Source of the DNA: Caenorhabditis elegans
Lineage: Eukaryota > Nematoda > Chromadorea > Rhabditida > Rhabditidae
Length of the DNA: 64,000 bases
Reading direction: 5' to 3'
NCBI RefSeq assembly: GCF_000002985.6
Contig: NC_003281.10
Span: 8,246,001-8,310,000, forward strand
The position numbers and the translations under genes are program-made. A model generated the notes under the pieces. The model did no database searches, was not told where the DNA came from, and was given only the letters and a program-made list of their open reading frames with translations. Below, piece after piece: positions 1-64,000 of this stretch. Position 1 is the stretch's first letter; each line of letters starts with the position of its first letter.

Positions 1-1137
1 TCGTCAACAATTGTTAGAACCAACAGGCAAAGGAGGTGCCAAAGGAGAAGGATTCGATGTAATGAAAAGTGGAGATGCGAGAGTTGCAATGGTTGGATTT
101 CCTTCCGTCGGAAAATCGACTCTATTGTCCTCAATGACTTCCACTCACTCAGAAGCTGCTGGATATGAATTCACAACTCTTACGTGCATTCCTGGTGTCA
201 TCTCTTACAACGGAGCCAATATTCAATTGCTCGATCTTCCTGGAATCATTGAAGGAGCTTCTCAGGGAAAAGGAAGAGGAAGACAGGTTATCTCAGTTGC
301 AAAAACTGCAGATTTAATTCTTATGATGCTTGATGCAGGAAAGAGTGACCAACAGAAGATGCTTTTGGAGCGAGAATTAGAAGCTGTTGGTATTCGATTA
401 AACAAAAAGCCACCAAATATCTATGTCAAACAAAAGAAAGTTGGAGGCGTGAAATTCACAAATACTGTTCCGTTAACTCATTGTAATGAGAAATTGATTA
501 TGACAGTATTGCACGAGTACAAGATTTTCAATGCTGACGTTATTTTCCGCGAGGATTGCACGTATGTTTTTTTTTAATTATCACTGAGCAGAAGTCCCAA
601 ATTGATATATTTATTAATTACAGAGTCGATGAGTTTATTGATGTAATTCAAGGAAATCGTGTATACATGACGTGCCTCTATGTCTACAATAAAGTCGATC
701 AAATTTCGATTGAAGAAATTGATCGATTAGCTAGAATGCCTCATCACGTCGTTATTTCATGTGAAATGAACCTCAATATGGACTACCTTTTAGAGAAAAT
801 GTGGGAATATTTGGCATTAGTGAGAGTCTACACGAAGAAACCTGGAAACGCACCAGATCTTGGTAATTTTTAACGCTTAAAATTTGTATTTAAAATTCAC
901 ATTAGGGTTAATCAATTTTCTCTCAATTCAAAAATGAAAATTTCAGGACCCGAAGACGGTATCATTCTCCGTGGTGGAGCCACTATCGAACATTGTTGCC
1001 ACGCCCTTCATCGTTCAATTGCTGCTCAACTCCGGTATGCCATCGTCTGGGGAACATCGACGAAATTCTCTCCGCAACGTGTCGGTCTTCATCATAAACT
1101 CGACCATGAAGATGTGATTCAGATTGTGAAGAAATAA
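1..1137 (+). CDS. DRG2-type developmentally regulated GTP-binding protein (5' end outside window)
   Basis: The reading frame is open from base 2. Exons: 2-561, 624-862, 947-1137, giving 329 codons; about 35 N-terminal residues of the usual ~364 are missing to the left. Counting from base 2, the G1 loop (GFPSVGKS) is at residues 32-39, followed by the G3 motif DLPGIIEG and the G4 motif NKVD. The C-terminal TGS-type segment ends in DVIQIVKK, as in DRG proteins. The stretch ahead of G1 ([21 protein letters not shown]) matches DRG2 rather than DRG1. Family members are OBG-class GTPases that bind ribosomes through a DFRP partner and act in translation. Exon joins keep the frame. The next gene starts 213 bp downstream on the same strand, which suggests an operon. 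Confidence 0.95.
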
Positions 1138-1349
1138 TTTTGTTACTACTGTTTAGTTTTTTAATTATTGTCTTCATAATTATTGCAAATTTCCGTTCTT
1201 TTTTTCTTGTTGATTTTTCCCAGCTGGCACCATGCGGTGATAAATTTTTATGTGTTTCATTCAACAGTTCATTCGTAATTTTCGGTTTTTTCCTTAAAAA
1301 ATATTTGTTTTAAAGATATTATCCGAATTAAACTTTACAAAAATATCCA

Positions 1350-1353
1350 GATG
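1350..1353 (+). promoter_or_regulatory. Probable spliced-leader acceptor at the TM2 gene start
   Basis: The sequence AAATATCCAG ends at 1350 and the ATG begins at 1351, with no upstream in-frame exon needed. Together with the short gap to the upstream stop, this looks like an operon-internal trans-splice site (SL2 type inferred). Confidence 0.55.
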
Positions 1354-2653
1354 AGAAGATTACCCTGGCTGATCCCATTCTTTCTCGTAAATATTTCAAA
1401 CGGAAACAACGAATTTCGAATAGAATTTGAAGTAAGCTGAGCAGTTTAATTTTGATTGTGATTTCCCAATTGCAGTATCCAAATAATGAAAAGTCGGAAA
1501 AATGCTTTGATTCATCAAAGGAAAATGACTTATTAGATCTTTTCTATGTATCAACAAATCCACTTGGACCTGTCGTCGAATGTCGTTTTCTTGAGAATTC
1601 CTTCATTTTATGTGAGGATCCAGTTCCACTCTACGGCCCTGGACAAACGGGACAGCAACCAGCAAATGAGAGTTTTCGAAATGAAGGAAAATGTCTGAAA
1701 ATGGGTGGATACAGAGCAGAGGACGTTGAGTTCACGAATGTCAAGTGCCGAGTTCTTCCGTGTATTGAATGTCATGGACCAAGAACGTTTACAAAGTCAA
1801 CACCTTGTATAATGTAAGCTTTTTTTGAAGCGAAACTCAACATTTTATTTTGATTGAAATATAAATAGCTATTAAAACCTGAGTTTCAAAAAAATTCTGG
1901 TCACACTGGTCTCGGCACGACAATTTTAGTTAAATGCAAAACGGCGTGCGCCTTTAAAAAGTACTGTAATTTCAAACTATATTTACTGCCGCAAATTTCG
2001 CTGCGGAATGTTCACAGTTTTTACGGAGTTTTACTATAAAATTTATGTGAAAGACTAATTATTTATTTTTGAAAACACTTAAATTTTCACAAATCGAAAG
2101 AAAATTTTTTTGTTAAAATTAAAGTGTTTTCATGTTATACATGCAAATAAATAAATAAATAAATTTTATTAAATCAGTTTTCACCAAAAATATTTAAAAA
2201 ATCGATGAAAGTTCCACATCGACGAAATTTTGAAATTACAGTACTCTTTAAATTCGCATTTAACAAAAAAGGCGTGTCGAGACGTGGTACAGTACTCTTG
2301 CCGCAAAAGTCGCAAAATTTCGCGTCCGGGGTTTATTTTAAAAAAATTATTTAAAACTGACACAATAAAGATGCTCCTACGAAGAGATTATATGATTTTT
2401 GAAGTATATTCAGAAAAAATATAAATTTCATATTTTCAGATACAATGGTCACTACTTTCTCACAACTCTTCTGTATTCCATTTTTCTCGGTGTGGTTGCT
2501 GTCGACCGTTTTTGCCTGGGATATTCTGCAATGGCTGTCGGAAAACTAATGACTTTGGGTGGATTTGGAATCTGGTGGATTGTCGATATATTCTTACTGG
2601 TACTTGGAGTACTCGGACCCGCGGATGACTCGAGTTGGGAGCCGTACTATTAA
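1351..2653 (+). CDS. TM2-domain-containing membrane protein
   Basis: Exons 1351-1431, 1476-1813 and 2440-2653 encode 210 aa. The protein starts with a signal-peptide-like segment ([13 protein letters not shown]). A cysteine-rich luminal region follows (for example CRVLPCIEC). The last exon encodes a TM2 domain: two hydrophobic helices joined by a short turn with the diagnostic DRF motif at residues 162-164 and a GLG-like GG turn. Animal TM2D proteins are type-spanning membrane proteins linked to Notch/phagocytic signalling. The start codon is directly preceded by a splice acceptor (TATCCAG), as expected for trans-splicing, and lies 213 bp behind the DRG2 gene, so a two-gene operon is likely (inference). 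I believe this is C02F5.13, from memory. Confidence 0.88.
1909..2283. repeat. Inverted-repeat (MITE-like) element in TM2 gene intron 2
   Basis: Left arm 1909-1978 (GTCTCGGCACGAC ... AAGTACTGTAATTTCAAAC) pairs imperfectly with right arm 2229-2283 (GAAATTACAGTACTCTT ... GTGTCGAGAC) in opposite orientation. Both arms share the blocks GTTAAATGC, AGTACTGTAATTTC and GTCTCGRCACG. Further copies of the motif (GTACAGTACTCTTGCCGCAAAAGTCGCAAAATTTCG) follow to about 2325. It explains most of the otherwise empty 626-bp intron. No coding capacity is seen, so it is a non-autonomous element. Confidence 0.7.
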
Positions 2654-2732
2654 AAGAAATTAACTAATACGAGTGGAAAATTAATTGTTTATTGGTCAAT
2701 ATTTACAACCGATCTCATATTGTCAAATCCAA

Positions 2733-3472
2733 TCATTGCGGCAATTGTGTGCTAACTGTCACCTGTAAAATTTGTAATTTCCTTTGTCATTTACTTTATA
2801 AAGAAAAATACCTTAATCTTCGAAAGATCACGTCCGTCAATTATCTCACTGAAAATACGACTCATCATTTGAGCCAGCTTATCTGGCCGTTCGTCAATGA
2901 TTGGAATGACAGGAGGCATTGCTGCTCTGAACTTTTTGATTTTTTCAATGGTTTCTTTGGAACGATAAGGACCACTGAACACGGATACCTTGTTCTGAAA
3001 TTGGATGATTAGAAGGATTTACTACAAATTTGAATATTTACTGGAGCATTTTTGACGTTCAGAAGTTCAGCTGAGAACGGTTCATCACTGGCATCCCACT
3101 CTCCTTCAGTGCATTCTGGCAGCTGTTCGCCCTTATCTGGAAATTAAACTTTGTATTGTCCAGATGCGAAAACTGTAAAATAGCTTGGAGTTGGGTTACT
3201 GTAGTCCTTAAAGCCATACGCCTGTTTTCTAACTAAAAACGCTGCCTAAAAATATTTCGGTCGTGTCGAGACCGGGCACCGTACTTCTCAGCGTAAACTA
3301 ACAAAATTTCGCATCTGTGTAATATTGAAATTTCATCCTTACCATCATCAGTAATTTGAATCTTCGGCAACTGTCGAATAGATTGCTGAACACTTGGTGC
3401 TGGTAGTTCCTCTTCTTTTTCGTCTTTTTTATCTTCTTTCTTTTCTTCTTTGCTTGGTTGCTGCTCTGCCAT
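2733..3472 (-). CDS. Small acidic/lysine-rich protein of unknown function (paralogue of the adjacent divergent gene)
   Basis: Minus-strand exons 3472-3343, 3136-3042, 2994-2812 and 2762-2733 encode 145 aa, all joins in frame. The N terminus is a charged Lys/Glu stretch (EEKKEDKKDEKEEE). The core contains GEWDASDEPFSAELLNVK and NKVSVFS, and the C-terminal half is helical-looking (KLAQMMSRIFSEII). I do not recognise a domain. The core is clearly related to the gene that starts 165 bp away on the other strand: GEWDASDEPFSAELLNVK against SEWNASDDPYSAELLNVK, then NKVSVFS against NRVNVFS. The pair therefore looks like an inverted tandem duplication sharing one promoter region. There is no signal peptide or membrane segment. 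Confidence 0.75.
3252..3325. repeat. Dispersed repeat fragment related to the 1909-2325 element
   Basis: The segment GTGTCGAGACCGGGCACCGTACTTCT ... CAAAATTTCGCAT inside intron 1 of the minus-strand small gene resembles the right end of the element in the TM2 gene intron (GTGTCGAGACGTGGTACAGTACTCTT ... CAAAATTTCGCG). It is probably a solo end of the same family. Confidence 0.5.
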
Positions 3473-3636
3473 TTTTTGCCTCTTGATTTTGATTTTATCG
3501 TTTTGAAGAATAAAATTATTTCCTTTTCAAAAGATGTTTTTTCTTAATTAAAAGATTTCGAAAAAAAAATGCAATACACGTAATTTTGAGTTTTCACTTA
3601 TGGAAATGTATTTTACAAATCATTTTCAAATACAAG
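3473..3636. promoter_or_regulatory. Shared bidirectional promoter region of two small paralogues
   Basis: Only 164 bp separate the two divergent start codons (3472 minus, 3637 plus). The interval is AT-rich with T-runs and holds no other feature I can name. The shared position suggests co-regulation (inference). Confidence 0.5.
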
Positions 3637-4162
3637 ATGGACAACAAAAAGAAGGAAGAAAATCCTAGTAAATCTGATACTTCTATAAGCCGTGAGTAAT
3701 ATATATAACTTTTCGGTTTTTTTTTTAATAAAAAGTTTTAGTTCCACCAAGCTCAACTGGAGAAGCGCTTCAAAATTATACAGAATCGGAATGGAACGCA
3801 TCAGATGATCCGTATTCTGCAGAACTTCTCAATGTGAAAAAGAAGCCGGTAATTTTTATTTTTACGTAGATTTTCATTAAAACTTTTCCAGAATCGAGTT
3901 AATGTGTTCTCAGCAACTGAGAAGAACATGGAAACTATAATTGTCACTGAAGAATCTCCACCACAAACTCCATTGCCTTTAAGTTGAGAAATCACAAAAT
4001 TCTGGGAACTTAATTTGTATTGGTTTAGAGCCTGTCGTAGAACACCACAATTTGGCTCGATTGATTCAGAAATCATGTCAATTGCTCTTGGATAAAACTA
4101 CACCAGATGGAACAGAAGTGCAAATAAAATTAGAATTCCCTGACTGGAGAGATACCGCCTGA
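3637..4162 (+). CDS. Small protein of unknown function (paralogue of the divergent minus-strand gene)
   Basis: Exons 3637-3691, 3742-3848, 3892-3982 and 4029-4162 encode 128 aa. The middle of the protein (ESEWNASDDPYSAELLNVK, then NRVNVFS) matches the core of the minus-strand neighbour. The N terminus is charged (DNKKKEENPSK). The C terminus has a leucine-rich helix (LARLIQKSCQLLLDK) and ends LEFPDWRDTA. No known domain, signal peptide or membrane helix is visible. A polyadenylation signal AATAAA lies at 4177-4182, 15 bp after the stop. knl-1 begins 470 bp downstream. Confidence 0.75.
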
Positions 4163-4635
4163 TTCTCTATGTGTTGAATAAAGCTTAACGGTTAAAAAAA
4201 AATTAATTGAAATCTGCCTGAAAAAATATCTAAATACAGTACTCACAAGAGAAACTACGGATTTTGAGAATTCGAATTTCGTAGAAAATATTTTTGCAAT
4301 GTGTATCAGCTGTAATGGTACATATATTTATTTATTAATATTGAATTTTATCTAATTTTTGAAACAATTGGTTTTTTAAACTATTAAAATTGTATTATAC
4401 TGCCCCAAGTTAAGGAATTACTCGTAGTGTGCGTTCTACGGAACCGGTGGTGTGTCGAGTGCAGCTTCGCTCCATTGTACAAGTTCAATTTCAAACAGAG
4501 ATTTGCCGCCAAGCAAAACTGCCTTCGTTTACTTTTCACTTTTTTACTTTTCCCATTTAACGAAGTTTATGCTGCCGTTGTTTTGTTATTTTTTTAATCA
4601 TAATTTATTACCATTTTTAAAACATATTTACAGCC
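4163..4635. other. Gene-free interval upstream of knl-1
   Basis: It holds the 3' end of the preceding gene and presumably the knl-1 promoter. At 4631-4633 a splice acceptor (TATTTACAG) precedes the knl-1 ATG by two bases and is a likely trans-splice site. I see no RNA gene here. Confidence 0.45.
4177..4182 (+). terminator. Polyadenylation signal AATAAA
   Basis: Canonical hexamer 15 bp beyond the stop codon of the small plus-strand gene. Confidence 0.7.
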
Positions 4636-7600
4636 ATGTCGATGGAGCCTCGTAAGAAGCGGAACTCGATTCTCAAGGTGCGGCAAGCCGTCGAAACCAT
4701 CGAGGAAACCGTCATGAACAGTGGGCCTAGTTCCACAACAACTAATCGACGAGTCAGCTTTCATAACGTGAAGCATGTCAAGTCAGTTAGAGTCAGTGAA
4801 TAATTTATCAATAAAATAATTATTTCAGGCAGTATGACAGGGACCATGGTAAAATTCTTGACGCCACACCAGTTAAGGAGAAGATTACTGACACTATTGG
4901 ATCAGATGGTATTTTGACGTGAGTTCCATCCTTTAACGTGAAATAATGAATACGTAAAAATCTTTTTAAGACCACGTGGCGGAAACATGGATATTTCCGA
5001 ATCTCCGGCCTGCACGTCCTCATTTCAAGTGTTCGGCGGTGGTAATCTCGATAAAACTATGGATATGTCTCTCGAAACAACTATCAACGAGAACAACGAA
5101 ACGGCGAGATTGTTTGAAACCACAAGAGATCCAACACTATTATACGAAAAGATCGTCGAAACCACAACAAAAGTTACCGAGCGAATTGTTAGTATGCCAC
5201 TGGATGATACCTTAGCAATGTTCAATACAACGAATCAAGAAGATAAGGATATGTCAGTTGATCGTTCAGTTCTTTTCACGATTCCCAAAGTTCCGAAGCA
5301 TAACGCTACAATGAATAGAACTATACCGATGGACCTCGATGAATCAAAAGCAGCGGGCGGCCAGTGCGATGAAACGGTATGTTGAATTAATAGAAGGAAC
5401 CAAATTATCTTAATTTTACAGATGAATGTGTTCAATTTCACAAACTTGGAAGCCGCTGAAATGGATACGAGTAAATTAGATGAAAATAATACCATGAATG
5501 CTATCCGGATTCCGATTAATTCAAACGTCATGCCTGTAGACATGGACATCACTGAACATCACACTTTAATTGAAGAAAAGAAAAATGATACATTCGGGCC
5601 AAGTCAACTGATGGACATTTCGGCGCCACAAGTTCAAGTTAATGATACTTTGGCCATTTTCAACAGTCCGAGAGACATCTGTAATAAGGGTTTGGGTGTT
5701 CCTCAGAATCTAATAAATATCGCCTCGAACGTCGTACCTGTGGACATGGACATCACTGATCAGGCCGTATTAAACGCGGAGAAGAAAAATGATCAATTCG
5801 AGACAAGTCAGCTTATGGACATTTCTATTCCGAAAGTTCTAGTAAATGACACTATGGCGATGTTCAACAGCCCGAAACACGTCAGTAAGAGCAGCATGGA
5901 TCTCGAGAAAACGATTGAAGCCGCTGACAAATCAACGAAATACCCGAGTATCGCAGATGAGGTGGAAGATTTAGACATGGATATGGATATCACTGAACAA
6001 CAACCATGTGAGGCTGGTAATCAGCAGAACGACGGCTTGCAACTTCAAAAGGAGGATTTAATGGACATTTCGGTGATTCGAGATTCACCTGCAGTAAACG
6101 ACACCATGGCTGTGTTCCAGAGTCCTGCCAGAGTAAAGATCGGAGCGGTAAGTTTTAAGCACACTTTCCAATAAAAATGTATTTCTTTCAGAACAACTCG
6201 ATCATTGATTCGCAGAAATCTATCGTGTTCGGTGACGAAATGAGCATTGACGAGACACAAAATGATGGAACCTTGACGTTGCCAAAGTCGAATGTAGAAG
6301 TGACTACAACTAATGATGTCTACACGTCTCTCGAGCGGCAAGAGGAAAATGCTTCAGAAAACGTATCCATGATAAACGAATCTTCTGTTCATTCGGAAAT
6401 CGACAAAAAGTCGTTTATGCTCATCGAAGAAGAAAGGGCTTTTATGCACTCCTCCATGATTGATGTAGCACAAAAGTTGGAAGACGATGGTTCGTCGAAG
6501 ACGCCAGTCATCCTTGCTTCACAGTCAGCTTCTCTTGCCACTAAAGAACCATCAGCCCTTCACAACTCGAGTGCAACTCTCAACAATTCGATGGAATTGG
6601 ACAACAATACTCTTCTTAAAACTATGCAAATTACAACGTGTGAAGACATTAGCATGGTCCATGAGTCTATTGCTGTTGAACTGAACAGTAACAAAGAGCA
6701 GGAGCAATTCGGAGATGAGACTTTGCAGAAAAATGGTAAATTTCGTTTATTCAATAACTCTATTAAAAGTATGTTTTAGATACCTCGAATACTGGCGCGA
6801 ATTTCACATTCCAAGGCCATAATGAAACATCGCAAATCATGAACAATGTCGACTCGGAAGCAGTGAACACGTCCAAGATTTCAACATATTCGGCTTTCAA
6901 TTTGAGCATCAACCAGTCTATCTCTAAACGACGTCGATCTCTTCTGAATTCTGCTCGTGAATCTCCTCGTCGTGTTGCGTTGGAGAATTCTATAATGTCG
7001 ATGAATGGGCAAACAATGGAAGCTCTGACAGAATATCGACAGAATAAAACTATGCAGACGAGTCAAGATTCGATGCCGAGTATGAGTTTGAACGATTCGG
7101 GAAGAGATATTCTCGCGATGGTAAGAATATCTCTTTGAGTATTGAATCGAAAATGTCTTTCAGAATACATCAGTCCGCTCTCCTCATCTGAATTCTTCAA
7201 AAACTGCTGCCCCAGGAACACCATCATTGATGTCACAAAATGTACAACTTCCACCTCCATCTCCTCAATTCGAAATGCCAGACTTCGATCCAGCTGTGGT
7301 CAACGTTGTATATTTAACATCTGAAGATCCGTCCACTGAACAACATCCAGAAGCTCTCAAATTTCAGCGTATTGTTGAAAACGAGAAAATGAAAGTACAA
7401 CACGAGATTGATTCTCTGAATTCAACCAATCAACTTTCTGCTGAGAAAATTGATATGTTGAAGACTAAGGAGCTCTTGAAGTTTAGTCATGATGAGCGAG
7501 AAGCGATTATGATTGCAAGAAAAGACGCGGAAATCAAGTTTTTGGAGCTTCGTCTGAAATTTGCACTCGAGAAAAAAATTGAAAGTGACCAGGAAATTGC

Positions 7601-7943
7601 TGAACTAGAACAAGGAAATTCGAAAATGGCTGAGCAGCTAAGAGGTCTCGATAAGATGGCTGTCGTTCAAAAAGAACTAGAAAAGCTGAGAAGTCTTCCT
7701 CCATCACGCGAAGAGAGCGGGAAAATCCGAAAGGAGTGGATGGAGATGAAGCAATGGGAATTCGACCAGAAAATGAAAGCACTCCGAAATGTACGCTCAA
7801 ACATGATTGCACTTCGTTCAGAGAAAAATGCTCTCGAAATGAAAGTCGCGGAAGAACACGAGAAGTTTGCCCAGAGGAACGATTTGAAGAAAAGTCGAAT
7901 GCTGGTGTTCTCTAAGGCTGTTAAGAAAATTGTGAACTTCTAG
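4636..7943 (+). CDS. knl-1: KNL-1 kinetochore scaffold
   Basis: Exons 4636-4781, 4829-4918, 4971-5376, 5422-6147, 6192-6735, 6780-7120 and 7164-7943 encode 1010 aa, the length I remember for C. elegans KNL-1. Two protein phosphatase 1 docking motifs sit at the N terminus: SILK (residues 11-14) and RVSF (39-42). A long disordered region carries MELT-type motifs (MDIS, MDIT, MDMS), arranged partly as three composite repeats ending in NDT[ML]A-F-NSP. MELT motifs are phosphorylated by MPS1/PLK1-type kinases to recruit BUB proteins. A basic patch KRRRS follows. The last ~250 residues are a coiled coil that docks MIS-12 and NDC-80 complexes. Exon 3 uses an unusual acceptor, TTTTTAAG. Confidence 0.97.
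5538..6123 (+). repeat. knl-1: Three composite MELT repeats inside knl-1
   Basis: Three units run from about 5538-5670, 5743-5874 and 5975-6123. Each has the order DMDIT, about 20 residues, LMDIS, about 10 residues, then NDT[L/M]A-x-F-[N/Q]-S-P. Codon-level divergence between units shows the duplications are old. Single MDIS/MDMS copies lie upstream around 4988 and 5061. Confidence 0.8.
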
Positions 7944-9274
7944 TGAGTTTAATATCGAAAAATTAACAGTCAAAAATTATAATTTTAGATGCCGCCTTCA
8001 CCCTTCCCTTGCATCAGGCCTACAATACTTCTGATGCTCATATAATTCTTTACCTAATGTGCCATATATTTTAGTTTTTTTTTCATCTAAAAATACCCAT
8101 TGTGCATCAACCGCACTTGCTGTATTTCCTTCAAGATGTTTACCTTTTCCCCTATACATTTATGCCTCAGAGCAATCACAAAGTTATGTTTTTATTCCTA
8201 GTTCATTCTCAATCAATCTAAAGGAGACTTATGGTTTGAATAGTCAAATGAATAAATATTCCTTGTAACCAAATTTTTTTGTAGCCGTGTTTTTTTTTGT
8301 AAAATGAAGTTATTGTGCGTTTAAAAATCGGAGTTTAAAAAATCGGAGCTTCAGTCTCCTCTCTTAAAAATAATTTTAGCTTACTATTTACTACTGTAGT
8401 TCCAAATAGAATATACATAATAAGGCGGGTAGGCAAGAGTTTGACACCTCGGGAGGTACATAGGTACGTAGGTGAGCAGTAAGTATACAAATTTTTTAAA
8501 GTTTTACTTTGATTTTTTTAAGTTTTACTTTGATTTTTTTAAGTTTTACTTTGATTTTTTTAAGTTTTACTTTGATTTTTTTAAGTTTTACTTTGATTTT
8601 TTAAAGTTTTACTTCTTCTCAGTTTTTAATTTTTATGTGGAGGCTTTGAAAAACAAAAATAAAAATTTGCAAGGGCTATTGAATTTGCCAGAAAAAAATG
8701 AAAACTCCAAAAAGTGGGCGTGGCCTGATCAGCCATTTGAATTGTCTTGTTGTAAAATTGAGAAAAAATAATATTTTTATAACATTTTGTACAGTTATAT
8801 TTGGTCATTACGACCTAGTTGTTCCACTGTTAAGAAGAATCTAACATATAGCGCGAGCTTTCTAAATCAACCTAATAATGAAAATCAGAAAATAATTTTT
8901 TATGCACTTGAAAACTTCACAAAAAGCTAAAATTCTTAGAGAAGTTCTGAATATGATCATTTATCATGTTTGAAATGGAGCACTTGTTGCTCTTTTTGTC
9001 ATGCTTGTCCATGTTGGTTTCTATTGCATTCCAAAGTGTGCTTCTTCCTCTTATTCTACATCTCTTCTCTTTTTTTCTTCTTTCTTTTCTTTCTTTCCTC
9101 CACTTTCGTTCTTTCTCTGCCAACAATTTCAAACACCACTCCCTTTTTCTCGTTCCCAAAAGAAGGTCCTTCTCCATTTCAGTTTTACCAGCAGCTGCTC
9201 CGTCGAGTCCCTCATCTAACTCGTTTCTTTTTCCCTCTTTGTCCCATTACTTTTACTCATTACGGGACACGACT
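7944..9274. other. Intergenic region between knl-1 and the CFAP410-like gene
   Basis: It contains the knl-1 3' UTR (AATAAA at 8251-8256), a GTAGGCAAG/GGTACATAGGTACGTAGG-type dispersed repeat at about 8418-8475, a 21-bp tandem array (8500-8612), and a pyrimidine-rich stretch (about 9055-9250) just ahead of the next gene. I see no additional gene. Confidence 0.5.
8500..8612. repeat. 21-bp tandem repeat array
   Basis: The unit AGTTTTACTTTGATTTTTTT plus A is repeated about five and a half times with almost no divergence. It is open in one frame (repeating FYFDFFK) but has no start context, splice sites or similarity, so I treat it as a minisatellite. Confidence 0.85.
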
Positions 9275-11585
9275 ATGGTGAAATTAACTGAATCGGCTGT
9301 ATATATTCGTACAAAATGTTCACTAGAGAATGTGAAAAAGCTAAATTTATGGTAGGTTGAAAATTTGAATTTTTAACTCAAAGCAATAATTCCAAAAAAA
9401 AAAAAGAAAATTAGTATTCTGTTTCAGGGGGTGCGGAATCGATGACATTCAAGTATGTGAGAAAATGAGCCTTCTGGAAGTTTTATCATTGAGGTAGGTT
9501 GTGTCTCATATTATGATTTTCAAAAGCTTTTTGAAAATCTAGATTATTAGTTAGATGTTCCTTTTATAGATGGGGAACAGTAAGTGAGGATTTAGTTTAA
9601 AAGCACTTATGAAGGCAAACATGGCTGAATATCACAACAAATTTTTTGAATTAAAAAAAATCAGTCATAGTTTTGGTGAATTGCAAAATGTATCTAAAAC
9701 CAGGAAAACTTTCTGGAATCTTTTTGTTATGCTTTGAAAAATCTGAAAATCATTTCACCAATATACTCCTTTCTGGAGGATTTCTTTGTGGGAATCTTTT
9801 TAAAGTTCCTATGATCATTTTAATAAAATAGTCTTCATTTAAAAGTTCCAAAAATTACCTCATAATAGAATTTAAATATAACATTTTCAGTGTTAATGAA
9901 GTGAAATCCCTTGCCCCTCTTCAACACTGTAAAAATCTGAAAGAAGTGTACTTACGGAAGAATTGTTTGGAATCGTTAGATGAATTGGAATATCTGAAAG
10001 AATTACCGAATCTAAGAACCCTATGGATTGACGAGAATCCTTGTGTTGGAGAAGGTGGTCAAGAGTATCGGAGAAAAGTTATTCGAGTTTTACCAAACCT
10101 GACAAAACTTGATGATAAGCGTAAGATTTTAGAATTTGCTTAGTTACACTAATGACCATCGAAAATTATCAAATATCACAATTATACACTCCTAGGAGTT
10201 TTCAAATTTAAAAATGTCCAGCTTTGGCGAAGTTCCGAATTTAGGAAATGTTTGGTTTTTTTAAAAAGAATTTTAGATCAGTTTCGCATATTTCAACCTT
10301 TTCAATGTATCCAAATATTAAAACCGAAAATGACCTCGAAAGCTGAAGCTCTCCAAAAACTTTAAACTTCAGTTTTTCAGCTGTAACGACAACTGATCAT
10401 CAGGAAGCCATTGAGGACAGTATTCCAGAATGTGATATGCATAATTCTCATTACAGTGCAAGATCGAACAGATCGAATAGTATTGATTTGATGAGTAGAT
10501 CTCTCTATGGTGAGTGTCTGTTTGTTTAATGTTTAATCGTCTTTCTTGTATTACAGTAGGCCCAACAGTAGTCGATAGAATTGTTCAACCTCAACTTCTA
10601 CACTTTGGGGATACTTCAGATGAAGAAAGAACAACATATCCAGCTAGATCATTTTCTGTAGAAGTTCCCGGTTTACCGCTTACAGAAGATCATACAACTG
10701 TCTATTTGGATAGTGCTCCACAATCTCACATAGGGTCAAGACACAATTTGATGTCTCAATCTATGTATGGAACACTTTGTGGCACGTTAGCAGAGGAACC
10801 AAGTTCAGCTGATGGAGAAGATGATTGGAATGATTTTAGGTATTATTCTGTTTGAAAACTTTTATTATTTTCGTGATCTTTTCAAAAGTGGAGTATGAGA
10901 AATTTTGAGAAATGCATTGCTGCCCTAACATGTTCGAATACAAATATTTAAAACATTATAAAAATATAAAAATCACAGAAAAATAATTTAGATTGGTACA
11001 ATGTATATCTGTACTTTTTTGAGTAGATATAAACCTTTTTTGTTCCTTTTCTAGCTCAATTTTCCAAACACAAAAGTGGTCTCTACCAACCGTTAGGCAT
11101 GTAGATAGGCCGACGGGCATGAGGTAGGTGTGTTTGACAATGTGCCTACCTACATGGGACCCAAAAAAAACCAAAAAAAAAACGAATCAAAAAACAAAAT
11201 TTGACTTTAATTTAAATCAATATACATTCTATATTTTTAGCATAGAAGAAGATCGAGTTATGGTTCAAATGCCTCTAGCAGCTTCTCACAGAATGTACCA
11301 AAGTATGCATGAGGGAATGGTTATAGAAATGAAACGACCACCTGTAAGTGATTTCCTTTGCTTAATGTGAGCATAAAGTATCTTCAGGTATACGGTAGAA
11401 GTGTGAGCATGCCACGCCGGCGAGCAACAAATCTCACAACGCGAGCAAGTTCAATGAGCCCCGCAAGAGAGCAGAGACTCACAAAGATAATGTCAGCAGT
11501 TTCGGTTTTACTTGATGAACTTGACACTGATGGTCTTCGGCAGGTTGTTGATGAAGCACAGAGAAGACTCAAGAAGCAAAGATAA
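9275..11585 (+). CDS. CFAP410/C21orf2-family leucine-rich-repeat ciliary protein
   Basis: Exons 9275-9351, 9428-9493, 9891-10120, 10381-10509, 10557-10839, 11241-11343 and 11388-11585 encode 361 aa. The first ~125 residues are a capped LRR block: VKKLNLWG, LEVLSLSVNEV, LKEVYLRKN and LRTLWIDENPC followed by an LRRcap (YRRKVIRVLPNLTKLDD). Human CFAP410 has the same order (KLNCWG, LEVITLSVN, ELYLRRN, LRVLWLAENPC, LPRLQKLDN). The extreme C terminus (IMSAVSVLLDELDTDGLRQVV) also matches the conserved helical tail of CFAP410. The ~190-residue middle is serine-rich and not conserved. The family acts at the base of cilia and in DNA repair with NEK1. From memory this is F09G8.5. A polyadenylation signal lies at 11720-11725. 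Confidence 0.9.
11080..11160. repeat. Dispersed inverted repeat of the GGCATGTAGATAGGC/GCCTACCTACATG type
   Basis: In intron 5 of the CFAP410-like gene, TTAGGCATGTAGATAGGC and GTGCCTACCTACATGGG face each other across a ~25-bp spacer. Similar GTAGGTAGGC/CGCCTACC pieces occur at about 8418-8475 and 52900-52940, so this is a dispersed family. Confidence 0.55.
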
Positions 11586-12344
11586 TTTCACATTATTGTT
11601 GAAATAGAAGTTTATGGATTCTATAAATATTTGATTCTTGAAAATTTTCACGAATTGTAAGAAAACTGTTTTAAAACAAACCAATCTGCACAATCCTTTC
11701 CCTTTGAACATAAAAGTTTAATAAAAACTACAGAAAAAATTAATTATGAAAAGAACGTTTAATGAAATTTGATTCTTTAAAAAATAAAGTGTGATTAGAA
11801 ATACAACTTGAAATGTTTCCCTTCTTTACAGACTGAATTCCCATGAAACATATTGCATCTATTGTATATAAAGGTCAAGAAACAATTGTTTCTTTCATTT
11901 TAGCTTCATTTCAGCTCCCTCCGATAAGTTTTTCATATGCTACTTCGTTTCATTCTACAGACATAGATCGAGAAAAAAACAGTGCATTTGTCTGTGACTT
12001 GTAAACAACGTGACTCACGAGCCTTGTCTCGCGCGTACAAGCAGGAAATACAACATATGTGAATTGTGAATCTAATTGAATCAAATTTATGAGATTTTTT
12101 ATTTTTATTTTCTTCTTTATTCTATCTTTTTGTGTTCTGCTATAATGTACAGTTCGTAAAAGTAGTTACGTGGAAATTAAATTAATTCTAGGTCACGCGA
12201 TTCGTGTTCCACAAAACACCACATTTCTCAGCAACTTTCAATCACGTGTTGTCCCTGTCTTTTTATTTTTTATAAATTTAATGTTTGTCTTATAATTTAA
12301 TTAATCTGATTTAGTATTTAATATTAAATTTCTACATTTCCGGA
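11586..12344. other. Intergenic region upstream of ncr-2
   Basis: Holds the 3' UTR of the CFAP410-like gene (AATAAA at 11720-11725) and presumably the ncr-2 promoter. A CACGTG E-box occurs near 12243. No further gene is seen. Confidence 0.45.
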
Positions 12345-15300
12345 ATGCGTCAAGGAGGAGGAGGAGGCGAGAGAATGGTATCTGTCCTATTCTTATTGCT
12401 AATACATTTGGCATTGTGCCAAGCAAAATGTGTGATGACGGAATGTGACGGAGAGGAGGATAGCAACCATCCACCATGCAAGACTAACAAGTCAAGTGAG
12501 TTTTTTAGATTTTAGATTTTTCTGTCTTTTGAGTAACTGGAGCCTAGTTGGCAACATCCACTTTTCGTTGTGGAACTTTTTTTTTCAACTTAAGCCCAAA
12601 TTTGATTCAATATCTTATGGTTTTAGGGAGCTTCAGTAAGTGTGGTGAGTGGTGTAGACTAGGACTTTGAAATAATTTCTAATATTACCGAAAAATGCCT
12701 TTAATTAATTTTTTCCAGCATATCTACCAATCACCGTGACACGGTCTCTAAATCCAACTTATATGGCTCGATTCGAAAAGTACTGCTCGTATCTTGTACA
12801 GGAAGAGGATAAAGCTCAAGTCTGCTGTACAGAACTGCAATTAAAAGGAATGACTGATCGAATTTCTAATGCTGCTACAATCCTTGGATCTTGTCCCAGT
12901 TGCTTCGACAATTTTGCAAAACTCTGGTGTCAATTCACTTGTTCCCCAGATCAATCAAAATTCATGAAGGTAATGGAAACGACTGGTCCGAAAAATGTCG
13001 TGGTTAAAATGGAGTTCAAAGTGAATCGAGATTTTGTGGAGGGATTGTACGAGTCATGCCGTCATACGTGGTTTGCCAATGGACTTGCTCTTCGATTGAT
13101 GTCTCTTGGTGGAAAAGTCTCTTTTGAAAACTTTTATGGATTTATGGGAACGAAGAATCTTGCACAGAGTATTCCAATAAACACCGAGTTTCAGTTTTCT
13201 CGAATGAAAGTTAGTCGTTCAAAAAAAAGAAAAAGAAAAGAAGAGTATTTAGTAACGCAGTTGGTTTCAGAACGCAATGAATATTCCAACAACACCATGT
13301 CACAAATCAGCTGGCCCCAAAGTTCCAGCTTGTGGAGCTATTGATTGTCCAACAAATGCCCATCAACTTGTAGATATCTCCAAAGTTGAACATGTAAGTA
13401 GTGAATCAATTCAGCATATTTAAAGGTTATCAAAGCCTTTCCGTTTCCTCACTCACTCCGTCGGAATGCATAGAGGCGCACTTTGATTCCTCAACCGGAT
13501 CAAGTGTTATAAAGTAATTTTCAGCTCGGAACGAAAGTGTTCCATCCTCACTTCCCAGACTTTGAATGGTTACTGAAAATCTGCGGATGCCTCGCACTTA
13601 CAGTCCTCCTGGTCTTCATTCTTAAATATTCTTGTCATAGACGATCAGCGCCTAATGGTGAAGATGGATGTTACGTGGATTTGGGAAAAGGAAATTTGGA
13701 AGTTCAATTTGAAGGACTTTGTGCTCGATATGCAAATGTTAGTTAGATCCCCCTAGTAATACAAATAAATTCCAGTAATTGTCAGGCTGTAATTAAACAT
13801 CCATTGATATTTGTTTCACTTGGACTTATTGTAGCTGCAGCTTGTTGCTCTGGAAATTTCAAATTTCACAGTCTCACGCATTCAGTTGATCAAGTTTCGG
13901 CTGCCGATGGAGAAACTAGACGGAACGAGAAAAAATTCATCCATTCTTTCGGGTTAGTTTATATTTTTCCCCATTTTTTTCAAAGATTTTACTAGTTCAG
14001 ACCTAATCATCGAATTGAGCAAATATTCATCAACTTACCACCTACCACTAAGTCTATGTTCAACATGCCACTTTTTGAAGAAGTGAGCTGTAACTTGATT
14101 TATGATATGTTAAATTGTATTATTTCAGATGTTCCAATTGGTTGGGAATATTCAGAATTTGACAGCTTGCTATGGGAATTCGTCAGTGAAGCTTGATGAT
14201 ATATGCTACAAACCTATCGGAAAAAATCACGGGTGTGCAATTATGAGCCCAACCAACTATTTCCAGGTTGGGTTTTCCTTATTTGAGCTCTTAACATTTT
14301 CAACATTGTCAATAGAACGGCCACAGCTCATTTACTCCATCAAAAATCAATATTTCAGAACAAGTGGACCAATTTCGAAAACGCGGGACCTCCAACTATT
14401 GATGATGAGATCTTTGATGATCAACACTGGGAACATTTGAAGTACTGTATAAGAAATCCTCTTACCGTATCCACATACTCTGAAATGTCATGTTTCGGAG
14501 AGTTTTCTGGGCCTATCGATCCGATTCTAGTGTTTGGTGGAAGTAATGAAAGTATCAAGGGTGCTGAAATGGCACGTTGCAAATGATAAATTGTGATTAA
14601 TAATTTTCTATTTTCAGTACTACACCGCTCGGACTATTATGATAACGGTTTTAATCAGAGGCCCAGAAGATCAAGCTATAGCCTGGGAAACTGCGTTTCT
14701 AAACATGATGAGTCGTTATGAAATGAAACACGCAAATTTTACATTCATGACAGAAACGTCTGTTGCGGTTGGTAGAAAATTCATGTAATTTCTTAATTGA
14801 GTGTATTTTCCAGGAAGAAATTCATACTGCTGTGGAGACTGATAAAATTGTGTCTGTGATTGCATGTGCTGCTGTTCTTATATGGGTTATTACAATGCTT
14901 GGAATTAATCATTGGCCAGAGTCATCCATATTGTCAGCTCTAGTTCATCACAAGCTACTCATTTCGATATCAGCTGTTATGATCAGTGTGATCAGTGTTT
15001 GGTGGTATGTCAGATCAAAAATATGTTCAAAGCTTTTGAGATGTTGAGACACCTTTCTGCCAAATTTTGGAAAATTACTGTTGAACTGTGTTTTCTTACG
15101 ACTTTCTGTCAAGGTTTTGTAACTTTCTTACAACAAGTTGAAAACCGAGGTGCAAGATATGCATAGTATTACAGTTTTCTATAAAATTTTAGTTGACAAT
15201 TTTCTGACATCACCCTAATCTTGATTTCAGCTCGATTGGTATGTTCTCGCTCTTTGGTGTCCATGCAACAGATAATGCAATTGTTGTTTTATTCTTTGTC

Positions 15301-18300
15301 ATCACTTGTCTTGGAATCAATCGAATCTTTGTCATTATCAGAACATTTCAAGCCAATGGTCACTGCTACGGACTTCCGAATATCTCATATCGAGAAATGA
15401 ATCACAGAATTTCAAATGTAATGCGTCGAAGTATTCCAATTGTTCTAACAAACTCCCTTATCTGTTCAACATGCCTTTTCTTAGCCGGAGGTGTTCTTCC
15501 ATATGTATCTGTCAGCATGCCAGCAGTTGAAGTATTTGCAAGACATGCTGGGTTGGCAATTCTTATGGATACTGCATTCTATCTCCTTGTAATGCTACCA
15601 CTATTTCAATATGATGCGAGAAGAGAAATGGTGAGTACGTTCATTAATACTGCTGATAATGCAATCTTTGTGAGGTGAACACTTTGAAAATAAACATTTC
15701 AGTCTGGAAAATGTGAAATCTGGCCGTGGTACGAGCTATCAAACGAGTCAAAAATTAATCTATGCATGGAAGCAGTTGATGGAAATCTTCGAAGCCCAGT
15801 GGATTGGTTCAAGCTTGCGATCGCCCCTTTATTGCTCAAAAAGATTTGTAGAATTTGGATAGCTACATTCTTCTTTGTTTCCCTAATTATAGCATGCTAC
15901 TGTACTCTGTGCCTCGAATTTGGTTTCAATCAAGTTATGGCTTTTTCAGAGGTTTGTATTTTTATTTTTTCCCACTTGAATGGAAGTTTTCAGACAAGTT
16001 ATCTGACAAAACATTTCCAAAATATGAATGAGAATTTGAACATTGGGCCTCCGTTATGGTTTGTTGTAGAAGGTGATGTCAAATGGCATGATCCGAAAAT
16101 GCAGGTTCGTTGCTTTTTTTCCGAATTTCTTTGAAAATAAAGTTCTTATAATTTTGCAGAACAAGTTTTGTACATTAGCCGGATGTGATGATAATTCAAT
16201 GGGAAATAAGATCCGATCATTGGCATACGCTGAGAACTACAAAGGAAACTATCTACACGGCGATGTAAATATTTGGCTGGATTCATATCTTCAGTTCATG
16301 CATCCTCGAGGTTCATGCTGCAAAATGGATGGAAAACAATTTTGTAGGTTATTTGCAAGGACAACTAGCGTTCATTCTGATAACTTTGATAAGGGATAAG
16401 TTATGAGGTAAAGAAAAGAGAGTTGGGGCATGTACAGATTAGGGGAAAATACAATTTTTCCGAAACTACTGACGAACTGAAGATCTAGCTGGGCATGGGC
16501 AATAAGCAGCATCCGGTCCTGGTTGGCCATCATGTCCTTGTTCTCCATCTGGTCCTGGTTGTCCGTTGGCTCCTGGCTGTCCATCGACTCCTGGAGCTCC
16601 AGCTGGCCCTGGTGCTCCTGGTGCTCCAGCTGATCCTGGTTGTCCATCAGATCCGACTGGTCCTTGTGGTCCTGGAGCTCCAGCGGCGCCTGGTGTTCCA
16701 GTAGATCTTTGTCCGTTTTGTCCTGGTTGTCCATCGTTTCCTGGTGCCCCGGGGGCTCCTGGTGCTCCGGCATCTCCAGCTGGTCCTTCTGGTCCTGCTG
16801 GTCCTGGGGCTCCTCCTTGTCCATCAGCTCCTGGCTGTCCGTCTGGTCCGGCTGGCCCAGGTGCTCCTGGGGCTCCTGCTGGACCGGCTTCTCCTGCTGG
16901 GCATTGGATGCATGCTCCACCGGCGGCCGAAGCGAATTGAATGGCAACTCCGTCGATTCCAGCGGCTCCAGCGTCTCCGTCTACTCCTGGCTCACCAGCA
17001 GCTCCTGGAGCTCCTGGTGGTCCTGGTGGTCCTGGTGGGCAGTTTTTAGCAAGAGCTTGACAGTCTGGAAGAGCGGCTTGACGTCTGGCGCGACCAAGAA
17101 GCATTTCCTTTGGTGAACGGGTAGACATCACCATGGTATCCCAGGCATTCTTCTCATTGATCTAAAATATCAGAGATTATGTGCAAGATTTTTAATGCAA
17201 AAATATTCCATAAGTTCAAAAGTTTAAATAAATCTAGTAGAATGTTTTTACAGTTTTTTGTTTCAATCTTTACAGATATTCAATAGTTCTCATAGCACTT
17301 CCGCGTTTTTCTATTTTCTAAAAAATCGGGTGTATTTTGCCTTGAAAACTAACAGTTTTATGACAACTCGAAAGTTTCAAATTGTTCTTATAAATGTATG
17401 AAATTACAAGGGCATAGTATGAAATTACAAGGGCAATGCCATTTCTAATTTTGACCTACGTGCTAAATGTTCGGGCGTTCTAACTAACCTTGAACTCGTC
17501 AAAAGTTTCCATAGTCTCGTAGTAAAATCTATTGATATCATTGAAGATGATAGTGGCAGTGAGAAGCGCACCGAGAACGGCAACACCACTGATAGCACTA
17601 ATAACAGAAATTGTTGAAGCGGACGGCATGATAAGAATAAGAAGAAGACGGAAATAACGGCCTTCAGGCGACTTGTAGTAGGCGTCTTTTATAGTGATCC
17701 TCTAGAACGGTGTCAATATCAAAAAATGGGGGGTGTAAACTACTAGGCATAATGGCACAAGGTTGTTGCAGAATAACTATACTTCTATCATTGTCTCTAC
17801 TTTTCTTTCAACCTCTATTTTCTCTATCTTTTCCTCAAGTATTATTTTCCTGTTAAACTGTTTGTGAGGTTGTCTGAAGGGATTGAAATTGAAAGTTACG
17901 GTTTGAAGACAGATAGACACATTTAGTTGTAACCGGGAAGCGAATTTGTTCGGAATAGTAGAAAAAGATTTGATGGATGATAACACATTTGAAAGCAACA
18001 TGATTTGTGTGTTGGTTAAAGCTTATTGTAAAGGAACAGAGGAATGACGAGGTTGATCAAAAGACCTTTCCACTATATATAGAACAGTCATTCTTTGTTG
18101 TCTACCGTAATCTCTTGATATGCAAACTTTGTTCCGTTGGAATTAAATAAGCTAGAAGCAAGTTAATCAAGTTATATTCAGGTGACCCATCAAACGCAAC
18201 ACATTGCTCATCTTGCTCGTCGAGCAGCGTAGCTTCATTGACAACTACAGAATATGAGTTCTACCGTAATTTGCATCACTTCTTGGAGACTCCTCCATCA

Positions 18301-19688
18301 ATCCAATGTGCTCATGGTGGAATGGCTCTGGCAAAACCAGCGATCAATTTGACAAGAAATGGAAAAATTCAATCTGCCTATTTTTCAACATTTTTCAAAA
18401 AGTTGAATCTCTCGGACTCTATTCAGCTGTACGGTATGTTTTAAGAATCTCAAAATGCAAATTTACAGAAATTGTTGCGAGACCCATGTAGAAAAACTAA
18501 AGTGTGTGTGTGCCTTTAAAGTTGGAATATCTCCAGTTGACTAATGATACCATATGAGTGTGCCAAAATGACCAATGTTTTTATTTCGATTCAAATACAT
18601 TTTCGCCACTTATATGAGTTTTTAGGTTCTAATTTTTTTAATTTTTCAAATCTTTGTATTTAACCATAATAGGGCTTCAATGATGCAACAATGATTTCAA
18701 TTTCTTTTCAAAAAATTAAAGGCTTCCACTTACAATTCTGAAAGTATTCATTTTCAGATGCCTGGAGATTCGCGAAATACCTAGCAGACGACATTGAACG
18801 TGAACTGGAAATTCCTGGTGTGAAAGTCTACGTGTACAGTACCTTCTTCCCTTATTACGAACAATATCTGACTCTGAGCACAACTGTATATACTCTTGTA
18901 GTTCTGGTTCTTTTTGTTGCTTTCGTCACGATTTCCCTATTTTTACGCGTTAATTTGGCTGGAAGTTTAGTCACTGGTGAGTTTTACAGTTACTTTGATA
19001 TAATTTCAAATGTCTAGATACGTGAAATAGATTATTAATAAAGGAAGAAGGGATATGTAGGGCACATGACGTTGTGTAAGATAGTTGATTTAGACATTTT
19101 CAGTATTTGTACTCCTCTCATCATATCTTCACTTGATGGAATGGATGTATCTACTCGGAATCACAGTGAATGTAGTATCAGTTATCAATATGGCAATGGT
19201 AAATTCATATTTTGGTAGACACCTATAGGTAATTTAAGATTTTCAGTCTCTTGGAATCGCTGTTGAGTTTTTTGGGCAAATGCTACATGGATTCTATAAC
19301 TCAAAAAAACCGAAAAGGGAAGAAAGAGCATTCGCTGCACTTGTCAGTAATGGATCTACGGTAACTTTACCAATTGTCTTCATATTCTAGATTCAAATAC
19401 ATTTAGACATTGTCCGGAATCTTCCCTGCTATCATGATCACCGCTGGATGTCTTTCATTTGCTGATTCTCGTGTGCTCATCACATACTTCTGCAATCAAC
19501 TTGTTGGAATTGGTCTTGTTTGTGCAGTTCATGGAGTTGTTTACATGCCAACACTTTTGGCAATTTTCGGATCGGATTTCTATCAGAATGTGAGCAGTGA
19601 AGAAGAATCAACCGATGAAGCAGAACTGCAGGATACTCCTCCATCGACCACATCAAGTACTTCCAGCACTTCTGAAACATCTGTCTGA
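12345..19688 (+). CDS. ncr-2: NCR-2, NPC1-family intracellular sterol transporter
   Basis: Nineteen exons (12345-12495, 12719-13209, 13271-13393, 13525-13737, 13786-13952, 14001-14082, 14129-14266, 14359-14571, 14618-14767, 14814-15004, 15231-15630, 15703-15951, 15994-16104, 16160-16343, 18182-18433, 18758-18976, 19104-19198, 19247-19360, 19407-19688) give 1274 aa in one frame. A signal peptide precedes the Cys-rich N-terminal sterol-binding domain ([28 protein letters not shown]). A luminal loop and a sterol-sensing domain follow (exons 10-11, repeated membrane helices), then the Cys-rich loop and C-terminal RND-type helices ([20 protein letters not shown]). NPC1 proteins export cholesterol from endolysosomes; in worms NCR-1/NCR-2 affect dauer formation. 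The join after exon 8 needs a GC donor. The 1.8-kb intron 16344-18181 contains col-91 on the opposite strand. Confidence 0.95.
16466..17629 (-). CDS. col-91: Cuticle collagen nested antisense in an ncr-2 intron
   Basis: Minus-strand exons 17629-17489 and 17161-16466 encode 278 aa. The first ~45 residues form the nematode cuticle-collagen N terminus with a hydrophobic segment ([21 protein letters not shown]). A subtilisin-like cleavage site RARR is at residues 71-74. Cysteine clusters ([16 protein letters not shown]) flank two Gly-X-Y blocks rich in GAPG/GQPG triplets. These proteins are secreted by hypodermis, trimerise and are cross-linked into cuticle. A TATA box lies 57 bp ahead of the ATG, so the gene has its own promoter. 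The whole gene sits inside the largest ncr-2 intron. The symbol col-91 is from memory of F09G8.6; the family call is certain. Confidence 0.92.
17686..17693 (-). promoter_or_regulatory. col-91: TATA box of the nested collagen gene
   Basis: TATAAAAG on the minus strand, 57 bp upstream of the collagen ATG. That is a good distance for a short 5' UTR of about 30 nt. Confidence 0.7.
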
Positions 19689-20061
19689 TTCCTTTCATTC
19701 TCTTTTGTACATTTTCTAATCATTCCCGTATAGAATGATCTCTATGTTCGTTTACAATGTGTATGAATCCCTCTGAATCATATTTATAATAAAATGTGTT
19801 CTATGTGTGCTTTTTATTATAAGATCATTTTTTTAAGGAATTCCTCAATACGAAATAATATGTTTAACACGAATGTAATGTGGCCACTAAAAATTGCAAG
19901 AAAAACTGAGTGATGCATTCGCGCTCCATTGACAAACAATTTCTCTTTCACTAAAAATTTTCAAGATGCGAGCTCAATTTTGCATAAATTACTTTATAAA
20001 TACTAAATTCCGTTATTTTCAAACGTATTTTAATTTATTAATTTATTTATTCCGATTTCAG
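19689..20061 (+). other. Short intergenic region between ncr-2 and mrps-9
   Basis: 373 bp with the ncr-2 polyadenylation signal at its left and a splice acceptor (CCGATTTCAG) abutting the mrps-9 ATG at its right. The arrangement is compatible with an operon and a trans-spliced mrps-9 (inference). No other gene. Confidence 0.5.
19788..19793 (+). terminator. ncr-2: Polyadenylation signal of ncr-2
   Basis: AATAAA 100 bp beyond the ncr-2 stop. The next gene on the same strand starts about 270 bp further on. Confidence 0.7.
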
Positions 20062-21731
20062 ATGCTCAGAATAGTCTTAGCCCGCTCAAGTAGAGCAATG
20101 AGCTCTGCTTCGCCAGCGTCTGCGTAAGTATCATTCGTTTCTCTTATTTCTTTCAATAAATAATCGTGTTTCAGGTCAGATAGCGACACTTCAGTTCGAA
20201 AAATTGGTAAAGCACTGGAAACTTATTTGAAACACAGTCAACAACATGTGGCGATGATGGAGAAACACAGGTTTATCGATTTTTGAAGTGAAAATCGTTA
20301 ATAAAGCATTTTAAGAGCAGAGTTCGAGACAGGACGTCGACATCTTGCCAAAATGATGAGTCTTGACATTCATGAACTCGATCAAGAGGCAATTGACAGG
20401 TTTTGTAACAGTGTTTTGTCATATTTATCATAATTGGCATTTTCAGAGCAATCCTATATTTATTTCCTTCTGGATTAACCGACCCAAATGCTCGTCCAGT
20501 TATGAGACCACCAGATGAAATTCTTCCAAAATTCCAAAGATTCACATTTGACGAAGAAGGAAAACCAGAAGGATCCCGATTTTTCACATTAAGTCCAAAA
20601 ATTTACGGGCTTTTGTCGGATATTGGAGTCAAAACGCATTCTGTTATGAAGTTTTATGATGAACATGTTGGAAGTCGATCGGTAAATCGAAGTGATTTGG
20701 AACCAGCGTAATTAGTAACCATTTTTTCTACTGAAACATTTATTAATTTTCAGAAATCTGAGCGGTTCTCAATGGGTTACAGCTGACAAATTGAAGAAAA
20801 AGCTCTCGGAAAAATTTTCAAAAGAATTGTACGGACAAGTCATCATTGCATTTGAGCATCTTGCTTCATTACCAGGATCAGCTATTGAACAAAAGTTTTT
20901 GATGGAATTCAGAGAGCCAATGACCGCTTCAACTGGATCCAAATTGTTCGGTCCTGCGATTCCTGAAGTGCATGTTTGTGCAGTGACCAACAGAAGATAT
21001 GCAGAAGTGACGTGAGTTGTCCTTCTTTTAAAAGACAGCAGAGAATTTTTGCCAAAAATCTAATGATTTGATAACCTTAAAATTAGTTTTGCCATTAAAA
21101 ATACTTGTAATTTTTAATTAAACAAATTTTCTCTAATTGTAAACTGAATAATTGAACAGTTTTTTTTTCAGAACACGATGTAAAGATACTCGTGCTACAG
21201 TTAAGGTCACAGACGCAGGAAAAGGAAAATTCGATATTGATGGTCTCCAATTGCACGATTTCAGGCATCTTCAAGCCAGGTATATTTTGCGAACATCGAA
21301 TTTTTCTGATAACATAATTTCAGAGAGATTCTTCTTGCACCAATGATTGTCAGTCAGTCTCTCGGTCGATTTGATGTAACAGCGACAACTTCATGTATTT
21401 CTAATACTCTTCCAGAAGCACCAAACAAGGCGCCATTGTGAGACTATTAAAATTTGTTACTCTGCAACAGTATAATCACTTTCTGCAGAATGCGAAGTGG
21501 AGGAATGAGTGCTCTACCGCGTGCTGTTCGCCATGGAACTGCACTTTGTGTTGCCGCTTTGCAACCAGAAGCTATCGAACCACTAAGATTATGTAAGGAC
21601 ATTTATTTTGTAAAAAACTTATAAATTCCTAAATTACAGCTGGACTTCTAACACTGGACCCACGGAAAAACGAAAGAAGCAAGGTGAATCAACCGGGTGC
21701 TCGTGCTAAATGGATCTGGAAACGTCGTTAA
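20062..21731 (+). CDS. mrps-9: Mitochondrial small ribosomal subunit protein uS9m
   Basis: Nine exons (20062-20123, 20175-20270, 20316-20399, 20447-20707, 20754-21011, 21172-21279, 21324-21437, 21489-21592, 21640-21731) encode 392 aa. The N terminus (LRIVLARSSRAMSS) is a mitochondrial presequence. The C-terminal ~130 residues are the S9 domain: GKGKFDIDG, LLAPMIVSQSLGRFDV, GGMSALPRAVRHGTALCV, and the basic tail ending RAKWIWKRR, which reaches the decoding site in bacterial S9. The long N-terminal extension is typical of metazoan MRPS9. Exon 3 uses a TTTTAAG acceptor; the alternative CAG five bases later would break the frame. The ATG follows a splice acceptor directly. Confidence 0.95.
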
Positions 21732-21910
21732 TTTATGAATACCCACTTTAATTTTGTTTTTGTTAATTGGTAGGAAGTTTTCAACTAGAATTCTTGTTTT
21801 TATTGTTTTTTTAGACTTTTGAAAAATGAAATTTATAAAATAGAAAAGCATACATAACGAGACATCAATTCAAAAATGGGTTTGGTTACTTTTCAGGGAA
21901 GGAATGCACT

Positions 21911-21927
21911 GGGGGGGGGGGGGGGGG
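21911..21927. repeat. 17-nt uninterrupted poly-G tract
   Basis: Seventeen consecutive G on the plus strand lie between the 3' ends of mrps-9 and the minus-strand roadblock-like gene. Long G tracts form G-quadruplexes and in C. elegans are the known deletion-prone substrates of dog-1 (FANCJ) mutants. Confidence 0.9.
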
Positions 21928-21946
21928 AGGTAAAGTGAGTAAGTTT

Positions 21947-22354
21947 TTAATCAGTATCTACACGTTTCTTGAGGATGCAAAAGTGTCCGCCGATTTGGAA
22001 CATTTCAATTTGGAAGTCGTCGTATTGAACTTGGATCGTGTGCACTTTTAGATCACGGAGTTCAGTTCCTTGAGTTCGAGTTGCCATTCGCATTGCATTG
22101 TAGGCAATTTGACGAGGGTTCTCCGCTTCGAGGAAAGTGCTGTGGGCCTGGAAAATTTTTTAATTAAAATTTCTTACCAAAAAAATGTGTAAATTTATAT
22201 TTAGAATTGAGCAACAAGTATTTTTTCTAGAAATTATTTTATAAAATCTTACAATTGTATTTCCTTTGCAAATCATGAAAGCGAGGACTCCGGGAATCTG
22301 CTGAAGGTTTTCCAATGTGTACTTTGGCTTGGACTTTTTGTTTGATTTGCTCAT
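21947..22354 (-). CDS. Divergent roadblock/LC7-like small protein
   Basis: Minus-strand exons 22354-22253 and 22147-21947 encode exactly 100 aa. After a basic N terminus (SKSNKKSKPKY) the order of elements follows dynein light chain roadblock: helix TLENLQQIPGVLAF, strand ICKGNTI, helix PRQIAYNAMRMATRT, then strands LKVHTIQVQYDDFQIEMFQI and HFCILKK. In roadblock these correspond to TLKRIQSQKGVQGIIV, the long middle helix, and LTFLRIRSKKNEIMVAP with YFLIVIQ. The size is right (~96-100 aa). Identity is low, so membership of the roadblock/LC7/LAMTOR superfamily is an inference from pattern. An acceptor (TTTTTTCCAG) lies 1 nt ahead of the ATG. It is divergent from crn-7. Confidence 0.6.
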
Positions 22355-22665
22355 TCTGGAAAAAAACGTCATTTTTGTATAATTAATCAAGAGCAGATGA
22401 GGAAGAATAAAACAGTGCAAAATAAATATGGAGCAAACATGACTCGTGAGCATTTCTGGTCAAAAATACATTAGGCCACGGCCACCACTTTACACTTGAA
22501 AAATTTCGGTCAATACATACATCACGGCTGTTTTGGACGAGAAGAGACAGAGATCGTCAAACAGAAAAAAACTGAGAGAAAGAAACGAAGAAAAAATATC
22601 GTTTTTTTCAGAAAGTGGGTCGATGATGATGGGAATGAATGAAACAATTCAGTAGGTGGTGAGAG
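22355..22665. promoter_or_regulatory. Divergent promoter interval (roadblock-like gene / crn-7)
   Basis: 311 bp separate the two start codons. The interval contains GCCACGGCCACC near 22475 and a purine-rich stretch near 22540-22600. No clear TATA box or RNA gene was found. Confidence 0.4.
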
Positions 22666-24533
22666 ATGCGATTATATTTTGTTCTTATATTTTCTGTGAT
22701 TTTTACAACTGGAAATGGCAAAATTCAGTGCAAGAATATGCGTGGAAAATCTGTGGACTGGTGAGTATTCTTACTCTTAGGCTTCATGCCTTCAGAAAAA
22801 TTAATCTGAAACCAAAAAACTTCAGGTTTGTCGTTTATAAACTTCCAAAACTTTCCGGCGCTGGAACATCTGGAAAAGAATTTGTTTATTTCGATGCCGA
22901 ATCATCAGATTGGACACGTGGAAATGACATAAATGATCCAAATGTTGCTGTGGGAGCAACAGTTTCCCAAGTGTATTCTGCTGATAAATCAAACAATTTT
23001 TGGTTCATGTACAGTGATGATGATCCTATAAAGTCAGCTGATTCATATAGAGGACATGCGAAAGGAGTATCACTTTTTGATTCAACTACTGGATTTTGGT
23101 TAATTCATAGTGTACCGAATTTTCCACCCATCAAAAGCTTTTCCTATCCGAACACGGCTGAGAAATATGGACAATCATTTTTCTGCGCATCAATGGAAGT
23201 TCAACATCTAACAGAGCTCGCAGAGCATTGGAAATATATTCAGGTATGTTTAGAAAAACCTGTTATAAAGTTTTTTAAAGCTACTTTTGAACGAATTTTG
23301 ACTGCCTGGCTTATAAATCTAAAAGACGCATGAAAAAGTTAACAACAAATTTTTCAACTGATTGTTTATAAAGTTTCCTAGCTTTTCAAACACTAATAAG
23401 AAAATAAAATCGACTGATATAATTATATAAAATTCAAAAGATAAACAAAGAAAAAGAACAAGAAAAACCGTTCAAGTAAACGCGCTCCATTGATAATAGA
23501 AGCTTATGGTAGTCGGCGTGGCTTAAGATTACAAGCACAGAAATAGTTTTACGAGTATCAAAAAGAGTGAAACTTAACGGATTTGACCGGATTGAGCCAG
23601 ATGGGTAAATTCTGAAAAAAAAATCAAAAAATAAATAATCGAGTCGCTTAATATAAATTAAATTTTTGGCGAGTAATCGCTTCATTGATAACATTTTAAG
23701 CGGAAATTTGAATTTTAGTAACTGTAGCATACTTTCAGGCGACTCCCTACATAATAAATATACCGGAAAAATATGCAACTCGATTCCCTACATTGAAAAA
23801 TGTTGAAGCTAAACAAAGTCTGCCACGTTCAGCCACTCAATTTTGGATCTCAAAGCCGATTAAAACCGTACAAGGAGTTACATTGATGGCCTACGCCAAA
23901 CATAAAAAGTTTGATGGAGGTAAATTGGAAAATTATATTTAAAACTGTAATAGGGCTATGAGCTTAAACAGATATTTGGAATGATTTGATATCCCGCCAA
24001 AATAAAGTAACACTAGCAGTGGAGAGTTGGTTGAATGGCAGTGGAGACGATATTCATACAACTTGTACGAGTACTAGTCAGGTATGAAATTGATAATTTC
24101 AGACGTGAAATAAATCAGAATTTCAGACTCATGACGTCACAGAAATGCGTGTAACCGGGCTGAACTTCGCGAGCTCGAAGGATCATTCGAAATGGGCGGT
24201 TTCAAATTCTCAGACCAATCCGATTGTTTGTTTTGGAGATATGAATAGGCAGGTTGGTCACATATCGTTTTTTAAGGATCACAGACTCGCCACGAAAAAC
24301 ATTCAATCATAAACTTGAAGAGTATTCATAAAGTGAAATAGCACACTTTTTGTTTTCAGAAATCACAACTGAAACGTGGCGGTGGAGCATTGTGCATTCA
24401 AAATAGAAATCTTTGGCAATTATATCATTCTTTTGTTATTCAAGTTGAACCGTGTAAATCTTCTTCTCATTTTTCCATGTTCCAAACAATTGCCACTCTC
24501 CTTTCCGCAGCCGGCCTGGTATCAAAGATTTGA
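22666..24533 (+). CDS. crn-7: DNase II-family nuclease CRN-7
   Basis: Exons about 22666-22760, 22826-23243, 23739-23919, 23971-24081, 24127-24252 and 24360-24533 encode about 367 aa (the boundary near 23971 may be off by one base). An N-terminal signal peptide (RLYFVLIFSVIFTTGNG) is followed by the DNase II signatures KLPK and EFVYFDAE, RGHAKGVSLFD, and FWISKPI. The catalytic HxK is DHSKWAVS, with H near residue 288. DNase II enzymes are acid endonucleases that degrade DNA of engulfed apoptotic cells; C. elegans has nuc-1, crn-6 and crn-7. The symbol rests on my memory that F09G8.2 is crn-7. The catalytic residues look intact, so an active secreted or lysosomal enzyme is expected. Confidence 0.9.
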
Positions 24534-24779
24534 AAAGAAAAATGGCCAAAAAAAGTTGGGCGAAAAATTCCAAACTATTAAGGCCAAGCTTCTTCAAAGT
24601 ACTCAGTTATCTATATTTCAGAATGTACTCCTCTGAAAATTGAACCTCTTTTTGTTGCTTTAACATAAATTAATTGCGGGTGAATTATAACACTTCTGTT
24701 TGACAACAAAACTAACAAATTTTAATTTCTAAAAACTTCATAGTCAGAAAAAAAATTAAAAAATAACTTAAAATAATTA

Positions 24780-25395
24780 TCAAAATCTTCTAGTCTGTTC
24801 TCTGCCAAAAATTTGTTCTCGGGTAATAGACACGATGCTTTGGATCTGAAAATTAGTATTTTTTATAAATACCAAGTAATCATGTGTAGTCAGAGTATTC
24901 CATAGTTATTTAGCGTCTGAAACATGTGGTAACCTCATTTTTTGGCAGTAGGACGTCTCAGGCCCGTAAATTAACACGGAGTTCGGTAGAGCGTCGCCAA
25001 CTTTCGCGGTAACGTAATATAGAAAATAAGAAAACAGCGACGTCATAATTCCTAAAAAATGAGGCTGATATGTTTTCCAAAGCCCAGACCAACACTCTAT
25101 ATATAAAATCAAATATATAAAGCTTACCAGGCCGAGAAGAATTCAACAAAACTTCAATCCAAATAAGTAAATATACTAGACAAAGGAACACAAAAGTCAT
25201 GATGATGACGAGTAGAAAATCAAAGTATTTGGTAGGATAGGAGATGCTGAAATTTGTTTTTTAAATCTTAACAAATAAGAAAAAGAAAAATTACCGATTA
25301 CATGAGGAGCTCCATTGAAGAAATTCTTCAATTAGGTATTTATAATTGAACGAAGAACTGGCGTAGTTGTTGATATTTTCTTTTGGAAAAGTCAT
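24780..25395 (-). CDS. Small single-pass membrane protein of unknown function
   Basis: Minus-strand exons 25395-25295, 25246-25128, 25051-24924 (or to 24934) and 24845-24780. With the first donor choice the protein is about 137 aa. A short extracellular-looking N terminus ([22 protein letters not shown]) precedes one strong membrane helix ([27 protein letters not shown]). A second hydrophobic patch ([10 protein letters not shown]) comes after. The 3' end is uncertain: using CAT|GTTTCA the tail ends REQTRRF; using the more normal AG|GTTACC it reads into a longer phenylalanine-rich tail. The size and single helix recall KCNE-like MPS channel subunits, but I see no diagnostic motif and do not claim it. 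Confidence 0.6.
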
Positions 25396-25444
25396 GGTTT
25401 TTCAGAAAAGAATATCAAAAAGTAAATTTTATAAAATATTAATT

Positions 25445-25861
25445 TCAAAATTGTGCACATAACGTGACAATACATAATCCACATTCTCTTTTACAATATG
25501 CACATGCTCCTTGTTGCTCTTTTCCTTCTTTATGTATTTTATCCGGAATCGTCACGATTGTTGGCTGAACTGTAATTGGAGCAATTTTCTGAGATGGCAG
25601 TTTTGGTTTCTGTGGTTTTGGTGGCGGCGAAGAAGCTGGAAGTTCGGGAGAAGGAAGTGCAAATTTCACTTTCTTTTCAGGTTCCAGATCTTCTTTTGTT
25701 GTTTCGGTAGTTGGTTTTCGAACCGGAGATGGTGTTCTTCTATAATTGTCCCCAATTGGACCTCGATCGAAATCAGTTAGAGTTCCTAGTTCAGAGGCTA
25801 AAAAGTTAAAAATAAACAAGTTGAAATACAAGACCCATGCTTCTGAGATTGTGGCCGACAT
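25445..25861 (-). CDS. Signal-anchored, proline-rich protein with C-terminal cysteine cluster
   Basis: A single-exon ORF of 138 aa. Residues 1-24 contain a hydrophobic segment (AWVLYFNLFIFNFLA) that may be a signal anchor. A low-complexity Pro/Lys region follows (PELPASSPPPKPQKPKLPSQK). The last 25 residues hold six cysteines in CAYCKRECGLC and a following TLC, resembling a small metal-binding knot. KKVKF at residues 63-67 fits the RVxF docking pattern for protein phosphatase 1. The start codon lies 1 nt beyond the stop of the upstream minus-strand gene, so both may share one mRNA. I do not recognise a family. Confidence 0.6.
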   Translation of the reverse strand: MSATISEAWVLYFNLFIFNFLASELGTLTDFDRGPIGDNYRRTPSPVRKPTTETTKEDLEPEKKVKFALPSPELPASSPPPKPQKPKLPSQKIAPITVQPTIVTIPDKIHKEGKEQQGACAYCKRECGLCIVTLCAQF

Positions 25862-25862
25862 A

Positions 25863-26168
25863 TTAAAAGAAATCGATCATACATTTTGGACAACACCAAC
25901 AAGCATCGGAATTTCTCATCACACAAAATAAATCACCATCTCCATCATCATGAATCTCGAAAACGTGGTTAATCGAGAGTCCATTTGAGAATAACCTGGA
26001 AAAGACAGAGTTAATGAACTCATATCATATTAATTCAACTTGCCACTTTATGCACATTTCTTGCATTTCTCCAATTTTCAGCTGATCACCCTTTCTTCCG
26101 GGTAACACAATTGCTGTAACTGCTCGGAGCTCTTTTTCATTCATTTGAATAACTCGGCGATGATACAT
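25863..26168 (-). CDS. 85-aa protein with C-terminal cysteine motif (GC-AG intron)
   Basis: Minus-strand exons 26168-26044 and 25995-25863. The first exon encodes MYHRRVIQMNEKELRAVTAI and KIGEMQEMCIKW. The second is open in only one useful frame (NHVFEIHDDGDGDLFCVM, then CWCCPKC at residues 74-80). That frame is reached only if splicing uses the GC donor TG|GCAAGT at 26043/26042, which fits the GC-donor consensus. The nearby GT, four bases on, would terminate after eight residues. The four clustered cysteines could bind zinc. No homologue is recognised. The next ORF starts 1 nt after the stop. Confidence 0.55.
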
Positions 26169-27007
26169 TCTCAAATTAAAATATGAGTTTAAGATCTGAT
26201 TGAGCTTCAGGAGAGGTTTATTTAATAAAACTCACGATGCAAGACAAAATATTCCAACAGGGTATGTTTTTTTTTTCAGAAAAACCAAAAATTTTAGAAA
26301 AAGAAGCACAATGAAAATTTGAATTTTGGCGTCCGGTTATTTTTTTGTTTTTATTTACAATCTCAGTGAGAGTGAGAGAGATTGTAAACACAAAACAAAA
26401 AAAACCGGACGTTGCGTGCGTCAGATTTTTCGAACGTCCGGTGTTCCAGCCCTATAGGCTAATTAAAACCTATCAAAAATTCTCAAAAAAAAATTAGTTC
26501 AAAACCAAAATTTATTTGTTTTAAAAATGTAAAATCTCTTTTTTAATTACTAGAATAAAATACATACATATATTTAGATTTAGAAATATACATCACATTT
26601 CTAAAAAACAATTTTTTTTACTCAACAATTACGAAAAACGTCGAATGGAAATCATAGGCAAAGTTGAAAACATTTTCAGTTTGACCTATAAATCTATAAA
26701 TCTCCTACCGCTAAGTTACCAAAAAGTAAAAAAAAGAATAGAAAAATCAATAAAACCTATGAGACATTCTTGTGTCAAACAATTGAAAAAAGTTTCGAAT
26801 GACTCTATCGCCTCAATTCTGTGATTCATAAAAAGTTCATTCATATTCACTGGTGAATATCGAAATACCGACACAAGGCCTTCCCCCTCCTCTCCACAAA
26901 AAAACTAGTTTTGTAGAGTATCGAAACATTCTCCTAAAAAAGAGAGTGAAATATGTTACTTTTAAAAATAGTTTATTCTGTTTAAATTCAAATTGAGAAT
27001 GACATCA
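26169..27007. other. Intergenic region with the hairpin element
   Basis: Apart from the hairpin at 26330-26411, the 839 bp are AT-rich and include the 3' flank of the lectin gene. I see no further gene. Confidence 0.45.
26330..26411. repeat. 82-bp perfect-ended hairpin element
   Basis: CGTCCGGTT at the left end and AACCGGACG at the right end are exact inverted copies. The arms continue to pair through T-rich/A-rich blocks and ATTTACAATCTC against GAGATTGTAAA. The loop is a GTGAGAGTGAGAG stretch. A related GAACGTCCGGTGTTC piece lies at about 26432-26447. Confidence 0.8.
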
Positions 27008-29971
27008 CTAATTGCTTGAAGGTGCACAGTAGAAATCGGTGTCACATGCTGCTTCTTGACACAGCCCTCTGGAAGAATTTTATACTTAATTTTGGAGGAT
27101 TTTTATGTTTTTTGTTCAAATTTGTTATACGTTATTCCAAAATATTCAAAAAAGTTATTCCAAAAACCCATGCAAAAGTTTATTATAATTTTTATCTAAA
27201 ACCTTGAATGATACGGAGAAAAAAGAGAGCAATGGTTATTATAAAGTATTCTTTGTTCAAGTTTCTTAAATTGGGTATCCTTTTTTGGACGGACAAGTTA
27301 GAAAGATTTCTCATAAATGAATTCTCACCTTCCATATTCACTTGTACAACTAACAGAGTTCCATCTGAAATCATTTTTCGAGTCTTTCAATAATTTCGCC
27401 ATCACGCAATCTCCTTGTTTTACATCTGGATGTCCAGTAGCCCAATTTGAATATGGATTATTTGTCACTCCATTCACCCAAATAAACTTTTTCGTAGCTT
27501 GATCATAGTAATATCCAATGTCATAGTTTGGATTTTCTTGATTTTCAGGGTACCAGTTATCCATGTAGAATTGATTGAGGAATGTGTTTTTGAGCTCGGA
27601 ATTTACATAAACTAAATGTCCATTTCCAGTGTGTTCTTTTGAAAGTACCGGACATTCGAATTTAGATGCTGTCCAACTGGCATCAATCTTCGTTGGGAAG
27701 AAACATTCTCCGTACTTTCGGTTTTCCAATACCAACTGTTTCCATCCATTTGGGCAATAGCAGTTGACCTGAAAACCTAATAGTTTCACTTTACAATTTT
27801 TAAAATTTCAGTATTTTCTCTGATAGAAGTTGTCGTTCTATATACTTTGCCTATTTGTTAGTAACAATTAAAAGTGGCAATATTATATAAGGCGGGCAGA
27901 TAGGATTTTTAAAATAATTTTTGAAAATCCTTTCAGATACCTGACACAAAGCATCCTCCATTTGTTCAACCAACAAGTCATCTCGAAAAGATGTGAAGTT
28001 CATTCTTGGGCTTGCGATTTCTCCAATTTTCATAACCAAATTTGAAGATTCTGGTTCCACAAATGCCACTGTGATGATTGCATAACCTGTCTCTCTGATG
28101 TTTGCAGCGATTTGGCGGGCATCGTCGTTTCCTTCGTCACTGAAATTTTATAGAAACTATGGTTTCTCTCTTTCTAAAGTAAAATGACTTACTTGTAACT
28201 TGCAGCATATACGACAATAACCTTCCTCACACCATTCCTCATTGAAGCGGTCATTTTTGCAGCCTGTTGAAGCCCCAAGTGCAGATTAACCTCGTCAGAT
28301 TTTTCATCAACATCTTCAAGACGTGGATCTGACCACAAATCTTCAGTGAACTCATCCTCATTTGTATAATCAGATGGTTTAAAAACAACCTGTAATAATA
28401 GTATTTCGGGAATAAAAATAACTTATCTCAACCTCTGCCTTGTCACTGTATTTGATAAGTCCAACTTGAACATGTTTCTGAATATTTGGATCCAGTGACA
28501 TTTGACCAACTAAAGTATTTATCTCGGCCTTCACCATCATAAGTCCACCTTGTCCCATTCCCTCTGATACGTCGATCACAAATATTATATCAATCTGAAA
28601 ATTTATGATGCAGGAATAAAAATCCAAAGTTAAAGTTACATATAGACTTTGTGTAGTACAACTACAGTCTTGATAATCTCCGACTGGGAATGGCGGATGT
28701 GTAGGTGGAACTGGCTTAGCTGTTGTTGCAGGTTTTCCAGTTACACCTTTTACAGTTGTTACTGTTGTAGTTGTAGTTGGAGCACGTGTTGTTGTGGTGC
28801 TCGTGGTGCATATTTCCTGCTTTGGAGTCGTCCAACCTTCTGAAAAATAAAGGTAGTAATTTTCATAGTAATTTTAAAAATTGAAGAAAAAACTAACGAT
28901 CTAAGAAACAAATCCCATCCTCTGTAATTGTATCGATAATTGATTGTGCAACAACTCCTAACTCAAACCATTGAACGGACACAAACTGAGTAGTTAAAAA
29001 TCATTATTGTCTGTTCATATGTCTACAAACCTTGTGATAAAAAGTACCCTTATAAACATCCTCACTAACTCCAATTCCAACAATAGTAACGGCATATCCA
29101 AGTTGTGCAAACTCTTGTAGTTTACTCTTTGTTGATGCAATATCACTTGCTCCTTTATGAGCCGAAAAGATTATTATTCGTTTTTGAACATTTGCTCGTG
29201 GTCCAAAAGTGGCTCTTGGGCCAACATAACGCTCGTCTAGAAATCGGACGGTTCTGAAAAGTTGGGCTATGATTTGAAGAATATGGAAATGATAACTGAA
29301 AGACTAACGTATTAAAATCACCACTAAATAGTCCATACTGCATTGCTGCCAATCGGAATGATTGAAGACGTTTTTCGATTAGAGAGCTGGAACGATTAGT
29401 AAAATGTACCAGACCGAAAACGTTTCACTAATTTGATTATGATAAACTAAAAAACTAAAATGACAGATAATTAAGGTATTTGGTACATCACCACTTTAAG
29501 ACTGTAATTTTTTTAAAGAATTTTGAGCGTTTTCTTAATTTTTAACTTTGTAAAAACTTTGATAACAAACATTTTTTTAGTTTGTCTTTGACATATGCAA
29601 TAAAACGAACCTATCTGTGAAATAGTCCAAACCATTAAACTCATTTCCCAAATAGGCTCCAACCAGAGCCAATCGTACTTTTGCATCATCCAAAGTCCAC
29701 GAATAAGTTAACTTGGTGATCATATTTATTTCCTGAATCAAAACTCCAAAAACCATACATTTCAGTTAACTAACTTGTGAAACATATGTGCTTGTCTGCA
29801 TGGAACTAGATCCATCAACAACAATGATGATATCACGTGTGCAAGGTGTTACGTAGCATTCTGAAAAATGATGCAGATCAAATTGCATCTTCATTTGAGT
29901 TTCTTACCGTAAGATGTGACAGATAATGGGAGCAAAGTGCATGAAAGTAGAATCCAACTTTTTAAATCCAT
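27008..29971 (-). CDS. Secreted protein with two von Willebrand A domains and a C-type lectin domain
   Basis: Twelve minus-strand exons: 29971-29908, 29860-29775, 29732-29611, 29386-29309, 29253-29031, 28985-28897, 28839-28640, 28594-28433, 28389-28193, 28139-27951, 27768-27329 and 27068-27008. They join in frame to 636 aa. A signal peptide ([16 protein letters not shown]) comes first. The first vWA domain has a MIDAS-type [10 protein letters not shown] Thr-rich linker follows ([13 protein letters not shown]). The second vWA domain has [10 protein letters not shown], which departs from DxSxS. The C-type lectin domain starts at CPNGW and includes [19 protein letters not shown] and WNSVSC; the QPD/EPN-type triplet is absent. 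This is the CLEC architecture expanded in nematodes, often linked to gut and immunity (family knowledge). Confidence 0.92.
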
Positions 29972-32900
29972 CTGAATAATTCTTGGGTATTAAAAAAAAG
30001 ATTTTTGTACCTATTGGTACAAAAAATCGTAAAATCTCGTAATACATGTCATATAATTTTTAAAAAAATTTTACTTAGCTCATCGGGGAGACTGTAAGCC
30101 TCTTTGAAAAGCCCAAAAACAAAATAAAAAACTGAAATTTGACCTGAAGAATTGGAACATATTCAAGGCATCAAAAGAATGCAATGAGTTCCTTTCATTC
30201 ACCTTATCATCACTTTTCTTCTTATCGTTTGGGTAAAATCACTAAAACCCTCTTATTTCTAAAGATTTTGCGAGAACTGTGAGAATTTGACAGTCCAATA
30301 AAAAGAAAAAAATGAAATTTGAAAATATGACGGCATCACATTCTAGGTTCTTTTTATGATGATAATGTAGTCCCAAGTGGTGATATTAAAGTATTTGGAA
30401 TAATTTTATAACTAGGAAGTAAAACTGGATAGGTGCAGGAGAAATGTTGTGAAGGCCAGATTTGTTTGAAAAATCATAGCATAAACTTTAGGTTTTTTGG
30501 CACATTTCGGTTTACTATTTGGTGAACCCTTTTGGCCCAACTTCGATCCATAAGAATTCACTTATAAGTCTATAGACTCAGAAGTTGTGCGCGGTCTTGT
30601 TCAAGTCTGGTCAAAGTTTGACACAAGTTTTGATAGCTTCTGAGATAAGTTGTTTTTTTCCGCAAAACAAACTGCTGCGAAATTCCTGAAAAGGTTATTT
30701 GATATATATTCAGAACTTCCACAATCCGGAATCAGAAAACATTTCCCTACAAGAAAATTACCAACTAACCTATTTATTCCACTCCGGGCAGTACTTTTTT
30801 CCCGATGACTCACCGTTCCTCCATTCAAATGCCTACTTTTATAATTTATTCACCTTCTACCTCCTTATAAATATCATAACTATAGTCACTTTCTCAATGG
30901 ATTTTACATTTTCTGAACGTTTTCTCTTGTTCTTCTGTTCCATCCCAACATGTCCATATTATCCTGTTAGCGAGAAAGAAGGAGGACCAATTAGTTTTCG
31001 AAAACGCTGCAGCCGAGACCCCCCGTGATTGAGGTTAGCAAATGACTAATTGGAGTTTCTGGAGCATGGGTCAGCAGCCATTCAATTCTTCATAGGCTTG
31101 TTTCTCGGCTCATTTCCCATTTAAATTGCAGCCTGAGCCATAGAGCTTAAGTTTTGAATGGTGTTCAGAATGGTGGAACGTTTCTAAAATGTTAGGTTAC
31201 TTGAGTCGTTCCGTTGCCAGTTTTTTCTTCCAGTTGTGACCATATTATGTCATTTTTTGTTCAAGACATGCAGAAATGGTCAGCTCTAAATCAGTCTTAT
31301 TGGTCGAATTTTCAAAACTTGCTTTTGTCCTTTGTCTTAAACGATCATGACTAAATAGTTGAAAAGCAGAACATTTTTATTCAACTCTATCTGTAGAGTA
31401 GTCTTACTATGTGTTCATTCCAATTGTGAAAAACCATCAACTCATCTACATAATGGAGGGTGAGTTGAATAAACATTTTTGAAGTACAAATAGCTTTTCG
31501 GTTGGAAGTTTTACAAAAATTCTTGCATAAAATACTCATTTATCTTGGCTAAACTTGGCGACGCTAACTGTAATTATTTTCGGGAAATTTGAACTATAGT
31601 TTTCTATGGTTTCAGCAGAAACTTCACTTTTTTTTCAAAAAAAAAAAAACTTGAAATTTCCAACTTCAGAATGTGCTCTATACCTTACTTACCTATAACT
31701 ACCTTACTGCTACCAAGTTTTTCTGAAAACTTTTTTAAAAGTTCTAGTTTTGATTGTCTTGTAATCTTCTTCATTATAGTTTCCTTACCGTATCGTGCCG
31801 AGCGACTCAATTATGAATAATCCTCTTATTTTTTATGTCAACTCTTCCAGATTACGCGCGTTCCTTCCATTATTTGCGCACTCTGAACTCTCCTTCTGTT
31901 CCATTTTCTCTTCGTTTTTCTATTCAACCAAAATTTGCATATTCTATACTCAATACCATATTGATGGTCCGGTTGTCCCACGAGACTTTATCATAAAAAG
32001 GTCATTATATGCTTCTTCTGCTTCTTTTCTCGCGCATTAGTACGTTTTTGCCGCTTTCTTTCCGCGCGGAAGAGATATATGTGTCCCTCTTTGCTGTCCC
32101 CGCCTTCTTTTTTATTCTTTCTTGTTGTTGTGCGGGGGAGGGGGGTATCCCTTGACTTGTATCATCGCTTTTGCACTTTGTTAGCAACGATCCCGACAGA
32201 GGGAAGGTCAATCACTTTTTTATGCAGATGTTGTTGTTTTTTCGAGGAGACGGAAGAAAATTTGGTGTAGATTATTTAGTGGTCAATTGGGTTTTCCTTC
32301 TGTCTTAAAAACTTTAGACCACACACTCAAATTTGGCCTTGCATCACTTTGCTCTACTTTAACAACTCATAAATATCTCGGTCTTCTTATATTTTATTGA
32401 GACATTTTAAACTGTAAAAGTAGGTGTCAAATAATTTGCTATATTTGTATAGTTGAACAGTTTTTCGTTGAGCTTAAACCACTGAAATATAAGCCGTCAA
32501 TGTAGAGTAGTGTGGTTCAAACATAGGAAAATACGGTATTTAGAGAGCGGAAATCTCAATTTTGTTTTTGTTATTGTTTTATTTGGATTAGCTTGACAAG
32601 TCGTGTTTTGAATTTTTTCTAGATTGCAAGGGTTCATAATTTTTTAACTTGAGAATAAAAAGATTGTTCTACATACAATACATATTTTTAAGACTAGAAA
32701 AAGTGGATTTATTGTGACAATAAACTAGAGAAATCTATGAAAAAAATTCAATAAAAGTCTGTTTCCTGCTGATTGAAAACTAGATATTCAGAATTTAGTA
32801 TACAAATATTATTTGCGCAAGTTTGGGCAAATACTTTGGATATTTCTAAAAGTCGAAAAACGAGCAATTTTTGATGCTAGATTTTTTGATTTGACGAATT

Positions 32901-33107
32901 TTTTCAGTTTTTTTTCTTTAAAAAAGGTTTTTGACCCCTTAAAGTTTTCCTTTCCCTTCCAATTTTTTCCTTCTTTCTTATACGACTTCTCAAGTTTCAA
33001 CTCTAAAACAAAGCTACATGTACATTTCCGGTAAACTTTGTGTCTCAGAAGATCCATTTTCTTTTTGTTACATTTATTCAAGATTGAATTCCAAAATTTC
33101 AGCCAAT
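29972..33107. other. Long intergenic region upstream of the first mig-10 exon
   Basis: Three kilobases between two divergent genes. No ORF with convincing splice structure, RNA gene or large repeat was found. The right end carries a TTTCAG acceptor at 33097-33102, five bases ahead of the first mig-10 ATG, suggesting a trans-spliced 5' end. Confidence 0.45.
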
Positions 33108-36100
33108 ATGGACAGTTGCGAAGAGGAATGCGATCTGGAAGTTGACAGTGACGAAGAAGATCAACTTTTTGGTGAAAAGTGGTGAGTTCTTATTGTGGTA
33201 ACCAAAGAAATGTCAGTGGTCCGTAAACACTTGACTCCCAAATGGTTTCTCGTAATTACCTTATGCACACTTTTCAAGTGTTTGCCGTTTGATCTTAGCC
33301 AATTTGAAACGTTTAGATGTTAAATGGAAAATGGGTAAAGTTTTTTATTTTATAGAAAAAAGGTTTGGAAAAAAATCGAGTCACTGAATAGTTTGAAGAA
33401 CGGAAAAATAAAACTTTCCAAAAATCATAAAACATTTAGTGTTTCGAAAATTATAGTGTTTTTTTTGTTGGTATGTTTTGACAAAAGCTAAACCATCTTT
33501 ATTGTAGTTTTGTAAAATGTTCACAAAGATGCGTTTTTTTTTCAAATTTGGCAGGCTATCTTTACATTCACATTTGGATAATTCAAATTTTTCTTATCGC
33601 TAACAAATTTTCCTATTTTTCCAATTATTCGTTTTTATAAAGCTTTGGTAGTATGTTGTGTCTATCTTTAGTGGTCATCAGTTGACCGGACCTTCACCCT
33701 CATCGAGCAAAAGATTGCTATCTCAACTTGCGTTTTTGTCTGTGACTCACAATTTCCTATAATCTCTAAGCTGGCATGTTCGTACGTCCTTTACGCCTAT
33801 CTCGTGCATTCAGATAACTTGATTATATGTTCTATTTGTTGGTTTATTGGCGATGCTTCTGAATTGATTACTTTTTCTTGTCGTGTTTCGTAACACTAGT
33901 ATTAGCAGTAGCTTCAGCCTAATTTCCAGTTAGGCCTTTTTTCCAATGACCTCATTTCCCGTATTCTATACACTTGATTAGTTTTCTTTGGTTACGGTCA
34001 TTTATCATTCGCAGATGATTTAGTGACAATCCGGCAAAAGAAATAGAACGGAAGGCCATCCAGATGTGATTTTCTATGATCTTTTCTTGTTGGCTGTACG
34101 GTTTTCCTTGAAACCTACTGGATTTTCGTTCAGAATTTTTTGTTGGTTTTCCAAAAATATGACTTATAGCTTAGATCGGAATGTAACAAAACTTTTGAAT
34201 GTGTGTTGAAGTGTTCAGAACTTTTTATTTCATGTAATTTCTCCAAAGAAACCGCAGCCTTTTTAAAAAATTATCTAAATTATTTGGTAGGATACTAGAT
34301 TACTCAGCCTTACTCAGCCCTAGGAAAAATAATGTCTCCACAACGCAACTCTACTTCCCAAACGACAGACAAAACTCTTTTTTGTGCAATTTTTTCAAGA
34401 TGTTCTAAAGTTATGAAGCAAAGTTAAGTTACGAATCAATATTATTCAGAAATGTTCCATTTGTGCTCTTTTTCATTTGTTGCAAAGCTCTGAACATACC
34501 AGAGCATTGATGAATAAATCATTCGCACTCTTCCTCGTCTCTTTCTGTTCATTTCAATCTGTGCGCGAGCATGTTTCATGGAACATGTGTATGAATTCAA
34601 AAGAGACACAGAGAAAAGGAACGACATTCTGAAACAATGGGTTGTCCGTTCTCTTGTCCATTCTTGTTTCTGTGTTGCACTCTATTTCTCTTTTCTTTCA
34701 CTTTTCTGACTTTTATTGCTGCTCTTGGCCATGAAAGTGAAATTCTCTGAATTTTTAAAGATAGTTGCAAGTGTGGTCTAATTAAGTTTGAAAGTCGGGG
34801 AGGTCTAGGAAAAGGTAACCAAGATACTAAGTAAGTTGGAAGAAAAACGGAGAAAATTGGTGAATTTTTTTCAAGAATGACAAGAAAGAAAGAGCTACAT
34901 AACTTCAAGTCCGCGAAACGATTATTTTTCAATAACCATTAGTAAAATTTCGCAATGGCGTCTAAAAGTTATGAAAGTTTGCCAAAATTGATATCATTTC
35001 TCCTGAATCTCTAAATAGATTTTTTAAAAATAATTTTGTACTGTGAAAAATAGAAAAAATAGAAAAAACAACAAAAATATACAAGTCATAGATTAAACAT
35101 TAACCAGAAAATCATCTATCAAAAAGTTGAAAAAACTTTATATAGCTCACATGGATTTTCAATAACGTTTTCAAGCCCTCTCTACAAAAAACTATCAAAA
35201 AATTTCTAATTAACACCATCCAAACCCCAATTTGTTTATGAACTAACTAAAATCCTCGAAAATCCGGCAAATCCTCGTGGCTAGCCAGGTGTTCATCGGT
35301 CCGTGTTGTTGCCATGTGTGTTCCATTTCTGATGTTCATTCATCGTTTTTACCGGAGCGTGTCCTTTCCGTCAGTTTCGAATTGCTTCAAACCTTTCAGT
35401 TTTGAATCACCAGAAGAGAACAGCCTTGTCATGGTAGAGTATGTTCACTTTCTTGACCCCTTTGACTCTCTCTTTGTCCATCAAAATGCTGTCGTTCACT
35501 CTTTGTTTGGGAGCAATTCATCAAAAATGTTGGCAGATTGTTCCCTGTTCCTCTTTCTTTTCTTATGAAGTGCCATCTACTTTTCAATTCTAGAAACTTG
35601 AAATATTCTTTCAATTTTAAATGTGAATTCAAAATAGAGAAGTTGATTCAGAAAAGCCCTTTTTTCAATTTTTAAAAAACTTACATTCAATGTTTTGGTA
35701 ATTTACGAAATGTTCCAAAAATATGGGCATTCTAAGTAATTTCGAGCATTGGTTCGTCCTCAGAATGTTGAAATAGAGCAATATATGCAAATAAAAAAAA
35801 AGGCAATTAAAGTATAAAAACTCATAGAAACAAAAATCTGCCACACTTGAAATTATGATAGGTGCAAACTAAGTTTTCACAACACAATTTGAATTAAAAA
35901 TTCAGACAAGTTTTTTGAAAAGATTTACTATGATATTTGAGTTTTTCCCATTTGGAGAGGTTTCTAACAAAATTACTTTCTAAGAGAAACACAACAAATT
36001 TCTAAATTCCATTGATGTGTTCCATTTTTCAAATTGATCCACTTAAAGAATGCATTCTCGTTTATGTAAACATGAAAGCATTCCCAATAAATTCCATTCA

Positions 36101-39100
36101 TTTTACAGCATTTCCCTGCTCTCAAGTCTTCTACCACTTTCCTCGTCCACACTTTTGAGCAACGCTATTAATTTGGAACTCGACGAAGTTGAACGGCCTC
36201 CTCCGTTGTTGAACGTGCTCGAAGAGCAACAGTTTCCGAAGGTTTGTGCTAATATTGAAGAGGAGAACGAGTTAGAAGCCGATACAGAAGAGGATATTGC
36301 TGAGACGGCAGATGACGAAGAATCTAAAGATCCTGTAGAAAAAACTGAAAATTTCGAGGTGAGTAGATTTGAACTTTTGAAGCTGGAGAGCAAACTTACT
36401 CTCACTTTTTCTAAAACCGCATAGTTCATCTCATAGAATATCAATATTAAAAGCCTTTTATTGAATGTTGTTTAAACACTGCTAACTTCAGAAGTAACAA
36501 ACTTTTATAAAAATTGTTGATGTGCATTTTTTGAAATTAAAACTAAAATTTCAATTGGTCGTAGAATATTTTTCCATTCAAACCGGTTTTTAATATTTTA
36601 ATTTGACTTTTTTTCTAAAAAATTCTCGGATTCTCAAAAATCTGATTTCCATTTTCCAATCTTTTGTGTAAATTTTTGTCACCTCTTATGCCATTTTCGT
36701 TGAAAAGTTGAAAAGCCATGAAGATGAAACCAGTTTCATTTTTCTGCCACTGATCTGAACTAACAGCAGGAAACATATCTATTGGTTGTTGTACATATTG
36801 TGTTTTATACAATGTGTATATACATTTCTATCTCTCACTTTTTACCACACATAGTACTTCGGACAGAAGTGAGAGAGCGACAGAGGGACAACTACCTTCT
36901 TTTCACATATCATTTACATAATAATTCAATTTTCCCTTCATCGAAGCTACTACTACTTCTCCTCTTTCCCACCACTGATATTCTACCGGCATCTGTTCAT
37001 TTTCCCTCCTCCCTGTAATTTTTGTCGGCTTCTCCTTCTTCCTTCCAACCCGCCTTCCGCTTGAATGATTGTTTCTGAAGGGAGGTCCCGACCGATTGGG
37101 AAAAAGAAGGAAACAGGGGCTTCATTGAATATGTAAATGCTCAATTCTTCCGGGATTTCTTTAAAAACTGGTTTTTCTCTCCGCTAAGGTTTTTGTCGTC
37201 GCCTCTTTTTTGTTGCAATTTTGAGTATTCTAGTTGTTTTCTGTCGCTTTTGTTTGGTTTCAAAAAGCTGAGGTTTTTGAGACATTGTTTTTTTACCAGG
37301 AAAACAAACCGCTAATGTTTATATTACCAAAGTTTTGAAGGTATAAGTCGCCTTCAGTAGGCATGAGTTGCCATTCCCATAATGGTCCGATGTTAGTTGA
37401 AGTTTCATTTTGCATAGTTCTTTACTCTTCTGACCTACCGTAACCACCGTTTCATTCTTCTATGTCCTTCAAAAATCCCATAACATTTGTGTTCTAGCAG
37501 TTTCAAAAACAAACCAATTCTCTTCCATCTTGGTTTCTTTCACTTCTTCCAGTTTCATTCGCATTTCCGTTCCCGTCATCATCGTTCCGACCTTCATTTA
37601 TTCTCCCCGCTTTCCTCATCTTTTTTCTTAATTTATTCTTTCTCTATCATAGATTCATTTTCCAAATGAATGTCTATCCTCCTCCCCTGCAGTTTTTCAA
37701 TTTGTCGTGCACCTGTTGTGTTGCGTAACAGGAACTGTCTCTATGTGTGACATAGAGAACATCTGCTTGAACACTTCATCATTTCTATCCAGAAGATCCA
37801 AATTTCCCCATCAGTCTTGATAGAAACTGATTCCTATTTCCTGAATGTTAATTTTAGAATTCAAATCTGATTTTTGACGCCGCTCAACTCTTGTTACAAA
37901 TAACAACTTATGAGCATGAATCCCATACAAATAAAATCTCTAATAAAGTCCCAATAACTCTCACTTTTCACCCATTATCAGAATGAATGCCGGTGCATCA
38001 CAAAAGAAGTACAATATGCAAAAAATGGTTTATTGAGGGCGGAAAGTGCCTGAGCGCGCGCTCTTTTATGACCCCAAACCATCCGTTTTTGAACATTTTC
38101 TATCATTTTTGTTCGCTTTTCCGCCCCGGTGCGCTCAAGAAATATCGATTTGCAAGGGTTTTATCTTGTGAATGAGCTACATGGAAATCTCATTAAAAAA
38201 TCTTTATGAAATTATTCAATCTCGAGTTCCCTAGGAAACTAATCAGATAAGAATCAGGAGCAAACGCTGTACAAAAGTTCTTAACTATTTCTCTAAATGT
38301 ATTTTTTGCAAAAAAAAGTACAAGTAGCACCTGCCATGCACTTTTTTGGCTGACCTATTTATTTTTTCGATCTGGGTCTAAGTAGGCGGAGCTTGTTTTC
38401 AACTATCAACACCTGACAGATTTAGTTATTCTTCTTTTACCATATGAACCTCGTGCCTCGAACATCATCCTATTACGTTTCTGTTTAAACAGTACATTTG
38501 ACTTTTTCAGTGTTCTCCTGAATTTAAAACTACTAGTTGGAGAACTGTAGCTTTTTCCACCCAAATTAGCCACTGCGACGATGCACACAACCGTACAAAA
38601 AACATAAGGCGAGATGTGGAGAACAAGGAAAAATAAACAAAAAACAAAACACCTTGTTCGTCTCGTTCTTTTTCGTCCGTCTTCAAAATAAAATGTACAA
38701 AATTTGGTGACAACCACTGTACAATTCTGATCAAAATTTGGATTGTTTTCTGTAAAATAAAAGAGAAAATGTTATTTTTTGTATAGATGGGGTTTTGAGA
38801 CTAAATTTTTGAAAAACCTGGTTTACAGAAGAATCCTCCTAAAAATTCAAGATTCTCCCTCAAAAAATCAAAAACCAAACTATAAAACAACTGGTACCAT
38901 TTGTCCATTTCTTTTGCTCTTTCCTTCTATTATCCTAAATGTTTAGCTCCTAATTGTTCACCAATCTGTTCGTCTCTTCCTCTCATACTAATTACCTCCA
39001 AAGAGTTGGAGATGCATACATAGTATATATAATAAGCTTATGAGGATACGCAGACACCAAAATTTTGTATACAATTCTTGGTCACATCCTCTTCTCGTGG

Positions 39101-42100
39101 GAAGCACACCTTTCAAAATTTCTCGATTTTTATGATATCTTTTTGTTCAATAGTTTGAAACACTGTTTTACAATTAACTACTGGGGCCTAAAAGGAAAAG
39201 TCAATAATAATTATTGAAGTACTACAAGAACCAAGATATGGGAGGGCTTATTATGGAATTTTTCTTGAGTGAACCCGCGTCTTTTTTTAAAATTAAAATT
39301 TAACCTTCTTGGCATTTTTAATTATTTAAACATATTCCACATTATTTTCTATCAAATAAAATAAAATTAAAATTAGCCTAAATCTATCAACAACATGTGT
39401 GTCCCACATCTTGATTTTTCATTTTTTGCCTGAAATGTTCTTGTACTTACATAGGTTTTTAAAATTTTCAAAAGCCTCTCCGAAAAATATTGAAAAATTA
39501 AGGCTGAAATTATAATTTTTGTTGATTTCAAAAAGTTTTTTACAAATTTTGCTTTCAGTGTAGAATTTTCAAAAAATTTAAACTTACAAAATCGAGTTGA
39601 CTGCCTGCAGTTCTGAAACCTTTTTAAATATTTTACTATCATTATCGCTCTATAAATAAATTTATAATGCATCTCCTCCTCCTGACCGATTGATATTTCA
39701 CGGTTTGTCGAGCTTTTTCAATATGATTCAACTTCCTCCCTCTCTTTCCTATTTCACCACTATAACCCATTCTCTCACCATCGGTCATATGGTTATTCAT
39801 ACGTACACAATTGTATGTTCAGCACCCAGCACTGCGTATCTAACTATTATGACCTTGTCTGCCTAAAAGGTTAGAGACACCCCCAGTACAATACTTTTTG
39901 AATGGATATGCTTCGCTTCCGGTCCTATCACTCATATTTTTTATGATGGGAAAGTTGTATTCATTGAATTAATTCTGGGTCTATTTTGGCTGTTTACTCA
40001 AATTTCCCTCTGATGCTGGATGCACTGATGCAAGCTACAGTCAGAATTCTGAAGAATTTGAAAAATTATTTGAAAAGTTCAAAGTGTCTTAGAGTCTCAA
40101 GTAATTTGAAGTGCATCCGTCAATTTCCTGAATGTGTGGTCAAAAGAAGAAGAGCATGAGCACAAAGACATTCCTCTCCTCTTCTATTCGTTTTTCTTTC
40201 TCTTTGTCTTCTTTCAATCCAAGCTTCATCATCACCCTCTTGGAATTTCTCATATTTTCTCTATCATGTGCACCAATCATTTGTTCTAACTTCGTTGTTG
40301 CATTTTTCGTAAAACATGCGCACGCCATCCCCATTTTCGCCTTCCCACCCAAAAATTTGTTTTCATCAATTTTTAAACACCCTCCTCTGTGTCCCATTTT
40401 CTTTTTGTTTTCTTTTTTCTTCTTGGGTGGGCACTAAACGTATATAGTCATTTACACATTTGTATGGGCTTTTTCCTTTTGTGAATTACCTTGTTTTGTT
40501 TAGAAAAAACGAAAGTACTGTACCCAGATATTTCAAATTTCCAACTCGAGATTCCTATACAACATTTAGATTCCTATACAACAATCAAAACTATTCATAC
40601 TACCCATTTATATTTGAGAGCCAAATTTTAAATTTCATTAAAAGACCCAGGAAAACAAACCATTTAATTTTTTTAAAAATTATCAAAGGTTCCAAAAATC
40701 GCTGTCTTACGTTAGTTTTTTAATATTCGTTTAGTATTTTTTTTCCATCTTACAATAACAGGGAAAATTCAACATATGGCTGCAACTACGATTTTTAAAA
40801 TGTGATTCTGCTTCATTTTCCCACCTGAAAAATAACTAAACACATGGAATTTTTGATCCAGCTCATCTAATTTTCATTTCCCATCCACTTCCCAAGTCAG
40901 TTGGTGATAAAAACAAAAGTTTGTGTATACACAAACCGAGAGAACCGAAATTAAGTGTTACAGCCAGCCAGTCGTCTGTGAGATTCAATGGGGATAAGTA
41001 AGTGACACGATGAGTAGTCGTTTGAATGTAAAACGAACAGTTGTGATCCACCAGTTGGTTCATTCTTTATGACATTTTGATATTGGGGCTCTTGGGGGAT
41101 CGTTAGATCATAATTTGATGAAAGGGCATACTGCCTGGTACCATCTTTTGAGATTTTTTTAAATCTTTAATTAGTTTAAAACGAAAAAAGTTCAGTGTCC
41201 GGCACCGTTTTTTAAAGAATATTTTCAGAATCGAGTACAAGTTACATTGAAATGCACTTCAAATAAATGCCACTAGAGATCAAGCAGCTTCAGTTTTAGT
41301 TGTTTTTGTCAAGTTAAAATCTGAAGAAACTAGGCTTCAATCCCAATGAGGACAGACCATATGTTAACTGCTAACTCATCGCCTGTTGCTTTGAGCTTTT
41401 GCTCCTGATCTAGATCTAGATCTTGAGTTAGATCTCAAAGCAGGATTAGAATTTAGGATCTCATGTTAAATTTAGTGAGTGTTCCAGTTGAGATAAGAAT
41501 GGGATGAAGTGTAAACCACCACCAATAATTCTTTCATTGGCACGGCGCCAGGAAGTGTTCGTTTTCTGTTTCGTCGTCTTCTCTCTCTTTCCATCAATCT
41601 CCGTCATGACTGGAGCACACACCACGATTCATCTGAGGCGATTGCGGGCGCCGATGAAACATCTTCCATCTTTTTTCTTCAGCTGCCGCCCTGCTCCTTC
41701 TTTTTCATTCGACATCGCCACCCTCTCTGATGCTTCTCCCCGTTAACCAAAACCCATTTGATATAGTGTGTAAGAGATGGGCACGCAGAGCACACAACAC
41801 ATACGCGGACCCAAAATGTTTCCGTTTCGCAGAGAGAAACGAAGAAGCGGGAAGATTGGCCGTTGGAATTCAACGAGACCTCTCTCTACCCAACTGGGTC
41901 GTTTTTTGTGTCCCTCTTGACCACATGTCTCACAAGAGCCCCCAAGAAAAAATATGAAGAAAGATTTTTTGCATCTGCACTTCCACCACAACACATTGTT
42001 GACCGCTTCACTCGTTTTGACACCAGTTTTTCAAATTTAAAGTTTCAAAAATTTCGGATTTTTTTCTCGGTTTTCCGCTTCATTTAACTTTTCCTCTCAA

Positions 42101-45100
42101 CTTTGGTTGGATCTCAGATTAGTTTCGGTTTACACATCTAAAGTATTTGTCTGGAAAAATGTTTATCAAGTTTTGGAATTAATTTTCGAGCATTTTCTGA
42201 TACAATTGAAAATCTGCAGCTCTTTTACGGGCTCGGGAGAATTTTTGTTTTCCGCAAAAGAATGAGCGTTTTTCTGATGTACAGTTCTAAATTAGTTTTT
42301 TTAAAACTATCAGCTTTCAAATATCTCTTTCTCCGATTGCCAATATTAATAAAAATGTATTTTCCATAGCCTCATGTGAAAATTGTCGCAATTTTCTAGT
42401 TTCTGAGCTTCACAAATTGTCACGCTCGCAAGTTTTCACTTGATATTTTGCTAAAATATTCGCGGTTTTTTGTTGCAAATTCACATATTTCAAAGGTGTG
42501 TCTTGACCACTCGAATACCTCGGAAATCCGCGAAAACTCTGCGGTAAGCGCAAAGAGCTCAAGACCGGAAGCATCTCTCCCGCGCGCTCTTGCGAGAACA
42601 AGAGAGATAAAATGATAAAAGAATTTGCCTGAATCTCTCAATATCTGTGCCAACTCTTTCCTTCCAATTGATTGATCATGTTCTCACTCTCATCATTCAC
42701 ACACATTCTCTAATTCTCTTCACTGATTGGAGGCATGCCAAGAAATCCACGAATTTCTCTCACACTTTCTCATTGAGCTTACGATTACTGTTGGAGGACT
42801 ATTGTCTTCATAGAAAAATGCTTCCGGAGTGTGAGCATGATACCTGAGAGTATGAGACACAAAGTGCACCTTCGTTTTTTTCTTTGAAACTTGATATCTC
42901 ACCAACCAGTGTGTGTACCTCCGTGAGAGGCGCCATTCTTTTGTAAATATGAGTGTCTTAGGTATGCGTGAGAATTTTTTATTTCTGGAAGATATAGTTA
43001 TTGGTTGCAAGTTTTTATGCGTACGAGTAGTATTTTTTGATTATAAACTTGATATACTATTTCCATTCACTATTATATATAAGAGGCACAGTTATGAAAA
43101 AGATACAGTAGCCGCTTCCAATGAGTTGTAATTTAAAATAAAGCTAAATATTTTTCAGTAACTTAGTCTCTAATTTCTGTATGAAATGTCTAGCTACCTA
43201 AAATTTATTCAAAACTCAGCTTTACCGTGTTGGCATAAGCTCGCAAATGTGATAACTCAAACTTTTTTCAATTGTCAACCAAAAAAATAATTTTCTCATT
43301 GCCTTGAAATGGTATCACCCACACACACATTCTGTCGATTGTATGTATTTATGCCATAATCCAATTAACGAAGAGATGATGCGCGATAAGCTGTGGCGGT
43401 TTATGGGCCGCCTCTCGTAATAGGATTGTAGAAGAAGGAGAAGGAGGAAGAGGATCATCATTCATAGAAAATCATGATGATGATGATTTGCCATATGACC
43501 CGTACATTAGCTTGCTTCTCTCTTTTTTTATTTGGACTTTTTGGAGATTGTTTTCTCAACTATTTAATAAATCCGCAACTTCAAGTTTCTGTTTGAAACT
43601 CCAAGGAAAGTATTTTTTCTGGGAAAATCATAGCTTTATCAATTTTTAAATGCAAACTTGTACTTATTCAACATAGTTTTTTTGAGTTTTGAAACGATTA
43701 AAACTTTTATTTCAGTTGCTTTGATAATTCTACATGATACCACAGTTTGGTCCAAAAAGTTTTCTCATAACTCTTCAAGCTCCAAATTTTTGCACACTTC
43801 TTACACTTTCGAATATCTTCGAAGCCAACAATTTCATCCCTTTCCTTAAAAAAACTCATCAGTTGTTTCTAATTTATGATGTCTCAGAAAGGTAATCTCA
43901 AACTAATTAACCTCGAACTAAATCGTGTGATTTATGAGCTGGTAATTGATAGTATCTTCCATCTTATTCATTCATTTCTTTCTTTTGGGTGTGCCCTCAT
44001 CTTATTCCCAAATAGCCCTTTTCATTCGCCCACCTAAAGCCATTCCTTCCCCTTTTTTTCCCATTTCAATCTGATCCGTTTGAATCTGGAAAACAGTATT
44101 TTTAATTTCTGTATTTCTTTTTCAAATATCATGATTATAAATCTCTTCGGTTTAAGCTGCCCTGGTATTTCTTAAATTATTTCCAATTTTTTATAGTTTT
44201 TTTACAAAAACTGTTGCAAAAACGTAAATCCCTCATTTCTATCCAACCTCCAGATGTTCTCTTTGCACTTTACACCAAGCATTTTTTGTTCATAAATTTA
44301 TTATCGAGCTTCATCGTAAAATAAAGTGAGCTTATTCTCTCTCGATTAATTTAATATTCATATGGCTCCGATCCGAGCTCAATTGATGACGAATTGTGAA
44401 ACATTACGAGGTGCGATACCAGGTACCACTTGGTACAACTGGCCTATACATTTTAAACATTTGAATTAGATGGTTTTTTTGTGGAACAAAAAGTTGGTGT
44501 AGTTCAACTTTTTTGGTCAGTTTTTGACAAGCAATCCATCATCATCATCTGCATAGAACTTCAAAAATGGGCGAATGTCAAACCACGGTAAGTTTTGTTA
44601 AAAGAAGAACATGTTTACTTCATTTTGAGGCTAAAAAGTTATACTAGGACTGGGACCTTCATTGTTGGCAGACAGTCATGTCTTCAGGCGTACGTGCCTG
44701 GTTACTGCCTATTTTGTTCTGGCATTTTGCAATGTAAATTTACGCATATTTTACTCACATATGTTTAGCAATTAGGTAGTTTTATATTGAAAAATTAAGA
44801 AACTAAACCTACATCTCTACAGTCAGTCATAAAAAACGTTCTACAATTTTTATGTTCCAATTAAAACAAATATTTTGTTTTTAAAGCTTATGAGTTCAAA
44901 TTTTAAAAAATTTAACTTAATTTAGTTACTTGGCAAGCTTTACACTTTGTTCTCTGTTGAAGTAAACATTGAGCTGATCTGAAACATATATAGATCATAA
45001 AACAATCGTAAAATCCCTATAATTTCTAAACATTTCCATATGGATATTCCATTGCGTGTCTATCATTCCTTTGTGACTCATCTCAACTGCAATACGTCAC

Positions 45101-48100
45101 GGAACACTTCCTATGTTCTTTAGAATCCGCCTCAACGGTTTCTTGTTGAGATTACTCATTCATGGGGTTCCATAGAGCAGCAGGCGGCACCTTGGCTCCA
45201 GCCTCTTACTCATTTTGCTCTTGTTTCTTGGTTGAGGTGAAATGGAAAACAGGCAGGTCTTTTCGTGTGTGCTTTTGGTATCTATGTCTCTTGAATCTTG
45301 GCACTATTCCATTTTCCAAACACAGCACTGTCTCTCACTTTTCCTTAAAAGTGATTGCATTTCAAATGCAAACAAAAAACTTTTGCCTTTCTATTCTTTT
45401 CTCCTTCGTTTCTTTTCTTTTTTCATTCCATTTTGATTTGTGCGTAGGCGTGTGATGATTCCCATCTAAAGAATGTGTATCATCATGTTCCATACCGCCC
45501 GTCATTAAAATCAAATCACCTGTTGATTATGCAAACAAATGTCCCAATTCGTTTGATATTTCTGCGTCTCTTGTGATTTCATGCATGTTCAACAGATCTT
45601 TATCTAATTTGAATATCACGAAATTTTCTATCATCTCAAACCTTTCCTCCCCGCCGCCGATATCTATCTCTCTTAAAAATTTAATATTAACATTATTATC
45701 AACATCATTATCCATTATCACTCTTCAATTTTACACGATGTTCACTTCATTCGCAAATATTCAAATAAACTTATGTTTGTCTCGAACATCGACGTCATTT
45801 TCAGAATTTTATGATTCAACTGGCCTTATCACTTATCACAGAAATATTCTTCCTACTGACACCGACAGGTTATCAGCAATTTTTATCTATTGATTTTGCA
45901 AACAAATTGAGGGTGGAATCAAATTTTAAACGTTTTGGTAACCTTCTAAGTTTTTGGTAAAGTTTATCATGTTAATTCGTGAGTTGATTTTTAATAAGAG
46001 TTGATACTTTTTAGTACAATTTTTATTCATAAGCACGGGTTCGGGTCCTAAGAATTGCTGCGTGCAAATTTTATCAGCTACAGTACCAGCCAAAAAATGT
46101 GAAAACCTATAGGTCTACAGAAACGCTGTGCAATCGGGCACGGTACACAAGTTTTGCTCATAACAGGGCCCTAGGCTCAGAACTTAGACAAAACCCTCAA
46201 TTTTTAGCGAATAGTTGATAATATTAACATTGTAGGAGTGGCTTCTACATTTTAACGTAATTTTGACATGCGTAAATAACAACTACAAATCAAAACCGAG
46301 ACCAAAACAAAATCATTCCACTTTTGTTGGTTTTTCTGTCTTCAATAAATATACACTTATTTTCGTAGCTTCTCCTACTTTTCTTTCGTGTTTTTTCTAT
46401 TTTTTCTGAGCAAAAGAGAGACACGAACATTCACTTAATGAGAAATAAACTGAAGAAAAATATATTGTTTTTGGGACGTTATTCTCTCTTTGTATGTGTC
46501 TATGTAAATGAAATTGTACTAGTATATAGTAATAATAACATTGGGGGGGGGGGGGGGGGGGTCCAAAGAAACGTCGTGTCTATTTCCTAGATTGTTGCCA
46601 ATTTTCCAAATGCTCCACTCTTCTCCTCATTTCAAGTTCTTTCATTTTTCCTAGTGCATGGGTTCACATTTTCCTGTGGAGCTCTTAAAATATTCTAAAA
46701 ATTTCACTTTTGGCACTAATATTCAAATAACAATTTCACTGAATCCAGCAAAATTCAAGAAGCTGTAAGAGTACTTAAGAAAACCTCGTTTCTCCGCCTT
46801 TTTCAAACAAATCAGCATCTTTTCGCCTTTTCACAGCAACACATTTACGCGGGAAAATGTGTCGAAACGAAAACGAAAAGAAACATATTGTTTTTTTCTT
46901 GTCTCTTTCTTCTCCTATCTTGCCGATAGAACGTCAGTCGTCTTTTCTCAGCCGTTCGGTTTCTCGAAAATGTTGTTAGAGGAGTATAGTACTAGTTTAT
47001 TGTACTAGTTCCTCTTTGGAAGGCGTTGAAAATTCATGCGATGACGTCTAGATTTAGTTTGAAAATATTTAAATGTTAGTTCTAGAACAAATCGTTCAAT
47101 TTTACCGGATCAATTTGAATTTGGAAAGTCAACTTTCAGATCAAATGGTGCTAGTAGCTGTCTCGGAATTTGAATTTCGAATTTTGCTTTATTGAATGTT
47201 TTTAAAATTTTTGAAACAGTTTTGGCTTTAAATTGTCTATTAGAATTTAAAAAAACGGCCTTTACGTCTAAAAAATGAAATATCAATTGCAGTAACCCAA
47301 CTCCAATTTCCTCTTTCGAATCCTCAGATTTTTTTTTCAATAGGATCTTATTTCTTATGTTTCAACAATCTAAGGTATCACCGAGAACATGATCGGATCA
47401 AAAATTGTTTGATTGATCACGTTGCGCCGTTCCTCCTCTTATCATTTTCCTTGTCATCCAGTTGTCATTTCCGCGGTCTCCGGAAGAATCCATTTACCAG
47501 AGAAAGAGAGAGAAAGTGAGAGAAACAAATAACGGCTTGCGCAATCCTTCCGTGAATGTTTGAGTTTGGGTGGAAGAGCTTCCGCGCGGAGATGAGCACA
47601 CAAAAGTACTCAACAGCGTACGTAGACAGAGACTGTTTTATGTTTTACACTACTACTCTACCACTCAATTATTACCTTGTTCATAACTAATTCTCAAAGG
47701 TGCCAATTGATGAGACTGTTCAGAAAAACACGATGTTTATGAAAGTGAACATTATATTTTTAGAAAATGATTGCTCCAAACTTTTTAGCATTTAGCTTGT
47801 TCAACAAAAATGTATTGATATTTCAGGGAAATGCTCAATTTTATGAACTTGTTACCAGCAAGCTCTAGTTTTCTTCCAATACGCCTCCTCTCTTTATGTT
47901 CTCCTAGTTGTTCATAACTAATCAAGTACCCATACCATAATACAAATTGTTTAAGGACCCTCTTGACCTGATGTTCATTTGTCTCCACTTTCTCCTCTGA
48001 TTTGTGCTCTTTTATGCAAATTATTATTATTTTCAGCCGTCTGTCACCATGGACACTTACGACTTCCCGGATCCTTATCCGGTGCAGATTCGAGCCAGAC

Positions 48101-51100
48101 CACAGGTTCCACCGAAACCACCAATCGACACTGTTAGATATAGTATGAATAATATTAAAGGTTAGTTTAATTTTATTATTGAAAACTTTATACAATGTTA
48201 ATTTTTGGAAAGTTAGTAGGCAAATTATAAAAAAAACCTGATTGAATCTTTAAAAATTATTTTAAAAAATTTGAATAAATTATGATAACATTCCAGACAT
48301 TTTCAATAACCATAAAAATTTTAATTGTATAAAAATTTCACTCCAGTTTGGAAATCTTAATAAACTGTCTGCAAACTTTCTCAAAATTTTGTCTTATTGT
48401 TTCACAAACAAATGTCTCAAATCTTGCTTGAAATCGGTCCGAAACACCCGCGTTATCCTTCCTGGTAATGGGATTTCAATGTGTTTGTTAGGAATGTACA
48501 GTAGTCAATTTTCTTCAAAGGGCGGCTTTTTGTTAAAAGTCAGGGTGTTCCATAGAGACACAGACACTGTATAATGGCGGACTATAATGTGCGAAATGGT
48601 GTATTGCCGACGACACCATCTACAACTGTGAAGGTTGTTCCGGATTTCTCATAGACAGATTGTTGTGACCTTAGACCATTTTTTATGACCTAGGATTTAG
48701 AATAGAATTGTCATAGAAAACTAATCTATGAAATTTTGGTTTTAAAAGAGGATTCCTATAGTTCTCACTTTCAAAGTTTGGTCATTCAAGAAGAATTTAA
48801 ACCTTTTTTGTCAACTCAAACTCAAAACGGGATAGAAGAATTTTTCTATAATACATTTGTGCCAGGGTACTTGAAAATCTGTAAAACTACCATATTTGAT
48901 AATCAGCGTTTTTGATCAAATACTGCTATAGAAGCATATAAAAATATTAGTTTCATTCTTTTCAAAATTAGTTTGGAACTTTCTAAAAGAGCTGAAAGTT
49001 GTTATTTGCCAAAAAAAATTGCTCTCGAAAATTTGTCTACAAATCACAATTTTTGGCAGTTTTCCAGAATCTTACGGAAGTTTTCAATAAAAAATTATTT
49101 TTATTTTTCAATTAAACGACATGCCGAAGTGGACAGTTTTGTGGATTTTCCGCGCACTTACAAAGCAAGTTACGTCTAGGCTCAGTTCAGATCAATTTTT
49201 GCTCAGGCCAAATTCCAAACCCAAAATGTCTCCACCTATTTCTCCGCAAACCTATCTATTCCAATTTCATTTCGATATATTCCCCCTTGTTGACAGCTGT
49301 CCTTTTTCATTCCTTTACCTTCTTATTCTCTTCTTCTGTTTTTTCTTGGTATTCACTTTTTACCCTCCAAATTCAATTCTCTTTGACCTAGATCATACTA
49401 ACAGAGCACCTGTTCCTATATTCCCCGAAACAAAATTTATAGACGTCCCCCTTAATCAAAACGCGCCGACGACTTTAGCTATAAAAAGTGACAAATTATT
49501 ATTGCAATCGTGTGGCACGAATGTGAGCTTTTGGTGCACGTTGAGTGAAAACTAGGACTCTAGAAAACACTTTCCATTTCACTCTGTTTTCACCTAATTC
49601 TAGTTTCTTTGATAGATTACTTGTTATGCTACTGAGAAAAAAATATAGAAAATGGAAATGTGTTTCCGTGTTTTTGAAAACCTGGTAGTGTTTCTTGTGT
49701 TGGATTAAGCTTGACTGGATGCTGAGTTTACCTGAAACATATAATCTAAATAATACCAAAAATCAGTTATTTGTTTTTCTATACTTGAATTAGGATTGAA
49801 CATTTTCTTGAAGTGAAAAATCACCAGTGCCCAATTTTGAATTTTTCAGGCAAAGCATAGGTAAATGCATAGGTAAAAAAAAAGCCAAATTTGTTTGAAC
49901 ATCTAGCTTTTTGAAACGTTTTAAAACTTTAAATTTTGAAACTCGTAGGTTGAACTGTTATTTTTCAAAAAAATTAAAAACTTGTTTGGAATTTTTCATT
50001 ATGACAATCGGCCTCTCCTGCTCAAATTATTTAAAGCTTTGAGCTTTGGATTATTTTAAATTTAAAAAAAAAAATCCAAAAGAAAACGGTTACTTGTGAT
50101 CCGTGTGATCCCTTTTGTTTGATCCATTTTGACTAATGTCATTTGATTTCTTTTCTTATTCCCCCATTTTCGTCCACTTTTCGTTCCATTCCGATTCATT
50201 TCCAATTTAACTCCTCGTCGGTTTCTTCCTATTTTCCGTAGTGGTCATGCCAAAAGATTTCCGAATAGTTCTTCTCACACTATCCTGTTTCTTTACCTGA
50301 TATGCAAATATATATAGGATTGAATGGACATTCCGAAATTTCGGAAAATAGTTGAGAATGGAACAATTGGAAAAACATGCAAAAAAAGTCAGCGAGAAAA
50401 ATCTCTCGCTCTTTTTCACTTTTGATCTATTTTTCTCGGCGCGTCGGTGTGATTTATGAGAATTGGATTCTGAGTAGTAGAATAGTGCGAAACGAGCAAG
50501 AAAAAAGAACGAAAAGAAGAGAATGAGGAGCTTTACGAATTTACGAACTCATACTATACTAGCGATTTTTAATTTGTTTAAAATAGGTTTTTTGGGTCAA
50601 GTTTTTAACTTATTCGTTGATCTATGAAATATAGAGAAAACATTCTGAAATCATTTTCTATATCTAAATTTTAGGTCAACAATTTTTTCATAATATCATC
50701 TGAATAGCAGAGTCTGAATTGGTCACTGTAACGTAAGCGATAACCGCGAGAGCTTTCATCCCTTTACTCTACAAAAACACAAAAAACTTTCGAAATCCCA
50801 ACTCCCATCCTGACTAAACTCCGTTCCCATCCTCATCTTTAGACTTCTTAATCCCTCTCTTAGTTGCCCTCTTCTTTCTTCTCCAATTTAGCTCCATTTT
50901 TAGTTTCATTTTCACGAAGTTCGTCTCAATTTCACTATATATGGTTGAACCCCCCGATTCTTCTTCAAAAGTGTCATATTCATCATAACTTTGCTTAGTA
51001 TTATCTCGGGTTGTTGGCGCTCCCAAATTTGTCTTTCACTCACACTCTCTTTGAATTCCTGTACAGCTTAGGATGGGAAGCTTCAACAAACAAGGCACGT

Positions 51101-54100
51101 TGTTCTCGAACCTTATGTGTTGTACACGTGTATATGTGTGTTGACATAACTGTTGGCCGGAAACAATAGACTTTTCAAACTCTTGACATCTTTTATGGTA
51201 TTCTCATTTCAAATTAGAAATTAATATTTCATTTAGATTTTGCAAAAAATAACCGAATCCAGACTTTAACCCAAGTGTAATAAAATCAAAACTGTCTTGG
51301 AATAAGTGTAGCAATTTCAATTATATTTTGGGAAATGCTGGAACTTGCCACAAAAATTATTCTTTATATGGAATTATATTGATAAGTAAGAATTGATTTT
51401 TCTGTCGGTAAAATTCCCGTAATCTTTTTATGCTCTGTTTGTTCCTTATCTATTCTATCTTTGCGAAATACTGTATTTTTTCGGATTACGTATTTTGATC
51501 AACCTACTCGGTCTTTGCGGCAACTTTTAAGCGATCAAATCCTAGGAAATAAATCTTCTGTTTTTATTCGAATCGTCGTCACAAACAACACTTCCCTGAC
51601 TTATCTGTTACCTAATAAATCACTACAAAAAACCCGATGATTCATTTGATCAAGTAATTTCTATTTCCGATCAGTACCATTCCCATTAGGAACACTCTCA
51701 ATTCGTATCAAAAGGTGACAGAAAGTGGTTGTAAATCTAATGTATGCTGGTCATTTGTCGCCTCTTCTTTTTTTTTAAAGGTGCCGATCCGGCCTCATTC
51801 TCTCCTATATCTCTCTTTTTTCTCTGGTTCATCAGGTCAAAAGTTCTCGAGTACTAATCCCAAGGCACTTTTGTTCCCAAAAACTTTTAAACATTGTCTC
51901 TGAATATAAACTAAAACCTAGGCCTTTTTATAATTTTAAATTGCATCTTTAAAAATTGCAACCCAAAATTTTTAAATAGTTAAGATATTATTTAGACTTA
52001 AAAATTAATCCGATTTCGAAACGTATGTCTTGGTATTTTGTTACTTTTCAGAACATTATCAGCTAAAAAAATATTTCAATTTCCGTTGTCCTAAGTTGAC
52101 GGCTTATTTCTTGGTATTCTTAAGTTTCACCAAAAATGTCAACGTACCCATTACTGTTTTGCCACATGCTCCAAAACTGTACCCATTACGTTATTACCTA
52201 ATCAGACCGCCAATCATCAGTGTAATACCTCATTAATACTGCTAATCTATAATATAATCAAATACAAATGCATCTGTTAAGAAACCGATTCATCACTTTT
52301 TTCCTTCTTCTTTTTTGCCTCAACCCAAACGCAATGATCCCGTGTTACGCAAGCTGTCCTTCCTAGCATCGTTTCCGGCCTTCTTCTTTTTCTTTCCTTT
52401 GCTTTATTCTGAATTCTGATGGCAGCTGGCGGTGTTCAGTCCTACCTTCTGCCACGTCATCGCCTTGGTGTACCTATCATTTGTTGCGTAACCGCTTAGA
52501 GGTCAGGTATGAGCAATTGAGCCTGACAAATTGTTTCCACTAGGTGAAATAGTCAAGTGTGTGCTTGATCATGAGAACATACATTTGTCGTTGATACATT
52601 TCATAGCTCAACGGTAACAAAAAATCAGTTTTCAGTACAAATTAATCGAACACTTTCAAAAATCAAATATTTAATTGCATTTCGTGTTAGTTGATAGGTG
52701 AGAGTTGATTGTTAAATTGATAATTCTCTTGTTATCTATTGATTTTTACGATTCTTGGGCTCGGGTCATCGGTTTTCAAGCAAACAGTATTGAGTTTATT
52801 GCTTTTTAGGTCAGAAGATTATGTAAATTTTTCTGGCATTGGCTCTAGTCTCTGAAATTTCAAAACTGACTTTTTTTTGTTTCTAAGTAAAGACTTTTGC
52901 GGTAGGTAGGCAAGCCTTACATTTGCGCCTACCACATGCCCAGTATGAAGTCTTGTGCTTGGTACAACATAGATTTTTTTAATTGGCATTTTTCTTGAAA
53001 ATTTAGTAAATTTTGAAAATATTATTACAATTTTGTTGAAAACGGCGGATAACGTTTTGGCAATATCAAAGCTCAAAAAAAAATCAACAAAATTTTGAAA
53101 AATAAATTTTTACTGAAAACAGAAGCCTGATCTGGAAATATGATTAATTAGCTTCTTTTAATGACGTGGACGTTCTATCTACAATCTGTCGCAATTCGAC
53201 CTCATCTATATCGCTTCTGTCCGCCTACTTTTGTGGGCTCTTCCTGCTCTCCCTCTGTCACTCTATTTCTCTCATCGGTCAGCTGTGCACCTGTCTATTA
53301 TTTGTGTGTCCCCTCCTCTTCCATCATCTCTTACCACTACTTTTCTCTGTTATTCTTCTCAGCTTAATGAGGTTTTCAAATGATGCACAGAGATTAACTT
53401 TGTTTTCATTCAAAACCAGTAATTATTGTTATTTTTTCAATACACACCACTCAAAATAATATAGTTATTGGTAAAGTATTCTAGACTCATAGCCATTTTA
53501 GGCATCGTAAATATAAGTTACCAGCCGTGGACCGCACCTCCGGCGCGGCCCACGACTTCTGGGGCTGAAAACTAATTTTTCTGAAACTACCGTAATCATA
53601 CAGTACTCCTACCGTATCACTATTATACCACTACAGTACCCCGACTATGTCCCTTTTTGATAATAATTGACATGCTTTTTGATAAATTGACATTCTTTTT
53701 GATAATAATTGACATGTAAATTAGGCAAAGTATAATTTAAAATTAAATATCTATGTTCTAGTTTCTAGTCAATTTGTACAAAAAAAAATATAGTTTTTAG
53801 GCACTACTTCTATTTATTTTTTTTCAAAAATAGAAATCCCCTCCTTGTCCAATATACATAATATTTATCACCTGATAACGTTAATGATATTAGTGCCTTG
53901 CGTATGTATTATTTGCGTCCTATTGATAATATGATAAGAATTGACGCAAAAACACATAAAATAATAACGAAAAATTGAAAAATCACGGCTAATTTTATGG
54001 GTTTCCTTATAATTCTCCAGTTTCTCTCCCTATTTTCTTCCGATGAAAAAATTTTGAAAATTGGAAACAAATTTCGTATCAAATTTCTCTCCATCAATAT

Positions 54101-57100
54101 ATGCTTTCTTCTGTTTTATTGTATACACTTCTTCTTTTCACACCTCTTTTTTAAAGACTTGATAAGAAATTTTAAAAAACTTTAAAACTTGAAGCGCACA
54201 CTCACATCTAAAATGTATCACGATCGACGGCGGACCGGTTTCAGGCAATATGAGACGTATATGAAACAGAAACGTATGAACAATTTTAATATAATAATTA
54301 TTATATTCAAAGAGTATTATCCTATGATAATAATTGTTTGAATTTTCAGAATCCGCAGATTGGCAGTTGGATGAACTTCTTGAAGAATTGGAAGCTCTTG
54401 AAACTCAACTCAACTCTAGTAATGGTGGAGATCAACTTTTACTTGGTAATTTTTATGTTTTGGAATTTTTTTGAACTTCCAACAATTTTATTTAAATTTA
54501 AAAATGTGAAACACCAGAAAACCTACGAGATGGCAATTTTTACAAAATTTCAAACTCTAAATTTTTCAGGAGTGTCCGGGATTCCAGCTTCTTCTAGCCG
54601 GGAAAATGTGAAGTCAATATCCACACTGCCACCTCCACCACCGGCTCTTTCTTATCACCAAACTCCACAACAACCTCAACTTTTACATCATCACAATAAT
54701 CATTTGGGTTATCAGAATGGTATTCATCAGGTTTGTGATTTTTTGTTGAAAATTTTGAAAAAATAGTATAAGTGATATATAACGTTTCCTAGTTTTGAAA
54801 TTTTGGCATCTATTTTTTCAAATTTTAAAGAATGCTCATAACCATAGAAAATGAATTCTTCCAATTTGTTTATACTTGAATCAACATCCTGTTCTTCTGT
54901 TCCTCTGAACAGCAGACCTCAGCCCCATCTTTGTATAAAGTGAATACGAACGCCTTTTGCTCACAATCCCCCTCTCCTTTTGCACAAGAAATTTGATTTG
55001 TCTTCTGTGGCGAGACTCTGCTTTCCTTCCTGAGCTCCAACTGGTTGCTCTCTCTCTCTTTCTCGAAATTTGATACAAGTCGTCATGATGCTCTCTGATG
55101 ATGTTGATGATCATGTACAAGAGAGGATTCTTTGTGTACATTTGTGCATATGGTTGGATTGTGAGAAGAAACAGAGAGGATCGGAGGATCATGAATAGAA
55201 AACACATGGCATTGCAAAAAGGACAGCATTTATTGTTTGGGATAAGAGGAAAAAGAAGTGACATATTGCATTGAAAGAATAGAAAGGAAATTGATATCCG
55301 GACAGAGAGGGGGTACTGTGTCATAAAATAGGTCACACCTAGAACCATTCAATTTGAAATTGTTTAAGATTTTTGTGATATCACGTTGAGATTCACATTT
55401 ACCCACATACCTTATACTTTATCCGAAAATTTCATCTGATCCAAATGAGCAGACACCTATATCGGAACCATGTACATAAGCTATTTGAGCAAGGGTTGAG
55501 CCTCACACCATGTTTATTTACTCAGAAGGAATAAGGGTCACAAAAAGGTCACCACCCTCCTATTCTCATGGCATATAAAGCACTGGTGAAAAGGGTAAGG
55601 GAACGAGCAGCAAAATGTTGAATGAGACCTAGAGCATATAGGTTACAGGTATGGGAACAATAGGGTACTGACATTTTAGTGCATTTTGGAACATGTATGG
55701 GCTTTTGGAACACAGCTTTTATAACTACAGCACCGGAATTTCTCAGCATTTTGCTTTAAACCTGAAATTGATTCAAGGATCGATAAAGCTTGGACAAAAC
55801 GTGGTTAAGATTGCAACCAAGTTTAATCTGAGGCAGTCCTAATTTGCCAGCTTCTGAACCAAGTTGTCAGTTGGCAATATTCTTAATGGTAACCATACAT
55901 GAACTGCCAAACGAGGTGAAAATAATGAAAAATGCTTTAAAAATACTTTTGATAAGCACCTTGAGAAAATTTGAAATATTATGTTTCCAAAACTTTATAA
56001 TCTTCAATTTCAGATAACCTCCATCAACTCAGCTGCTTCATCATGCTCTTCTCCAGACGGTGATTCTGCATTTGGTGACTCAAGTTCAACTGAATCCTCC
56101 AATAACAGATGCCGTAATTCGGCATTCTCATCGAACGACTCGTGCCGCGACTCGCTGAACACTCCGAGCCCCACTCAGGTCAGATTTCGAATAGTATTAC
56201 ACACACTCTTGTGAAGATACTTGTAACTGATGAGAGCAACGACGGATGAATACACAAAACAAGTTGTAGTAGTTGACCCACCGATGTTCTCTCATTAGTT
56301 AGTGATTGATGAGTGGTTAAGGGGCACAAAACAGGTGATTAGCGAGGTTGACAAGAGAGTGAAGAACAGTTTACAGAACTTCTAAAAATCAATTTTGATA
56401 TAATTAAACTCCCTACCGTGGTTTTGATCAAATTAACATCGGCACAAGAGTTGTGCGGCAAATCTTCAAACCTTTCCATTTCGGTTCGATATTCCAAAAT
56501 AACAAAAGATTTTGTTCAAATGCTCGAAAAGGTTATGCAATTTTTTAGCTGGAAGTTTTGCTCTTACACTAAGAATAATCTTTGTAAAGTAGGTTTTGCC
56601 AAATTCCATTCAGTTTTCAGGCCCTGTTCAAAATTTAAAATCAAGCAATACCATATTTATTTTTGTACATAATTCCCCATTTTACCATACCGAAATTTGC
56701 AGACGCATGTCCCTGATCGCTACGCCTTTTTTCTGGAACTAGTAAAAACCAAAACAAATATCTTTTGGAATGTGTCACAAACGAACCTATATCACAGACA
56801 GATTCTTATTCCACCTCACTGCCGTTGAGCTTTCTCCTTTTCCTCATCAAATAGTGCGGCACGTCTTGAAGGTGTCTAATTCTCTTGTTCTCCCATATTA
56901 TTTCCCTTGAACGCGCGAATGTTACATCGACAATTGCAGTGTTCAATTAATAATGGACAGGTTAACTCCACCCACAATAGGCGGCTTAAGTGTTTGATGT
57001 CTTTGAAGGTAATAGAAACAAAGTTACTCGCAATCAAGAATGAATGTAGATAGTTAGATGAAAACATAACAGTTGAGCGATTTTTTGAGCAGCAGGGAGA

Positions 57101-59571
57101 ATCCACGAAACATATGGCATTTGACCTCACATTACTCATTACAGGTCTCACCAAGAAATGGAGAATTAAATGCAGAAGAAGCAAAAGCTCAGAAGATTCG
57201 TCAGGCTCTTGAGAAGATGAAGGAGGCCAAGGTGACCAAGATTTTTGTGAAATTTTTTGTGGAAGACGGAGAAGCACTTCAGTTGCTTATTGATGAACGA
57301 TGGACTGTTGCAGACGTAAGCGGATTTTTGAAAATATAAAAGAAACTTTAATATGTTGGTTTTCAGACTCTGAAACAGTTGGCTGAGAAGAATCATATTG
57401 CATTAATGGAAGACCATTGTATTGTGGAGGAATACCCCGAACTTTATATAAGTATGTTATGATTCATGTTTTACTTTCTGAGTTTTGTCTCAAAAATTAA
57501 TATAAGCTTCCATGTGCGTGATACATGCCTACCTACACGCTGGCAAATACTTTTCCTGAAAGCGCCCTGCAAATCTAATTTTACACACTTAATAACCTCA
57601 TTGTTTGGTAATATGACGTCACTCATGGTACTTCACAGGAATTTAACCCTAACATGATTGTGACGTCATATTTCCAAAAATCAGGCTTACCATGTGCTTG
57701 AGATATCAATCTAGATGGTTCACTGATAACTAATTGATCTACTTTGTCAACAACAAAATTGCAACCCTTCCCAAATTCTAATTTTTTCACGGCTAGAGAG
57801 GCATAAAAATATAAAAAACTTTAGTGGAAGATCTAATGGAAAATTTAATTTTAGAACGAGTGTACGAAGATCACGAGAAGGTTGTTGAGAATATCCAAAT
57901 GTGGGTTCAAGATTCACCGAACAAGCTTTATTTCATGCGTCGCCCGGACAAGTACGCCTTCATCTCTCGTCCTGAACTCTACCTCCTCACTCCAAAAACT
58001 TCTGATCACATGGAAATTCCGTCTGGAGATCAATGGACAATCGATGTGAAACAAAAGTTTGTCAGTGAATATTTCCACCGTGAACCAGTAGTACCACCAG
58101 AGATGGAAGGATTTTTATATTTGAAATCAGATGGAAGAAAATCATGGAAAAAACATTATTTCGTGTTAAGACCAAGTGGTTTGTATTATGCACCAAAGAG
58201 TAAGAAACCAACAACAAAAGATTTGACATGTCTGATGAATTTACACTCGAATCAAGTTTATACTGGAATCGGATGGGAGAAGAAATACAAATCACCGACT
58301 CCTTGGTGTATTTCAATAAAATTGACTGCATTGCAAATGAAGAGAAGTCAATTTATTAAATATATTTGTGCTGAGGATGAGATGACATTCAAGAAATGGC
58401 TTGTTGCACTTAGAATAGCTAAGAATGGAGCAGAACTTCTTGAGAACTACGAAAGAGCTTGCCAAATAAGAAGAGAAACTCTTGGACCAGCATCAAGTAT
58501 GTCTGCTGCTTCATCTTCAACTGCTATTTCTGAAGTTCCACATAGTTTGAGTCATCATCAGCGTACACCTTCTGTTGCTTCATCAATTCAATTGAGTTCT
58601 CATATGATGAATAATCCAACGCATCCTTTATCAGTGAATGTCAGGAATCAGTCACCAGCTTCTTTTTCAGGTAAGAATATTTAACTACCGTATTTCTTCT
58701 ATTAATATGGCCTCCCTATTAGACTTGCACTCCCTATTAGTGTTGCACTCCCTAATAGTCTTGCGTCTACTTTTTTTGGTACAAACCTACCTCACTAATT
58801 TTGAGATTTTTACAACATTTTTTGCCTACTTTGCAACAAATTTTTGGTAAAATTTCTATGGAATTGAAGTTATTGTACCTTTTTGTTGCAATTGCAATCA
58901 AAATTTCTGAATTTTTACATAAGATACGAGTTTTTTCAGAAAAAAATAGTAAGCTCAAAGTCAGAAAAATGTTCTGAAAATTAGTATTGCACTCCCTAAT
59001 AGTCTTGCACTCCCTATTAGTATTGCAAGCGGGAAGACCATCGAAAAATAGTATTGCAGCCATATTAATAGAAGAAATACGGTATTTTTTTGGAAATCCT
59101 CAAATTTCAATTTGATATAATTTCAGTAAACTCTTGCCAACAATCTCATCCATCTCGAACGTCAGCGAAATTAGAGATTCAATACGATGAGCAACCGACT
59201 GGAACAATCAAAAGAGCACCTCTAGATGTGCTCCGTCGAGTATCAAGAGCTTCCACCTCGTCCCCAACGATTCGTAAGTTGTTTTTTATTTAGAATTTCC
59301 CCCATAAAATATTATTTCAGCCCAAGAAGAATCGGATTCGGACGAAGAGTTTCCAGCGCCACCTCCAGTTGCCTCTGTGATGAGAATGCCGCCACCAGTG
59401 ACTCCACCAAAGCCTTGTACTCCATTAACTTCTAAGAAAGCACCTCCACCGCCTCCGAAGAGATCTGACACAACAAAATTGCAATCAGCTTCACCTATGG
59501 CCCCGGCGAAAAATGATTTGGAAGCTGCGTTGGCGAGAAGGCGTGAGAAAATGGCAACCATGGAGTGTTAG
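33108..59571 (+). CDS. mig-10: MIG-10, RIAM/Lamellipodin-family adaptor with RA and PH domains
   Basis: The long form uses exons 33108-33181, 36109-36358, 48037-48160, 54350-54445, 54570-54730, 56014-56178, 57145-57315, 57367-57451, 57855-58670, 59127-59273 and 59321-59571, giving 779 aa. Starting at the ATG at 48049 gives 667 aa; a separate first exon at 54213-54273 gives 650 aa. The common part has a Ser/Asn-rich linker, then a Ras-association domain ([36 protein letters not shown]). A PH domain follows ([29 protein letters not shown] ending in a [11 protein letters not shown] helix). The C terminus is proline-rich (APPPPPKRS). The protein relays netrin and Slit guidance cues to actin assembly through Ena/UNC-34 and ABI-1. 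Introns 1-3 are 3, 12 and 6 kb. A polyadenylation signal is at 59805-59810. Confidence 0.97.
33182..36108 (+). other. mig-10: mig-10 intron 1
   Basis: 2.9 kb without a supportable gene or RNA; AT-rich. Mammal-style or fly-style promoter signals cannot be judged by eye. Confidence 0.4.
36359..48036 (+). other. mig-10: mig-10 intron 2 (11.7 kb), probably regulatory
   Basis: No gene is supported on either strand. Visible items are a 19-nt poly-G tract (46543-46561), a GATC/AGATCT-rich palindromic patch near 41408-41437, an inverted GGCGG ... GGCCGCC patch near 43394-43412, and long pyrimidine-rich tracts. Such a long intron between alternative starts probably carries tissue-specific enhancers (inference). 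Confidence 0.4.
46543..46561. repeat. 19-nt uninterrupted poly-G tract
   Basis: Nineteen consecutive G on the plus strand inside mig-10 intron 2, in an otherwise AT-rich setting. It is a potential G-quadruplex and a candidate dog-1-dependent deletion hotspot. Confidence 0.9.
48037..48160 (+). CDS. mig-10: mig-10 internal exon with alternative start codon
   Basis: The exon can be read through from the upstream exons (phase 0, PSVT in front of the methionine) or started at the ATG at 48049, which has a strong CACCATGG context. The encoded [20 protein letters not shown] is the N terminus of the 667-aa form. Confidence 0.8.
48161..54212 (+). other. mig-10: mig-10 intron 3, containing the promoter of the third 5' start
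   Basis: No gene is seen. It holds a dispersed GGTAGGTAGGC/CGCCTACC inverted repeat (about 52895-52945), a GC-rich hairpin (53527-53556), and tandem TTTTTGATAATAATTGACAT copies (about 53656-53717). The right end should carry the promoter for the exon at 54213. Confidence 0.4.
53527..53556. repeat. GC-rich hairpin in mig-10 intron 3
   Basis: CCGTGGACCGC and GCGCGGCCCACG are near-perfect inverted copies around a CTCCG loop, standing out from AT-rich intron sequence. The flank has clustered TACCGTA/TACAGTA pieces typical of worm dispersed repeats. Confidence 0.5.
54213..54273 (+). CDS. mig-10: Alternative first exon of mig-10
   Basis: ATG at 54213 opens [20 protein letters not shown], 20 codons plus one base, followed by a GTATGA donor. 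The phase matches the next exon at 54350, so the C completes a Gln codon (QSADWQL). It is 6 kb downstream of the previous exon and must use its own promoter. The product would be 650 aa. Confidence 0.75.
54731..57144 (+). other. mig-10: mig-10 introns around the exon at 56014-56178
   Basis: Two introns of about 1.3 and 1.0 kb flank the short serine-rich exon. No additional gene or repeat stands out. Confidence 0.4.
57452..57854 (+). other. mig-10: mig-10 intron between RA-domain exons
   Basis: 403 bp; contains two copies of TGACGTCA-like sequence (near 57614 and 57661), otherwise nothing recognisable. Confidence 0.4.
58686..59084. mobile_element. TA-flanked inverted-terminal-repeat MITE in mig-10 intron
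   Basis: The left end TACCGTATTTCTTCTATTAA continuing TATGGC (58686-58711) is exactly mirrored at 59059-59084. With the flanking TA on each side this looks like a Tc1/mariner-type non-autonomous element of about 400 bp. Inside, GCACTCCCTATTAGT-type units are repeated five or six times near both ends. No transposase ORF. Confidence 0.8.
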
Positions 59572-59804
59572 ACAACATTTAGAATACTGGATATTTCATA
59601 CTCTTTCAAAAATTCTTGTTATTACCGGTGTGCTGGAACCTGAACCTGAAAATTCTTTACATGAACAATTTTTTGTAACTCTCTTTACTACAAACTTCCA
59701 CCCACCAACTCACATCGCCTTGACACACTTTTACAGAGAAATGCCTTTATTTATTACACTGATAATGTCATGTTATTCTTGAAAATGTTTTTTGTTTGAA
59801 AATT

Positions 59805-59810
59805 AATAAA
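59805..59810 (+). terminator. mig-10: Polyadenylation signal of mig-10
   Basis: AATAAA 234 bp beyond the mig-10 stop and about 30 bp before the stop codon of the convergent minus-strand gene. Confidence 0.7.
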
Positions 59811-59838
59811 AAAAATTTGAGCATTGCATTTTTGAAAG

Positions 59839-61421
59839 TCAATTGTTAAAGTTGATAGAAATCGTTCGAGTTGGGGTATACTTTTCACATTGAATCGAAC
59901 TGGCTTCAAGCATCTCGAGAATTTTTAATTCTTTTGTTGTTGTCGGCGAGTTCCAGTGCCAAATTTTCGATATTTTCAAATTCAAAATCTTCTCCAAACA
60001 GTGACTACAATCGGGAAAACTTGAGGTGTATATGATACAATCCATTCCGTTGTGGGATTTATTTTCCAATTTTTGAAGTGCAACTGATATTCCACAGTTG
60101 CATACATTGGAATTTGACGGAAGAAGCTCTGCAATAACATGAATTAATATTATTTAAACATTTTTATAATTCTACAGTACCTCCTGCGTATCCAGACACA
60201 ATTTGGTAGTGTTCTTGATCTACGATGTAGCATCCATCGGGTCGTTTTACTGTACTCATTTCACTCAGCATTCTTGCCATATACATGTGATGTTGATGCC
60301 ATGTTATATAATCGAGTCGTTTACCGGTTGGACCGAGGTTTGATTCCAAATTGGCCTGTAAATTTGAAGAAAAATTTGAATTTGAAATTTGAAGAATTAG
60401 AATCAGATCGATAATGTCTTGAAATTCATTTAGGGAACGATTTTTGTTTTTTGATTATGTGTTCAAATATTGATTGAATTTTTCAAAATAATATCTATAT
60501 TTGTTTTCTTGGGCATAATTATGCAACTTTTTTCGAACGAGGACCGAGAAAAAATGCGAAAAATCGGTGTTTGCACACAATACACCGCATTTTACGACAT
60601 TTTGTACTTGCTTTGTTTTCTTGTGTTTTTCACCGATTTTTCCCGTGATTTCTTATTAAAACTGATAAATAAATATTTTTGTTAATGCTAAAATAATTTC
60701 CAGATGAAAAAATTGTGAATTCAGTCGGCAAGTAGCGGTAAAAGTGGTCAATGTAATATGATGGATTACGGGAATAAAAAACCCAAACTTTTTCCCAAAC
60801 ATGACACATATGCTGTTTAGATGCTAAAAGTACCTGATTATCATAACGAGACCGCTGAAAAAGTTTTGAGATTTTCAAAATTCAACTTTTTTTGTGAAAA
60901 AGTCGAGATTTTGGCACAAAATGTTGAATTATGAAAATCTCAAAACTTTTTCAGCGGTCTCGTTATGAAAATCAGGTACTTTTAGCATCCAAACAGCATA
61001 TGTATCATGTTTGGGAAAAAGTTTGGGTTTTTTATTCCCGTAATCCATCATATTACAGTGACCACTTTTACCGCTACTTGCCGACTGAATTCACAATTTT
61101 TTCACTTGGAAATTGTTTTAGCATCTGCAAAAAATATTTATTTATTAGTTTTGATAAGAAAAAACGGAAAAAATCGGTGAAAAACGAAAGAAAACACGCA
61201 GAAAACAAAGCAAGATAAATGGCCGCTGAAATTTGTCGGGGACTCGGTCATGGCCTAGAAACCTTTTTGCCTCGTCCCTCGTTCGAAAAAAGTTGCAGCA
61301 TAAAGGAAAAATAAAAGTCGAGTGAAACAATTTCTAATAAATAATACAACAAATATATAATTACCTCTGCAGAAACACTCGGCAACTCGTATCTCACTGT
61401 CGGCGACTCAACATTTGACAT
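59839..61421 (-). CDS. dCMP-deaminase-like protein lacking catalytic residues (pseudoenzyme)
   Basis: Minus-strand exons 61421-61365, 60355-60181 and 60128-59839 encode 173 aa, close to deoxycytidylate deaminase (~178). The fold order matches: DYITWHQHHMYMARMLSE aligns with the first helix (DYLEWPEYFMAVAFLSAQ in human DCTD), CYIVDQEHYQIVSGYAGG with the strand pair ahead of the active site, SFPDCSHCLEKIL with the PCxxC zinc site, and KISKIWHW ... CEKYTP with the C-terminal end. The zinc cysteines are kept (C118, C121). The HxE motif that supplies a zinc ligand and the proton-shuttling Glu is Asn-Cys-Gly (88-90). Deamination is therefore unlikely; a regulatory or structural role is inferred. 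Intron 1 holds a large fold-back repeat. Confidence 0.8.
60517..61303. repeat. Fold-back element of about 790 bp in intron 1 of the deaminase-like gene
   Basis: Two arms of about 375 bp (60517-60893 and 60930-61303) are near-identical inverted copies separated by about 35 bp. The inner ends share AAAATCTCAAAACTTTTTCA and the following GCGGTCTCGTTATGA; the outer ends share TGCAACTTTTTTCGAACGAG. Because of the symmetry, the same spurious ORF (KISKLFQRSRY) appears on both strands. Transcribed, it would make a long hairpin RNA. Confidence 0.85.
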
Positions 61422-61657
61422 TTTATGTGTAATCTGAAAAATTAATTTCAAAATAAATATTGAAGAGAAAATGTTTTAACTTATAATTTTAAATCGTAAA
61501 AAACTCCGCCATTTTTCTCACACAACGACGCTCCGAAATAACGCGGCCGAATTTTTGTGAAACTTCGGCCACGTTTTGTGTAATCCTCTCGGGAAATAAA
61601 TATTGTTAATTTCTTTTCGAAAAAAACTTATTTATTTAATACTTTTAATTATTTAAA
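61422..61657. promoter_or_regulatory. Divergent promoter between deaminase-like and GEMIN8-like genes
   Basis: 236 bp with a splice acceptor for the minus-strand gene (AATTTTTCAG near 61434) and a small GC-rich inverted pair GCGGCCGAA / TTCGGCCAC near 61541-61573. Confidence 0.5.
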
Positions 61658-62409
61658 ATGAATAATTTTCTGAAACACAATGATTGGGCAAGAGATCCTG
61701 CATTCAATCATTTCTGGAGACACTATGACTTTTCGAATCAATGGATAAAGCAACATACAGATGCATCACGTCAAGGTAATTGGTTAGCTTCTGTTCTTAA
61801 AATGTTGTATATTTTCAGTTCAAATGCAAATGGTCCAGAGAGATAATCTTTCGACTGAACAATGTTTTAGTGACTCTGAAGAGCCGGAAGTGATCGAAAG
61901 ACTTTCTCGGTGTGAAATATATAGTGAAATTGAGAATGAAGAATCAGATATTGAAGAAATGAGTGAAGAGATGAAAGCATTTTTTGCAAAAACACAAGAA
62001 CATCGTCAAAAGTGTAAGTTTAATCGGAATTAGACGAATATTTGTTTTAAATAACTTTGTTTATTTCAGTAAAAGAACAAAGAGCGGCAGAAAAACGGAA
62101 AGAAGGGCAATCAAGTTCAAAAAGTCAAGAGGAATACGTTAACGTTGATAAAAGTAAGAAAATTGGTTTATTTAACGGTTTGATAAATTTTAATGGGCAT
62201 TTTTAGTTAGTATACGTGGGCGTATAGAGCAATCAACGGATCACCGAAACGCCAGCGCCGAATTCATAGCAAAAAGAGAGAAAGCGAAAAAAGATTACGG
62301 AGAATCAGCGACAAAGATTCTAGCAATGGAAAGTACATTGGCAATGAAGTTTGAATCCGAATATTCACAAAATCCTCAGCTCTGGCCTAATATTCCATTC
62401 AGATTTTGA
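61658..62409 (+). CDS. GEMIN8-like SMN-complex protein
   Basis: Exons 61658-61775, 61819-62013, 62070-62153 and 62207-62409 encode 199 aa. Four blocks match vertebrate GEMIN8 in order: an aromatic N-terminal block FWRHYDFSNQWIKQH (residues 19-33; human YWQHYHQAMAWMQSH), an acidic helix EEMSEEMKAFFAKTQEHRQK (85-104; human EITEELRQYFAETERHRE), YVNVD (127-131), and the C-terminal block KKDYGESATKILAMESTL (160-177) ending LWPNIPFRF (human YWPVIPLKF). GEMIN8 links GEMIN6/7 to SMN in the cytoplasmic complex that loads Sm rings on snRNAs. The RPA43-like gene starts 140 bp downstream and is probably in the same operon. Confidence 0.8.
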
Positions 62410-62530
62410 CTATTCTTTATATGAAGCTAAAAGCATTTTTCGTGTCTACTGTATTTGTTTTTATGCACTGGTTTTCGAGCCGAAAATGTTTACCTGTTTC
62501 GTTAATTATTTCATATCAAATGTTTACCAA

Positions 62531-62538
62531 TCTTTACA
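62531..62538 (+). promoter_or_regulatory. Probable SL2-type trans-splice acceptor of the RPA43-like gene
   Basis: TCTTTACAG ends at 62538, 129 nt after the GEMIN8-like stop codon and 11 nt ahead of the downstream ATG. This is normal spacing for C. elegans operons. Confidence 0.55.
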
Positions 62539-62549
62539 GAATTGTAAAA

Positions 62550-63675
62550 ATGGGAAAGAAAAAGTTTATCGAGAACGAGGATGGAACTACAGAAGTCCAG
62601 GAAACAGAAAGTGAAGCACCAAAGGATAAAAAGGAGAAGAAAGAATATCGATTGAGAACTCTTGGAGCAAACATTAAAACATCAAAGAAAAGTTTCAAAG
62701 AACAATTTTTCATGAATTATGAAGATGGACTCAAACTAATCAAAAAGATGCGCGGAAAGGGAAAAGGAGGTCAACTCGTTCAAAAAGTGATGCCACGTCA
62801 TATCTCCTTACCTTATCACATGTCTGGAAAAGCTGCAATGGAAGAAGCATGTGATTGGATTGCTCAAAATACTGTCGGAAAGTATAGAAAAGAGTAAGTT
62901 GATGAGTTAAAATATACAAAGAGTGTTAATTTTTAATTTTTATTCGTTATTCTCAAGAAAAACATTTTTTTGTATAATGATATGAATGCTGAAAACTGAA
63001 TAACGATTTTATAATTCACAACGAATATTTATTTTTGATTTCAGATACAAAGGAATCGTCGTAGCCGTTGGAAGTGTCGATCTTGCATCTGCGCCACGTG
63101 TCATTTCCGACCAATATGCTTTCCATACCGATGTTGCAATTAATCAAATTGTTTTCATGTAAGATTTTGAATTTTCATAGGGAATTCATTTATTTTTAGA
63201 CTATCAAAAATGATTCTCGTAATTTCAATAGTTTTGAATTAATTTCCAGCCCAAAAATCGGAGATCAATACGAAGCAAAAGTGAAATATGTGCAAGAAGG
63301 TCTTATGGTCGGTGTTGTCATGGATATGATCACAATTCACATTAAGCAGAATGACAAGACTTCAGGTAAATGAAAATTAGACTATTTGAAAACGGAGAAA
63401 TTTTCAGAAGATCAAGTTGCAATTGATGACAAGATTCTAGTGAAATACAGCGGAATCCGAATCAAAAGTTCATTATGTCACTTGAAAGGAGAATATGTGA
63501 AAATGATTGAAAAGTGGGTTCACATTGAAGATTATTATTATTAAAAACTAATATTTTATTTTTCAGAGCCGAAATAAAAGAAGAAGAAGAAGTAGAAGAT
63601 GAAGCCGATGAAGAAACGGATGTGAAGGAAAAAGTAAAAGAAGAAGAAGATGAAGATGAAGACATGGAAGAATAA
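62550..63675 (+). CDS. RPA43-like RNA polymerase I subunit
   Basis: Exons 62550-62893, 63045-63158, 63250-63365, 63408-63513 and 63567-63675 encode 262 aa. After a Lys/Glu-rich N terminus, the core has RHISLPYHMSGK, a helix, then YKGIVVAVGSVDLAS, DVAINQIVFIPKIGDQYEAKV and VGVVMDMITIHI. This matches the tip and OB parts of RPA43/POLR1F (HIALSPRYL, YDNIKVVGEL, EADFVIFCPEPGQKLMGIV, HIGCLVHG). RPA43 pairs with RPA14 to form the Pol I stalk that binds RRN3. The C terminus is an acidic Glu/Asp/Lys tail. An acceptor (CTTTACAG, ending 62538) sits 11 nt ahead of the ATG and 129 nt behind the upstream stop, as in worm operons. Confidence 0.78.
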
Positions 63676-64000
63676 TCTGTCTCTGATTGTTATTCATTAT
63701 TTGTTCTAGTAATTTTTGTTGATTTTTGTACTCTTTTTTACCTTTTTGTTATTTTTTCTGTTTTGGTTCTGACTTTATTTTTAATCTTTATGAACCTATC
63801 AAATTTATTGTCGTATTTTTTCTATAGTTGCTTCAGTTTTTTAATCTTCAAAGATACTTTGGCATTGTGCCAGCCGTTTTTGTTATTCGTCTACGGCTCT
63901 CTTTTCTTCAATTTTTATCCGAAAACGAAGAGACTGAGAGAAAAGTAGAAATCAAAACTTTGTGACAAGGATTTTCGTTCTTTATTCAATTTTTGATATT
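63676..64000 (+). other. 3' flank of the RPA43-like gene
   Basis: AT-rich, T-rich sequence up to the window end, no clear AATAAA and no gene start recognised. Confidence 0.4.

Follow-up and report, generated by a model that had tools for sequence, protein, structure and literature searches.

The question raised by this locus is whether Caenorhabditis elegans, a model for spinal muscular atrophy, possesses a clear Gemin8, the small adaptor expected between the two halves of the SMN complex, by which splicing particles are assembled, and whether the gene forms an operon with its downstream neighbour. The window, i.e. the whole stretch of DNA that was analysed, comprises 64,000 nt of contig 3; its features are listed in Table 1. 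According to the accessible part of the source, Gemin8 joins SMN to Gemin6/7 in fission yeast and human, and in fission yeast the two halves are linked via the first 58 residues of Gemin8 and the SMN YG box (PMC8287938). The worm complex, as far as the available texts go, is discussed via SMN-1, SMI-1/Gemin2 and Gemin3 (MEL-46), while homologues of Gemin6 and Gemin7 occur in one paper (PMC5482996). A preliminary description of this DNA had presented Gemin8 as an extension of a worm complex made up of SMN-1, SMI-1 and Gemin3, a framing that is partly outdated, since worm Gemin6 and Gemin7 homologues were already named in 2017, when they were tested by RNAi together with the Gemin2 homologue; Gemin8 is absent from every mention of 'gemin' in the available text of that paper (PMC5482996).

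Splicing of the four exons yields a single open frame from start to stop codon, with introns of 43, 56 and 53 nt that all follow the GT...AG rule (3/3). The spliced protein contains the motifs FWRHY...WIKQH, SEEMKAFFAKTQEHR, YVNVD, KDYGESATKILAME and WPNIPF, and the coordinates, the length of 199 amino acids and the motifs quoted in the preliminary description all proved correct.

Table 1. Positions of the GEMIN8 gene, its neighbours and the SMN-complex partners located elsewhere in the genome (window numbering unless a contig is named).
Feature	Position	Strand	Content
Window	contig 3 (NC_003281.10), 8246001-8310000	+	64,000 nt
Divergent neighbour	59839-61421 (ends read from sequence)	-	dCMP/cytidine deaminase-like, PF00383 E 1.5e-9
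GEMIN8 open reading frame	61658-62409	+	ATG at 61658, stop ends at 62409; four exons, 199 aa
GEMIN8 exon 1	61658-61775	+	start codon, N-terminal aromatic block FWRHY...WIKQH
GEMIN8 exon 2	61819-62013	+	acidic region, contains SEEMKAFFAKTQEHR
GEMIN8 exon 3	62070-62153	+	contains YVNVD
GEMIN8 exon 4	62207-62409	+	predicted Gemin7-docking helix, WPNIPF, stop codon
Intergenic gap, GEMIN8 to second gene	62410-62549	+	140 nt, sequence layout
Second gene	62550-63675	+	262 aa, five exons, Rpb7-like, probably Pol I subunit RPA43
Second-gene exons	62550-62893, 63045-63158, 63250-63365, 63408-63513, 63567-63675	+	
Gemin7 gene	contig 3, about 11780235-11780975 (1249-1989 of extracted locus)		92 aa, PF11095
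Gemin6 candidate	contig 1 near 4580028 (1495-2060 of extracted locus)	-	169 aa, Gemin6_C

A profile search of this product against the Gemin8 family gave a match above the curated cut-off: Pfam GEMIN8 (PF15348) scored 56.3 bits with an E-value of 6.5e-15, the cut-off being 29.7 bits. The other Pfam matches of the whole protein, GLTSCR1 and PhaC_N, are both far under their cut-offs. The protein was also scanned against Pfam as three overlapping pieces, which aligned in profile order with the N- and C-terminal blocks both present: the N-terminal piece with positions 2-35 of the GEMIN8 profile (19.1 bits) and the middle piece with 105-163 (15.6 bits), each under the cut-off alone, and the C-terminal piece with 187-229 (32.2 bits), the only one to exceed it by itself. 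In the acidic, lysine/glutamate-rich middle piece, GLTSCR1 reached 20.6 bits, which is under the cut-off of that family yet above the GEMIN8 score there, and the N-terminal piece gave 15 bits with PhaC_N, under its cut-off and weaker than GEMIN8. Because of these additional matches, the two ends are regarded as the diagnostic parts of the GEMIN8 match. Among the scrambled controls, one reversed and eight shuffled, GEMIN8 was found in 0/9 at E-values up to 10, a limit to be read in the knowledge that the HMMER filters discard most matches above E ~0.1. That the match is a by-product of charged, coiled composition in a protein that is no Gemin8, as the higher GLTSCR1 score of the middle piece (both scores under cut-off) might suggest, is hardly credible because of the scrambled controls and the three-piece scan, in which the C-terminal piece passes alone and the order is kept. 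A six-frame search of the genome (E up to 0.001) located GEMIN8 at a single place, exon 4 of this gene. The earlier assignment as a GEMIN8 homologue is thus strongly supported by the profile comparisons, and automatic annotation has very likely labelled the gene already, as the protein passes the Pfam cut-off.

Partners of the SMN complex were searched for in the same genome, and Gemin2 (SIP1) and the SMN YG box were both detected by profile search; the second of the two places found for the YG box (17.9 bits) is attributed to chance. With the Gemin7 profile (PF11095), two exons exceeded the Pfam cut-off, and the spliced worm Gemin7 scores 100.5 bits against this family and matches the human Gemin7 chains 7bbl_D (E 5.3e-8) and 1y96_B (E 6.4e-8) in the PDB. 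A third place on contig 5, with an internal stop and 18.8 bits, is likewise attributed to chance. The Gemin6 candidate reached 26.9 bits with Gemin6_C in the genome search and, after splicing, 25.1 bits with an E-value of 1.4e-5, which is under the cut-off of 33.4 bits and concerns the C-terminal domain only. The three weaker of the four Gemin6_C places in the genome were set aside as chance matches, and the sole PDB match of the candidate (E 0.77) is unrelated. The Gemin6 family PF06372 matched nowhere in the genome; because its controls gave nothing either, this result is no evidence of absence.

In the accessible text of one paper, Gemin6-7-8 is described as apparently lost from Drosophilids and earlier fly assignments as mistaken (PMC6385987). 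Diagnostic residues are therefore needed to support such a label, and for this reason the contact residues were checked here. In human, as far as described in the available text, the C-terminal segment of Gemin8, a helix-turn-helix in the crystal, packs against helix 1 of Gemin7, and Gemin7 R63 forms a salt bridge with Gemin8 E216 (PMC8287938). The human contact residues were taken from this source, and the residues it names served as anchors for numbering the PDB fragments. Worm Gemin8 retains Y205, I212, M215, E216 and F223 (Y163, I170, M173, E174 and F181 in the worm), with R203, A218 and V219 altered, and worm Gemin7 retains Q56, A60, R63, L67 and L70 (Q13, A17, R20, L24 and L27), with L71, F92 and L97 altered. 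Identity to human is therefore 5/8 at the contacts of Gemin8 compared with 6/21 at the other aligned positions of the segment, and 5/8 at those of Gemin7 compared with 23/73 elsewhere in the alignment. The two residues that form the R63-E216 salt bridge in human are both conserved in the worm pair. This provides residue-level support, short of proof, for the same docking of Gemin8 on Gemin7 as in human.

A phmmer search of worm Gemin8 against the PDB returned two hits up to E 10, the second of which is the human Gemin8 peptide 7bbl_E; its E-value of 0.39 is not significant alone, and it aligns with worm residues 156-184, at the corresponding segment. The top hit (E 0.06), an NTF2-like chain, is unrelated. 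A single-sequence structure model of exon 4 gave one long helix with a mean pLDDT of 84.6 and a pTM of 0.42, which differs from the helix-turn-helix of the human crystal and is taken to indicate a helical tendency, nothing more.

From these comparisons we infer how the protein would bind its partners and take part in Sm assembly. The C-terminal helix of Gemin8 would most likely dock on worm Gemin7 at the N-terminal helix of the latter, and Gemin7 in turn would pair with Gemin6; the N-terminal aromatic block would most likely bind the YG box of SMN-1. By analogy with human and fission yeast, Gemin8 would then most likely bridge SMN-1 to Gemin6/7 and so hold the Gemin6/7 dimer on the SMN-1/SMI-1 core, which is expected to load Sm rings onto snRNAs and, in nematodes, onto spliced-leader RNAs. 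We assign a probability of about 0.88 to the reading that the gene is the C. elegans Gemin8 orthologue with this tethering function and the probable first cistron before a probable RPA43. It is quite improbable that the protein is a Gemin8 descendant inactive in the worm SMN complex, one that has, for example, lost SMN-1 binding and acts only with Gemin7 or elsewhere. Three of the eight contacts are altered on each side, Gemin6 is barely recognisable and the SMN-binding part scores low by itself (19.1 bits); however, conservation extends to the residues of the salt bridge and to the N-terminal block, and Gemin7, Gemin2 and the SMN YG box are all present in the genome. In a muscle mitochondria assay, RNAi of the worm Gemin2, Gemin6 and Gemin7 homologues gave no suppression, according to the available text (PMC5482996); this assay does not measure snRNP assembly.

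Worm Gemin8 appears to be little studied, while the family is well known. In the parts covered of the literature on gemin8 and elegans (PMC8395208, PMC7692393, PMC3771687, PMC8287954, PMC3877121), no mention of a worm Gemin8 was found, and the same holds for the covered parts of the literature on gemin8 and nematodes. Worm phenotypes are tabulated for Gemin2 and Gemin3 in the accessible portion of one source (PMC4197776), and one worm paper, in the portion available, describes smi-1 as the Gemin2 orthologue in its text and as Gemin5 in its abstract. A Gemin8 in the worm makes it testable how important the module is for the assembly of the spliced-leader particle, which is a natural test for this protein. 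In addition, the worm could serve as a simpler genetic model for Gemin6-7-8, the Drosophilids apparently being without the module, as far as the source is available (PMC6385987).

Over the 64-kb window, Rfam gave 0 matches at gathering scores. The protein of the divergent neighbour contains only CxxC, and neither the HAE/CAE nor the PCxxC motif was found in it, so that judging from its motifs it is possibly catalytically inactive. Nested inverted repeats at 60522-61297 form a near-palindrome of ~0.78 kb, with inner arms of 225 nt at 60676-60900 and 60909-61133 that are 93% complementary and further arms at 60614-60680/61130-61196 and 60522-60554/61265-61297; this looks like a fold-back transposon-type element and appears to lie in intron 1 of the divergent neighbour. 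On the plus strand, the frames at 57815-59571 combine a PH-like stretch with a proline-rich tail and may resemble mig-10.

The protein encoded downstream of GEMIN8, described earlier as a Pol I subunit, gave no match to Pfam up to E 1. Its residues 86-198 match the NCBIfam model NF006333 (Rpb7-type RNA polymerase) with an E-value of 0.0012 and 18.4 bits, the cut-off being 143. In an hhalign comparison with aligned RPA43 sequences from human, fission yeast and budding yeast (7ob9_G, 7aoc_G, 2rf4_A), the probability was 40.6% and the E-value 2.9e-4, and the alignment covers the same region as the Rpb7-type match. The likeness to RPA43 of these three species comprises 90 aligned columns with 21% identity, and the worm alignment ends before their conserved SHIG...FNASI block. 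A second NCBIfam match, ferrichrome porin (E 0.032), and the sole PDB match, agrin (E 1.9), were dismissed as chance. The genome search with SHS2_Rpb7-N found two strong places, both elsewhere, and the downstream gene was absent from its matches. These two places presumably encode the subunits of Pol II and Pol III, so that the Pol I one is unaccounted for and RPA43 becomes the likeliest label for the downstream gene. The genome search with RPA43_OB gave no match, which is no evidence of absence because its controls matched nowhere.

From these profile matches we regard the downstream gene as fairly likely to be RPA43, so that the label of a Pol I subunit stands as probable but weak, given an Rpb7-type match far under its cut-off, an hhalign probability of 40.6% and an empty Pfam search. 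Another divergent Rpb7-like or OB-fold protein is a possible, less favoured identity: the empty Pfam search, the hhalign probability of just 40.6%, the Rpb7-type score far under cut-off and the position outside the two SHS2_Rpb7-N places all suit it, whereas the RPA43 alignment falling in the region of the Rpb7-type match and the Pol I gene left over by the two strong places elsewhere speak against it. The probable RPA43 gene may be F10E9.4, an OB-fold gene for which RNAi leads to slow growth and larval lethality, according to the available text (PMC3636199). F10E9.11 is listed as a CCDC59 match.

The ATG of the second gene at 62550 lies 140 nt past the GEMIN8 stop, and a TTTACAG acceptor at 62533-62539 precedes it by 10 nt. 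The gap contains a TATGAA hexamer at 62420; a UAYYUU element was not found in these 140 nt, and in the 237 nt that precede the start codon of GEMIN8 neither TTTTAG nor TTTCAG was found as an acceptor. A spacing of 140 nt and a TTTACAG acceptor fit known C. elegans operons. The layout is consistent with SL2 trans-splicing of the second mRNA, and the two genes probably form an operon, as had been proposed, with GEMIN8 as its first cistron; spacing and acceptor support this layout, on the basis of sequence only. It is unlikely that the two genes are mere neighbours with separate promoters, which would suit a gap with just the hexamer in place of UAYYUU but not the 140-nt spacing and the acceptor 10 nt before the second ATG.

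The preliminary description had gone further and linked snRNP and ribosome production through the shared operon. This is speculation; no test result supports a functional link, and the most likely reason for sharing the probable operon is housekeeping expression common to both genes, not a direct link. A stronger version, in which the Gemin6-7-8 module chiefly supplies SL1/SL2 particles and the pair of Gemin8 and Pol I subunit was kept to match ribosomes to snRNP capacity, is highly improbable. If it were true, a shortage of Gemin8 would lead to less Pol I subunit, because the second cistron needs SL2 particles; a shortage of SL2 would be felt to some extent by all downstream cistrons, and what sets this version apart is the idea that the two genes stayed together for the coupling.

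The known systems to which the proposed worm Gemin8 can be compared are those of fission yeast and human. For Schizosaccharomyces pombe Gemin8 (SPBC16H5.15), the comparison is one by description: the same bridge from the SMN YG box to Gemin6/7 is expected, and the available text calls this protein weakly conserved with the human one (PMC8287938). Human Gemin8 (PF15348; PDB 7BBL chain E) can be compared by residue. The worm protein matches the family over its whole length and is identical to the solved human peptide at 11/29 aligned positions; R203, A218 and V219 differ, whereas Y205, I212, M215, E216 and F223 are shared.
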